Part shown: piece by piece, positions 1 through 64,000 of the stretch
Layout: the number at the start of each line of letters is the position of its first letter
Position numbering within the stretch: position 1 is the first letter of the stretch
The notes under the pieces: generated by a model
Seen by the model: the letters and a program-made list of their open reading frames with translations, nothing else
Database searches by the model: none
Told to the model about the DNA's origin: nothing
NCBI RefSeq assembly: GCF_021134715.1
Contig: NC_060021.1
Coordinates: forward strand, 1,488,001-1,552,000
Origin: Daphnia pulex
Taxonomy: Eukaryota > Arthropoda > Branchiopoda > Diplostraca > Daphniidae
Direction of reading: 5' to 3'
DNA length: 64,000 nucleotides
Translations under genes and position numbers: made by a program

Positions 1-218
1 GTGTCTTCTCGCCCATGATGGGTTCTTCATAATATAGATGCACACATTAGTACAAGTAGAGACTCTGTTCTTTTCACGTTGCGTTAAAAATCATAAATTA
101 CTGAAAGGTATGTTAAAATTAAGACAGTTAATAAAATATATGACCACAGATAGTCGGAAGTTGAAAGTGTATTCCGTTTGTCACTTTTCCATGTAGACAA
201 GAGTCACACACAATTGAC

Positions 219-231
219 GGGGGGGGGGGGG
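219..231. repeat. poly-G run
   Basis: Thirteen consecutive G residues just 3' of the BMS1 stop codon. This is a simple homopolymer, prone to length error. No other feature is visible in 1-264, which is the BMS1 3' flank. Confidence 0.9.
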
Positions 232-264
232 CATACTGACATAGCAAATATCAGGACGTCATCA

Positions 265-3200
265 CTACCTCCTACCTCCTCGACCCCTTCCACGCCCCCT
301 ACCTCTTCCTCCCCTTCCGCCTTCATCTCCACCTCCTGCACCTCCTCTTCTTCGTGCTTTCGCTTCTTTGATAGCTTCAGCTCGACTCAACAGTCGCGAC
401 ACGGACTGCCGGGCTTCCTTCTGCTTCGACATCTAATAAACAAACACGCACGCAAATGACAAACGTTGTGAATGAGTTGACGTCAAACGAAAGAAATGGA
501 AAGCAATGAAACTTACTTTTCTTTCTGCTTCGGCTTGGACTACAGTACGATGAGCAGCCAGTCGTTCCACAGCCTCGACGTGGAGTCGATCTTTCCTGTC
601 GTCGTAGCGGGTCTTGAGCATGGCCATCAGTTTGGCCACCTTCTGTTCTCGAGGCTCCAGCACCACAGCGGGACGCTGAGCTCTAACGGCTTCGATGGTA
701 CCTGGTGCATGGTCGGCCTTCTTGACTTTGGGCCGATTAATGTAAGGCAGTGCACTTTGAAGGGCCCGTGGAATCACCAGCGGTTGTTTGACGTGAGGTT
801 TCCGTTCAATCGGCGTGTACATGCTGTCCGTGTTCGCCTTTGAAATTAGAAAGAAGAACGAGAAAGAATTAGAGAGAAATAAAAAAGAATTATCTGTTGA
901 TCCTGTTTCGAAATACCTCGTTCTTGATGTTTCGTTCACGTTTGATTTGGCCCAACGTCTTCATTCCTAACCAGGTATTCTTGGCGTCGAGAGGTAAGAG
1001 CAGAGAGGTTACGGGTGTGTAAAATTCCGGAACATCCACGCGGAACCAAGTCCTCACAAAAACGATGTCTACGTACATCCACAGAGTGTGTTATTTAGTT
1101 AGGTCAAACTTTAAAATACAAATTTCGGCATATTTACCGCTAAGTTTGATTTTGTCTTCAAAAGTGGCACGGAACGATCCTTCCGGACTGCGGATGGCTT
1201 TTTTAATCTGACCACGGATGCCAGAAACGGTGCGGATCGATGCTCCCTCGAATTTGGCCACTTCCAGGGTCGACGAGAACATGCCCTCGATAAAGGCCGT
1301 TTTGCGGTAAATCTGGAACGGCGTACCGACTAATTTGAGTTTCTTGACAATCTGAGTCGACTTGTCCAAATCGAGAATCGTGCCCGTCGCTGATATCCTA
1401 AATCCAGACTATGCCAAAGCAAGAAAAACAAAAATCAAAATTAAAAAATTACTTTGGAACAAATTTCAATTAATTAAGGGATTTGTACCTGAACTTGAGA
1501 GACGGACTGAACGGCCAGCAGACCTGTGCCTTGAGGTGTCAATGGACCCCAAAACGAAGCTGTACAGTGCATATGCTCTGGTGTGTATTTGAGCTGTCTG
1601 TGACGTCCATTGTGATCGTGGATCGAGTAAAGCGGAATGGTTTGAAATCGGCGCCAGCCCAACGAGAGGATCAGCGGATCCCTCGTTTTTAGGATACGTC
1701 GCTGCCACCTATGTTTCTTCAGACGAGCCTGTTTGTAGAAATAAGAAATTAAAATAAATCTCTACAACAGCACATATACGGAATAAAACCGAAATAAAAT
1801 ATTACCTGAACAAATCCAATGTTCTCCTCGCCGGGCAGCAAAGCTCCAACGATCAAGGGATAGATAGGGTTGAAATTCGTCAACAACTCGCAGGGAACAT
1901 CTGCAACTTCCATCCGGACGTACATTCCTGGTCTGTAGCCTTCGTACTGGATCCGGGTTTCGTCATCCATGCCATCAAACTCACTTTTGTTGAGCTGGGC
2001 CTGTTGATCCATCTCTTCTTTGAGATCGTCGTAATAAGTTTTGGTTTTCTTGGACCCGCCTTCGTCATACTCGGAGTTGAATTGTTCCTTGAGTTTCCGT
2101 TTCTTTTCAATCAGCCTTTTGCGTTCGTCTTCTGGCGACTCATCTTTATTCTCGGCACCGCTTTTCTTGTCCGCTTGGGACACCTCTCCAGTTTCCAGGT
2201 CTTCGAAATCGCCTTCAGAGTTCATGTCGTCGAGATCATCCATTGCCAGCAGTTCCTCAGCGTCTTCATTCTCTTTCCATTTGCCCGTCACGAAGCAATC
2301 GCGGATACTGTCGAGCACGTCCGCCTTGGTCCAGTCCTGCATCTTGTCAACGTGGAAATGGGAACTATCCACGTGATCCTTGGTGCTCAGAATGTTTTGA
2401 GTCGAACGTCGTTTGTCTGACGCAACCTTGAACAAACCGCCCAGCCGCCCACCTTCCTCTTCGTCGTCAACATCCGATTCATCGCTACTCTTCTCTTCTG
2501 TGATATCCGGACCGTAAACTAATTTTCGCAGATTTCCCTTTCCTGTCTGTCGTTGGTAAAAAGCTTCGGAAGCCTTTTGTGCCAGGTTGTCTTTCCATTT
2601 CAAGTCGATGTCGTCGTCTTCCGATTCGTCTTCCTCCTCTTCCATATCCACTTCCATCGACTCTTGTGCTTCGCGTGATTTCTTGCTAATCGGAATCGGC
2701 TTCTCCAAAGCCTTTAAAGTGGATTTGATTTTTTGGTGGACCTCCATATCCTTGTCGATTGGTTTCTTCTTGGCAGTTTTGGTTTTCTTTCGAGCAGGTT
2801 CTTTAGTTTCATCGACTTCATCTGTGGCGTCGTTGAGATCGTACAAGACGGAGCCTCGTCGAAATTGTCCCTCAACGCCTTCCACCTTTTCTTCAATAAT
2901 GGTCTGCATTTCATCGTCTTCGTCACTTTCTCCATCGCTCTCGTCCTCGTCGAGAAAGTCGGCAAGCTGTCGGCGTAATTTGGCTGTAGCGCTTAATTTG
3001 TCATTGCTAGTCACGTTGGGATTGACGGACGGCAGTTCGTCATCTTCTTCTTCAGAGACTTCGTAGACCAACTTTTCTTCTTTGTCCTAGAATTACAAAT
3101 GAAATAAATTTCTCTACTTCAAGCTCGACAAAATGAAATCACTATTACCTTAGAATTGATGGGGTGTAATTTAATTTCCTCAAAATCTTCTTCATCGTCC

Positions 3201-4960
3201 AGTTGATCCTCTTCATCCTCCTCGTCGTCATCATCGTCACCAATTTCATCGTCGAGATTGTCATTAAAAACAGCCCTTCTTCTCGTCCTCCCAGAAACTT
3301 CATCATGAACGATTTCCTCGCGAGGTTTACCATCCGCCACTTCACTGCGAAATAAAAGTACGCGTTAATTATATGAATATCTTTTAAATTCCATTCAATC
3401 CAACTTACTCGTCGTCCGGTAGCTCATCGTCTAGTAGTTCCTCGTCTTCGTCATCCGCCCGAGTCAGAGTAGGTCCTTCTACTCTTGATTCAGACATCTG
3501 TACATCCAGCGTCCTTTGCAACTTCATCAGCGACGAGATCATCTCTGATTTAGGATTTGTAGGGTCATCCTTTTTGGAGTGCGAGTGACTGCCGCCAAGC
3601 TCAATGTAGATGGAATCCTTGTCGTAGATGATACCGCCCACCCCAGACATGGGGGCATAGATCAGCTTCTCTTTTTCGACAAGCGAACGTTTTTTCAATT
3701 TATCCGGTAAAGGGCAAGGATCAGGAAGAAAAGAAACATCTTTAAGGCGGAAATCACCACAGCCTGGGATGTGGATGGGGCAGTGATTTCTCAAGTGGAC
3801 ACCACGCACGAAACCGTAAAGGCAGATGTCCCGATTGCATTTGGGATTCTCATGTAATCGACTGGGAGGTGTCATGTCTTCCAATCGGTCCACCAAGACG
3901 TAAGGATGAGTCGATCTCCACAACAGAGGTCGGAATTTCATGACAGAGATAAAGCGGCCGAGGTTCTTGATCTCGTTTTTAGGGTAGGTTCCGTGGAGTT
4001 GACCAGAAAGGTAAAACAATTTCGCTCCCTGGTAAACTTCTGTCCAAAATCTGTGCTTCAAAACTTTTTTAGTTTTTTTCAGTTGTTTGTTATTCTTGAA
4101 CATGTCCAGATGAGTCAGAACGCCCATTACTCGGGGGAATCCATGCACCTGGTAATCGTTCGAGATCATAAATTTTGAACACAAGGAGTATGCTTCAGTA
4201 AATCTTACCTGACAGATGTTGAGAAATTCAAAAATTTCCATTTCGAAGCCAAACGAAGCATCAGTCAAAAGCAGAACAAGGTCAGCCACTTTCGCGATGT
4301 CTATCATTGAGTTGATGTCGTTATTGCATTCCATAAAAGTCACCCTTCGTTTTTTACCTAGATTTTTCAAGAAAAATGATAAGTTTTAGATTCAATATTG
4401 TAAAAATTAACGGATAACGCATTACCCGTGACGATGGTTACGGGCCCCTGTATGGATGTGATATTCTGTCGTGTAAAGTTTTTTATTAGAGCTTGGAGTA
4501 GAGTGGTTTTTCCAACTTTGGGTGGGCCAACAATGGCTACCATGATCGGTGGGGGTTCTAATGGAGTCCTGTCTACTAATGGAATATGCTGCTTTTTCGT
4601 TTCCAAATCTTGGGCCCTGAAAAAAATTGAAATTGTTAACAACGAGGGAACAAAAATGTTGTTGGCTCTGAAAGAGACTTCATGCAAGCTTTGATTGATT
4701 TTTGATGAACCAAGCGATTTACCTGTGAAAACGTTTCTGAGCCTTGGCTACTGACTGGATAGCAAAAGCTTTGGGGTTGCGCTGACGAGCATCCATTTCT
4801 TGAACGTGCGGATCCTTGACTTTTTTCTTGTCCGCTTTGCGCCCTACAAATTTTTACCATCGTTAAATGTTTTAATCTTCAAATACTGTATTCAGAAAAG
4901 TTATGTACCAGCACGGCGTTCCCGGTGAGCCTTTTTCTTGTCCTCAACATGATCCTCCAT
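265..4960 (-). CDS. BMS1: BMS1 ribosome biogenesis GTPase, 12 exons, about 1293 aa
   Basis: Nucleolar GTPase that drives early 40S pre-ribosome (SSU processome) assembly. Exons in transcript order: 4909-4960, 4723-4843, 4426-4616, 4209-4357, 3409-4148, 3149-3344, 1806-3086, 1489-1728, 1138-1408, 917-1068, 517-837, 265-432. All junction phases agree and sum to 1294 codons, close to the roughly 1280 usual for the family. The P-loop GPPKVGKT falls at residues 88-95, preceded by [29 protein letters not shown] and KHRFWTEVY follow in the GTPase half, then long acidic Asp/Glu stretches. The family C-terminal block [20 protein letters not shown] is encoded by exon 9. The start at 4960 opens a basic N-terminus ([16 protein letters not shown]) as in other BMS1 proteins. 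The last exon encodes a Gly/Arg-rich (RGG) tail instead of the usual basic end. Assignment is secure; exact ends of exons 9 and 12 are less so. Confidence 0.93.
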
Positions 4961-5444
4961 CCTTGCTCCCTTTTTTTCACTTGAAAATACTTATAAAATC
5001 TGTAATAACTGCACCTTGACAAGTAAAAAACTGAAACTACGAAGAAGAAAAGGCCATGTGGAAGACAAACCACGAGAACAATAAAAAAAGCAGACGACGA
5101 CGAGAATTGTCAAAAGCTCTATCTAGTGTTGCTTTTGGGAGTTACTTTACAATACCATCTGGGATTCAGAGATGACACTAAATACAGAAGAAGATAAAAA
5201 GGAGAAACTATTTGCAAAATGCCGATCCCTTGCTTCGCGCGCGAGTTTCCCGATAGGGTTTTTTTTTGCGGAGTTTGTGTCTTTTTAGCTTTGGGTTCGA
5301 TGTTTTTGTTCGATTAATCGTTTTATAGGGAATAAAAAAAAGCCCATAACAATAGGAACGGAAAAAAAAAATTGCTAACCGAAATGAATCTGCCCCAAAA
5401 ATTAAAAACCCACGCGCGAGTTTGACTCGAAAGTATGGGGTGTG
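4961..5444. other. Intergenic, upstream of BMS1
   Basis: AT-rich, with runs of A and T. It should contain the BMS1 promoter and 5' UTR, but no clear TATA box or other named element is visible. Stop-rich in all frames; no gene supported. Confidence 0.5.
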
Positions 5445-5526
5445 ACAACTTTCTTTATTGACACGACACAGCAATGTTGGGTCATGTATGTTGACATATT
5501 GGTATAGCTGATGTGATATTTCCACC
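5445..5526 (+). repeat. Copy of a cyclin G pseudogene intron
   Basis: About 80 bases here match, as an inverted copy, the sequence at 7727-7812 with only a handful of differences. In the 7.8-kb copy this is the intron that ends in the acceptor of the first recognisable cyclin G exon. A piece of that duplicated gene therefore also landed here in the opposite orientation. Confidence 0.75.
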
Positions 5527-5569
5527 AATCAACAAATTCTCATGAAACATTTTAATGGCATTAAAATAG

Positions 5570-5977
5570 ATTCTTGAATGTGGAGGGAACCCTTATGATG
5601 CAGTGTCATTGGCTGAGAAATCGGCTCTTTTTTTGCAACACAAATTCCATCTATTAAAATAGCAACCATGGACGGATATCAACCTGATGTGGAGCTCTCA
5701 GATGATCCTTATGATACCAAGAGACTAAACACAGAGAACATTCCTTGTGTACTGACTTTGATGAAGGTTTGTAGGTTAAAACTTTAAATTTGAAATAAAT
5801 AGTCTAATAATACTAAGTTTTCACTTTCAGATTGGAAACCATTTCCTAGTAGTTCCAACACCAAAAGAAAAATGCTGCAGCTTTTCTGGTATTAAAATGA
5901 TTACTGCAGTTAGGAAAATTGACAGTTGTAAGACATCAGCTATGATATTCTTAAAGATGGAACTTTTAGAGAAATAA
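5570..5977 (+). pseudogene. EXOSC7: EXOSC7/RRP42 exosome subunit, partial pseudogene
   Basis: Two exon remnants of the RNase PH-like exosome core subunit RRP42/EXOSC7. The first (5570-5766) reads ECGGNPYDAVSLAEKSALF. After a frame change it continues with DVELSDDPYDTKRL and the strand region ENIPCVLTLMK, diagnostic of EXOSC7. A GT-AG intron (5767-5830) follows; then 5831-5977 reads IGNHFLVVPTPKEK and a decaying C-terminus ending in TAA. The frame change, the missing N-terminal two thirds and the loss of the usual acidic and glycine residues near the end argue for a dead copy. The retained intron says it arose by DNA duplication, not retroposition. An ATG at 5669 would give an 82-residue product by splicing, so expression of a stub cannot be excluded. 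Confidence 0.8.
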
Positions 5978-6282
5978 CATTTAAGCGATGATATAAATCT
6001 TCCAAGAGTTCACCTTTACTTATCTCTTCGTAACCTAGGTTGACTATATAATTTCTCTACCATCGCCCGTTGTCTGAATTAAAGTGCTTTTGGTATAAAA
6101 AAGAAACGGCAAATAAAGCGGCAATTCAAGCATTTATTGTAAATAGGACAGGAGATTTTGCTTTTATAATTGTGGGCTACATAAGTTCATGAATAGGTCA
6201 AAGCCGATACTTACTGATTCGGGTGGTTATCCAGTCATACTCGACGTATGACGTCATGACGTAACATCGAAATTATGTAAAA
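5978..6282. other. Intergenic, no gene seen
   Basis: AT-rich spacer between the EXOSC7 remnant and the bacterial-like segment. It contains a short imperfect palindromic patch rich in GACGT/ACGTC near 6240-6265. No coding potential was recognised. Confidence 0.5.
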
Positions 6283-6697
6283 TTATACAGAAGTCTTGTT
6301 GCTTTTTTCAGTTAATTTCGAACCATTATTTATAGTATTTAAATTTATATAAATAACATATAAGGTTAATAACCACCCTAAACAAGATAAGATTTTTGAT
6401 AGATTAATTGAACGTTTATAGGATGAAATTACGGCTTTATTTCTCTTATCTATGAAGGGAATTTCGACTAAAATTTTCGACCGCACACTTGGAGAAACTT
6501 CTGATGTAGTGAGTAAAGAAATATATAGTTTTCTTGTTAAGAGTGGTAATCATATATCACTGAGACCCGAATTTACACAGGCTCAACAAGTAAGTGGTAT
6601 AGGACTAGAAAAAGCTAGGCATTTTGCTTTACTAAAGGCAAAACTTATTATAAATGGTTTAGAAGGCAAAGAAATAGTAGAAAAAGGACAACTTCCA
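6283..6697 (+). pseudogene. hisS: Bacterial-type histidyl-tRNA synthetase (hisS) fragment
   Basis: At about 6455-6575 the plus strand reads [20 protein letters not shown], then [20 protein letters not shown]. This matches the class II catalytic core of bacterial HisRS (the [17 protein letters not shown] region and motif 2, LRPEFT). A block of residues normally lying between GIST and RTLG is deleted, and the frame continues into unrelated sequence ([17 protein letters not shown]). The AT-richness and wording resemble Rickettsiales proteins more than mitochondrial or cytosolic eukaryotic HisRS. Upstream, 6290-6486 has an opposite-strand open frame with one hydrophobic segment that may be another scrap of the same insert. 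The right edge abuts the cyclin G remnant at about 6698. Read as a decayed lateral transfer from an endosymbiont; contamination by a chimeric read is an alternative. Confidence 0.6.
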
Positions 6698-7726
6698 GGT
6701 AAGTCGTTGACGATGAGACGGATTGCTTTGGGCATAGCCATCGTAAGGTGCCATTTCCGAAGTGACCATTCTTATACACTCCTTCAACTAGTCATCTTTG
6801 ACCTAGAGGTAAAATATCAGCATTACAAAATTGGAATCAACAAACAAGCACAACCACTAAATACCTGAACAAGTCGCTGAAGTTCTAGTAAAACGTCTCT
6901 GATAATAACCTCGATGGCCGGCTGGTGACACTTCATTTCGACAAACAGTAGGACGAAAGCCAAAAGAGATGAGGGAAAGGCAGCATTATTTTGCGTCACA
7001 GCAAATGGTCTCCTGCTTGCATGAAAGAATAAGAAGGTCTTGCTGAAGAGCGGCAGGTAAAGTCGTCGAGAGAAGTGAGTGATACAGGTTGAGGAATTTT
7101 AAGGTCGTGACCGGTTCTTCTTGGGGTAGACAAGCTAACTTGGCTTAGACAATTTTTTCCATCCGGTTGATGTCTCCGGCGGTACATTTACATTAAGATA
7201 TCGTTACCAGATATTGAGGTTCAGGAACAATCTATTAATTAAAATTTATTAGACAACCTGAATACTAGCCAATTAAAACTGTCAACATACCTACAATGGA
7301 CTCTGAATGGAAGATACCTCAATGTTGTTCTGTTTAATCCTCTCCACCCATTGGCAAGCTGCTAGATGGAAGGAGCTGATTGCTATGCATGAGAGGTGTT
7401 TAGGAGTGCTTTCATGCGGCTCATGAACCAGTCCATCATGTTGAGAGCATCCAGAAGAACTGCATAAGGAAGATCATACCAGACTTTCATGCAGCGAAGA
7501 ACATGAGCAGCTCCATCCCTCATTGCACACATAATTTCACCGCTTTCCTAAAACACAAACAACAAATTACAAATTAGTTTGTATTCTCAATAGAAGAAGC
7601 ATTACAGAATACTTACTCCTGTATTGCTGGCTGTTGAGTGTTGACAGAAGTTGAAGCTTTGGTTGGAATTTAGCTTCAAGGGCCAAGGCTTGTCGTAGAC
7701 TCTGCACCAGTGTTGATACATCAGGA
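6698..7726 (-). pseudogene. CycG: Cyclin G pseudogene
   Basis: Minus-strand exon remnants follow the cyclin G protein in order. From 7726: QSLRQALALEAKFQPKLQLL. At 7430-7550: MRDGAAHVLRCMKVWYDLP and LLDALNMMDWFMSRMK. After a frameshift at about 7405: PKHLSCIAISSFHLAACQ. At 7130-7240: PEPQYLVTIS, a stop, then GDINRMEKIV, a stop, and EEPVTTLKFLNLYHSLL. At 6868-6990: AAFPSSLLAFVLLFVEMKCH. A last exon at 6698-6808 contains a further stop (VKDD[12 protein letters not shown]). Splice sites are still recognisable (acceptor at 7727, donor after 6868). At least one frameshift and three or more in-frame stops make it non-functional. The order of cyclin-box helices leaves little doubt about identity. 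A possible upstream exon lies at 7845-7935. Confidence 0.85.
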
Positions 7727-7935
7727 CTGGTGGAAATATCACATCAGCTATATCAATATGTCAACATACAAGACCCAATGTTGCTGTCGTGTCAATAAAG
7801 AAAGTTGACATAAATTAATTGTATCACCTGAAGCATAGGATCTTTGTAGGAATTTGCAAATTTCATTTTCCAGATGTTGTTGAGTTTGCAAGTCTCAGCC
7901 TTGCCGATCCACTGGCATTGGAAACTAATGTAGTT
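7727..7935 (-). pseudogene. Possible 5' exon and intron of the cyclin G remnant
   Basis: On the minus strand 7845-7935 is open and reads AETCKLNNIWKMKFANSYKD, ending at a CAG|GTGATA donor. The roughly 115-base intron ends at the acceptor of the cyclin G exon at 7726. I do not recognise the peptide, so its membership of cyclin G rests only on the splice arrangement. The intron contains the sequence duplicated in inverted orientation at 5445-5526. Confidence 0.4.
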
Positions 7936-9605
7936 TCAAGAATTATAGGGTGGTAATCCAGCATTGTTCTACCATCACATCGTAAATCATCCTTTGATAT
8001 ATCCAAAGTTGAATTTCGTTAAGTAAGGACAATTTTATTTCAATAAGAGACCAACAGAATTTAATTAATTATACCTGGACTCCATGATGAATGAATGCTC
8101 TTCGGTATATAAAAAACCGTACGGCTATTGTACCAGCTTTACGTAGTAGGGAAAATAATTTACAATCAAAGGATTATACTACCTACATTATTTAAAATTT
8201 GACTACATTTTTCTTTAAACTTGCCTTGATTCAGTTGATTGATTAGCAGCCAGCCTTGTTTTGTTTTTGTTTTGTTTTTCAATCCAATCCAAGGCCGCGT
8301 TGAAGTTCGTCGGCCTTGAATTATGGATTGGCGTCAGAACCACCTGTCGGGAGAAAAACTAACTAAAAATAAGCGATTCTTTTTTACATTTAAATCACAC
8401 CGACCCCATTATCTCAATCAAAGCGGGATCACGACGTTGCAATGTAATAGCATCCCCTCTACAAGACGGTCACAATTTGAATACCGTGACGAAAACCCCC
8501 GCAAATCGCATAAAAGAACAATGGAACCCCCCAAACGAAAATCGTTTCCCTATCTCTCCGAGAGGAACAGCGCCACCTCCCAGAGAGAAATCGAGTAAAA
8601 AACCCCGAAAACAGCTATCGAGCCGTAGAAGAAAGAGAGAGACGTCGTCCCCCCGTCCTGAGTGGGAGGTGGGTAGAGTGGGGTCGGGTGGGGGTGGGAG
8701 GACAGGGTCGTTTGCCGATAAATCCCTATCGGGAAAATAAATTTTTTCCGTTTCCTAACTAAAAAAATAATAATAGCGATTAGCGAAGGTCCTAGTCATT
8801 TTTTATTGTTTTCTTACTATTTACTAGAAATATTTCGTTTCAAACACAGAATTAATTGGCTGCGCATAATTGGTGTGATCTGTGGTGCCGGGTGATTTAT
8901 CCAACCTTCGCCTCCAATTAAACTTATAATAAATTATTTTACAGAAATATTTAATTTTTGTTTTAATATCCTCCGCTTTTTGGCTGGACGTTGTGTAAAA
9001 GATAGAGGGTTCCTAATTTCCTATTGGATCCTGTTGGTTCGTCTGCTAAATCACACGAGAGTGAAAAATTTTAAAATGAAGAAGAACAAGTCAATGAAAC
9101 TTGAAAGTTGGTTTGCAAGTTGGGAGTTGCATTTGGTTTATTAATTTCTGAGTTTATCTTTATCGGAATTTACTTATTTAATTGATGGATCTTCTTATAA
9201 TCTGAACCTCGTTTTTTTGTCAAAGTCGTTTGAACATTTCAATTCCCTCACCCAATCGTCGTTTATTCTGTTTATCTGAAATTTATAACAGGCACCCCCA
9301 AAGTAGAAAACGAATTTAATTATGTTCAATGTGAAATGCCTTATAACTTATAAATTACTGTTGAGTTAGTATTACTTGCTAAAAAATGTTAAATAATAAA
9401 AAGACAAACAAATGATGATGGTATAGTTTTGGTTTAAGAAATTTTATTGAGACATTCATACAAATCACGCACACACAACTTGACACACATTCTTCAAATT
9501 CACACTCCATTCATTGACACGAAGGAAGCTAAGGAAGAGAAGGAAATGAGAATAAAGAAGGTGAAACAAAAAGAAAAGAAATCGGGTCGTGATATTGACA
9601 ATGTT
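7936..9605. other. Intergenic, no gene seen
   Basis: AT-rich in both halves, with a GC-richer island at 8460-8740 (short open frames of low-complexity Arg/Ser/Pro-rich character, not convincing as genes). No RNA gene, intact transposon or conserved promoter was recognised. A purine-rich patch at 9520-9590 is simple-sequence-like. Confidence 0.5.
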
Positions 9606-9905
9606 GATCCAACAAAACTTAAATTCGACACCCATTTAACGCGCCTTCAACAGCTAGCAACTATATTTCCACAATGGTGCGAAAATATTTCGACAACAGA
9701 TATATAGCGTAGATACTTCGACCTAACCTAATCTAACCTAACCTTAACTACCTTAACCTAAACTTAAAAACTAATTGTCGAAGTACTTAAGCATACACTG
9801 TGTCGACGTATTCTCGCACCATTGTGGAAGAAGTTGCCATATGTCGAAGGTGCATCAAATGGGTGTCGAATTTAAAGTTTTGTCGGATGAAACTACCAAT
9901 ACCCG
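9606..9905. repeat. Long imperfect hairpin with telomere-like core
   Basis: Two arms of about 110 bases (about 9608-9716 and 9785-9903) are inverted copies of each other. Shared blocks include AAATTCGACACCCATTT, CCACAATGGTGCGA and GTACTTCGAC-type sequence, with some mismatches. The central loop (9718-9768) is a degenerate array of CCTAA units, the complement of the arthropod telomere repeat TTAGG. It could be a MITE-like foldback element or a captured telomeric repair patch. No coding sequence is present. Confidence 0.75.
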
Positions 9906-10117
9906 ACCCAATTTATGAAAGAAGAAGATGACGAAAAAGATGAAGAAGAAAAAAAGGATGAAGGGAAAGATTTAAGGGGAAAGATGAAGAATAAGACAAA
10001 AGACATAAAGACATAATGAGCACATAAAAAAGAGTAATTTTTTTTTTTTTTTTTGTTTTGTTTTGTTTGTTTTTTTTTGGTAGGGGGGGGGCATTTTAAT
10101 TGTATCGTGATTTTCCT
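9906..10117. repeat. Purine-rich and poly-T low-complexity DNA
   Basis: A GAAGAAGAT-type purine tract (9918-10015) is followed by a long T-rich tract with TTTTG units and a G run (10038-10092). This is simple-sequence DNA 3' of the KH-domain gene. Confidence 0.7.
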
Positions 10118-11695
10118 TTACTTAGGTCCTTTTTTTTGTTGAATTGACGAGACGTTGACTTCGGCCAACAGTTCCGCGTAAGCCGATTGGCAGCTACTCA
10201 GTCTCCCGATGATGGTCATCTTACCGCTGATGCCGTCAGAGGCCAACGTACGATTGATTCTTACGAAGTGCTCTCTTCCAATTTCGTACAGCCTGTAGTT
10301 TTTAATTCTTTTAAACAGTTGAAAGTTTGAACATTCCGTAATGACTGTTAATCCGCGTAAGATGTCTTCGGCGGCCGCTTTGCGCATCTCCTCACTGTTT
10401 CCGGAAATCATCAGTTTATAGGTGCCGTCGACTGCTCCTTTGATACTCACGACGATTTGGTATTCTGTTTCAATGCGATGGATGTTTGATCCTCCGCTTC
10501 CAACAATCCGTCCATAATCGCCACCTTGGATGTTTTTGAGTAAAAGTCTGTTGCCAGGGAGAGATTTTTCCTCAATGGGACTGGACACGACGACGAGTTC
10601 TTGTTCCGTCTTTACTGGGCCACTGATGATGGTGCGGGAGTCGTCCTGGGCGGGTTTCCTCACCTTGTCCTCCGTTTTTTGAGTGGGTTGTAGATCCACC
10701 GTGCTGGGCTCGTTCGTTGATTTCAAGGCATCGCCATACGTGACGGTAGATCCATCCGGGTTGACCACATAGCCACTTATCGGTTTGTTCTTGTACCTTA
10801 TGTCGCTGACTGGGAAATAGACTTGCGGTTTCAAAGCGACTTGCTGATGGACGGGTGATTTGGTTCGCTCATCCCGGGCTGGGATATAAAATGAATGACG
10901 ACGGTTCTTATTGCCTTCCATAATCTTCATGTCCAGTTCGAAGCCATAGTCTTCATCATCTTTGGTCACGTGCTGCTCAAGTTCTTCAGTTCCACATCCA
11001 ACTTCTTTCGTCATTGACTGGCCGGTCTGTGTGGAGTTATTTGCTACCTCAACAACACATCCGCATCCAACTTCCATTGTTAACGGCTTTACGGTTTGGT
11101 GGGTGGCCGTAAATTCGTTACGCAATTGCGTCATCTGCTGTTCGTATGACTTTGTAACCTTTTCAATTGCATCAACGGTCGTGATCTTATTCTGCTCAAG
11201 TTGTTCTAGGAGTTGTTTCTTTTCTGCCGTAAGACAAGACAGGTGGCGTTGAAGTTTGTCGTTAGTTGTGGTCACTTCCGACAGCGATTTTCTCACGGAA
11301 ATGAGTTCGATTTTATTCTGGTCTGGTAATAGTTGTAGTGATAGGGCCAGTTGCTGTTGTTGTTCCAACTCGTACCTTGTTGTCTTCAATTCGGCCGACA
11401 ATTTTGCAACTTCGGCAGCGCAATCCTCCCCGTCTTGGTTCTCTGGTATGGACGGCAGAGACGTGTTGCAATTGAAGCGATTCAGCCTGACAGATGGTGT
11501 TTTCAGTACTGAACGATATCGGGTTCCAGGTTTCATTTTGGTAGTTTGATCCTGGTTGGCCAATTTGGCATCTGGTAATTCGGTAACGGACTTGATGTCC
11601 GGGGTCGGGTAATTAGACTCATCTTTTTCACTTTCGTGAAAAAGAATCATGGTCCACACATATACGAAAAAGCAAACTAGAAGATATTCCATCAT
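10118..11695 (-). CDS. Membrane-anchored coiled-coil/KH-domain protein, 525 aa, intronless
   Basis: Single uninterrupted frame. Residues 4-20 (LLVCFFVYVWTMILF) form one hydrophobic segment that could be a signal anchor. About residues 80-190 are Gln/Glu/Leu/Lys-rich and predicted coiled coil. Two similar Cys-containing motifs follow (TMEVGCGC and TKEVGCGTEE). The C-terminal KH fold spans about residues 381-450, with a canonical loop GRIVGSGGSNIHRIE (GxxG as GSGG), so single-stranded RNA or DNA binding is expected. The final about 60 residues are basic. I do not recognise a named family for the whole. The lack of introns beside intron-rich neighbours suggests a retrocopy origin or a young gene. 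The start at 11695 is chosen because it precedes the hydrophobic segment; an alternative start is the Met two codons on. Confidence 0.8.
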   Translation of the reverse strand: MMEYLLVCFFVYVWTMILFHESEKDESNYPTPDIKSVTELPDAKLANQDQTTKMKPGTRYRSVLKTPSVRLNRFNCNTSLPSIPENQDGEDCAAEVAKLSAELKTTRYELEQQQQLALSLQLLPDQNKIELISVRKSLSEVTTTNDKLQRHLSCLTAEKKQLLEQLEQNKITTVDAIEKVTKSYEQQMTQLRNEFTATHQTVKPLTMEVGCGCVVEVANNSTQTGQSMTKEVGCGTEELEQHVTKDDEDYGFELDMKIMEGNKNRRHSFYIPARDERTKSPVHQQVALKPQVYFPVSDIRYKNKPISGYVVNPDGSTVTYGDALKSTNEPSTVDLQPTQKTEDKVRKPAQDDSRTIISGPVKTEQELVVVSSPIEEKSLPGNRLLLKNIQGGDYGRIVGSGGSNIHRIETEYQIVVSIKGAVDGTYKLMISGNSEEMRKAAAEDILRGLTVITECSNFQLFKRIKNYRLYEIGREHFVRINRTLASDGISGKMTIIGRLSSCQSAYAELLAEVNVSSIQQKKGPK

Positions 11696-11900
11696 TCAGA
11701 TGTATAGTAGAGCGTAGTAGAGTTTGAATTTGAATTCAGCAGTAGGTTGATAAAACTATCGAATAATTTTTTGGGCAGGATCATCGAGGCTTTATAGAAG
11801 TCGACGTCTGAAGCGGCGTTTGCAATCAACTTTTGATCCTTTTAACTTTAATTTCAAAACAAATTTTACCGTAAAAATGATTAATAGTTTTTTTAAATCA

Positions 11901-12374
11901 AAGATCTTCTTTTAAAGAATATTGTTCAATTATATTCAAGTCAATTGCATTATTTTAAATTAATTAAATATGCACTTAAAGGTCCGGAGTATAGGGCATG
12001 TCACGTGACGTCGTACTATTGCGCAATAAAACTAATGCGCAGTATAGAAATTTTGCGCAACATTTTTCCCATTTTGACTATTGGCTGTTACGCTGAAACG
12101 TCCCACAGTTTTTAATATTTCTGCAAAGAAAACTAGATTATATCAATCGAAACTTAAGATCTTCTTTTAAACAATATTGTTCAAGTACATTCAAGTCAAT
12201 GGCATTAATTTAAATTAATTAAATATGCTCTTAAAGAACCGGAGTCCGGAGTATAGTGTCACGTGACGTCCAACTATTGCGCAATACATTTTTCCCATTT
12301 TGACTTGTCACTCTGAAATGTCTCAGGTTGATATTTCTGCAATGAAAACTAGATTATATAAATGGAAACTTCAT
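11901..12374. repeat. Tandem duplication, about 255-bp unit
   Basis: 11901-12155 and 12156-12374 are diverged direct copies. Both begin AAGATCTTCTTTTAAA and contain the motif CACGTGACGT (an E-box overlapping a CRE-like half site) followed by TATTGCGCAAT. Both end with AAACTAGATTATAT. The region lies upstream of the KH-domain gene and could hold repeated regulatory sites. That role is inferred. Confidence 0.8.
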
Positions 12375-13201
12375 TTGAAATTAGTTGTTTGCAACATTGG
12401 ACGTACGGAAAAGGCTTCATCTATTTTTTTACATGCCACTAATAATAATTTGAATAAGAATAAGACTTAATTTGAATTATTACACCGTTCCTCTTAAACG
12501 TTTGCAACTATTCTACCGTTATACCATGGTTATATGTGAACGTTAGCGTGACTGGTGGAGGAGGTGGTGGTGACAGATAATGAAATACGATTGAATTATC
12601 CATCTTTATTATTTGTCTATTGCTATTTGTTTCAAAAATTACATCCATGTGATATTCTGGCGAAATGGAAGAAGGACGTCCTCGGTGATGACGTTCACGC
12701 GCTCACACGCGAAATGTAAACATGACGAGTCGACGACAGAGGAGGGACTCGAGGGAAACTTCTTCGACGCCATTCACCATCTCCGCAAATGTCCTATGAT
12801 GCTTTGTGGTTAACGTAAACTTTAAATAAGAGATATTAAATTAAATTAATTAACTGCTTTGGTTTGAACTTCAGCAAAGTTCGTTAAACTTATTCATGTA
12901 GACATATACTTCCCACAATCATTAATATCTGTGCAGTACAACAGCTCCTCACACACAGCTGTGGCCATTTTTAATTAAATATTGCACAAGTGCACATGAT
13001 GCTGTTAATTAGATCGCCAACTGGGCAACAGAACTTATCTCGTTTACACATAAATGCTGAGCAAACGAGTTGCTATGTGCAACACGAATGTTACAACTGC
13101 ACAAACAATAAATCGATGTGTGGATGTAGACAATGACTGACATAAAAAAGCGGTGGATTTCTAATGAAACGGCAGACTCGTAAACACACCGGTAGCTAAT
13201 C
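12375..13201. other. Intergenic, upstream of the C1q-domain gene
   Basis: No gene recognised. The region contains several short AT-rich palindromes and would include the promoter of the C1q gene starting at 13202. No clear TATA box was seen at the expected spacing. Confidence 0.45.
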
Positions 13202-14306
13202 ATGATGGTTCGATTAACCTCCGCAGCATTATTAAGTATGGTGTTGGTTTTAACTTGTTGGTCGACTAGCGCCTCTGCCAGCCTCCCTTTGGAAGAACAA
13301 CTTCAACAGCTAAAAGACAACTACGTAAGTTTATTTCATATTGGCTAGTTATACTAGTTAGAAATAATTGTTTACTTTTTCATTGGTTTTTTGTTGTTTT
13401 AAAATATGGGTTCAAGAATGCCAATGATATCGAAATGAAGAGACTTTTGGCTGAAAAGAATAGGCGATTGGGGGTGCTGGAACTCAAACTGGAATCCCTT
13501 CTACTTGCCCAGCAGCGAAATAACCCAATAAGGTTTGATGTGTCTGAAATAGACCGCAGCACACCAGTCGGAACGAGTGACGCTATTCTGAGGCAAACAA
13601 CTTCCAAAATTCCGCGATCCTGTGCCGATATCAAGACCAACGGACACACTTCTAGCGGAATCTACTCCATCATAGGCGCTAAATCAATGGAATCTGTTTT
13701 CTGCGATTTTTGTAAAACAACAAGCGATCCGAGTAAGTCAAACATTTTTAAAAATATCAAATTTGATCCCCCCCCCCAATTTCAATTCATCCACTTCAAA
13801 TAGGCTTCCAAACGTTGATTGGTTACGAGGACGTCAAGTCTAAACCTGTTTACTTCCACGTCCAGAGACTCTTCAGCGTTTTTAATCAATCAAAAACTCC
13901 GATATCCTTCGACACCGAACGAATCAACGTGGGAGGAGCCATGAACACATCGTCAGGAATATTCACGGCACCCGTCACGGGCAAATATTTCTTTTCCTAT
14001 ACCGGAACCGTGTTATTTCCAAAGGCAATGTATAGGATCAATTTCAACGTGGGTCTGATGAAGAATGGGAATGATCCTTATAGGAACGTCATCGCGGCTG
14101 CTCACGCAGACTCCATCAGCACCACCGACGTTCAATTCGAAACCTTTGCGATGGTGGCGACGCAACATTTGGTCAAAGGAGATCGCATATGGGTGGAGGT
14201 CTACCCATTGTTGGAACCCGGCGTAATCATGTTTTTCAGCTGGGCTACCCAGTTTAATGGTTTTCTTTTAGAAGAGGATATCTCTCAATCTATCAAATCG
14301 TTGTGA
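13202..14306 (+). CDS. Secreted C1q-domain protein, 3 exons, 313 aa
   Basis: Exons 13202-13324, 13417-13732 and 13804-14306, joined in consistent phase at GTAAGT donors. Residues 1-23 are a signal peptide (SAALLSMVLVLTCWSTSASA). Exon 2 encodes a short heptad-like region and then RSCADIKTNGHTSSGIYSII and VFCDFC, a small Cys motif resembling the start of fibrinogen-related or PMEI-like domains of arthropod proteins. Exon 3 is a C1q/TNF-like jelly-roll: YFHVQRLFSVFNQ, GGAMNTSSGIFTAPVTGKYF, and FSWATQFNGFLL at the end. Proteins of this type are usually extracellular lectin-like or immune-recognition factors, often expanded in water fleas. There is no collagen repeat. A decayed partial copy lies about 600 bases downstream. 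Confidence 0.85.
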
Positions 14307-14841
14307 CCAGCCACTGGGTTGAAATTCACTAGTCGATTGAAATACAATTAAATATTCGATGAAGAAAACAGGCACATAATTTTTTAAATTACTAAAAGTC
14401 GCTATACAAGTTGTGGTGGCGCCATTATGATTTGACATGACATTTCACCAATTGTGTTGCAAGCGTCAAGTCCACAAACCTTGAAAAAGTTACCGAAAAT
14501 AAAGCAGCCAATAAAAACTATTCGTCACGATCCCTTCTCGTACATGGGATAAATATTATTGAGCGTCTACGAAAAATCACAGTTGGTTGCTAACTTGCTA
14601 TAGTCGTTCTGCTTCAGGTAATACCCTTAATGGATAGTTCGTTGACAAATGCATCAATAAATCAGAAGTTGGTTATACTTTTGGATGTTTTGTCCGCTGA
14701 GAAAATCGATCCCGTCTGTATCAATATGAAAGCATATCGAACCCACTCACCTGTCAAATTTTACTTTAAGCATGTAACTGGATATCCAACAGATTTGCTG
14801 CTGTTTGTTTCATTCTGTTGTGCATTGGAACCCGTTGTCAT
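14307..14841. other. Intergenic between C1q gene and its decayed copy
   Basis: A 3' UTR-like stretch directly after the C1q stop, then AT-rich sequence. A short open frame at 14630-14872 has no recognisable homology. No other feature was seen. Confidence 0.4.
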
Positions 14842-15200
14842 GTTTCGAGAACAAATGGGGCACTTCGATTAGGCATTCCCATCCCCCTGGACCCCCCAGG
14901 GACTTTAAAAAAACTGCGATCCTGTGCGGATCTGAAAAACTTAGGACACGTCTTTAGCGGATTATTTTCCGCCGTGGGAGCGAAAACTGTCGAGAAAGCT
15001 GATCGGGTTAAGGAATCTACCCTCTCGTGAATCCAAATGATTTTCACAACAAAAAAATTCAAGAAAATGGTTGAATCGAATAGATTTGACATTAAAAATA
15101 CGAATGGTCCAATAGTAACGGTGGAGTGCTGAAAGAGATTTCGATCCTAGTTTGAGGAGGAAATCGCAATCAACATTGACTACCCCAACCATTTCGTCGT
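14842..15200 (+). pseudogene. Partial decayed copy of the C1q-gene second exon
   Basis: Reads LRSCADLKNLGHVFSGLFSA then VGAKTVE. This matches the RSCADIKTNGHTSSGIYSI/IGAKSME segment encoded at 13615-13700. The following Cys-Asp-Phe-Cys motif is lost and the frame soon stops. No C1q domain follows before 16 kb. The upstream sequence lacks a signal peptide in frame. Interpreted as a fragment of a tandem duplicate. Confidence 0.55.
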
Positions 15201-16309
15201 CAAAATGGGGGTAATTTTTACAAGAAAGTTGTCAAAAACATGAAATATGAACTGGCTAGAAAAAAAACGAGCAGATGATGGAATTATTTCCAACCGAATT
15301 TGTCTCTTCACTAATGAAGTAAAAGGGTCAAGAATAAAAATATCACACACACTTTACTTTCGATTCAGGAAAATGGAATTGAACACTTACCACTTGTTGA
15401 CGAGTGATGACAAATGACAGCATAATTGTGCCTCCCCCATGCAAACGATTGTGAGCAGGCCATGGAATCAACTTATAGATACTGTGTAGAACGGGAAATA
15501 TATTCCTGGACCAGCACTCTGCATTTTTAAAAATAGATGCCACACAAACAGACACAAGCAAAGCAAAGTCTCAGCCAGTCTTGCGCTTTCCGTGTCTACG
15601 AGATTCAGACTGACTACATTTTTCACGGTTCTTATAAGGCTTTAAAGTTCAATCACCGTTCAAAGAATCAAAAGAATCGACAACTTGTCATCCGCAAATT
15701 CAACTGGCGCCTAGCTAAACAGCTGTTTTGTAAACAGGATTTAGTTACAGACAAATAAAGAGGCCATCTAGTGAGCTTACTAAACGTGATGTAGAACTTT
15801 TTGAAATTGAAATTTTGGGCTACAATAATGCTGATTGAGTCATGCACTATAAGCGTCAAATGGGAAAACGAGTTCAATTTAAAGAGAAGACCCCAATCAA
15901 TCTTCGAAATCGTTGCCAAACTCTAAGACAAAGTTACGCACTAACAAGAAAGTAGGGAAGGGCACATTGGCTAATCAACAAACAGCCACCAAAGTGGACA
16001 TGCCGAAAAATAAGTAAAAACATGTTACATTCGGTTTCGGCTGGAATTTGGGAAAGATGTGATTCCAAATTGCATTGCAATTTTCCAAAATTTGGACGTT
16101 CCTAACCTCCTGAACATCGTCTACCCGACACGCGCATGGACAACGCCCATGGAAGATTCACTCGTGCAGCAACAACCAATTGGAGAGCGCAGTTGGAGAG
16201 CGCGTCGTCCAAAGTTTGGATCTTATCAACAAGCATGATCTCACGCTAAAGGTTCAAGTTATAATTGACCGACTACATTTCGAATCGAAGGGATTGTAAT
16301 AATATAAAC
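15201..16309. other. Intergenic, no gene seen
   Basis: AT-rich, with short frames only. No repeat shared with the downstream cluster was found until about 16310, where the conserved upstream region of the secreted-protein family begins. Confidence 0.45.
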
Positions 16310-16830
16310 TACCTCATCTAGAAAATGCTTCGCTAACGCAGGTGTGAAATGAGAAATGTGACAAGGTTTCATGAATCAAATTGAAAATTCATTTCTCGCC
16401 AATGGATGATTATAAAGCGTTAATCAACAATCATTTTTAAAATACCGTTCGCCCAAAGTCACGGCCAAAGGGATTATTGAATTGAAATGAATGCCAGCAC
16501 TATTATAATTGAGATCTATCATAGGATAGATAAATTGTTTCCGAGAAAAGGTGCCCAAAAGCTGTAGCTATGATGAATAAGGCCATCAATAGTTTAAATC
16601 AAAGCATATTAACCAACTATAGGGTAAATGAACTATAGTTAAAGCCTATAGAGTAATTAAGAACTCCAAGGGACCCGCCCCCTCTGATGATGATGGGTAT
16701 ACATCCAGTTGCTGGGAGTTTGGCTAGGATAAAAGGAGCAGCGAAACTCTGCTGTAGTCACTACTCATCAGTCAACACTACCACAACGTTTTACTTATAA
16801 CATATCAGCACATCATATACAGTCTGCAAC
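16310..16830 (+). promoter_or_regulatory. Conserved upstream region and core promoter of secreted-protein copy A
   Basis: About 500 bases are closely repeated upstream of copies B (21650-22155) and C (30053-30587), starting with CATCTAGAAAATGCTTCGC. The proximal part has a TATA-like GATAAAAG at 16728-16735, with a TCACT initiator-like site about 30 bases on and TCAGTC slightly further. The same block is kept in all three copies. Confidence 0.6.
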
Positions 16831-17498
16831 ATGATTCTCATTAGGTGAGGTTTTTTGTTACTTTATTGTTTTTATTTAGTACAAGGCGAAGGATTTTATT
16901 GACAATTTCATGTTAACAAATTATAGGATTTCGGTTTTGGTCATCTGCTGTTTATTTTTGTCGCTGCTGGGAGTTGACGGAGCTCCTTTGAATTGGTTCC
17001 CGCATCCTTATTTGCCTGCTGGTGCCAATTCCGCGATTGAGAAAATCTTGTCAGACTATGACAATAAAGTTGGCGATAATAGGCCCTTTATTGTCGAGGA
17101 TTACTTTTTCGATTTATCAGCCGACCAATTCGGTGACTTTCTGAAATTTATCAAAAATCAAGTAAGTCTATACTTGATATCTTGCCTTTCACGTGTACAT
17201 TGTCGAGTTCAATTTGTGGTTCGATTTTATTTTTCAGCTTCAAAAAGGAGAAGGGCTTGTCAAAAACATTGATTTGGCCGATTTGGCTAATAACCAAAGG
17301 GTTGAAGGAGATGATGGTTTCAACTCCGCCGTGGAGAAAAGCTTATCAAACTATGACAATAAACTTATTGGCGATAATAGGCCGCCTGCCTACATAGTCG
17401 AGAATAACTTTTTCAATTTACCAACCGACCAATTCAATGAACTTAGAAAATTGGTTAAAGCCAACGGTGAAAGCGAGAAAAAGGACAAGAAAAGGTAA
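16831..17498 (+). CDS. Two-repeat small secreted protein, copy A, about 169 aa
   Basis: Exons 16831-16844, 16927-17161 and 17238-17498. The 14-base first exon gives MILIR joined to ISVLVICCLFLSLLGVDG, a signal peptide cleaved before APLNWFPHP. An in-frame ATG inside intron 1 (MLTNYR) could serve an unspliced form. The mature protein has two related about 45-residue repeats, one per exon: IEKILSDYDNKVGDNRPFIV and VEKSLSNYDNKLIGDNRPPA, each followed by a VE(D/N)xFFxLxxDQF motif. There are no cysteines in the mature chain and the end is basic. I recognise no family. A further GT-AG intron at the stop (AAAAG|GTAAC to about 17579) would change the last residue only. It is transcribed toward the C-terminal end of the inhibitor genes in duplicated units. 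Confidence 0.8.
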
Positions 17499-18560
17499 CA
17501 TTTGTTGTTTTGTTTTACATCGTTTCTTGTGTGCGACTGCTAAATGATCTTGTCATTCTTTTTAATATACCTACAGAATTTAGAAGAAATCATTTAAAAG
17601 AGAGATTTCAGTTGTCTACACATCAGCCCATGAGACATCAGATGTTTTGGCGTCCAGAACTTTTCTCCTGAACATTGTACATATCCATTTTCTAAAAAAA
17701 TGCTGTTTTGACATCAATTTGACCATAAAAAAGACTGTAATTGGTACCTTGTGCACTCCATACAACTGCTCTCTTATAAGAATAAACATGTACTATTCAA
17801 AGCGCATCTAAAATGACAGCATTTTTTCTTATTATTATTTTCTCAAAAGCGAAAGGCAGGCCGACGCCGACATTCGTTCCAGGCGCCCATAAAAATACTC
17901 AACAAATTTTCTGGTTAATTAGGCTGGGACACATTCAAAACCCAAAGGAAATCACTAAATTTATTTTTTTATTTCCAGGTTGAACGGATGAAGAACCATC
18001 AGTCTGGAAATGACATTCATGAATTTACTGTATGGCAACTTTCAGGTATCGTCAAAACAAATAAAAGATACTTTGACTTGGATCATCATGAAATCCAATA
18101 CCCCCACTTCAAGGACTTCCAAAAATGGATTTGGTAATGTGTGGTGATACATTTGCAGATGTGATTAAGTTAATTAATAACGTAATTGAGTTTAGTTTCA
18201 TACAGAACTACAGTTGATCTACCCTGAAGCCAAGAATTTTGGAACACCATTTATAAACAAAAATACCTCACCAGATATTGGCATAATTGGCAAATTTTTA
18301 AAAACATATCCTGTAGGTAATAATTCAATTAGCCCTCCTTTTTGTGATATTTATTCACTTTTTAAAGAATTTTCTTGTACACAGATAGTGTTTTAAAGCC
18401 GCATTGCTGAAGCCGGCTGAAGTTGACGTGCAGTCAGCAGCGCAGCGCAGTCAGTCAGAGCAGGGACGGCGACGTCGACATGGGCGGCATTAATATAGAG
18501 ATAACGGCATCATATAGCTGGCGTGGACGCCAGCGAACGAACGCGAACGGATATAGTATC
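17499..18560 (+). other. 3' flank of copy A, then unidentified exon-like sequence
   Basis: 17499-17830 is the 3' UTR shared by all family copies. Homology to the other units stops near 17830. At 17986-18158 a frame preceded by a pyrimidine-rich CCAG reads MKNHQSGNDIHEFTVWQLSG and ends in TAA. At 18205-18395 another reads IYPEAKNFGTPFINKNTSPD. They may be remnants of a transposase or a host gene; I cannot identify them. Confidence 0.3.
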
Positions 18561-18740
18561 CACCGTACATATCCACCATATCCGCCCGCCGAGACCTGCG
18601 TGTCCGTTGAGCTGAGCTTGGGCGACAACAGCCAACACCAACAGACATCCGCGATAATAAAACCAAAATGCAAATATTTTGCTCCGAAATTATTTTTAGA
18701 ATAAACCAAGACCAAAATATTCTTATACCGTTGACTTCAT
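18561..18740 (-). pseudogene. Cuticle protein 5' fragment
   Basis: The minus strand carries ATGAAGTCAACGG (18740 side), matching the 12-base first exon of the cuticle genes. After an intron-like gap it gives sequence matching LLVLAVVAQAQ and a YGGY-type region, with frame damage. The reading stops within about 60 codons. It is a scrap of the duplicated RR cuticle gene. Confidence 0.55.
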
Positions 18741-19269
18741 TTTAAATACGTTTTTCGGGAAAACTACTGTATTACAGTACGATACGAATGACCACCAGCT
18801 ATGCACAGCAGTTAGAAATGCGATGCTTCATCTTTGTAGGTACCCAAATATGATATCCAAATTCCAAAGGGATGTAAACGTATGCTTATATTCTTATATT
18901 TCTATATATTGAAGCCTTTCATCGCTTGTTATGTTTCTGCATGGTTCAAGCAGATGCACGCCGCTCCACATTAGTTCAGTGCACCATGCACATATGATGC
19001 GTCAGCCACAGGTGTGCTGTGTCATTACCCCGTGTGCTACGACATTGGCATGCAGCAAATAAGTTGTGTTTATTTGAATAAAGGCTTTTCTTCAAGCAAT
19101 GGACAACACAAATTATATTTATGGGCTAGTAATATTGCAGCGCCTTGCCAATGAATAAAGTGAAACAATTGATCGCAATTGATGCCTAATATTTAATAGA
19201 ATTTTTTGTTTCGTTATGCAAATTAAATACATAACACCAGGATCATCCTATATCTGGGCGGAAATGGAT
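18741..19269. other. Former upstream region of a cuticle gene copy
   Basis: Contains sequence similar to the 5' flank of the other cuticle copies, e.g. TGCACCATG...GCGTCAGCCACAGGTGTG...TGTGTC at 18980-19035, compare 21242-21290. No gene seen. Confidence 0.5.
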
Positions 19270-19420
19270 AAGTAGCTCAGGTTTAGCGTCTAGCGAGGAC
19301 CGGGGAGGCCTTGGTCAGCGACGACAACGGCCGTGTGATCAGCTTTGGCCTTATAGCGACTTCGGGTGTGTCCTGGACCTGATGGACGGGCGCTACTAAG
19401 TTGGCGACGGGCAAGCAACA
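19270..19420 (-). pseudogene. Cuticle protein internal fragment
   Basis: The minus strand corresponds to the segment of the intact cuticle gene encoding LVAPVQVQDTPEVAA and the Ala/Lys-rich stretch (about 28985-29090). Several indels and no flanking coding sequence. Remnant. Confidence 0.55.
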
Positions 19421-19780
19421 CACGACTTCAAAAAAAAATGTAACAAAAGCGGTTTATAATCTATTATATGGTTTAGCGTCACACAGTTGACTGACAGTTG
19501 ACGCGCATCAGCGAGACAAATTTAATATATTTTCTCTAAATGTTTTCATTTCTTTATTTCATTTTTACTGTGATGAAGCTTTTTCTCGTGCTTTTGGCAT
19601 TTAAATTTTTATTCTGTTTCCATAATTTCACAATGAATGAGGATAAATTTAGATTGATTTGCCGTTCACCTTATTAGTTGTTTTTTTTTAGTTCTAAAAT
19701 TATGAAAATTTAAGAAGAATAATTTATTCCTCTTCTAAGAAGAATATTTTAAGGGAAAAAAAATCAATGCTGTTTAAAGT
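19421..19780. other. AT-rich spacer between cuticle fragments
   Basis: No gene or repeat of its own recognised. Short AT-rich palindromic patches only. Confidence 0.4.
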
Positions 19781-19870
19781 TTAGTTGGCGTGGCCGGGGT
19801 TGAGGACGGTCTCGGTGGCTTTTCGGACGGGCACAGCAGAGGAGACGACGCCGGGATGAGCAGCAAAATC
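19781..19870 (-). pseudogene. Cuticle protein C-terminal fragment
   Basis: The minus strand reads AAHPGVVSSAVPVRKATETV followed by LNPGHAN and a stop. This resembles the end of the RR cuticle proteins here (MPVREATLTKV..PGHAV). No other part of the gene is contiguous, so it is a remnant or a terminal exon of a lost paralogue. Confidence 0.5.
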
Positions 19871-20357
19871 AAAGTTTTCATTTTCAAATTTTTCATTTTC
19901 ATGCCAACGATCCTAAAAAACGTTGGTGCCGGTAGGTGGGTTGCAATTGGCAGCGTTAAACATTGGCAAAAAAGGGAATCGAAAGGAATGAACCAACTGA
20001 GAAAAGAATCGAGCTAAGAAATCAATCGAAGAATTATTTTAATCAACCCCATTGAATATAAAGTGAAATCGGACACTTACAAAAAATGTATTGGTCTACA
20101 CATTATTAATAGAGTCCTGACAACAAAGATCCATCGTTACTCTATATTATTAGGCATCCAGAAATATTGTTTGAATTATTATTTAACGCTGTACAGAGTG
20201 AATTGGCTTTTGATACCATGCATGATGGTCTCCTTGCTCTTTTAAATTGAACGGCGAATGTTTATGCCGTGACGAAAAAGAAATTAATTTTGATTTTCCG
20301 TAAACATTTTATTTCGCAGAATTGTAAAGGATATAAGAAAAAGAATACGAAAAAGTT
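19871..20357. other. Spacer shared with 28.25-28.6 kb
   Basis: From about 20065 the sequence (GTGAAATCGGACACTTAC...) closely matches 28272-28590, the 3' flank of the intact cuticle gene. It is therefore the duplicated 3' flank of the pseudogene at 20.4-21.1 kb. No gene seen. Confidence 0.6.
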
Positions 20358-21118
20358 TCAGATGCTATTTAACAAAAATTTGGTCGACGCGGTAAGACCG
20401 TAAGAGACTGCGTGGCCAGGGATGTGGATGACCTTGGTTAAAGTGGCCTCACGGACGGGCATAGCTGGGGCGGCAACCAAATAGGCATAGGGGGAAAAAG
20501 CATAGCCGGGGTAAGAAAATGGAGCAGCTCTGAAGCCAAAGACTTGGCGCTTAGCACGGCCGGCCTTGGCGGCGGCGAATTTAGCGGCGAATTCCGCCTT
20601 GGCAGCGGCCACCTCGGGTGTGTCTTCAGTCTGGGAGGGAGCGACGGGCAAGTCGTTGAATTAGACGCGGAAGCCTCGGGAGTCGGCGGTGTAGGAGACA
20701 CGGACTTCCTTGCCTTCCGGGTTGATGTAAGCGTAGCTGCCGATCTGGTTGCCGAAACTGTCACGCAGGTTGCTGGGGGCTTGTCCGGAATTAATATTAT
20801 TGTAGCTGTAATCATATAATTGCCGAACTCGTCCTGGGAGTGGTACTGGGTGCCGTAAGAGCCGGGATAGGCGGCGGGGACGGCGACAGTTGCGGGGATT
20901 CCGGCCGTAGTGGCGCGAAGGCCAGCGAACGGATAGGCACCGTAGTATCCGTAGTATCCGCCATATCCGAAGAATTGAGCTTGGGCGACAACAGCCAACA
21001 CCAACAGACAGGCGATCTGCGTATATGGGAAAAACCAAATTATATTAAAATATACATCTCCAAAAATTAATTTTTTAAAAATAACCGTCTAAAATGTTCT
21101 TATTACCGTGGACTTCAT
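20358..21118 (-). pseudogene. RR-type cuticle protein, frameshift plus nonsense
   Basis: Exons 21107-21118 (MKST) and 20358-21016. It opens with a signal peptide (IACLLVLAVVAQAQ) and a Gly/Tyr-rich FFGYGGYYGYYG region, then QYHSQDEFG. A one-base frameshift near 20820 is followed by the chitin-binding RR consensus NLRDSFGNQIGSYAYINPEG and EVRVSYTADSRGFRV. The next codon is TAA at 20661-20663, where the paralogue at 28.6 kb has CAA. The rest (DTPEVAAAKAEFAAKFAAAK .. PVREATLTKVIHIPGHAVSY) stays open. If intact it would be a structural exoskeleton protein. The two disabling changes could be assembly errors, but both within 160 bases make a pseudogene more likely. Confidence 0.75.
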
Positions 21119-21649
21119 TTTATAAAGTTCTTTTGAAGTTTGTGTATTAATTTGTTGGGGTTGAATAACAGCAGCTACCCACAGCAGCGATGAGAACAAG
21201 AATCTATGTCGATCTATGTATAACGTAGAGATAGTAACACTGATGTGCACCACCTATTGCATATGCGTCAGCCACAAGTGTGTTGTGTCGTTTCCCCGAA
21301 GGCTATAATACGACATTGACATGAGACTGAATTCACCTTGAACAAGAAAGTCTGCTCGTTTCTATTCCACTCTACTATATCGTCGTAGTTATCCTTTCGT
21401 CGCATATGTTCCATTTTACTGAAAATGAGCATTACCGGGTCCCAAACAAATAGGAATAACATATGACACGTTTTAGGGTTTGATGATGTATATTTCTAAA
21501 AAGGCTTGTTATTGTAAATACGCCACCTACGTGTGTCCGTCAAATTTAACAATTTCTTAATTTTAAGGCACAAAATGACTATTTTACCCGCCTCAACAAA
21601 TCGTAAAATGTAGCACAAGGGATTTTTAATTCCCTTAGTCCCACTTATA
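21119..21649. promoter_or_regulatory. Divergent intergenic region, cuticle pseudogene / secreted copy B
   Basis: The head-to-head spacer is shared with 29501-30052. It should contain the cuticle promoter on the minus side. A short region (21240-21300) with GCGTCAGCCACAAGTGTG is repeated in all cuticle copies. No separate gene. Confidence 0.5.
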
Positions 21650-22155
21650 CCTCATCTAGAAAATGCTTCGCTAACGCAGGTGTGCAATGTGAAAAGTGAA
21701 AAAGTTTCATGAATCAAATTGAAAATTCATTTCTCGCAAATGGATGATTACAAAGCGTTAATCAACAATCATTTTTAAAAAATACCGTTCTAACCAGTTC
21801 TACCAAGTCACGGCCAAAGGGATTGATTATTAATGAATGCCATTATTATTATTAAGAGCTATATAGATAGATAAATTATTTCCGAGAAAAGGTGCCCAAT
21901 AAAAGCCGTATGAAGGCCACCAATAGCTTAAATAAAAGCATATTAGCCAACTAGGCTAAACGCACTAGGTAAAGCCTATAGAGTAATTAAGAACTCCAAA
22001 AGGGACCCGCCCCCTCAGATGATGGGTACATCCAATTGCTGCTGGGAGTTTGGCTAGGATAAAAGGAGCAGCGAAACTCTGCTGTAGTCACTACTCATCA
22101 GTCAACACTACCATAACGTTTTACTTATCACATATCAGCACATACAGTCTGCAAC

Positions 22156-22832
22156 ATGATTCTCATTAGGTGAGGTTTTTTGTTACTTTATTGTTTTTAT
22201 TTAGTACAAGGCGAAGAATTATTTTATTGATAATTTCATGTTAACAAATGATAGGATTTCGGTTTTGGTCATCTGCTGTTTATTTTTGTCGCTGCTGGGA
22301 GTTGACGGAGCTCCTTTGAATTGGTTCCCGCATCCTTATTTGCCTGCTGGTGCCAATTCCGCGATGGAGAAAATCTTGTCAGACTATGACAATAAAGTTG
22401 GCGATAATAGGCCCTTTATTGTCGAGGATTACTTTTTCGATTTATCAGCCGACCAATTCGGTGACTTTCTGAAATTTATCAAAAATCAAGTAAGTCTATT
22501 CTTGATATCTTGCCTTTCACGTGTACATTGTCGAGTTCAATTTGTGGTTCGATTTTATTTTACAGCTTCAAAAAGGAGAAGGGCTTGTCAAAAACATTGA
22601 TTTGGCCGATTTGGCTAATAACCAAAGGGTTGAAGGAGATGATGGTTTCAACTCCGCCGTGATGGAGAAAAGCTTATCAAACTATGACAATAAACTTATT
22701 GGCGATAATAGACCGCCTGCCTACATTGTCGAGAATAACTTTTTCAATTTGCCAACCGACCAATTCAATGAACTTAGAAAATTGGTTAAAGCCAACGGTG
22801 AAAGCGAGAAAAAGGACAAGCTGAAAAGGTAA
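22156..22832 (+). CDS. Two-repeat small secreted protein, copy B, about 171 aa
   Basis: Exons 22156-22169, 22255-22489 and 22566-22832, same architecture as copy A. It differs by a few substitutions (e.g. ANSAMEKIL for ANSAIEKIL), one extra Met codon before the second repeat (AVMEKSLSNYD) and LKR at the end. All frames and splice sites are intact; TATA-like GATAAAAG lies at 22058-22065. A possible terminal intron joins AAAAG to ACGTTAA at about 22913. Near identity to copy A, including introns, points to recent duplication or gene conversion. Function unknown; secreted by signal peptide. Confidence 0.82.
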
Positions 22833-23336
22833 CATTTGTTGTTTTGTTTTATGCATCGTTTCTTGTGTGTGACTGCTAAATGATCTTGTCATTCTTTTGA
22901 ATATTGCTACAGACGTTAAAATAAATAATTGAAAAGAGTGATTGCATTTGTCTACACATCAGCCCATGAGACATCAGATGTTTTGGCGTCCAGAACTTTT
23001 CTCCTGAACATTGTACATATCCATTTTCTAAAAAAATGCTGTTTTGACATCAATTTGACCATAAAAAAGACTGTAATTGGTACCTTGTGCACTCCATACA
23101 ACTGTTCTCTTATAGAAATAAAGAACCAAAGCGCATCTAAAATGACAACATTTTATTCTTCTTCTTATTTTCTCAAAAAGAAACCAAGTGGATTTTTATG
23201 CTATTTGATGCAAGACAATATTCTTTTTGTATTTCGGTTCTATATATTTTTCTCGCCTTCTTGTTACAAGCTAATTCTCTATGCTGTTATTCTGAGTTTG
23301 AATATTCGATCAAGAAAACGTGTCTGCATGTATCTC

Positions 23337-23394
23337 ATGAAAAAAGGTGCGCCCATGGGCGCACCTTTTTTCATTCGACTGATGCATCAGTCGA
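23337..23394. repeat. Two adjacent perfect palindromes (38 bp and 20 bp)
   Basis: 23337-23374 is a perfect 38-base palindrome centred on CCCATGGG. 23375-23394 is a perfect 20-base palindrome (TCGACTGATGCATCAGTCGA). The paralogous sites at about 32420-32445 and 40396-40420 have only one arm of each, so the palindromes arose in this copy by local inverted duplication. Confidence 0.9.
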
Positions 23395-23999
23395 GGTGCC
23401 AATTAATTCTTAGGTTATTATCTATTTCACATGTATTGTTTCATGCTGAATTTTTGAATGCATCACCGCATGTAGTTGTATAAGACGTCTCTCTCTTTCG
23501 TTACAAAATAAAAACAAACAAAAAAAGAGATGGACAGCAGCCGGAGGAAATTCAGATAGTCAATCCATTGTATATATATAAATAGAGGCCAGCCTAAAAT
23601 TGTTATGTAGGTCATCAATAGGTATAATGCCCTATACAATCACACCCATACACCAAGGGGGAAAACGGAATTCGCTCCAGGAATAAAAAGACAAAATCAT
23701 TTTTTAAAGAAGAAACATAAATCAGAAATAAAAAGTATCAAAAATAAGTCTCCAATCGTTTGCGCTTGTTAGAATTTTCATTTTCTTTTTTTGTTTTGTC
23801 TCGTATTTTATATCATTGGGATATCAAAGTTATTTACATTGTTTTGTTTTTTTATTCAAAGATTAGTACACAAAAATTTATATCTGGTGGTGTTTTTTTC
23901 ACACTCGAGCACAGCTCGACTTTCTTCCGAGTCATTTTTTGAAAAAAATTTTAAATTCAATTTTTTGAATTTCGCGGGGGTTTATTAAATTCAATTGTT
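23395..23999. other. Convergent spacer shared by units 2, 3 and 4
   Basis: The sequence between the secreted gene and the inhibitor C-terminus is nearly identical at 32446-33050 and 40420-41026. It contains TATATATAAATAGAGG and A/T tracts and would hold both 3' UTRs. No independent gene recognised. Confidence 0.55.
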
Positions 24000-25304
24000 T
24001 CACCAAGCCTCGGCGTTGCGGGTCTGTCGTTTGCTCCTGGGCACGGTGGGTGAGAGCTGGGGCGTTTGAACGACGTCGGACGGATTGATTCCGACGCGCG
24101 GGAAACCCCTGGGCACGACGTCCGACTTGTCGGAGCCGCCTTTGCTGGGCTTGGGTGGCGAGGCCAGCGTCGAGCCGGAATCTTTCGGGTAGGTGCCAGT
24201 GGTGCGGCGGCGATGGAGGACCAGTCCGATGATGAGCCCGCAGACCAGGATACTGGCCAGCACCGACAGAACGACAATAATGGCCAGGTAAGGGGCCTCG
24301 ATGTCCAGGGCCTGGGCCAGAATTTCCCGCGTTTCCAGGCTGCGGTCCTGCAGGTCGCTGCTCTCCTCTTTAGTGGCGGCCACTCTGAGATGAGTCGAGT
24401 CGAGTTTGTGGTAGAATTTTGACGACGTGCTGTCGGCCAGCATCGTGTGCCCGTCCATTTCCAGCGCCAAGTGGCCCGATTTCACCTGTCACCCAAATGA
24501 ATATTGCCAATCATTTGAATCAAATCATTTTGAAATGAATTAGAAAAGTTGGTACCATATCCTCGAGGTGGGAGGCGACGTCGATCTTGTTGTCGCCGAC
24601 CAGCGTGAAGGTCAGGACCGTTCCGTCCTGCCGGGATTTGACCTGGAGGGTCGACTCCATGGTGCGGGCCGACAGGCCGTTGAGGATCTCGCCCTCCTAC
24701 TGAGGCACTTCCTTCTCCATTTGCTCCTGGGCGTGGTCCATGGCCGGGAATCCCAGGGTCATCGCCACGGCCATGACTGGCACCAGACCTGATCGGACGG
24801 ACAAAATTTTTTTAAAAATTTCGTCATAATTTGGTTGTTGTTGCTGGACACTTACGGCAGGTCTGCTCTCCGCGGAGGAACTGGGTGGTGTTGGCCACCT
24901 GATTTCCGGCTTCGTCGACGCACCAGCAGCTGACTTGGCCGCTGTTGGACTTGGCCGGCAGGCACTGGATCGGCTGGAACCGGCCCAGGTGGTCGCATTC
25001 CGGAATCAATTCGCCGCTCTGGCCGCCACCGCCTTTCTTCAGTTGCGCCTGCCGCATCTTCTGGCACCGGGTGTAGTGCGGATGGGCCAGCGATTTACCG
25101 CGCTGCTGGGCAGGAGATGGACCCACTGTCGTTGTGGTTGTTGTCGTCGTTGTTGTTGGGGCTTCCGTCGTTGTTGTTGTGGTGGTTGTTGGGCTGGTGG
25201 TGGTAGTTGTTGTCGTGGTTGTTGTTGTTGTTGTCGACTCTTTGACTTCCGGCCGGACGTCGTGGAAGGCGTGGCGGGGCTCGGCTTGGAGGACGGCCGG
25301 CTCG
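24000..25304 (-). pseudogene. Truncated copy 1 of the multidomain inhibitor gene (3' exons only)
   Basis: Corresponds to the last three exons of the intact gene at 41.0-50.7 kb: transmembrane/tail exon 24000-24485, membrane-proximal exon about 24555-24788, and the Tg1 plus Thr-rich exon 24853-25304. The second has an in-frame TAG at 24697-24699 where the intact gene has CAG. Homology stops abruptly at 25304 inside exon 11, where the sequence switches to an unrelated 0.7-kb repeat. The tail exon is fully open and nearly identical to the other copies. No promoter or signal peptide. Non-functional as a receptor-like protein. Confidence 0.85.
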
Positions 25305-27020
25305 CGTGCACTGCGCAACGACCGCCTGGAGCGATACTCATCCAGCAAAGTGAGGATTTTTTCCACGCGAAATCTAATAATTGTCGTCAGGATTTTCTGA
25401 CTGTTGATTTGCTGTTTTCATCAAATGAGCAGTCTACACAGGCCAGCAACCGTTTACTTTCAACTATTGAAATGATGTTGCGATGTTTGGTTCATGATGA
25501 TAATCGAAATTTGGAGATGCTACATCGCAATACGATGTTCGTAGAAGTGAGCACATATAGTTCAGTTAATTTGAATTTAATGCTATGAATTAGCAGATGA
25601 CGATTGGAACCAACTATTTTATGCCAGGCTGAAGATTTAGTCCACTTTTAGGCACATCTCTGAAGATGGCTTCGAAAACTGACTCTTCTTCCCAGGAACT
25701 AATAGTTTGTCAGTTTGTCACCTATCACATTCACCATCTTATTCAATTTAAAGAATTCCAAAATATTTAAAACTAAAGCTTGATGAAAAGGCAGTTGGCG
25801 TTCACAGCAACTTCGAACTCATCAAAGTTAGACAGTAACACGTATTATTTCATGATTTCGTTCATTTATCATAGCAGTTGACTCCATTCACCATGTTCAT
25901 TGATCGGAAGTGGATTATCACTTTATTCTGGTCTAATACTTAGAAAATTTACCTATAATTTTCATAATTTCGCCTGTCTCGACTATTAAAGAGCGATCGT
26001 AGACAAAACTGACCCCCATTGCGCAACGACCGCCTTGAGCGATACTCATCCAGCAAAGTAAGATTTTTCCACGCGAAAGCTAATAATTGTCGTCGGGATT
26101 TTCTGACTGTTGATTTGTTTTTTTCATCATATGAGCAGTCTACACAGGCCAGCAACCGTTTCCTTTCGACTTTTGAAATTATGTTGGGATGTTTGGTTCG
26201 TGATATTTAATGAAAATTGCAGATGCTGCTTCGCAACGCAATTTCCTTGGAAGTGTACAGATTAAGGTGATTTAATTTTCAAATGTAACTTTATCGGGGA
26301 TAGATGTGTATTTGGTTAATATTCATATCTACGAAGCTCAACAAAGAACCTTTGTTAATTTGCTCATCAGTTATGACATATTACAGCCTATACTCATCCA
26401 TCATATTGCAACTAATAGAAATCCACTGTGCCAAGAACGATGGTTTGATGTTATGTCAGTTGGCGTTCATGGCTATTTTCGTACTCTTAGAGGTTACGAC
26501 ATTAACACGTATTCATTTTATGATTACGTCAATTTTCGTAGCAGTAAGGCTCATTCACCATGTTCATTGATCAGAAGTCGATTATCACTTTATTCTGGTC
26601 TAATACTTAGAAAATTGCCCTATAATTTTCGTAATTTCGTCTGTCTCGACTATTAAAGAGCGATCGTTGACAAAACTGTCAAGTCGACCGCGTACATGTT
26701 AAATGCTCAAATGAAAACGTCCCATTGCGCAACGACCGCCTGGAGCGATACTTATCCGGGAAAGTGAGATTTTTTCCTCACAAAATTGAATAATTGTCGT
26801 CAGGATTTTCTGACTGTTGATTTGCTGTTTTCATCATGTGAGCAGTCTACACAGGCCAGCAACAGTTTCCTTTCGACTTTTGAAATGATGTTGCGATGTT
26901 TGGTTCATGATATTTAACGAAAATTGAAGATGCTAGATCGCCAAACGATGTACGTGGATGTGAGCACATATAACTCAGTTAATTTTCTATTAAAAATTTG
27001 AAATAGCAGATGAAGGGTCA
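25305..27020. repeat. Three diverged tandem units of about 0.7 kb
   Basis: Units begin near 25312, 26016 and 26705, each with GCGCAACGACCGCCT(G/T)GAGCG, then TTTTCTGACTGTTGATTTG and TCTACACAGGCCAGCAAC. The third is truncated near 27015. In unit 2 the plus strand is open for 63 codons (26019-26210, MRNDRLERYSSSK...). The other units shift frame or stop, so it may derive from a gene or transposon but is not coding as it stands. Unit 1 directly replaces the missing part of inhibitor copy 1. Confidence 0.65.
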
Positions 27021-27153
27021 ATTAACACAATGTCTTCTGACGTCATCAAGAGGATCCAGTTCATCAACTGTTCATCTAATATAACGATGACAAGTGATGT
27101 TAATCTGGAAAACCTTTTAGGAACTCAAGAGATTGTACTTTAATTAACTCATT

Positions 27154-28206
27154 TATAGAAAAGCAAGCTTATCAGCTCGCCGCGAAGGGATAGTCGTAAG
27201 CCAGTTGAAAATTGTCTTAAATGAAAAATTCAGGCCTATATTTAAGTCGGACTTATTCACAATTCACACTTTTCTTAACAGACTTTTTGGTCTTAAAACG
27301 GGATTTTTCTGTCACAGTTCAATATCCTTGCAAGTTATTTACGTTTAGTTTATTCAACTCATATTTTCCTATTTTTATACATAAAGTTCCATATTTCAAT
27401 TTTTATGAATCAAATAACTGTAAAACATAAATGCAAATCTGGTTGTTGCGTCATGGTTGAGACACCAATGATTGCGTCATCACGGCGATGCTATGGACAT
27501 CTGGTGGTGATTTATTTTGACCTAAAGTGAAAAAAGTTGTAGTCGCAACCGCCAGATGTCACTAGTCGTTAAACAATTATTTTATCAGTTTTTCATTAAT
27601 TACGGAAAATCTAATTAAGTAAATGCAATTATTTTTGTTCTGGTCGCACCGCATATTTTTTGTGTATTTTTTAAGACCAAAAAGTCCGAAATCTAACGTG
27701 AAACGTCCGAGCTATAGAGCGTTACAGACAAAGTGACATGGCTTTTTTTTTTCTGCGTATGCGATTATTAGCTTCGCCCTTCGGGCTCGCAATACATAAA
27801 GTTCCATATTTCAATTTTTATGAATCAAATAACTGTAAAACATAAATGCAAATCTGGTTGTTGCGTCATGGTTGAGACACCAATGATTGCGTCATCACGG
27901 CGATGCTATGGACATCTGGTGGTGATTTATTTTGACCTAAAGTGAAACAAGTTGTAGTCGCCACCGCCAGATGTCACTAGTCGTAAAACAATTATTTTAT
28001 CAGTTTTTCATTAATTACGGGAAAACTAATTAAGTAAATGAAATTATTTTTGTTCTGGTCGCACCGCATATTTTTTGTGTATTTTTTAAGACCAAAAAGT
28101 CCGAAATCTAACGTGAAACGTCCGAGCTATAGAGCGTTACAGACAAAGTGACATGGCTTTTTTTTTTCTGCGTATGCGATTATTAGCTTCGCCCTTCGGG
28201 CTCGCA
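27154..28206. mobile_element. Foldback/MITE-like element with internal 415-bp tandem duplication
   Basis: A noncoding element starting ATAGAAAAGCAAGCTTATC and ending CTTCGCCCTTCGGGCTCGCA. Its two halves are imperfect inverted repeats around shared blocks (GACTTTTTGGTCTTAAAA on one side, its complement on the other). The right half, 27377-27791, is duplicated head-to-tail as 27792-28206 with very few changes. An inverted single copy is inserted at 30631-31282. It has no transposase, so it is non-autonomous if mobile. Confidence 0.7.
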
Positions 28207-28649
28207 ATAATAAACTAACCTTTTAATGTAGGCCTAATGAAATTTAAATTGATTTAAATCAACTCCTTAAGGTGAAATCGGACACTTCAAAACATTTATT
28301 GGTCTACACATTATTAATAGAGGACAACAAAGATCGTTACTCTATATTATCAGGCATCCAGAAATATTGTTTGAATTAATTAACGCTGCTGTGTATGCTG
28401 TAGAGTGAATTGGCTTTTGATATGATATAGTCTCTATATGTGCTCTTTTAATAAATTAGACGGCGTATGTTTACTCTGTGACGAAAAAGAAATTGATTTC
28501 GAATTTCCGTAAACAATTTTTTTCGCAGAATTATAAAGGATATAAGAAAAAGAATAGAAAAAAGTTTAAGATGCTATTAAACATAAATTTAGTCGACGCG
28601 CTAAGAGACTGCGTGACCAGGGGTGTGGATGACCTTTGTCAAAGTGGCT
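28207..28649. other. 3' flank of the cuticle gene
   Basis: Shares sequence with 20065-20400. 28580-28648 still carries, in a different frame, the ancestral cuticle C-terminus (EATLTKVIHTPGHAVS on the minus strand) that is no longer used by the open gene. Confidence 0.6.
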
Positions 28650-29500
28650 TCACAGACCGGCCATGTCCGCACTCGAGACGCCAGCAATATCACCTTCGAA
28701 AAGCCCAGCAATTTCGATGGGATCGCCCCCCAACTCCAGAGCCGGAACGGCAACTGAGTAGGCGTAAGGGGAAACAGCAGCATAGCCGAGGTAAGGGATT
28801 GGAACACCTCTGTAGCCATAGACTGCTTGGCGCTTAGCACGGACGGCTGGGATAGCGGCGTCCTTGGCGGCGGCGAATTTAATGGCGAATTTCGCCTTGG
28901 CAGCGGCCACCTCGGGAGTGTCCTGGACTGGGGCCGGAAGAGCGACAATGGGGGCAACTGGAGCGACGGGGGCGACTCCGGACTTGGCAGCGGCGATAGC
29001 GGCGGAGTGATCGGCCTTGGCAGCGGCTACTTCGGGTGTGTCTTGGACTTGGACGGGCGCTACTAAATTGGCGACGGGAGCGACGGGCAAGTTGTTGGAT
29101 TGGACGCGGAAGCCTCGGGAGTCGGCGGTGTAGGAGACACGGACTTCCTTGCCTTCCGGGTTGATGTAAGCGTAGCTGCCGATTTGGTTGCCGAAACCGT
29201 CACGGAGGTTGTTGGCGGCCTGTCCGGGGTGAGCGTAGCCAAAGCTGGCCTGGCCGAGCTCGTCCTGGGCGTGGTACTGGGTGGCAGAGATAGAAGGGTA
29301 GCCATAAGCGACGGGTAAGGCGGCGAGATAGACAGCGAACACGGCACCGTATCCGAAGAATTGAGCTTGGGCGGCAACAGCCAACACCAACAGACAGGCG
29401 ATCTGCGTATATGGGAAAAGCAAAATTATATTTAAAATATCTCCAAAAATTAATTTTTTAAAATAACCGTCTAAAATGTTGTTTTTACCGTAGACTTCAT
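28650..29500 (-). CDS. RR-type cuticle protein, 2 exons, about 254 aa
   Basis: Exons 29489-29500 (MKST) and 28650-29402, joined in phase. A signal peptide (MKSTIACLLVLAVAAQA) is followed by FFGYG. The chitin-binding Rebers-Riddiford block includes NNLRDGFGNQIGSYAYINPE and EVRVSYTADSRGFRV. Two Ala/Lys-rich repeats come next, each introduced by QDTPEVAAAKA, then a basic VRAKRQ site and a Tyr/Pro-rich end. It would be deposited in exoskeleton. The last about 30 residues (LELGGDPIEIAGLFEGDIAG...) differ from the paralogue because a short insertion shifts the frame. The conserved VREATLTKV..PGHAV ending lies just beyond the new stop in another frame. Divergent from secreted-protein copy C. Confidence 0.82.
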
Positions 29501-30587
29501 TTTATATAGTTCTTTTGAAGTTTGTGTATTAGTTCGTTGGGGTTGAATAACAGCAGCTACTCAAAGCAGCGATGAGAACAGCAGGAATATGTCTTACGTA
29601 TACAAATAGTAACAGGGATGATCATATATCCACAACTTTTCAAGTCCTTTATATTCGTCTTATCCTTACTATATATCGATACTTTTATGTATCGTACATC
29701 GTATGTATCGTTACGTGCGGGGTCAATTGCACCACTTATTGCATATGCGTCAGCCACAAGTGTGTTGTGTCGTTGCCCCGAAGGCTATTATACGACGTTG
29801 ACAAGCACGTAAACTGAATTCAGTTTGAATAAGAAAGTCTGCTCGTTTCTATTCCACTCTGGTTTGATGATGTATATTTCTAATAAGGCTAGGTTATTAT
29901 AAATACGCGACCTACGTGTGTCCGTCAAACGTACGATTTAACCGATTTAACAATTTTTTTATTTCAAGGCACAATCGTGAAATTTAGATTGTAGAAATGG
30001 GATTGTTGGATGTTGGATATGCGGATATTAAGGGATTGTAATTCCCTCATACGTCATCTAGAAAATGCTTCGCTATATAAACGCAGGTCGACGCAGATCG
30101 ACGCAGGTGCTGTGGAAATTGAAAAGGTTCAATGAATCAAATTGAAAATTCATTTCTCGCCAATGGATGATTACAAGCGTTAATCAACAATCATTTTTAA
30201 AAAATACCGTTCTAACTAGTTCTACCAAAGTCACGGCCAAAGGGATTGATTATTAATGAATGCCACTATTATTATTAAGAGCTATATACAGTAGATAGAT
30301 AAATTATTTCCGAGAAAAGTTGCCCAATAAAAGCCGTATGAAGGCCATCAATAGTTTAAATAAAAGCATATTAGCCAACTATAGGCTAAATGCACTAGTT
30401 AAACACTATAGAGTAATTAAGAACTCCAAAAGGGACCCACCCACTTCGATGATATGGGTGCATCCAATTGCTGCTGGGAGTTTGGCTAGGATAAAAGGAG
30501 CAGCGAAACTCTGCTGTTGTCACTACTCATCAGTCAACACTACCACAACGTTTTACTTATAACATATCAGCACATACAGTCTGCAAC
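29501..30587. promoter_or_regulatory. Divergent promoter region, cuticle gene / secreted copy C
   Basis: About 1.1 kb head-to-head spacer. The cuticle side (29501-30050) includes a TACATCGTATGTATCG-type AT-rich dyad at 29680-29712 and the GCGTCAGCCACAAGTGTG block. The right side is the conserved upstream region of the secreted family, with GATAAAAG at 30490-30497. Part of the left side is present in inverted orientation at 38783-39412. Confidence 0.55.
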
Positions 30588-31914
30588 ATGATTCTCATTA
30601 GGTGAGGTTTTTTGTTACTTTATTGTTTTTTGCGAGCCCGAAGGGCGAAGCTAATAATCGCATACGCAGAAAAAAAAAGCCATGTCACTTTGTCTGTAAC
30701 GCTCTATAGCTCGGACGTTTCACGATAGATTTCGGACTTTTTGGTCTTAAAAATTAAACAAAAAATATGCGGTGCGACCAGAACAAAAATAATTGCATTT
30801 ACTTAATTAGATTTTCCGTAATTAATGAAAAACTGATAAAATAATTGTTTAACGACTAGTGACATCTGGCGGTTGCGACTACAACTTTTTCAATTTAGGT
30901 CAAAATTAATCACCACCAGATATCCATAGCATCGCCGTGATGACGCAATCTTTGATGACCCAACCATGACGCAACAACCAGATTTATATTTAAGTTTTGC
31001 AGTTATTAAACTTAAAGATGGTTATTTTAAAATTCAATTATTGAACTTTATGTTTAAAAATAGGAAAATATGAGTTGAGCAAACTAAACGTAAATAACTT
31101 GCAAGGATATTTGACTGTGACAGAAAAATCCCGTTTTAAAACCAAAAAGTCTGTGAAGAAAAGTGTGAATAGTGAATAAGTACGACTTAACAATAGGCCC
31201 TGAATTTGTCATTTAAGACAGTTTTGAACTGGCTTACGACTATCCCTTCGCGGCGAGCTGATAAGCTTGCTTTTCTATCTTATTTATAGTACAAGGCGAA
31301 GAATTATTTTATTGATAATTTCATGTTAACAAATGATAGGATTTCGGTTTTGGCCATCTGCTGTTTATTTTTGTCGCTGCTGGGAGTTGACGGAGCTCCT
31401 TTGAATTGGTTCCCGCATCCTTTTTGGCCTGCTGGTGCCAATTACGGGATGGAGAAAATCTTATCAGACTATGACAATAAAGTTGGCGATAATAGACCCT
31501 TTATTGTCGAGGATAACTTTTTCGATTTATCAGCCGACCAATTCGGTGACTTTCTGAAATTTATCAAAAATTAAGTAAGTCGATTTTTGATATCTTGCCT
31601 TTCACGTGTACATTGTCGAGTTCAATTTGTGGTTCGATTTTATTTTTCAGCTTCAAAAAGGAGAAGGGCTTGTCAAAAACATTGATTTGGCCGATTTGGC
31701 TAATAACCAAAGGGTTGAAGGAGATGATGGTTTCAACTCCGCCGTGGAGAAAAGCTTATCAAACTATGACAATAAACTTATTGGCGATAGTAGGCCGCCT
31801 GCCTACATAGTCGAGAATAACTTTTTCAATTTACCAACCGACCAATTCAATGAACTTAGAAAATTGGTTAAAGCCAACGGTGAAAGCGAGAAAAAGGACA
31901 AGCTGAAAAGGTAA
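30588..31914 (+). pseudogene. Two-repeat small secreted protein, copy C, broken
   Basis: Exon 1 (30588-30601) and promoter are intact, but intron 1 is enlarged from about 85 to over 730 bases by an inserted foldback element. Exon 2 (31340-31574) ends in TAA where copies A and B have the last codon CAA before the splice donor, so the product would stop at residue 82. Exon 3 (31651-31914) is still open and well conserved. If splicing and the ATG still work, a one-repeat secreted protein would be made. Otherwise the gene is dead. Confidence 0.75.
30631..31282 (-). mobile_element. Foldback/MITE-like element inserted in intron 1 of copy C
   Basis: Inverted copy of the element at 27154-27791. It starts TGCGAGCCCGAAGGGCGAAG and ends at GATAAGCTTGCTTTTCTAT. 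Comparison with the uninterrupted introns of copies A and B fixes the insertion between ATTGTTTTT and ATTTA. No clear target-site duplication can be called by eye. Confidence 0.75.
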
Positions 31915-33050
31915 CATTTGTTGTTTTGTTTTACATCGTTTCATCTGTGCGACTGCTAAATGATCTTGTCATTCTTTTGAATATTGCTACAGAATTTAGA
32001 AGAAATAATGGAAAAGAGTGATCGCAGTTGTCTTCACATCAGCCCATGAGACATCAGATGTTTTGGCGTCCAGAACTTTTCTCCTGAACATTGTACATAT
32101 CCATTTTCTAAAAAAATGCTGTTTTGACATCAATTTGACCATAAAAATAAAGACTGTAATTGGTACCTTGTGCAATCCATACAACTGCTCTCTTATAGAA
32201 ATAAAGAACCAAAGCGCATCTAAAATGACAACATTTTATTCTTCTTCTTATTTTCTCAAAAAGAAACCAAGTGGATTTTTATGCTATTTGATGCAAGACA
32301 ATATTCTTTTTGTATTTCGGTTCAATATATATGTCTCGCCTGCTTGTCACAAGCTAATTCTCTATGCTGTTATTCTGAGTTTGAATATTCGATCAAGAAA
32401 ACGTGTCTGCATGTATCTCATGAAAAAAGGTGCGCCCATCAGTCGAGGTGCCAATTAATTCTTAGGTTATTATCTATTTCACATGTATTGTTTCATGCTG
32501 AATTTTTGAATGCATCACTGCATGTAGTTGTATAAGACGTCTCTCTCTTTCGTTACAAAATAAAAACAAACAAAAAAAGAGATGGACAGCAGCCGGAGGA
32601 AATTCAGATAGTCAATCCATTGTATATATATAAATAGAGGCCAGCCTAAAATTGTTATGTAGGTCATCAATAGGTATAATGCCCTATACAATCACACCCA
32701 TACACCAAGGGGGAAAACGGAATTCGCTCCAGGAATAAAAAGACAAAATCATTTTTTAAAGAAGAAACATAAATCAGAAATAAAAAGTATCAAAAATAAG
32801 TCTCCAATCGTTTGCGCTTGTTAGAATTTTCATTTTCTTTTTTTGTTTTGTCTCGTATTTTATATCATTGGGATATCAAAGTTATTTACATTGTTTTGTT
32901 TTTTATTCAAAGATTAGTACACAAAAATTTATATCTGGTTGTGTTTTTTTCACACTCGAGCACAGCTCGACTTTCTTCCGAGTCATTTTTTGAAAAAATT
33001 TAAAATTCAATTATTTTGAATTTCGCGGGGGTTTATTAAATTCAATTGTT

Positions 33051-36000
33051 TCACCAAGCCTCGGCGTTGCGGGTCTGTCGTTTGCTCCTGGGCACGGTGG
33101 GTGAGAGCTGGGGCGTTTGAACGACGTCGGACGGATTGATTCCGACGCGCGGGAAACCCCTGGGCACGACGTCCGACTTGTCGGAGCCACCTTTGCTGGG
33201 CTTGGGCGGCGAGGCCAGCGTCGAGTCGGAATCTTTCGGGTAGGTGCCGGTGGTGCGGCGGCGATGGAGGACCAGGCCGATGATGAGCCCGCAAACCAAG
33301 ATGCTGGCCAGCACCGACAGAACGACAATAATGGCCAGGTAAAGGGCCTCGATGTCCAGGGCCTGGGCCAGAATTTCTCGCGTTTCCAGGCTGCGGTCCA
33401 GCAGGTCGCTGCTCTCCTCTTTAGTGGCGGCCACTCTGAGATGAGTCGAGTCGAGTTTGTGGTAGAATTTCGACGACGTGCTGTCGGCCGGCATCGTGTG
33501 CCCGTCCATTTCCAGCGCCAAGTGGCCCGATTTCACCTGTCACCCAAATGATTATTGCCAATCATATTAATCAAATCATTTTGAAATGAATTAGAAAAGT
33601 TGGTACCATATCCTCGAGGTGGGAGGCGACGTCGATCTTGTTGTCGCCGACCAGCGTAAAGGTCAGGACCGTTCCGTCCTGCCGGGATTTGACCTGGAGG
33701 GTCGACTCCATGGTGCGGGCCGACAGGCCGTTGAGGATCTCGCCCACCTGCTGACGCACTTCCTTCTCCATTTGCTCCTGGGCGTGGTCCATGGCCGGGA
33801 ATCCCAGGGTCATCGCCACGGCCATCACTGGCACCAGACCTGATCGGACGGACCAAATTTTTTAAAAATTTCGTCATAATTTGGTTGTTGTTGCTGGACA
33901 CTTACGGCAGGTCTGCTCTCCGCGGAGAAACTGGGTGGTGTTGGCCACCTGATTTCCGGCTTCGTCGACGCACCAGCAGCTGACTTGGCCGTTGTTGGAC
34001 TTGGCCGGCAGGCACTGGATCGGCTGGAACCGGCCCAGGTGGTCGCATTCCGGAATCGATTCGCCGCTTCCGCCGCCAGCGCCTTTCTTCAGTTGCGCCT
34101 GCCGCATCTTCTGGCACCGGGTGTAGTGCGGATGGGCCAGCGATTTACCGCGCTGCTGGGCAGGAGATGGACCCACTGTCGTTATGGTTGTTGTCGTCGT
34201 TGTTGTTGGGGCTTCCGTCGTTGTTGTTGTGGTGGTTGTTGGGCTGGTGGTGGTAGTTGTTGTCGTGGTTGTTGTTGTCGTCGACTCTTTGACTTCCGGA
34301 TGGACGTCGTGGAAGGCGTGGCGGGGCTCGGCTTGGAGGACGGCCGGCTCGACTTGAGCCAGGCACTTGACGGCCTGTCCGTCTGCGTCGACAAAGACGG
34401 CCTGACAGGTGCAGGGATCGACGGAGCAAGCAGCTTCCGGGTGGTTGGCGCACGTCTGTCCGGCGCAGGCCTCGTTACGGCTGCACGACTTGATCTCGCC
34501 CAGCATCGGCGACTGCTGCGGGAAGAGGACCAAGTCCGGGCAGCGGCTGGCGCACTGCTGGTAACTGTGAAAGTTGTTGGCGTTGCCTCCGCATCCGCCG
34601 AACGAGAATTTCTCGCACAGCTGAGTCTCCGGATTGTAAGCCCAGCGAGGGAAATTCGCCCGGCACATGCCCGGCTCCTTGGGCAATTCACACACGTTCA
34701 CTATAAAAATAAAACAAAAATTTTTATGAAATAAAAAAACTTGTGAATTAAAGTTAAATGAATTAAAGTTAATTGAATTAAAGTTAAATGAATTTTCTAC
34801 CTGGTTTCTCGCAGTGTTGGCTGCACTCCTGGACGGACTCGAAATTATTTTCGTTGCCTTCGCATCCGCCGTAAATGAATTCCTCGCAGGATTGGGAAGA
34901 AATGTTGTAAAAGTAGCGGGGAAAAAGTGCCCGGCAGTGGCCCGTCTCGGCCGGCTGGCTGCAGCGATCGGTGCACTCGAGCCGCTGGCCCTGGCCGTCG
35001 ATGAAGGCCACCTTGCAGTCGTCGCAAGGATCGGCCACGCAGATGGCGTCCGGGTGGAAGGGGCAGCGGGCGTGGAGGCACTCGTCCCGGCAGACGGTTG
35101 GCTGGACGCTCGGGTCGGGACAGATGGGACCCAGGGCCCGTTGCTCCAGGACGGTCCCGTTGGGCGAGCAGCGGACCGATCCGCGGGTGAAGGAGTCGTC
35201 GATGGGCTGGCCGGTCGTGTCCACGCACCAACTGAACTCGCCCTGGCTCTGCTCCCGGGCATAGTCGCCCTTCAGGGTGCAGACGGGCGGAGAGATGGAC
35301 ATCATCAACGGACCGGAACTGTTTTCTATTTTATTTTAGAAAAAATTAATTTAATTTGATTAAATTTTAATTAAATTTTAAATGCAATTTGATAAAATTT
35401 TTATTTTTTTTCGAATTATTTAAGATTTTTTAAAAGTAAAATTTAATTCGATTAACTTTAAATTTAATTCAATTAACTTTAAATTAATTTGAAATTAAAC
35501 GGACCTTCGGGGGAGGTGCAGGTGGAACTGCATCCGTTGGAGCAGCACTTGGCCCGGCCGGAACAGTCCGAGTCGGACGAGCATTCAATGATGGCCTTGG
35601 TGTCTGCTGGGCAGCCGAACGGGTGAGCCGCTGCTGGGCAGGCGCCCGGTTTGGGCAGGAGTGGCGTCGGTAGGAGAACCGGGTGGGTGCAGGTGGAGCC
35701 GCACTCGCCCGGGCAGCAGCGGGTCGGTCCGGCGCAGTCGGCGTCAGAGACGCACTGGTCGGCGCAGGCCGCCCCTCCGGCGAATTGGGCCAGCACCCGC
35801 AGGAAAGTGCGGGAGCGGACTGGCGGGCAGAATCCAGGTTTGATGGCGTCACGCAGAGCGGGCACAGGTCGTTGCTGGACAGTCTGATCGTCGTCCAGGC
35901 TTTCGAATCCGTTCTTGACTTCGTCCAGTAAACCTTCGTCCACCGGACGCTGGGCCAGCAGCTTTCCGGTTCTGGAATCCAGCGGAGTCGTATCCTCCAC

Positions 36001-38222
36001 GTCGGAAGTTTCGGTGGCCATTTCCAGGTCCAACTCTTCCAGTTGAACTTTCTTGAGCATTTCCGCAATCAATTCCGACGGTCCAGCTTCTTTCATCGTG
36101 TCCAGCAAGGCCGTTTCGGTCGATTGTTCCTTCTCTTCCAGCTGGCGCCTGAGGCGACTGCGGCTCCGGTGCGGAATATCCGTTCATGTCGTAGTGGTAG
36201 GACGGGCTGGACGAAGTGGAAACCACCAGTGGCTGGGCGTTCCACGGCCCGCCCTGTCTGGCCCAGGTGTCGGAATTCAAAACGACTTGCACTTCCCTCT
36301 GGCACTTGCTGAGTCCGGCTTCACAGTCTACCTTCCGGCCGGAAGCCGGATCGTAAAAAGAGTGACGGTATCCGCCGCAAGGATCGACCCGGCAGACGGC
36401 CTTGGGGTTGGCCAGGCAGATTTTGCTCTCGCAAATCGACTTGTTGCAGACGGGGACCACGGCCTTGGGGTCGTCGCAGATGGGCGGGTCGATCGAGCGC
36501 TGACGGGCCTGCCGGACACCGCAAGTGGGCGATCCTCGTGTCAAAGATCCTGGACAACAAAAATTTTAAATTAAAATTTCACATTTTTCTCTTGAATGGG
36601 CAAAAATTTGACTGGGCAAAAAATTTAACTGGGCAGAAAATTGACTGGACGGATAAAAAAATAATAAAAAACATTTTTCAACTGGACGGACCTTTGATGT
36701 GTTCGCCGTCCTTGTCGACACACCAGCAGATGCCCACCTCTTCCAGGCACTGGACGGGTTCCCAGTCACCATTGGCTTTGTTGCACTTGGGCGTGAAAAC
36801 GACTTTCTTGAACTTCTCGGCCATTTTGAGGTTCTTCTCCCTCAGCTCCTCGCAGGTGGACAGGGACGGGCAGACGGCCTTGCACTCCCGTTCGGAATCA
36901 AAATTGTTCATGTTGCCGGAACAGCCCGTGTAGCGGAAGGCCTCGCAGCGGTTGCGCTTCTCGTTGAAACTGTAGCGCAGGACGGACGCCTTGCACGAGC
37001 CCAGCAGCTTCTCCTGGAAACAAACGTCCCTGGGCTTGGGGCAGCAGACGGAAAATTCGCCCAGGGGCGACAGGTGACACTTGTGCGTCGACGGGCAGCT
37101 GGAGCCCATCGGTCCGCAGTTGACGGTCGTGTTACTGCCGGACTGGCCGTCCCTCAGCGGCTGGCCGTGAGTGCAGGGATTGTCCAGCCTGGGCAGGCAG
37201 ACGGGCAGAGGTGGGCAAGGAGCCCGGATGCAGTTGACCTTACCACTCGACACTCTTCGGCCGGTGATCGGCACTCTACACCGTCACAGGGGTCCCGGCA
37301 AGCGCAGACTCGGCAGCCAGACGTGTGCAGCTGATAGCCATGAGCCGAGCAATCCAATTCAGGACATTCGCTCAGAGCCGGGCAGCTTCTCGGGGTGTGA
37401 CATTGAGGTTGGAGTCCGGGTGGAACCCGGGTGCCGGCCAGCTCCCGCCCGTCGGCCGAAACGCAACAACAGGCCCGGGTGACTGGATCGCACTGGACGG
37501 CCTCGAAGGCTCCGTCCTCTGGCCGGCAACGTGGGATGAACAGCCGATTGGCCGGCAGTCCGTTCTCCCTGGCCTTGTACTTCATGATCATCTGCATGTG
37601 CTGGCAGGCCGTCTTGATGAGCGGCTCGACGCATTGGGTTCCGCAACCGTTGGAGCAGCACTTGAGCTGGCCGTCACAGTCCTCGTCGGCCGAGCACTCG
37701 CTGTCGCAGCTGTCCACCGAGATGGGCACCAGGTAGGGACACTGGCCGGCCTTGATGACGTGCTGGATCGGGCAGCAGGTCCCGTCTGGCCCGTTGTTTT
37801 CGCTGTAGCAGGAAAACCCTGCCGGGCAGCTCAGCGCCCGGCTGCGCGGATTGCACTGGATGGGCAGATTGTCGACAGGGTTGAGGAACGGCTCGCTAGC
37901 CGGGCAGCTGGCCGTCCATTCTTCTATTTCTTCCTCCTGGACGTCGGTATCTTCTCGGTCAAGCTGCTGGACGGCCGTGCAGAATGGTAGAGCCAGGCAG
38001 AAGGGGGTCTCTGGGCATGGGGAAACGACCAGCTGGCATTGCTGGCCTTCCGGGCAGTTGGTGACGTCGCAGGGGTTGCGGCACTCGCACAACGGGCAGT
38101 TGGTGGCGTTGTCCGTCGCAAACCCGTAGTCGCAGCCCAGCCGGCACAGCAGCCCCGGCCATTCGCTCTCCGTGTCGTGACGCAATTTCAAACAGGTCGA
38201 GGCCGACCGCTGCTGGACCGAA
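33051..38222 (-). pseudogene. Truncated copy 2 of the multidomain inhibitor gene
   Basis: Retains the six last exons of the intact gene: about 36691-38222 (part of exon 8), 35499-36549, 34801-35318, 33906-34700, 33607-33839, 33051-33536. It lacks exons 1-7, the signal peptide and the promoter. A one-base loss near 37245 shifts frame within an antistasin-like domain (CRVVR.. instead of [10 protein letters not shown]). A deletion of about 55 bases near 36160 shifts frame after YSAPE. The three Kunitz modules, Thr-rich linker and transmembrane exon remain readable. Homology ends at about 38222, where the sequence becomes unrelated. Very similar to the 41-50 kb gene, so duplicated recently. Confidence 0.85.
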
Positions 38223-38782
38223 GCAACGCCACGCCACGATGCCACGCCACTGGCGCTCTGCTTCCTTTTTTACTTAAGGGTCGTATAGAAACGACACTAA
38301 TTTTCTGGCCTACGCCAGGCGATAGAGGTTGCAAACCCTAAATGAACTCTTCTGTAGTCTCTTATTTTAATAACTGGGGAAATTAATAAATCTGGGAAAA
38401 TTCGGAAATGGTTCAGATCATAATGGAAATATTACAGTTAATTTATAAAAGGGAAATGTAAAAAGGGTTTGAATATAAAAATTCCTTCTTAAAAATAAAA
38501 TATATAAAAAGCAATATGAAAAGCCCATTTGCGCCATAAGACAACACGGGCGGCGTCGGAGTGATCCGATACTTTGGGCGCCACTTTTCTAGGCCTAAAA
38601 AATAGGGGAAAAAATCTGAAAAAAATTCAGACAATAGAAAAGACGTAAAATGACATAAATCTCAAGTTTGGGGAATTTATGTCATTTTTTCGATTTTTGC
38701 CACCCGAAAAACCCATATGAAAAATACACGCCACCTTATGGAACGGCGCGGGGTGATCCCATACTTATGGAGGGGACTGTAT
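38223..38782. other. Junction DNA beyond truncated copy 2
   Basis: Unrelated to other units. It holds a 14-bp perfect inverted repeat (AAAATGACATAAAT 38647-38660 and its complement 38675-38688). Two related patches, GGAGTGATCCGATACTTTGG and GGGGTGATCCCATACTTATGG, lie about 200 bases apart. Possibly a small transposable element; no gene seen. Confidence 0.4.
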
Positions 38783-39412
38783 AGCGAAGCATTTTCTAGA
38801 TGGAGTATGAGGGAATTACAATCCCCTAATATCCGCATATCCAACATCCAACAATACCCCTACATTTCACGATTGTGCCTTGAAATAAAAAAATTGTTAA
38901 ATCGGTTAAATCGTATGACGGACAAACGTAGGTCGCGTATTTATAATAACCAAGCCTTTTTAAAAATATATATCATCAAACCCTAAAACGTGTCATATGT
39001 TATTCCTATTTGTTTGGGACCCGGTAATCCTCATTTTCAGTAGAATGGAACATATGCGACGAAAAGATAACTGGGATATAGTGGAGTGGAATATAGAAAC
39101 GAGCAGACTTTCTTGTTCAAGGTGAATTCAGTTTCATGTCAATGTCGTATTATAGCCTTCAGGGCAACGACACAACACACTTGTGGCTGACGCATATGCA
39201 ATAAGTGGTGCAATTGACCCCGCACGTAACGATACATACGATATATGATACATAAAAGTATCGATATATAGTAAGGATAAGACGTATAAAAAGGACTTGA
39301 AAATTTGTGGATATATGATCATCGCTGTTACTATTTCTACGTAAGACATAGGCCTATTCCTGCTGTTCTCATCGCTGCTGTGGGTAGCTGCTGTTATTCA
39401 ACCCCAACCCCA
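38783..39412 (-). repeat. Inverted duplicate of the cuticle 5' flank
   Basis: The sequence is the reverse complement of the region upstream of the cuticle gene (about 29545-30075), including the TTTCTAGATG, TGTCCGTCATAC-like and GCGTCAGCCACAAGTGTG blocks. The cuticle coding sequence that should follow is absent; a hairpin-ended repeat begins instead. Confidence 0.75.
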
Positions 39413-39940
39413 ACTTTAGGGTCTGTTGGGGTGGTCTCCCTCATAACGTCGGCCTACACCTATCGAGAGGGGGTGGTCACCCCAACAGACCCTAAAGGCA
39501 AAGAGGGGGAAATTTTGCTTTCGCGAGTGCTAAGTGGCTTATAGGATGAAGCCCGGCATGGCCGAAAAACGAAGAAATTTTTAGGAATTTTTTCCAAAAT
39601 TTCAATCGTTAATATCTCGGCTTCTGAGCCGATCATCGAAAACATGAAAATGGTTTGAAGAGGTGGGCTATCCCATCATTTTGAAACAATTAGAATATTT
39701 CTAGGTGCAGCAGTTGACGAGAAACTGCTGCACAAAAAAATTTCGGCTACCCCTCTCGGTTTTTTTTTTAAATATCTCCCAAACTACAAAAGCTAGGCGA
39801 TTGCGGTTTTCAGCAATCGACTAAGCGAAAAATTTTGCACAAAACCCATCTATTCGTTTATTTTTAGAACCCCCAGCGACGATTTCCGCTAAATCAAAAA
39901 ACCCCCAAACGGCCTCTTTGAGTGGCGGATCGCTTGTTAA
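39413..39940. mobile_element. Unclassified insertion beginning with a 19-bp inverted repeat
   Basis: 39415-39433 and 39478-39496 are perfect 19-base inverted copies (TTTAGGGTCTGTTGGGGTG). The remaining sequence to about 39940 is not found elsewhere in the window. It contains an AGCAGTTGACGAGAAACTGCTG dyad and C/A-rich runs. It separates the inverted cuticle flank from the remnant of the fourth secreted-protein copy. No transposase. Confidence 0.5.
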
Positions 39941-40420
39941 ATCGTTCCATGTGTGCGACTGCTATCTTGTCATTCTTTTGAATATTGCTACAGAAATTAG
40001 AAGAAATAATTTAAAAGAGTGATCGCCAGTTGTCCACACATCAGCCCATGAGACATCAGATGTTTTGGCGTTCAGAACTTTTCTCCTGAACATTGTAGCC
40101 TACATATCAATTTTCTGAAAAAAATGCTGTTTTGACGTTAATAAGACTGACCTTGTGCATACCATACAACTGCTCCTGTAATAAGACTAAACATCTAAGA
40201 ACCAATGCGCATCTAAACTCTTTCTTCTTTTCTCCAAAGAAACCAAGTGGATTTTTATGCTTTTTGATGCAAGACAATATTCTTTGAATTTGTATTTCGG
40301 TTCAATATATTTGTCTCACCTTCTTGTCACAAGCTAATTCTCTATTCTGAGTTTGAATATTCGATCAAGAAAACGTGTCTGCATGTATCTTATGAAAAAT
40401 AGTGCGCCCATCGGTCGAGG
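39941..40420 (+). pseudogene. Secreted-protein family copy D, 3' remnant only
   Basis: From about 39945 the sequence matches the DNA directly after the stop codon of copies A-C (ATCGTTnC..TGTGCGACTGCTA, then ACATCAGCCCATGAGACATC). All coding exons and the promoter are missing, evidently replaced by the preceding insertion. Confidence 0.8.
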
Positions 40421-41026
40421 TGCCAATTCATTCTTAGGTTATTATCTATTTCACATGTATTGTTTCATGCTGAATTTTTGAATGCATCACCGCATGTAGT
40501 TGTATAAGACGTCTCTCTCTTTCGTTACAAAATAAAAACAAACAAAAAAAGAGATGAACAGCAGCCGGAGGAAATTCAGATATTCAATCCATTGTATATA
40601 TATAAATAGAGGCCAGCCTAAAATTGTTATATAGGTCATCAATAGGTATAATGCCCTATACAATCACACCCATACACCAAGGGGGGAAAACGGAATTCGC
40701 TCCGGGAATAAAAAGACAAAATCATTTTTTAAAGAAGAAACATAAATCAGAAATAAAAAGTATCAAAAATAAGAAGTCTCCAATCGTTTGCGCTTGTTAG
40801 AATTTTCATTTTCTTTTTTTGTTTTGTTTCGTATTTTATATCATTGGGATATCAAAGTTATTTACATTGTTTTGTTTTTTATTCAAAGATTAGTACACAA
40901 AAATTTATATCTGGTGGTGTTTTTTTCACTCTCGAGCACAGCTCGACTTTCTTCCGAGTCATTTTTTGAAAAAAATTTTAAATTCAATTTTTTGAATTTC
41001 GCGGGGGTTTATTAAATTCAATTGTT
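40421..41026. other. 3' flank of copy D and of the full inhibitor gene
   Basis: Duplicated spacer equivalent to 23395-23999; see that entry. No gene seen. Confidence 0.55.
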
Positions 41027-44000
41027 TCACCAAGCCTCAGCGTTGCGGGTCTGTCGTTTGCTCCTGGGCACGGTGGGTGAGAGCTGGGGCGTTTGGACGA
41101 CGTCGGACGGATTGATTCCGACGCGCGGGAAACCCCTGGGCACGACGTCCGACTTGTCGGAGCCGCCTTTGCTGGGCTTGGGTGGCGAGGCCAGCGTCGA
41201 GCCGGAATCTTTCGGGTAGGTGCCAGTGGTGCGGCGGCGATGGAGGACCAGTCCGATGATGAGCCCGCAGACCAAGATACTGGCGAGCACCGACAAAACG
41301 ACAATAATGGCCAGGTAAGGGGCCTCGATGTCCAGGGCCTGGGCCAGAATTTCCCGCGTTTCCATGCTGCGGTCCTGCAGGTCGCTGCTCTCCTCTTTAG
41401 TGGCGGCCACTCTGAGATGAGTCGAGTCGAGTTTGTGGTAGAATTTCGACGACGTGCTGTCGGCCGGCATCGTGTGCCCGTCCATTTCCAGCGCCAAGTG
41501 GCCCGATTTCACCTGTCACCCAAATGATTATTGCCAATCATATTAATCAAATCATTTTGAAATGAATTAGAAAAGTTGGTACCATATCCTCGAGGTGGGA
41601 GGCGACGTCGATCTTGTTGTCGCCGACCAGCGTAAAGGTCAGGACCGTTCCGTCCTGCCGGGATTTGACCTGGAGGGTCGACTCCATGGTGCGGGCCGAC
41701 AGGCCGTTGAGGATCTCGCCCACCTGCTGACGCACTTCCTTCTCCATTTGCTCCTGGGCGTGGTCCATGGCCGGGAATCCCAGGGTCATCGCCACGGCCA
41801 TGACTGGCACCAGACCTGATCGGACGGACAAAATTTTTTTAAAAATTTCGTCATAATTTGGTTGTTGTTGCTGGACACTTACGGCAGGTCTGCTCTCCGC
41901 GGAGAAACTGGGTGGTGTTGGCCACCTGATTTCCGGCTTCATCGACGCACCAGCAGCTGACTTGGCCGTTGTTGGACTTGGCCGGCAGGCACTGGATAGG
42001 CTGGAACCGGCCCAGGTGGTCGCATTCCGGAATCAATTCGCCGCTCTGGCCGCCACCGCCTTTCTTCAGTTGCGCCTGCCGCATCTTCTGGCACCGGGTG
42101 TAGTGCGGATGGGCCAGCGATTTACCGCGCTGCTGGGCAGGAGATGGACCCACTGTCGTTGTGGTTGTTGTCGTCGTTGTTGTTGGGGCTTCCGTCGTTG
42201 TTGTTGTGGTGGTTGTTGGGCTGGTGGTAGTAGTTGTTGTCGTGGTTGTTGTTGTTGTTGTCGACTCTTTGACTTCCGGCTGGACGTCGTGGAAGGCGTG
42301 GCGGGGCTCGGCTTGGAGGACGGCCGGCTCGACTTGAGCCAGGCACTTGACGGCCTGTCCGTCTGCGTCGACAAAGACGGCCTGACAGGTGCAGGGATCG
42401 ACGGAGCAAGCAGCTTCCGGGTGGTTGGCGCACGTCTGTCCGGCGCAGGCCTCGTTACGGCTGCACGACTTGATCTCGCCCAGCATCGGCGACTGCTGCG
42501 GGCAGAGGACCAAGTCCGGGCAGCGGCTGGCGCACTGCTGGTAACTGTGAAAGTTGTTGGCGTTGCCTCCGCATCCGCCGAACGAGAATTTCTCGCACAG
42601 CTGAGTCTCCGGATTGTAAGCCCAGCGAGGGAAATTCGCCCGGCACATGCCCGGCTCCTTGGGCAATTCACACACGTTCACTATAAAAATAAAACAAAAA
42701 TTTTTATGAAATAAAAAAACTTGTGAATTAAAGTTAAATGAACTAAAGTTAATTGAATTAAAGTTAAATGAATTAAAGTTAATTGAATTAAAGTTAAATG
42801 AATTTTCTACCTGGTTTCTCGCAGTGTTGGCTGCACTCCTGGACGGACTCGAAATTATTTTCGTTGCCTTCGCATCCGCCGTAAATGAATTCCTCGCAGG
42901 ATCGGGACGAAATGTTGTAAAAGTAGCGGGGAAAAAGTGCCCGGCAGTGGCCCGTCTCGGCCGGCTGGCTGCAGCGATCGGTGCACTCGAGCCGCTGGCC
43001 CTGGCCGTCGATGAAGGCCACCTTGCAGTCGTCGCAAGGATCGGCCACGCAGATGGCGTCCGGGTGGAACGGGCATCGGGCGTGGAGGCACTCGTCCCGG
43101 CAGACGGTTGGCTGGACGCTCGGGTCGGGACAGATGGGACCCAGGGCCCGTTGCTCCAGGACGGTCCCGTTGGGCGAACAGCGGACCGATCCGCGGGTGA
43201 AAGAGTCGTCGATGGGCTGCCCGGTCGTGTCCACGCACCAACTGAACTCGCCCTGGCTCTGCTCCCGAGCATAGTCACCTTTCAGGGTGCAGACGGGCGG
43301 AGAGATGGACATCATCAACGGGCCGGAACTGTTTTCTGTTTTGTTAATTTAAAAAAAATTCCATTTAATAGGATTAAATTTAATTCGATTAACTTTAAAT
43401 AATTTCCAATTAAACGGACCTTCGGGGGAGGTGCAGGTGGAACTGCATCCGTTGGAGCAGCACTTGGCCCGGCCGGAGCAATCTGAGTCGGAAGAGCATT
43501 CAATGACGGCCTTGGTGTCTTCCGGGCAGCCGAACGGATGAGCCGCTGCTGGGCAGGCGCCCGGTTTGGGCAGGAGTGGCGTCGGCAGGAGGACCGGGTG
43601 GGTGCAGGTGGAGCCGCACTCGCCCGGGCAGCAACGGGTCGGTCCGGCGCAATCGGCGTCAGAGACGCACTGGTCGGCGCAGGCCGCCCCTCCGGCGAAC
43701 TGGGCCAGCACCCGCAGAAAAGTGCGGGAGCGGACGGGCGGGCAGAAACCGGGTTTGATGGCGTCGCGCAGAGCGGGCACAGGTCGTTGCTGGACAGTCT
43801 GATCGTCGTCCAGGCTCTGGAATCCGTTCTTAACTTCGTCCAGCAAACCTTCGTCCACCGGACGCCGGGCCAGCAGCTTTCCGGTTCTGGAATCCAGCGG
43901 AGTCGTATCCTCCACATCGGAAGTTTCGGTGGCCATTTCCAGGTCCAACTCTTCCAGTTTAACTTCCTTGAGCATTTCCGCAATCAATTCCGACGGTCCA

Positions 44001-47000
44001 GCTTCCTTCATCATCGTGTCCAGCAAGGCCGTCTCGGTCGATTGTTCCTTCTCTTCCAGCTGACGCCTGAGGCGACTGCTGTAGACGGTGACGGATGAGA
44101 GCAGAGCGTCCGGCAGGACTTCGGCGTCCTCTTCCGGTGCGGAATATCCGTTCATGTCGTAGTGGTAGGACGGGCTGGACGAAGTGGAAACCACCAGCGG
44201 CTGGGCGTTCCACGGCCCGCCCTGTCTGGCCCAGGTGTCGGAATTCAAAACGACTTGCACTTCTCTCTGGCACTTGCTGAGTCCGGCTTCACAGTCCATC
44301 TTCCGGCCGGAAGCCTGATCGTAAAAGGAGTGACGGCATCCGCCGCAAGGATCGACCCGGCAGACGGCCTTGGGGTTGGCCAGGCAGATTTTACTCTCGC
44401 AAATCGACTTGTTGCAGACGTGGACCACGGCCTTGGGGTCGTCGCAGATGGGTGGGTCGATCGAGCGCTGACGGGCCTGCCGGACACCACAAGTGGGCGA
44501 TCCTCGTGTCAGAGATCCTGGACAACAAAAATTTAAAATTAAAATTTCACATTTTTCTCTTGACTGGACGGAAAATTGACTGGGCAGAAAATTTGACTGG
44601 GCAGAAAATTTGACTGGGCAGAAAATTGACTGGGCAGAAAATTTGACTGGGCAGAAAATTGATTGGACGGACAGAAAAATGATAAAAAATATTTTTCAAC
44701 TGGACGGACCTTTGATGTGTTCGCCGTCCTTGTCGACACACCAGCAGATGCCCACCTCTTCCAGGCACTGGACGGGCTCCCAGTCGCCATTGGCCTTGTT
44801 GCATTTGGGCGTGAAAACGACTTTCTTGAACTTCTCGGCCATTTTGAGATTCTTCTCCCTCAGCTCCTCGCAGGTGGACAGGGACGGGCAGACGGCCTTG
44901 CACTCCCGTTCGGAATCAAAGTTGTTCATGTTGCCGGAACAGCCCGTGTAGCGGAAGGCCTCGCAGCGGTTGCGCTTCTCGTTGAAACTGTAGCGCAGGA
45001 CGGACGCCTTGCACGAGCCCAGCAACTTCTCCTGGAAACAAACGTCCCTGGGCTTGGGGCAGCAGACGGAAAATTCGCCCAGCGGCGACAGGTGACACTT
45101 GTGGGTCGACGGGCAGCTGGAGCCCATGGGGCCGCAGTTGACGGTCGTGTTGCTGCCGGACTGGCCGTCTCTCAGTGGCTGGCCGTGAGTGCAGGGATTG
45201 TCCAGCCTGGGCAGGCAGACGGGCAGAGGTGGGCAAGGGGCCCGGATGCAGTTGACCTGGACCACTCGACACTCTTCGGCAGGCGATCGGCATTCTACAC
45301 CATCACAAGGGTCCCGGCAAGCGCAGACTGGGCAGCCGGACGTGTCCAGCTGATAGCCATGAGCCGAGCAATCCAATTCAGGACATTCGCTCAGAGCCGG
45401 GCAGCTTCTCGGGGTGTGACATTGAGGTTGGAGTCCGGGTGGAACCCGGGTGCCGGCCAGTTCCCGCCCGTCGGCAGAAACGCAACAACAGGCCCGGGTG
45501 ACTGGATCGCACTGGACGGCCTCGAAGGCTCCGTCCTCTGGCCGGCAACGTGGGATGAACAGCCGATTGGCCGGCAGTCCGTTCTCCCTGGCCTTGTACT
45601 TCATGATCATCTGCATGTGCTGGCAGGCCGTCTTGATGAGCGGCTCGACGCATTGGGTTCCGCAACCGTTGGAGCAGCACTTGAGCTGGCCGTCGCAGTC
45701 CTCGTCGGCCGAGCACTCGCTGTCGCAGCTGTCCACCGAGATGGGCACCAGATAAGGGCACTGGCCGGCCTTGATGACGTGCTGGATCGGGCAGCAGTTC
45801 CCGTCCGGCCCGTTGTTTTCGCTGTAGCAGGAAAATCCTGCCGGGCAGCTCAGCGCCCGGCTGCGCGGATTGCACTGGATGGGCAGATTGTCGACAGGGT
45901 TGAGGAACGGCTCGCCAGCCGGGCAGCTGGCCGTCCATTCTTCGATTTCTTCTTCCTGGACGTTGGTGTCTTCTCGGTTGAGCTGCTGGACGGCCGTGCA
46001 GAATGGTAGAGCCGGGCAGAAGGGGGTCTCTGGGCAAGGGGAAACGACCAGCTGGCATTGCTGGCCGTCCGGGCAGTTGGTGACGTCGCAGGGGTTGCGG
46101 CACTCGCACAACGGGCAGTTGGTGGCGTTGTCCGTCGCGAACCCGTAGTCGCAGCCCAGCCGGCACAGCAGCCCCGGGCATTCGCTCTCCGTGTCGTGAC
46201 GCAATTTCAAACAGGTCGAGGCCGACCGCTGCTGGACCGAGGCCACACCCCGAGTGCCGGGCAACTCGACGCCAAACTCGTCCACGCACCAGCACTGGCC
46301 GTCCTTGTCGCATTGCTCCTCCTCAAATTCGCCCTGGGCAAATTAAAATTAAAAATTAAAATTTACATTTAATTGAATGCAATTTCCATTTAATTCAATT
46401 AACCCTTTATCGACGTGAGCCAATAAAAGTTTCTAACTTCTAGACGCCACGTAAACAAGGGTTAAAAGGGGATTCCCTATAGGACTTTGTCCCGACAGGC
46501 AATAGGGAGATCCAGAGGATCTCGCCACGGAAGTTCCTACGGCCGAAAAAGGGTTAAATTTTAATTAATTTACCTGCGGGGTGCAGCGCGGGTTTTTCAA
46601 AATCAAATTGTAGCCGGGCTCGGCCGGTTTGCGCCCGTCGGCAATTTCCTTCATCATTTCGCAGATGGACGGGAGACGGCCGTCCTCTTCCGCCGGAATT
46701 TGTTTAATAGAGCCGGGCGGAGCGGCCGGAGCTGTCGGGCAGCAGAATGAGGCGTTGTTGGGCAGGCTGTAGGTGCAGTGGAAGCCGGACGGGCAGGTGA
46801 ATTTGGAGCCGACGGTACAGCTGACGGCCTCGTCGGTCGCCTCGTTGCTCAGGTGCCGGCCAAAGGCGCAGGGTGGGACGAAAGTGGGCCGGCACTGCGG
46901 GCTCATCGGGCACCTTTTAGCGCTAGCCGGGCAGGACGGATCGCGTTTCATGAGGCATTGCTCACCTGCCGGGCAGGCCAGCTGCTCGCAGGGGTTGTCA

Positions 47001-50000
47001 CATTCACAGGTGGCGCATCCTTGGCCGTCTGACTTGAATCCGTAGTCGCAAGTCGAGCCGCAGACGGGCGAACTGCACCTGGACGACCGGGCCATGGCAT
47101 TGGCTGGAACAATAAAATTAAAAATTTGAAATTTCCGGCGGGAAATATATTGCCGGGCAATAACTTACAGACTCCGTCGCAGACGACGTCCTGGGCTGAT
47201 CCCATTGATCCTTTGACTTTGGTGCCCAGCTCGGGATCGACGCACCAGCAGACGAGTCCGTTGCGGCTGCACTGACGGGCGGCGAATTTCTGGCCGTCTT
47301 CATCGCACTGGGGCACGTAGCCTTTGCCTTCTCTCTCCGTCAAACTGAGCAGCTGGGCAATCTGCTGCTGCTGGAGGCACAGGGAGAAGTTGAAGGGCGG
47401 GACGCAGTGCTGGCCAGTACCAGCCGGGCAGCCACCGAGACTGGGACAACACTTGTCCGCCCCTTGGCATTCCATGTCGTTGGAGCAAGGCACTCCGCAA
47501 TCGGTCGAGTTGGCTTGTCCGTCCAAAGCTGGGCAGCTGCCCGGCTTGGTGATTCGATCGGCGGCCATACAGCAAACTCCGTAATCGGCACCTGATGAGA
47601 CGGGCAGGAAATTTTTATTTTAATTTTATGAGGTCATGACCCAGTTTTCTCTTTCTTGCTGTGCTGGGCTGGCCCGGTTGTGGCTTTCCTCTTCTTTTTA
47701 TTTTTTTTCTGTTTCTGCCCGGCCAAAAATGGGAATTTTTTTACAAAGTGGACAGGACATACCTGGCTGGACGATACAATCGAAGAGCTGCGGGCACTGC
47801 GGCTGACCGACTTGCAAGCCGCAGAGGAAGGGTCGATCGCCGCTGGGCATCGTCAGTGGCACACCGGCCGGGCACAAATCCTCGGCACTTCTCGCTTGCT
47901 TACCTGTTGATTTGTCCAGCATAAATAAATTATATCACAATTTTGTCTATTCATTTACATTTTAAAATAAAACTGGGCCAATTATTTTGTTTGCTGGACG
48001 AATTTCCCCCCATTTACGGTATGACTGGGCAAAATGACGTCATTGTGTATTGGGTTAAATTAAAGTTGAATGGCTAATCGATTACGGTAAATATTGCGTC
48101 AATAAGATAAGAGACGGGCAAGGTGCTGCCCATTAGCCTGGGAATTATTGGGCCGTGAATAAGAATGGGAACCGTCGCTGCTGGGCCATGGAGCGGACAG
48201 AAGAGACAAGATGGCGGAGACGGGCGGGTGGTGACTTACAGGTGGGCACGGGCGGGCACGGCTCCTTGGCGCACGGCATTTCCTCTAGTTGGCACGTCTG
48301 AGAGCCTGGACACTTGATGCCTCGGCACGGGTCGCGGCACTGGCACAACGGGCAGCCCTCGACGTCCAGCTCGAACTCGTACGGGCACAGCATCCGGCAT
48401 AAAAGTCCAGCACAAGGTTTAGGATCTAACAGGCAAATTATTTGAATTTGACATTATAGACGGGCGGGAATTTTGAATGTCCAGCAATAAAACTTACTGG
48501 TACAGTTGACGAGTTGGAGTGAGCGGGCGCGGGTGCCGGCCAGCTCGAAGCCGGACTCGTCGACGCAGAAGCAGTTGCCCGTCAGCGGGTCGCACTGGAC
48601 CGGCTCGTAGTCGCCGATGGGGTCGCAGCTGGGCAAACTGATGTCGTTGTCCGTCATCTGCAGGGCTCTGGCCCGTTTCACCGTCTCCACTCGCTGCCTC
48701 TCGCAAGCTGGGCGAATAAATCAAAAATTAAATTTCCCATAACTATACATTGACATGTGCTGCTGGAATCAATGAATGAAACGGACGAATTTTTATTTTT
48801 TTCCCACGGAACGGGATCGACTTATAAAGGGCCGGCCGGATGACGTCTTCTTATTCTGACGCAATGTGACTTCCGCATCACGCAATGGCGTCTAACCTTT
48901 TTCTTGTTTTTATTCCCATTCGGCCCGGGCCGTCTAACGGGAGAAAAAGGGACGGCCTTAATAACGGTAGGACATATTTTTCTATGTACAAACTCATCAG
49001 GTGAAATGAATCTTTTCTTTTCTTTCTCTCGCCCGGTTAAATGGTGGCAAAAAAATCAAAAACGTGAAAGTTGTAATAATGATGATGGCCAGCAGCCCAG
49101 CAGCAGCCCAGGAGCTGCGCTGTGCCAACCCGCACGTGTGCCGCTTTTAAACAGGAGAAAGTAGGGCGATGCCTTTTCTTTCTTTCTCGATTTTTTGGCT
49201 GGCCCACATCTTCTCCTCCAGCTGGAAAAAAATAAAAACTAAAACTGTTTTTTTTCTTTCTGGCTCTGCGTATAGACGCTGGCGGGCAGTTTTAAAAAAG
49301 AGAGGGGAGTGGTGATGGCCGTCGTGTTGCCCAGCGGTGGTGAAAATGTTCAACCCACAAAAATTGATGGCAGAGAGAGAAAATAAAAATATTTTCTTGT
49401 AATACAAAAATTCATGAGAGAAAGTTGCCGAGCTGTGCTGGCCCGGCTCCTGCTGGCCCTTTTTTTTATTTTCAAAGATTTAACCGCCACTCGCGTGAAC
49501 TCTCCCACATCACACCGAGTTCGTTCCAGTTATTTAAAATAACAAATCAAGACGGAAATGAAATAAATTCAGGTTGAAAATTTGAAATTAAATTAAATTC
49601 AAACTCACAGGTGAGTAGCGGCATGACGCAAAGGCGTCGGCATCCGTCGGTGCAGCATTTCGATTGGCCGTGGCAGTCGTCGTCGCTGGAACACTCGTCC
49701 GTCCGTTTACCTTCGACGGACGTGTCAGGCGGGCATCGGTCAGGGTCTCGGATTTTACTCGGACATCTGCCCGTCCCTTTCAGCCCGGCTGTTATACGAC
49801 AAGCAAAAAAAAATGAAATGAAATAAAAATCACGTGATTAGATTGAAATAAAATCAAATGCCAACGGTGTCTTGCGGTTGTTAACGGGGTACGAAACGGC
49901 CCTTGGAAATTGGAAAGACGGGCACGCTCTTTGAACTCTTTACGGTATATCTACACGTAGGTAAGTACGTCATGACCTTATTCTTCTTTAAATGGTAGAA

Positions 50001-50677
50001 AGAGTGAACCGGAAGACATGTGCACACATGTGCCCAACCAGTGGCCCAGCAGCTCACAAAAAAAGAGATAGGAAACAAAGACAAAAGTGAAAAGATGTTT
50101 GGCTGGCCATCAGCAGTTCAGCTTCTAATATATTTTTTTGTGGTATTCATGTCAACGGGGCGGAGCCGGGCGCAATGAAAAAATTCCGTGGAGCCCCCGC
50201 TGGACAAGAGGAAGAAGGGGGGAGTAAGATTTTGCCCAGGAAGATTTTTATTTTGTTGTGTTGGTGGTGGGGGATTTTGATGCAAGTAGGTCATGCCGGC
50301 CCCTCTTCTTCTTCTTCTTTTCCTTTTTTCTCTTCTTCTCGTCCGCCTCCCTCGTCTTGACCCGGATTCAGCGCACTGAACCTTTTTTTCTTATTTTTAT
50401 TTTTATTTCCAGCACAGAGAAATTGAGACGGGCCAAAGATAAAAAAAAAAAAAAAAAAAAAAAACAACTTGTCGCGATTGAACGAATAGGAATTTGATTC
50501 ACTTTTTGGGGGTGGTGGGGTTTAGTTTTTTCCGTCGTGTGTTGATAATAAACGAGGTCGATTGCAGGTATATCTGAATAATACAATAAGAATATATTCA
50601 CCTGTGAATGTGGAATTGAGGCTGGCCGAAGCCAAGCCGGCCAGGACGAGTAGCAGCAAAACGATCGATTGCTGCAT
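41027..50677 (-). CDS. Multidomain Tg1/WAP/antistasin/Kunitz type I membrane protein, 13 exons, about 2168 aa
   Basis: Exons: 50602-50677, 49609-49788, 48498-48707, 48240-48425, 47763-47903, 47169-47591, 46574-47103, 44710-46333, 43416-44517, 42811-43328, 41883-42680, 41583-41815, 41027-41512. All phases agree. Signal peptide [18 protein letters not shown]. Exons 2-8 carry WAP, thyroglobulin-1 (CWCV), antistasin-like and lustrin-like Cys modules in series. Kunitz domains occur once in exon 8 (P1 Lys, GSCKAS), once in exon 10 (P1 Arg, GHCRAL) and once in exon 11 (P1 Arg, GMCRAN), each with six cysteines. A mucin-like Thr run, a final Tg1, a possible SEA-like region (exon 12) and one transmembrane helix ([20 protein letters not shown]) precede a 60-residue basic/Pro cytoplasmic tail. 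Expected role: surface inhibitor of trypsin-like and cysteine proteases. Not matched to a named gene. The exon 9 donor (weak GTTTAA) is uncertain by 4 bases. Confidence 0.85.
42722..42806. repeat. Minisatellite in intron 10
   Basis: Tandem units of about 16 bases (GAATTAAAGTTAAAT / GAATTAAAGTTAATT). The paralogous intron at 34740-34798 has fewer units, so the array length has changed since duplication. Confidence 0.8.
44565..44675. repeat. Minisatellite in intron 8
   Basis: Six or seven 16-17 base units of the type TTGACTGGGCAGAAAAT, flanked by GACTGGACGG. The paralogous intron of copy 2 (36598-36655) has about three. It contains the GACTGGGCA word that is common in noncoding DNA of this half of the window. 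Confidence 0.85.
46399..46557. mobile_element. piggyBac-type MITE in intron 7
   Basis: A 151-base insert (46403-46553) with inverted ends CCCTTTATCG...CGAAAAAGGG, flanked on both sides by TTAA target duplications (46399-46402, 46554-46557). TTAA targets and CCC/GGG termini are characteristic of the piggyBac superfamily. No transposase, so non-autonomous. Confidence 0.75.
50440..50465. repeat. Poly-A tract
   Basis: An A run of about 25 in intron 1 of the inhibitor gene. Homopolymer only. Confidence 0.85.
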
Positions 50678-53677
50678 CCTCTCTTTTCTCTTCAATACAA
50701 ATGCGATTCGTCCGACCTGAATGATTTTCAAAACAAAAATTGACAAATAAATAAAATTTCTTGTCCGTTTAAAAAAAAAAACGGGCAAAAGCGGCTGAAA
50801 AAAAAACAACAGAAGAGAAAATGTCGAGAAAATGACGTGACCAGGATATCCGTTTACACCGACACCCAAAACTCTTGTGAAAGAACTTGGTTCTTCTCGT
50901 CGCTGTGGCTGGATCCACGCCCGTCTTCTTCAACCTACATTTTCTTTTTTCTTTTCTTTGTCCGTTGAGCCGGGCGTGACGGAACAAGAAACACACGTTA
51001 CACAAGTCTAAGTAATAAGTACGTGCTGTTGCTGCTGCTGCGTATATATTACAGGTTAGTGTTTTAGTCTCTTAGTCGGCCATTAAACTCACCCAGCACA
51101 AGAAAATAAAAATAAAAATTTCATTTTTGTTTTTCTCATTTTTACCTGGAACGAAATGGACGCAAATCCGCTGGATGACTCAACACTGGTGGGAGAAGGG
51201 GGGCGAACACCCAAAGTGTCTTTTTTGCGCAAGGTGCGATGTCAAAACTCAACAAATATAAGAAAACCCACACACACAACTGGGCAACCAAAAAAAGAGA
51301 AAACGGGCCAGCCAAAAAATTCAAACACCACAGAGAAAAAGATATAGGAGCGTCTGGTTGGACAGCTCTCGATGGACTGAAGTCAAATTCTTTTCACCCA
51401 CCACTGTGTATACCCCAGCAGACAGACCCAAAAGGTGGGGGGCTGGCCCGTCTTCCTCAAACTCCGCCCCTTTTTCTCCTTGATAACACACACCTGTATT
51501 AGTGCTGCGTGTCGAATGGATTTCTATTTTTCTTACATTTCTTCAATGTAGGCCCTTTTCCATCCACCACCCCTATAAGCTATGTGCTAACCTCAATTGC
51601 GTCATCATCACTCGCGGCGGAGAGGATCGGAATTCCTGCGTGTTAATAAGGCCCAGTCGGGATGGGCCAGCGGCGGATGAGCCGAAAGCGGACGGAGAAA
51701 GTCCAAATCGGCCGCCAGTGTATATCAATGAAACAATTTCAACTTTCTTTCAATTTCAATTAGAAACAAATAAATATATCGATGGCTGACCACAGCATTG
51801 GATATTTATTTCTTGCCCAGCTTTTGCCCGGTTTTTGCCCGGCTTTTGCCCAGCATTGTCCAGCAAGGGAAAGTTATGACGACTGAACGATTCTTTCTCA
51901 GAGTGAAAACAGCAGCCCAGCAGCTCAATCGGAGAGAAATAATCGTTCCAGTTTGTTGAACCCCCACAGGGTACGCGAAACTCAACAAGGGCGTGTCTAA
52001 TGTAATTAAAGATAAGCTACATTTCAATGTTTTTTTCTGATGTTATCAATTAGCATCCGTATGTATACCCCCAATATGGCGGCCTATTTCCAAAGAAACG
52101 ACCTTGGCCCTCTGATGGAAAGTCCGGCCATCTGTGTCGACTACATCCGGCAGGGCCGGCCATCACACACCAGCAATAGATAAAACCATTTACGCGTCTG
52201 GAATTCATTTCAAGACTTTTTCGACGGGGGGTTTTTCCAGCACAAAAATACCAAAGAAATGAAAATAAAACGGGCGGGGGCTTTCTAATCCGGCTAGAAT
52301 AACATTTTCATTTTCTTTTTGTGCTTTACCTTTTTGGTTTTCATTCGATTGCCTCATCATCCCAGTGAAACAGCACAGCACAGCACGGGCGGCTAAATAG
52401 AGATCCGGTGGGTGTGGATCAGTGGGTGGTGTATAGTATAGTATATTTGGCCCAGCTGTTGTCAATTGAGAGAAAGAAGATGTGTGATGGAAATGGAAAA
52501 GAAAAGCAGAAAGAAAACAACTTGGAAAAATCTCTTTTTTATTTATTTTTATTTTTCCAAACGTCGTAAACAATTCCGGATTGGCTTTTTTCTCTTTTCT
52601 TGGCTGCTGCTGGACAGTTGCGGCAGGCCATGGGAATCTTGCGGGCCAGAGTGAAATTTCTCGTCTCATTCATCAACAAAAAAACAGACGGACCGGATGA
52701 AAAAATAGGAGAATCCGAAATGTCAATTTATAAAATAGAAATAAATCGACGGGAAAAATGGGAATATCCATTTATAAATAAAATAAATAAATGTGTACAC
52801 AATACCGGATGCATCAGATTACGTCGAACAGTATGATGTAGTAATACCTGTAGGCATCCGGAGAGAAATCCACCGTCTATTATATTCTTGACACATTTCC
52901 CCACAAAAAAATAAAATAAAGGACGGCCCGGCCCGTCTAAAGAAAGAAAATAAAGAAATAAAATAAAAGGAAGACACGCACATATATTTAAGTCCTATAT
53001 ATCGATTGGTCCAGCTTTTTAAAAAAAGAAACCAAAAAATAAATAAGGGCCAGCACCACCACCACGCCGTGGGTTTGCGTTTCACGCTATCCAGTCATCA
53101 CTCTCCTGGCCAGCCCCCCTGCTGGTCTATATAAGTATAACAAGAGAAGTTATACATATACGTGTCTCGGAGACGGGCCACAACACGCGAGACCCTACGA
53201 GACGGAAACTTGCATTTTATATATGAGCCCGGAAATCATTCTATAACTTTTTTTATAAATTTTATTTGTATTTTTGGGGGGGTTCGTTAGACGCATCACT
53301 ATCGATTTGAGTTTGGTGTTGGGCCGGCATATATTATAAATGTATATACAGCTGTGTGCCCGTATATGGAATAGATTATATAAAACGGCCCCTTTATTTA
53401 GACAAGGTGGTCGGATTATACTTTTTTTTCTTGATTGTCAAATGATATAAGGGCCGTCTTGATGCCGGGCAGACTGCTGGCGGCTTTTGCGCAGCCGCCA
53501 AGGCCAGCAGCCACCAACCCTGGGGTTGACACTTGATATATACCTGTCCGGCATTGCGTTTACACCCGTCACAAGAGGGTGAACGTCCGGCTGGTCTGTG
53601 TTGTGTGTGTGCCCAGTCATCTGATTTCATTTCAAAAGTGTTTTTTGTGTCTGATGTGAGTGCCGGGCGAGCCAAAA
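50678..53677. other. Intergenic, inhibitor gene to stum
   Basis: Holds the inhibitor promoter side (50678-51000) and the stum upstream region. 51813-51864 is a short array of TTGCCCRGCTT units. Other stretches are AT-rich and scattered with GACGGGC, GGCCCG and CCAGC words. Longer open frames here are low-complexity and have no homology I can recognise. No TATA at a convincing distance. Confidence 0.5.
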
Positions 53678-55466
53678 ATGGTCCGCAAGGACGAGCCGCT
53701 CAAAGTGACGGACTTGGAGACGGGCGATGATGCGACGTCGTCGACGACGTCCGCCAAAGAGACGGCCAAACCCAACAGCGTCTTCAACCGGCTGGCCTAC
53801 GGCGACAGTAAAAAGTCCAACAAAAAAGATGAAGTGACTAATAAACCGGAGACGGGCAAAACGGGCAAATCAGTCACGGGCAAAACGAGTGGCAAAATTC
53901 CGGTGATTAAAAGTGGTGGCCAGCAGAGCAAATCGGCGGCCAGCAGCAACAACGAGCAGGTACAGACGGCCCCGCCGGGCGGTGCCAGCGTTTTCGATCG
54001 GCTAACGAGCGGCGATCGTCTTTACCGGACAACACAAACTGGTCGAAAACCGGCGGGCAGACGGGCAGACGCAACGGTCGCGTCCAGCAGTTCGACAGCA
54101 ACGTCATCATCGAAAGTGAATAAGAATAAATTATTTGTCCCGACGGGCAATAACAGCAGCGAGGCGGGCGGTGGTGCCGGTCCGGCCATCTCAGACGAGA
54201 CGGGCAATCACGTCATTATGCTGGGCTCGCCGGAACGCGAAGAGACGGACGAATTCAACGAGGAAGATCCCGTCATCGAAATTTCGCTGATTCAACCGCC
54301 GACGGCCAAGGTCCGTTCACCTCGGCCCGTCTTGAAGAAATCCGCCCGGCTCCTCCTGTCTCAACGTGAGCAACTCACCCGCCGGAAATCCTGGGTATAC
54401 CAAAAAATGACTGGGCAAAAAATAAATTTAGGACAGCAACTTCATCAGCGATGGATTTTTGTGAGCTGGCCAGCTGACGTCACACATTTACATTGCAGCG
54501 GTGGTAAAAAAAGAAAGAAAAATCGATAATGGGCAACCGTACACAACATCAGCTGGCCGGCACCACCAGCACTTTCTAAAAATGGGCACAGAGAGTCATA
54601 AGAGGGTGGGGGGAATGGACTGGCCGGCCAAGGCTCTCTCAACATCTTGTAAGAGTCCCTTCAAGGTTATATTAAAAGAGCTGGAACAGCAGCAGCTTTT
54701 GGGCTTTCCCAAATGGGACGTGATGATGAAAAAACAACCAAATAAAATAAAATACAAGCGTCAGATGATTAAGCAATACATCGCCTCCAGCTAATTAAAT
54801 ATATCAAGTTTGCCCGACCATATTGGCTGGACCTTTTCTCTTTTTTTATTTTATTTCGTTTGGCTGATTGAAATATTTAATTTTCAAAATTAAGAGACTC
54901 GAGCGAATACCAGTTGCTCTGGTGGAAAGGACTTCGCTGGCCAGAGGAGCTCTGCCCGTCCTTCCCCAAGGTCTGGCGTGGATTTGCTTAATACTGAACG
55001 GACTTCTTCCTGGAACAGGTGAAATGATGATGACATTTTTTGAAAATCAATTCCGTGAAAGGTAATATCTTTGGCCGGCTGAATGAAAAAGGAACGATTC
55101 TCAGCGGGTTGCTGGGCTTGTGTCTGGGGGCTCCGAGGTTCTCGGCCCGGGTGACGACCGAGCACAGGTTGCTGGCCTTCATCATCAACTTGACGATTGG
55201 CATCTTCCAAGCTTTCACCGTCCTCTTTTGTTTAGTCGGCTGGTGCTGGGCACTCGGCTGGGGCATCATCCTCGTCAAAACGTCCGGTAAATCAAATATT
55301 TTTTTTAAAATAAATATATTTTTGGCTGAGGGCCGGCCGATTGATGTTGTGCTCATATTGGTGGGCAGGTCACTACAACAGGTGGAAGATTAACAATCTC
55401 GACAGTTCCAACGAGGACGGACTGCCTCACGTGCTGGTCACCAACAACCCCGATCCGAGATACTGA
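53678..55466 (+). CDS. stum: Stum homologue (SPEC3-domain membrane protein), 4 exons, about 377 aa
   Basis: Exons 53678-54394, 54895-55018, 55092-55286 and 55369-55466; phases 0, 1, 1 agree and the frame ends at TGA. Exon 1 encodes a long Ser/Thr/Lys-rich disordered head with repeated TGK units. Exons 2-4 encode the SPEC3 domain: RGALPVLPQGLAWICLILNG, LLPGTG joined to TILSGLLGLCLGAPRFSARV, then FIINLTIGIFQAFTVLFCLV and GWCWALGWGIILVKTSG, giving two to three membrane segments. The short tail is HYNRWKINNLDSSNEDGLPH. In Drosophila, stum is needed for mechanical transduction in proprioceptive neurons; vertebrate STUM shares only the C-terminal domain. Upstream noncoding exons or a longer N-terminus cannot be excluded. 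Confidence 0.9.
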
Positions 55467-57220
55467 TAAAAATAATATTTTTTATTTTTTGGCCCAGCAA
55501 AATATTTTTTAAAAATTGTTATTTATTCTCCTAAAAATAAACCAAAATGTTTTCCATCTGGAACCGGAATTTTTAGTTATTTGAATTTACCGCCATAAGT
55601 CCGTCGTCTGCTCGACTTGGCCCGGCATTTTCGAATGCCATCTATCGATTTTTCCAGCATCGATTACCTACAACTTGCGTGCCGGCCAAACTGTACTATA
55701 TCTTGTCGATGGCCAACGGATCACCTCTTCTTTTTCCTGTCCGGTTTCGACACGGTCAATTTAAATTTAAATTCCGCCAATAAAAGACGGGCAGCCTTGA
55801 ATTTTTCCTTCCCAACCCGAAAAGTTTGGCCGTCCCCAGGTCTAGCTAAGAAAAATCGAATCAAAAGTAGGTCGGGTTGATGCGCTGGCCCGTCTGCCTT
55901 GTTATTGTCACGCAGGTCTCTCCCAAAAGTCTCTACACACAATGTGCTGGACGGCCTCATTGGCCCGTTTGTAAAGAAAAAAAAACCCGCTGGAACACGC
56001 CACCCAAAAGTTTCAAAAAGCCTCAAAAACTTGTGAAATTGCTGGTCAACTGTTATCGAACTGGCTGGGGCGTAATGATAGAGCTGGACTGCGGCCATCC
56101 ATTTGTGGGTTGAAAATTCTTTTTGATCCGACCGGGCCGGAGATAATTGGCAACCGATGGTGTCCGTCTGAGTCACCAGGATGATGAGTGGTGGTGGTGG
56201 TGTGCAGCCACCGGATCCGTCGGGCCTTTTCAACCTGCAAAAAACTATTTCTGTCCAAGCCGGGCCAAAAAAATAAAATAAAGAAAAAAATGGGAATAAA
56301 TAAAAAGTTAAGACGGGCGTTGGTTCTTCTTTTGTCGTTTGTCTCTCATTCTATGCCCCCCGCGTGTGTTTTACGACCCTGTCAAAAGACATTCCTTGTG
56401 GGAGGGTGGCCGGCTAAAATACATAACAAACAGGAAAGAGAGCGGACCATCATTCACGGTAACAACTTCTGAAAAATGTCCAAGTGAAAGGTGGGCACAC
56501 AAAAACGAGTAGTTAAGACTCGAGGCTTTTTTTTCCAGCCATCAACAAACAATCAGGAGGGGATACCAAAGTCTCAAAAAAATAAATAAAAAAAAATTGC
56601 CCGTCTTAGTCAATATTGATACTCCCCTTTTTAGCCAGCTGAGTAAATGGGCGTAGTTGCGAAAAATATTTTTTCGAAAGAAAAACACGAAAAAAAACAC
56701 GCGTGTACTTAATTTTCTCGTTTTTCAACAGTCAACGTTTTTACCCAAAGTCTGTCAACAATTTCAGAAAAAAAAAATGAAAGAAATATTACACCGAGAT
56801 ATGGCATGCGAAAAAAAGGGGGAAATGTAACCCAAAAGAAAAAAACAAATTAAGAACACGAAAAAATGGGGGAGAAATTAGAAAAAAAAATTAAATCTGT
56901 GTGTTTGACTTGAATCATTCTGAATTTTTGGAGGTAGTGCTTCACTCTCTCTCTGCGCGACTCGTGTATGTGTTTTACATGTTATAACAAAATGCCTCGT
57001 CAATTGTGTTGTCTTCTTCTCCGTCTCTCTTGAAATGAACTTCAGCTGTGGGCTCCTATCAACATTCTTCCTAAATTTGTTTTTATCTCTCGAACAAAAG
57101 GAAAAAAAAAATTCAACTTTTTTTTTTCTGGTTAAGTTTTCTGAATCATCTGACGAAAAATCATTTTGGTCAAGCTCCTGGTTTGGTTTGATAAACTTGT
57201 GTGTACATGTGTGGTCATCA
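55467..57220. other. Intergenic, stum to hnRNP L
   Basis: AT-rich with many A runs and scattered GGCCGG or GACGGGC words. An open frame on the minus strand at 55721-56233 has no recognisable domain and biased composition. No gene supported. Confidence 0.5.
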
Positions 57221-60200
57221 TCACTGCGTCTGCTCGGCTTGGCCAGGCCGTGGGGTCGAAAAACACAATTTAGTCGTATAGGGCCATTTGACATCTAAAA
57301 CGAACAAACCATTTCATTAAAATAGATTAAAAGAATATAATTTAAATTAATTACGTACTGGCGCCGGAAAGGGGAATGTGGTTGCAGATGACGAGGGCTT
57401 CGACGGCCTCCTGGAGCGTGCTAAACTCCAAATGGCCGGACGAACTTTTTTCACCTGTCAAAAAATAATTAAAAAACAAAATTAATAAAAACGAACAAGC
57501 AACGAATAAATTTATGATCGTACTCTTGTTCTGCAGGAGCCGGATATCGGCGGGGAAAGCCGTTCCGTTCTCTTCGAAAACTTTGCGCAGGTCCTCCTCG
57601 GTGAGGCCGGGCGGAGTGTTGTAGAAGTGGAGGACTTTGCAAGGCGGCTGCAGTCGATTTTTCGAGGCCATGTCAGAGTTGAGGAAGCGATTGTTCTTGC
57701 TGTTGACGAAACTCTTGAAGGAAGGCGTCCCGTCCGGCAGGTCGTACGGCATCGACACGTCCGCCAAAAAGGCCTGTTTGGAATAACTGCAAATAAACCC
57801 CCCAAAAAATAAATAAATAAACTCAAAGTCATCGATTAAATAAAGAAATAAATGGATGACTTCATACTTGACGTTCATTTTCGTGTTGAAGAAATCCAGG
57901 CCGTTGAGGTAAAAAATGGCCCGGTCGACCGAAGGGGCATCGCCCATCTGAACCATAGCCGAGCCTTCTTTGGTTTTGAGAAATTTTATCTACAAAATTT
58001 TGGTCAAAAATGAATCAAATTTGATATTTACAAAGAATCCATTTAAATTTAAAATTTACTTTAAAGACGTTTCCGTAGAGACAGAGGAGATTAAAGAGCC
58101 GGTCGGCGTTCATCTTCTCCATGTTGAGACCGTAGACCATGAGGACGGCGCCTTCTTGGGGGCCGTCAGTGGCGTCCACGACACCCCGCGAGCCCCGGCT
58201 CTGGACGGGCGGACCGCCGGGTTGACCGCCAAACCTCTGGCCGGGAGCTCTGCCGCCTCCAATGGACCGTGACGGCTCACCACCGAACCGCCCGCCAGCC
58301 CCGCCGGCACTTTCCTCGTAGTCGAACCTCGGCGTGGCGCCGTCACGCCCCTGCCGGACACCGAATCCGTTCTCGTGTCGTTCCGCCGTCCGTCCATACT
58401 CGGGTGATCCCCCTATTAACATTAATATCAATAATAAACGCCCCTGAATTTATTTGGATTTAAATGATTTAAAACATTCTTACGGAATCCCTGAGGTCCG
58501 CCAGCAGGTTCCGGTAATAACGGTGCTGGCCTCTGTCTTTGTGAATCTGCAACATCACGAATGTAATTAGAACGTTACTAAATAAATAAACATCATCATC
58601 GGGTGGCACCTTCCCACCCAAACCCAAATAAATAAATAAATCAAAATGACTGGGCAACCATTTTAGTGGGCGGACATTTTGAAAAAAAAAAAAATACCTG
58701 CTCCCGGTGTAGGTGTCGTGTAATCCCACGTCTCTGAATCGTTTTTGTGGACATTCAACCTGGTTGGCTAATTTCCAAAAATAGAAAAAAATTAATGAAA
58801 CAGACAACAAAAAATATTAAAAATTCCAAAAATTAAATTTTTTTTTTCAAAAACATCCACGCCATCCGCTAAACGTGCGGCGGAGGTTTCGTGAACTGGG
58901 ACTGAGAGACGGAAGCGACCAAGATAACGTGAGGGGGAGAGAAAAAAGAAAGAAGTTTAGACGACAGAGACGGATGTAAATGGGGTCAGGTATAAGCTAA
59001 AAATAGCCCGTCTCCATAGCATTTTCGTGATGCTCTCCCGCTCAATCCTCCCTCCACACCCATTGCACAGAGAGAGAGAGACGAAGAATGTCAACATTTC
59101 AATAAGGTGGCCCGGGTAGAAAATAATAAGAAGAAAAGTTTAAAAAAGGAAAAATAAACGCCAAAGAATTTTTCAGAGAGAGGGGAGAGGTAGAGACGAT
59201 AATGCTTTGCTGGCTGCCGGCCAGCAAAGATGGAAAAAAATAGTCGACAGTGGATGAGTGACGACCTGATATCTAAGCGAATATCTTTCACAGGATCTAG
59301 CAGGAAGAACAAAAAAAAAAAAAAAAATAAATTTTAAAATGCAAGTGGAAATTCTAACCTTAGCGTATTCGATTTTCAAGGTGCAGCAGCCGGAATAAAT
59401 GTCAGCTCCATCTAGACCTTCTTTGGCAGCCCTTGCCATATCCACATTGGCAAACGTGCAAATTCATTAGTCGAGTTAAGGACATTTTCCAAACTTAAAA
59501 AAAATTAAAAAATCTAAAAAAATTAATTCCGGATTGAAAAGGATATTCGACCATGGCTTGGACGCCGTGTTTCTTGAAGATGACGATGCGTAGGACTTCT
59601 CCAAAGGCCTGGGTGATGGTGTGCAGCACATCCTAGTAGAGAAAGAGAAAGACAAGACGGAAACAAAAAATATATAAGACAGTAGACGAAGGTTTTTCTT
59701 TCTAGTTTTGTTTTTAGATTGGCGTGTTTCGTCAAAAAAGAATAACATTTGTGTCGGCATGTTTCATGTCTGTCAACACACTGGCCCGTGTTATATATAT
59801 AGTATGACTTATTTCTCTGCTCAACAGGTATATGATTTTTAAATTAGATTGAAGAAATTAGATTCTCTCTGGCAGAGATGGAATATAGTGGACAGTGTTT
59901 GGTTGGTGGGGAGTCTTTTTTGGCTATCGTTTTAACATTTGTGTTTGTTGTTTGGGTTTTTTGTTTTGTTACATGTGATGGTCAACTTACCACTGTGATT
60001 GGGTAGACCGGGTTCACGATGGTGAACAGCAAGATGTGGTTCTCGGGAAAGTCCCTATTGTATAGAACAAGTTGCAACACCGTAATCAAGTGTGACATGT
60101 CTGACGAAACAATCAAATGTTTTCTGCGTGTCCCCCACAAGAATGCCAAAGCTCATTCTTCCTGGCCGTTAATGCAATGATCCATGTTTTGCGAATAAAA

Positions 60201-60870
60201 GAAAGTGTCAATGTATACAGAGAGAGGAAAAATGCTTTCTGACGGTGGTGGTGGTAATGGTGCTGGTTGTGTCGATGGTTGTGGTGACAAGCTGAGTGGC
60301 TCAAAGTTATACATTACGACAGATATGGAAAACAGCAACTGGCTCTTACTTCTTTTTGAATCCTCCGTCCTCCTCCTTGAACTCCCAGCCACCTCCACGC
60401 TCTCCACCATACCAGTTCTGTGGCTCAACAAGAGAGAGAAAAGAAACAGAAACAAAAATTAGAAATATAAGCACATGAGCTGAATCCTTGTCAAAGCTCA
60501 GCACACATTAGACAAGAGAGAGACAGAAATGGGCAGCTGGATTGTTACATGGGGCAACATTTCTGGATGGACCGCACAGCTGCTAGTTGGACGTCAGTCG
60601 TGTGCTAATCCCGGCCTGTCATGCGAGGTTTCGCCGACTTGTCACAACTGATCGATTTCAAACTTTTTCGTGGTGGGCAGCAGCAGCAGCAGCAGAGCAG
60701 CAGCAGCAGCTTATCGAGCCCCAAACTTTCGTCTGTGTCGTCTATAGGAAGAAGGAGGGGGGCAGGCAGGCAATCAACCACACTCACAAACTTACACGCT
60801 GGGCATTATCCTGCTGCTGATCAGTCCTGGGTCTTTTGGGAGCCCGTCCGTTCGTCCCGTGAGCCGCCAT
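57221..60870 (-). CDS. sm: hnRNP L / smooth RNA-binding protein, 12 exons, about 476 aa
   Basis: Exons: 60796-60870, 60350-60417, 59991-60054, 59547-59632, 59359-59455, 58698-58767, 58484-58546, 58060-58412, 57868-57989, 57524-57786, 57359-57454, 57221-57294; phases all agree. The start encodes MAAHGTNGRAPKRPRTDQQQ, like hnRNP L. RRM2 (residues about 65-140): HILLFTIVNPVYPITVDVLH, GVQAMVEF, GADIYSGCCTLKIEYAK. The conserved linker TRLNVHKNDSETWDYTTP follows, then a Gly/Arg/Pro region. RRM3 (from about 263): AVLMVYGLNMEKMNADRLFN. RRM4 (from about 382): KVLHFYNTPPGLTEEDLRKV, ending PYTTKLCFSTPRP. It binds CA-rich RNA and regulates splicing. RRM1 is not found. The intron at 59456-59546 is AT-AC (U12 type). 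Confidence 0.9.
59456..59546 (-). other. U12-type AT-AC intron in hnRNP L
   Basis: On the coding strand the 91-base intron begins ATATCCTTTT, has a TCCTTAAC branch-site match about 20 bases from its end (59475-59482), and ends TTTGCAC. Removing it joins AUG GUC GA to G UUU GCC, giving MVEFANVDMARAAKE, the expected hnRNP L sequence. No GT-AG alternative restores the frame. Confidence 0.88.
60670..60714. repeat. CAG repeat in hnRNP L intron 1
   Basis: An interrupted (CAG)n run of about 12 units on the plus strand, within the first intron of the hnRNP L gene. Confidence 0.85.
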
Positions 60871-63400
60871 ATCACTTCACACCTCCTACCGAACTGAGAA
60901 CAAGTTCCGGCGTGAAATTGTCTCTCTCTCTCTCTCGGGAGATTATTTTTATTTCTTTTTTTTTTCTTTTTTCTTTTCTAAAAACCAGAAGTCAAGTTGG
61001 GCCCTTCTGCTGCTGGCAGACGTCGGTAGGGGGGGAGTTTGTCACTACACCACCACCAACACACAGACACACAAAAATTACGATTTTCGGGGGGACGACC
61101 AATGGACGTTGGTTGGCCGACTCACTCCGTCAGCGCCATCTGTGAGTCAATAAAATAAGCTCTTATTAATTTAGTTTGACAACTCGCGCAAATATTCAGC
61201 AAATCGATGGCAATTTCTTGAGGAATTTCAACAATTTTTTAAATTAAGAAATTTTAAAAATTAGATTGAAATTCCCAAATTGATTTTTCGTGGAATGAAA
61301 CACGTCTAGATTAATTTAATTTAATTAATTTGCAACAAAAATTAATCTGGTGCAAAATCAGAAAAAAAACAGTTGAATTTGAAATTAGATTTTGGCTAAA
61401 TATCAACCGAAGGAAAAGTGGGAAAAAAAGTCGGTCGTGTAAATCCGGACGAGACAAATAACAGGAAGAAAAGAAACGACGTTATTCTTGGCCGCCACAC
61501 ACACACAAGGAAAGTATCTAATAGTAGCCCTACAAGAATAATAGCCAATAAAATCTCTCCGAGTCGTCCGTGGTGTTTTCTCGACAATTCACCTGGGCTT
61601 TCGAGTTTCTACACGACGACGTGGAAAAGACGAAATAAACTATAGACTTTTTCCCGGCCAGACATACACGATATTACAGCAGCTGCCTTCGTCGATCAAG
61701 AGTCTATTAATCGTTGGTTTCAAATAGATATATAATATTAAAAAAGCAGCGAGTACGCGCAACAAAGTTGGCCGTTAAAGAGTAACGGACAAGAGCTGGA
61801 ACTGACCTGTTGTTTTCACAGCACGTCTGGATATGTGTAGATTTAAATAGAATCGTTTCGTTTGTAACGTTTGGTGGAGTATAACAAGATATACGAGATT
61901 CAGGTTCGTCGCTTTTTGATTTGCCCTTCCGTATATAGCTACTGGCTGATAGCCTGAGGGAATATTGACATTAGGGAATAAACTAGATGTAATGCTCAAG
62001 TCTTATTTCCCCAAAAATAAGTGAGTCATTTTATTCTTGTTCGAAATAAACACCAAAAAAGAGCAAATCGATACGTAACGTCCAATAATAGTCTGAATGA
62101 TTTCGACAGCAACGCCCCGGTTGAGATCTCCACCCGAATAATCGAACAAATCAGAATGGTATAAGTCATTCACTGCTTATGTCATTTCGAATTAAACCAC
62201 CCAAAACAGAAAAGTGTATATAGGTAACAACCGTTCCCGCGAAAATACTTCGTTCTTTTTTTTTAAATTCGACCTTTTAAATTATTTCGTGATTGAGATT
62301 TAATCAAAGATGAAGCGCTAAGAAATTTGAAAAAAAAAAAAAACTCAAAAACTTGTCGATAGGAATTTTGGAAAAGGAATTCGGTTGAGAAATAGACGAT
62401 AATTAAGCGAGAAAAACCTGTTTGATCGCATTTGAATGTTACGGATGATGAAGGTTATAAAGCAATGCTGGAAAAGGGGCTAGCTGCAAACGTTGAAATA
62501 TGTCCCTGCTGGTCATTGGCATCTGGCGGCTGCCAGGAAATAAGATTGTTTCGTTATCAAGGTTCGTGAGAGCTCTACAGCAGATCATGCGTGCCATTGT
62601 GTGAAAGAATTTTTGTGTTAAAGCGCTTATTAAAGAGAAAAGAGAACAACGTTCTGTTTAATGGGGGGAATAAAAAAGAGTATACACGTAACGACTATCT
62701 TGATGAAATCTTTTCAATTCCAATTCTTGGCAACAGGTCTGTGTCAATTGACATTAGCGTTTGCGAGTGCCTGCTGTAGTTAGTTGATCATAGGGAATTT
62801 TCAAATAAAATCTACAAACGAGTTTTTGGTCATTTTTAAAACAATTTCAACCTGTTTAAAATTACGCTGTAGTGTTTCCCTGATCTTATTATGTTTTACA
62901 ACAGGTCGACGGTCTTATCTCTTATGAAACAAAATAATTTTGGTGGGCTTAACATGAATACAAAAAGAATTACGTAATTGAACTCAGTTAATTCTTTTTG
63001 TTTCCTCAACTTTTAATCTAAATTACGGGAGCAGCAATTTACTAGCAAGGTATACTAGAAGTAACGCAAGGTATACTAGAAGTAATGCATTAACATGAAA
63101 ATTAATTAATTGAAAATTCAAATGGAATAAGAACCGATGAAATTTACTTTCGTCCGATGTCGATTTCCACCGCGATGGTCGACTATGCTGTGAGCGATAG
63201 CCCAGACATATTAACTATTGCCTTTGGCTATCAACCAGACTATATATATATAATGCCTAATGCATGAGATGAAATATTTACCATTCTTTTGAAATCGCCC
63301 CACCAGCATTGAGGCGCGTTGCACTTTGTGCGAGCGTGTTGTTGTCCAGTCACGCTTGTTCACTCGCAACGCATTCTTTTTTTAGACCGACACATTGGCC
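60871..63400. other. Intergenic
   Basis: Upstream of both the hnRNP L gene and the small-peptide gene. It contains simple repeats (TCTC run at 60921-60940, GT/CA and T-rich tracts at 60950-61075) and a short direct repeat AAGGTATACTAGAAGTAA (about 63046-63086). Otherwise AT-rich with no recognised gene. Confidence 0.5.
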
Positions 63401-63701
63401 ATGAAGAACCGCCTTTCCACCATCTGCGCACTGCAGGTATAATATTAATGACATATCGATTTTTTTAAAATTTAATCATTTCTGTTAATTATATTATTAG
63501 CCCATTTTTTATTGTCTAGATTTTTAAAAATTACATTTCTTTTTAAATCAACAAAATTTGGATCATTCATTTGTTGAATTTATGTAGGTCATGGCCGCCT
63601 ATTTGCTTCCTCTGGCCAGCACTGCCAGGATCTCCAAAGCAACTTCTTCTTTCTCACCGTTCCAGTCATACTACAATGGAATTCCCAGCAACGGTTATTA
63701 G
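63401..63701 (+). CDS. Putative 49-residue secreted peptide, 2 exons
   Basis: Exon 63401-63436 (MKNRLSTICALQ) and exon 63588-63701 are joined at a CAG|GTATAA donor and GTAG acceptor in phase 0. The product begins with a short basic n-region and a hydrophobic core (ICALQVMAAYLLPLA), compatible with a signal peptide. The mature peptide is about 25 residues (ISKATSSFSPFQSYYNGIPS and NGY). There is no cysteine and no dibasic site. The short first exon plus signal peptide resembles the layout of cuticle and secreted genes elsewhere in the window. Not assigned to a family. It could instead be the start of a longer gene with other exons beyond 64000. Confidence 0.55.
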
Positions 63702-64000
63702 GCTGAGCCAAACAATTTCAAACAACTTTCAATCATTTAAATTTTCAGTAACAAAAAAATTAAATAATAATTTAAGAAACCAACTTGATAGAATTAATTT
63801 AACATTTTTTCCCCGTGTGGAATGACCCATTTCATGCACCTAAGAAAGAAATTCTTTTAGATTGAAATTGATTTTTTTTTCTTAGCTTTGAAGTTTCTAT
63901 TAAATCTTTAATGATATACTATATTACCTTTAGATAATTCCTATTTGGTGAGTTATTTCTATACGACACCCGTGATCATTCATGCAGAATACCAGCAGCC
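63702..64000. other. Right edge, AT-rich
   Basis: 3' flank of the small-peptide gene. No other gene is recognised before the window ends. Confidence 0.4.

What the first reader, a model, noticed from the sequence alone, without database searches (positions are those of the whole stretch)
59456..59546. AT-AC (U12) intron in the hnRNP L gene
Seen: coding-strand ATATCCTTTT donor, TCCTTAAC branch-site match, AC acceptor and exact restoration of the conserved reading frame. Known: this is the classic signature of introns removed by the minor spliceosome, which are rare in arthropods. Inference: this splicing regulator depends on the minor spliceosome for its own mRNA, a possible rate-limiting or feedback step.
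Basis: partly seen in the sequence, partly recalled or inferred. Interest (0 to 1): 0.75.

Follow-up and report, generated by a model that had tools for sequence, protein, structure and literature searches.

The report
Minor-spliceosome intron in hnRNP L gene
A gene for an RNA-splicing regulator in this arthropod genome carries one intron of the rare kind that the minor spliceosome removes; the intron looks real and typical, but nothing in the sequence shows that the gene uses it as a feedback switch.

Summary
Minus strand 59546-59456 is a 91-nt intron in an hnRNP L family gene, with a U12-type donor (ATATCCTTTT), branch site (TCCTTAAC) and AC acceptor, phase 2. Removing it gives a gapless alignment over 97-98 residues to RRM2 of four solved hnRNP L / hnRNP L-like chains. 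Between exons 4 and 5 no in-frame, stop-free GT-AG intron of 40 nt or more replaces it. The modelled gene has 12 exons and 476 aa; its other 10 introns are GT-AG. The genome encodes U11, U12, U4atac and U6atac; U11, U12 and U6atac can pair with the intron. A second AT-AC intron of the same build lies in an eIF2A gene. It is an ordinary member of a known intron class, and human HNRPLL is already listed with a U12-type intron affecting an RRM (PMC3564746). The proposed feedback or rate-limiting role is not shown. Retention would bring a stop codon within the intron, and skipping exons 4+5 would remove 61 RRM2-region residues in frame. Both are possible ways for the minor spliceosome to affect hnRNP L output; no transcript data were available.

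The parts
59456..59546 (-). U12-type AT-AC intron 4 of the hnRNP L gene, 91 nt, phase 2
   Evidence: Splice signals and frame restoration; snRNA pairing
59537..59546 (-). 5' splice site ATATCCTTTT
   Evidence: Read directly; predicted duplex with this genome's U11 5' end and U6atac
59475..59482 (-). Branch site TCCTTAAC; branch A taken to be 59476
   Evidence: Motif read directly; predicted duplex with U12 GAGTAAGGA. Which A is the branch is recalled from the consensus
59456..59457 (-). 3' splice site AC
   Evidence: Read directly
59547..59632 (-). Exon 4 (86 nt), part of RRM2
   Evidence: Gene model, PDB alignment
59359..59455 (-). Exon 5 (97 nt), rest of RRM2; exons 4+5 make 183 nt, phase 0 to phase 0
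   Evidence: Gene model; in-frame double skip
57221..60870 (-). hnRNP L coding region as modelled, 12 exons, 476 aa, introns 1-3 and 5-11 GT-AG
   Evidence: no transcript support
59938..59970 (-). 33-nt run of A and C only in intron 3, candidate hnRNP L-type binding site
   Evidence: 0 of 500 dinucleotide shuffles reach this run length, but ACAC/CACA words are hardly enriched (8 against a shuffled mean of 6.0); no functional evidence

Best explanation
This is a real, most likely constitutive U12-type (minor) AT-AC intron in the hnRNP L gene. U11 and then U6atac recognise ATATCCTTTT, U12 recognises TCCTTAAC (roles recalled from the known pathway), and the minor spliceosome joins exon 4 to exon 5 to make an intact RRM2. 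The major spliceosome removes the gene's other ten introns. Shown here: the signals, the frame, the lack of an in-frame GT-AG substitute between exons 4 and 5, and the presence of the four minor snRNA genes. Inferred: that it is spliced this way in cells. If minor splicing fails, the expected outcomes are retention with a premature stop, or major-spliceosome skipping of exons 4+5 giving an in-frame protein without 61 residues of the RRM2 region.
For: Donor, branch and acceptor at the only placement with known intron ends among those that keep the protein. Gapless alignment over 97-98 residues with four hnRNP L / L-like RRM2 chains. Complete 12-exon open frame. U6atac 71.4 bits, U12 100.9, U11 82.1, U4atac two copies at 60.8 and 56.8 bits, all over Rfam cut-offs. 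Predicted duplexes: donor with U11 -8.0, donor with U6atac -7.2, branch site with U12 -9.1 kcal/mol with one bulged base; the same donor does not pair with a recalled U1 end (+1.2). A PDCD7/U11-59K family match, 26.8 bits alone and 34.7 with its neighbours in the frame against a cut-off of 27. A same-build AT-AC intron in eIF2A whose removal also restores a conserved frame.
Against: No transcript reads. U11 energy alone does not discriminate: the donors of introns 6 and 10, which are GT-AG, score -7.0 and -7.1 against -6.9 for the AT-AC donor trimmed to the same length. The 20 nt from branch A to acceptor is towards the long end of what is usual (recalled). Conservation of the intron in other species could not be tested: no eukaryotic relatives are held.
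Confidence: 0.96

Rival explanations
1. The intron is a regulatory switch: low minor-spliceosome activity lowers hnRNP L through retention and decay, or hnRNP L controls its own exon 4 through the A/C-rich run in intron 3, so the U12 intron is part of a feedback loop like that of SRSF10.
For: With the intron retained, the 17th codon after the split codon is a stop. The double skip of exons 4+5 stays in frame. A 33-nt A/C run in intron 3 is not reached in 500 shuffles. Human HNRNPL exon 6a is linked to splicing-coupled decay and hnRNPL/hnRNPLL cross-regulate (passages of PMC6547761); [quoted passage not shown] minor-spliceosome inhibition raises skipping of the exons beside minor introns (passages of PMC8034651).
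Against: No A/C-rich site in intron 4 itself, and ACAC/CACA words hardly enriched in intron 3. No poison-exon candidate (YAG...GTRAG, 30-250 nt) in introns 3 or 5. No expression data. Most introns would give a premature stop if retained. In PMC8034651 the aberrant isoforms had premature stops but escaped nonsense-mediated decay, so decay cannot be assumed.
Confidence: 0.12
2. U2-type AT-AC intron, spliced by the major spliceosome as in SCN4A intron 21.
For: AT-AC ends alone do not decide the class (PMC2831892 passages).
Against: Those sodium-channel introns all have G at +5; here +5 is C within ATATCCTT, and a U12-type branch site is present.
Confidence: 0.02
3. Twintron, as reported for human HNRPLL: a competing GT-AG intron at the same place.
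For: PMC3564746 lists HNRPLL with U12 and U2 variants of 537 and 536 aa.
Against: Enumeration from exon 4 to exon 5 (introns of 40 nt or more) finds no in-frame, stop-free GT-AG intron; the 8 GC-AG options all delete conserved RRM2 residues. Out-of-frame options and sites in the flanking introns were not enumerated.
Confidence: 0.03
4. Chance motif or assembly error.
For: The decamer occurs genome-wide at chance level: 495/449 against reversed-pattern 461/493.
Against: Position forced by protein homology, with a branch site at a fitting distance.
Confidence: 0.01

Closest known systems
U12-type introns, AT-AC subtype (removed by the minor spliceosome with U11, U12, U4atac, U6atac, U5)
   Same: Donor, branch site, acceptor, non-zero phase, one minor intron among major introns
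   Different: No difference found in the features tested; base before the branch core is G, not T as in the recalled consensus
Human HNRPLL U12-type intron / twintron (PMC3564746)
   Same: Same gene family, U12-type intron that affects an RRM
   Different: The human case has a competing U2-type intron; none in frame was found here.
SRSF10 minor-intron regulation (passages of PMC8329584; abstract start of PMC7244321)
   Same: A splicing regulator whose mRNA needs the minor spliceosome
   Different: SRSF10 has a U2-type intron nested in the U12 intron and a truncated mRNA using a polyadenylation signal in exon 3; the 91-nt intron here has no such exon by inspection
D. melanogaster smooth (hnRNP L homologue)
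   Same: Three RRMs reported (passage of PMC5694756), as modelled here
   Different: Not among the 19 listed fly U12-type introns

Membership tests
U12-type AT-AC intron | 5' splice site ATATCCTT | tested here: met
   ATATCCTTTT at 59546-59537
U12-type AT-AC intron | Branch site like TTCCTTRAY (recalled) near the 3' end | tested here: met
   TCCTTAAC, 20 nt from branch A to the junction; preceded by G where the recalled consensus has T
U12-type AT-AC intron | AC acceptor and restored reading frame | tested here: met
U12-type AT-AC intron | Minor spliceosome present in the organism | tested here: met
   U6atac, U12, U11, U4atac over Rfam cut-offs; PDCD7 family over its cut-off only with neighbours in the frame; zf-U11-48K, 2 matches, but it also rings in 1 of 14 control genomes, so not specific
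U12-type AT-AC intron | Excision depends on U12/U6atac in cells | not testable with these tools
   Needs RNA-seq with minor snRNA knock-down
hnRNP L family (Smooth included) | RRM2 and RRM3-4 with hnRNP L as best match | tested here: met
   hnRNP L chains best in PDB: 2mqn 2.7e-59 over 261-468, 2mqm 1.9e-41 over 52-150; best PTBP chain 1.5e-22
Vertebrate-type (four-RRM) hnRNP L | RRM1 before RRM2 | tested here: not met
   No RRM1 found in the window or 20 kb upstream with a recalled RRM1 probe that does find the RRM1 of the PTBP-like gene at E = 1e-4; whole genome not searched for it. Fly Smooth is also reported with three RRMs
Twintron (nested or shifted U2/U12) | Competing U2-type splice pair at the same place | tested here: inconclusive
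   No in-frame, stop-free GT-AG pair from exon 4 to exon 5; out-of-frame pairs and flanking introns not enumerated
Minor-intron feedback gene (SRSF10-like) | Expression responds to its own protein through the minor intron | not testable with these tools
   No expression data

The most novel reading that the evidence does not exclude
Exons 4 and 5 with the U12 intron between them form an in-frame cassette that encodes most of RRM2. The minor spliceosome therefore decides between full hnRNP L and either an mRNA with a premature stop (retention) or an RRM2-less isoform (skipping by the major spliceosome), and hnRNP L itself may bias this through the A/C-rich run in intron 3. Human HNRPLL would then be a second case, making minor-spliceosome control of hnRNP L ancient.
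Probability: 0.08. Interest if true: 0.6.

Novelty: new member of a known kind. Interest (0 to 1): 0.22.

Why it matters
It is a clean, well-supported case of a minor intron in a splicing regulator in an arthropod, a group where such introns are few, and it gives a concrete in-frame exon pair to look for in RNA-seq. On its own it does not change what is known of minor introns.

Tried and rejected
Competing GT-AG splice sites: enumerated in frame from exon 4 to exon 5, none. Poison exon in introns 3 and 5: no candidate under a strict YAG...GTRAG rule, which would miss weak sites. hnRNP L paralogue: of 13 matches in the genome, 12 lie in this gene and 1, C2:1266156-1266281, elsewhere. By its sequence I take that one for a PTBP-like gene (judged by eye against the PTBP1 alignment, no family search). 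A short stretch there (QALIQYPDVVTA, found with a recalled probe at E = 4) reads through the equivalent place without an intron, a weak observation.

Genome sample: of 944 ATATCCTTTT sites I read the 100 listed, on C1 and part of C2, and scanned these 100 for a branch site plus AC within up to 700 nt, so longer introns are missed. 2 of 100 passed. One, L040, is an eIF2A intron that restores a conserved frame. The other, L109, has a weaker branch site, looks like chance and was not followed. The reversed-donor control in the same loci had no sites and tells nothing. One extra stretch fetched (L119) was not used.

Literature: 9 searches. None of them returned a paper that I saw describe this intron; only named Daphnia and none joined Daphnia with hnRNP L. 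The survey PMC10639083 includes Daphnia pulicaria, so the intron may be in its data, which I did not see. Rossbach 2009 is not held.

Full report
What is there. On the minus strand, 59546-59456 is a 91-nt stretch that begins ATATCCTTTT, holds TCCTTAAC at 59482-59475 and ends TTTGCAC. It splits a codon after its second base. Removing it gives ...KKHGVQAMVEFANVDMARAAK..., with no gap over 98 residues against RRM2 of hnRNP L (2mqm) and hnRNP L-like (7evs, 2e5i) and over 97 against 7evr. The gene as I model it reads as 12 exons from 60870 to 57221, 476 aa plus stop, and introns 1-3 and 5-11 are GT-AG. hnRNP L structures are the best PDB matches over RRM2 and over RRM3-4, with PTBP clearly weaker. 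Pfam finds RRM families. The start codon and exon ends rest on sequence alone.

Is it more than chance. Homology fixes where the intron must end. Sliding both ends together by -15 to +15 leaves 3 of 31 placements with the same protein, with ends AT-AC, TA-CG and AT-GT. No in-frame, stop-free GT-AG intron of 40 nt or more exists from exon 4 to exon 5. There are 8 GC-AG options, each of which deletes conserved residues, and 2 AT-AC options from an ATATCCT donor, of which one keeps all of RRM2. The donor decamer occurs at about 3.5e-6 per position (944 hits, my division). TCCTTAAC occurs 2 times in the window on both strands.

The machinery. The window's genome has U6atac (71.4 bits), U12 (100.9), U11 (82.1) and two U4atac copies (60.8, 56.8), all over the Rfam cut-offs; 0 of 14 control genomes ring in each of these four searches. 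PDCD7 (U11-59K) matches at 26.8 bits, and at 34.7 with its neighbours in the frame, against a cut-off of 27. zf-U11-48K has 2 matches but also rings in one control genome. The predicted duplexes fit: donor with U11 -8.0, donor with U6atac -7.2, branch site with U12 -9.1 kcal/mol with one bulge, and no pairing with a recalled U1 end. U11 energy alone is not specific, since two GT-AG donors of this gene score alike.

Context. Of the 100 ATATCCTTTT sites read out of 944, 2 pass a loose branch-plus-AC test. One is an intron in an eIF2A gene (L040) whose removal gives a gapless match to eIF2A of PDB 8dys over 111 residues. So at least one more such intron exists in this genome. For D. melanogaster 19 U12-type introns are listed, none in smooth (PMC2831892 section 8). 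The survey PMC10639083 infers minor-intron loss in the ancestor of Pancrustacea and finds two copepods without conserved minor introns (passages). Human HNRPLL is listed with a U12-type intron and a competing U2-type intron that change an RRM slightly (PMC3564746, parts 1 and 2 of 3 read). Whether it is the same site is untested.

How it most likely works. The minor spliceosome joins exon 4 to exon 5 and completes RRM2. If it fails, retention runs into a TAA inside the intron. Skipping of exon 4 or 5 alone breaks the frame, and would need a GT donor with an AC acceptor or an AT donor with an AG acceptor. Skipping both, exon 3 to exon 6, is in frame and removes 61 residues. Skipping of exons beside minor introns upon minor-spliceosome inhibition is reported, with isoforms that carried premature stops yet escaped nonsense-mediated decay (PMC8034651, passages). 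For this gene both outcomes are predictions.

The feedback claim. It has no direct support. Intron 4 lacks A/C-rich sites. Intron 3 has a 33-nt A/C run not reached in 500 shuffles, one of two runs of 30 or more in the window on both strands, but its ACAC/CACA words are hardly above the shuffled mean (8 against 6.0). A CA-rich motif is stated to bind Smooth (PMC5694756 passage), so the run is a lead. Eleven introns were examined, so one unusual run is not strong evidence.

Organism. The genome is 133.19 Mb in 13 contigs. The window has a cuticle protein domain.

Noticed in passing
57221-60870 (-), and C5 20 kb upstream (L016, L017): The modelled hnRNP L gene lacks a recognisable RRM1: a short N-terminal part of about 48 residues runs straight into RRM2. 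Fly Smooth is also reported with three RRMs.
   Followed up: partly
59938-59970 (-): 33-nt run of only A and C just inside intron 3 of hnRNP L.
   Followed up: partly
33003-38221 and 40980-46240: Tandem duplication at 95.0-96.6% identity (four blastn pieces); frames in it hold Kunitz, thyroglobulin, WAP, antistasin and lustrin domains.
   Followed up: partly
L040 (C1:4159840-4160840), minus strand: A second AT-AC U12-type intron, in an eIF2A gene, with donor ATATCCTTTT and branch site TCCTTAAC.
   Followed up: yes
1749-4370 (-): Two frames with RIBIOP_C and AARP2CN domains, as in ribosome biogenesis proteins of the BMS1/Tsr1 type.
   Followed up: no
10118-11695 (-): 525-aa frame with a KH domain.
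   Followed up: no
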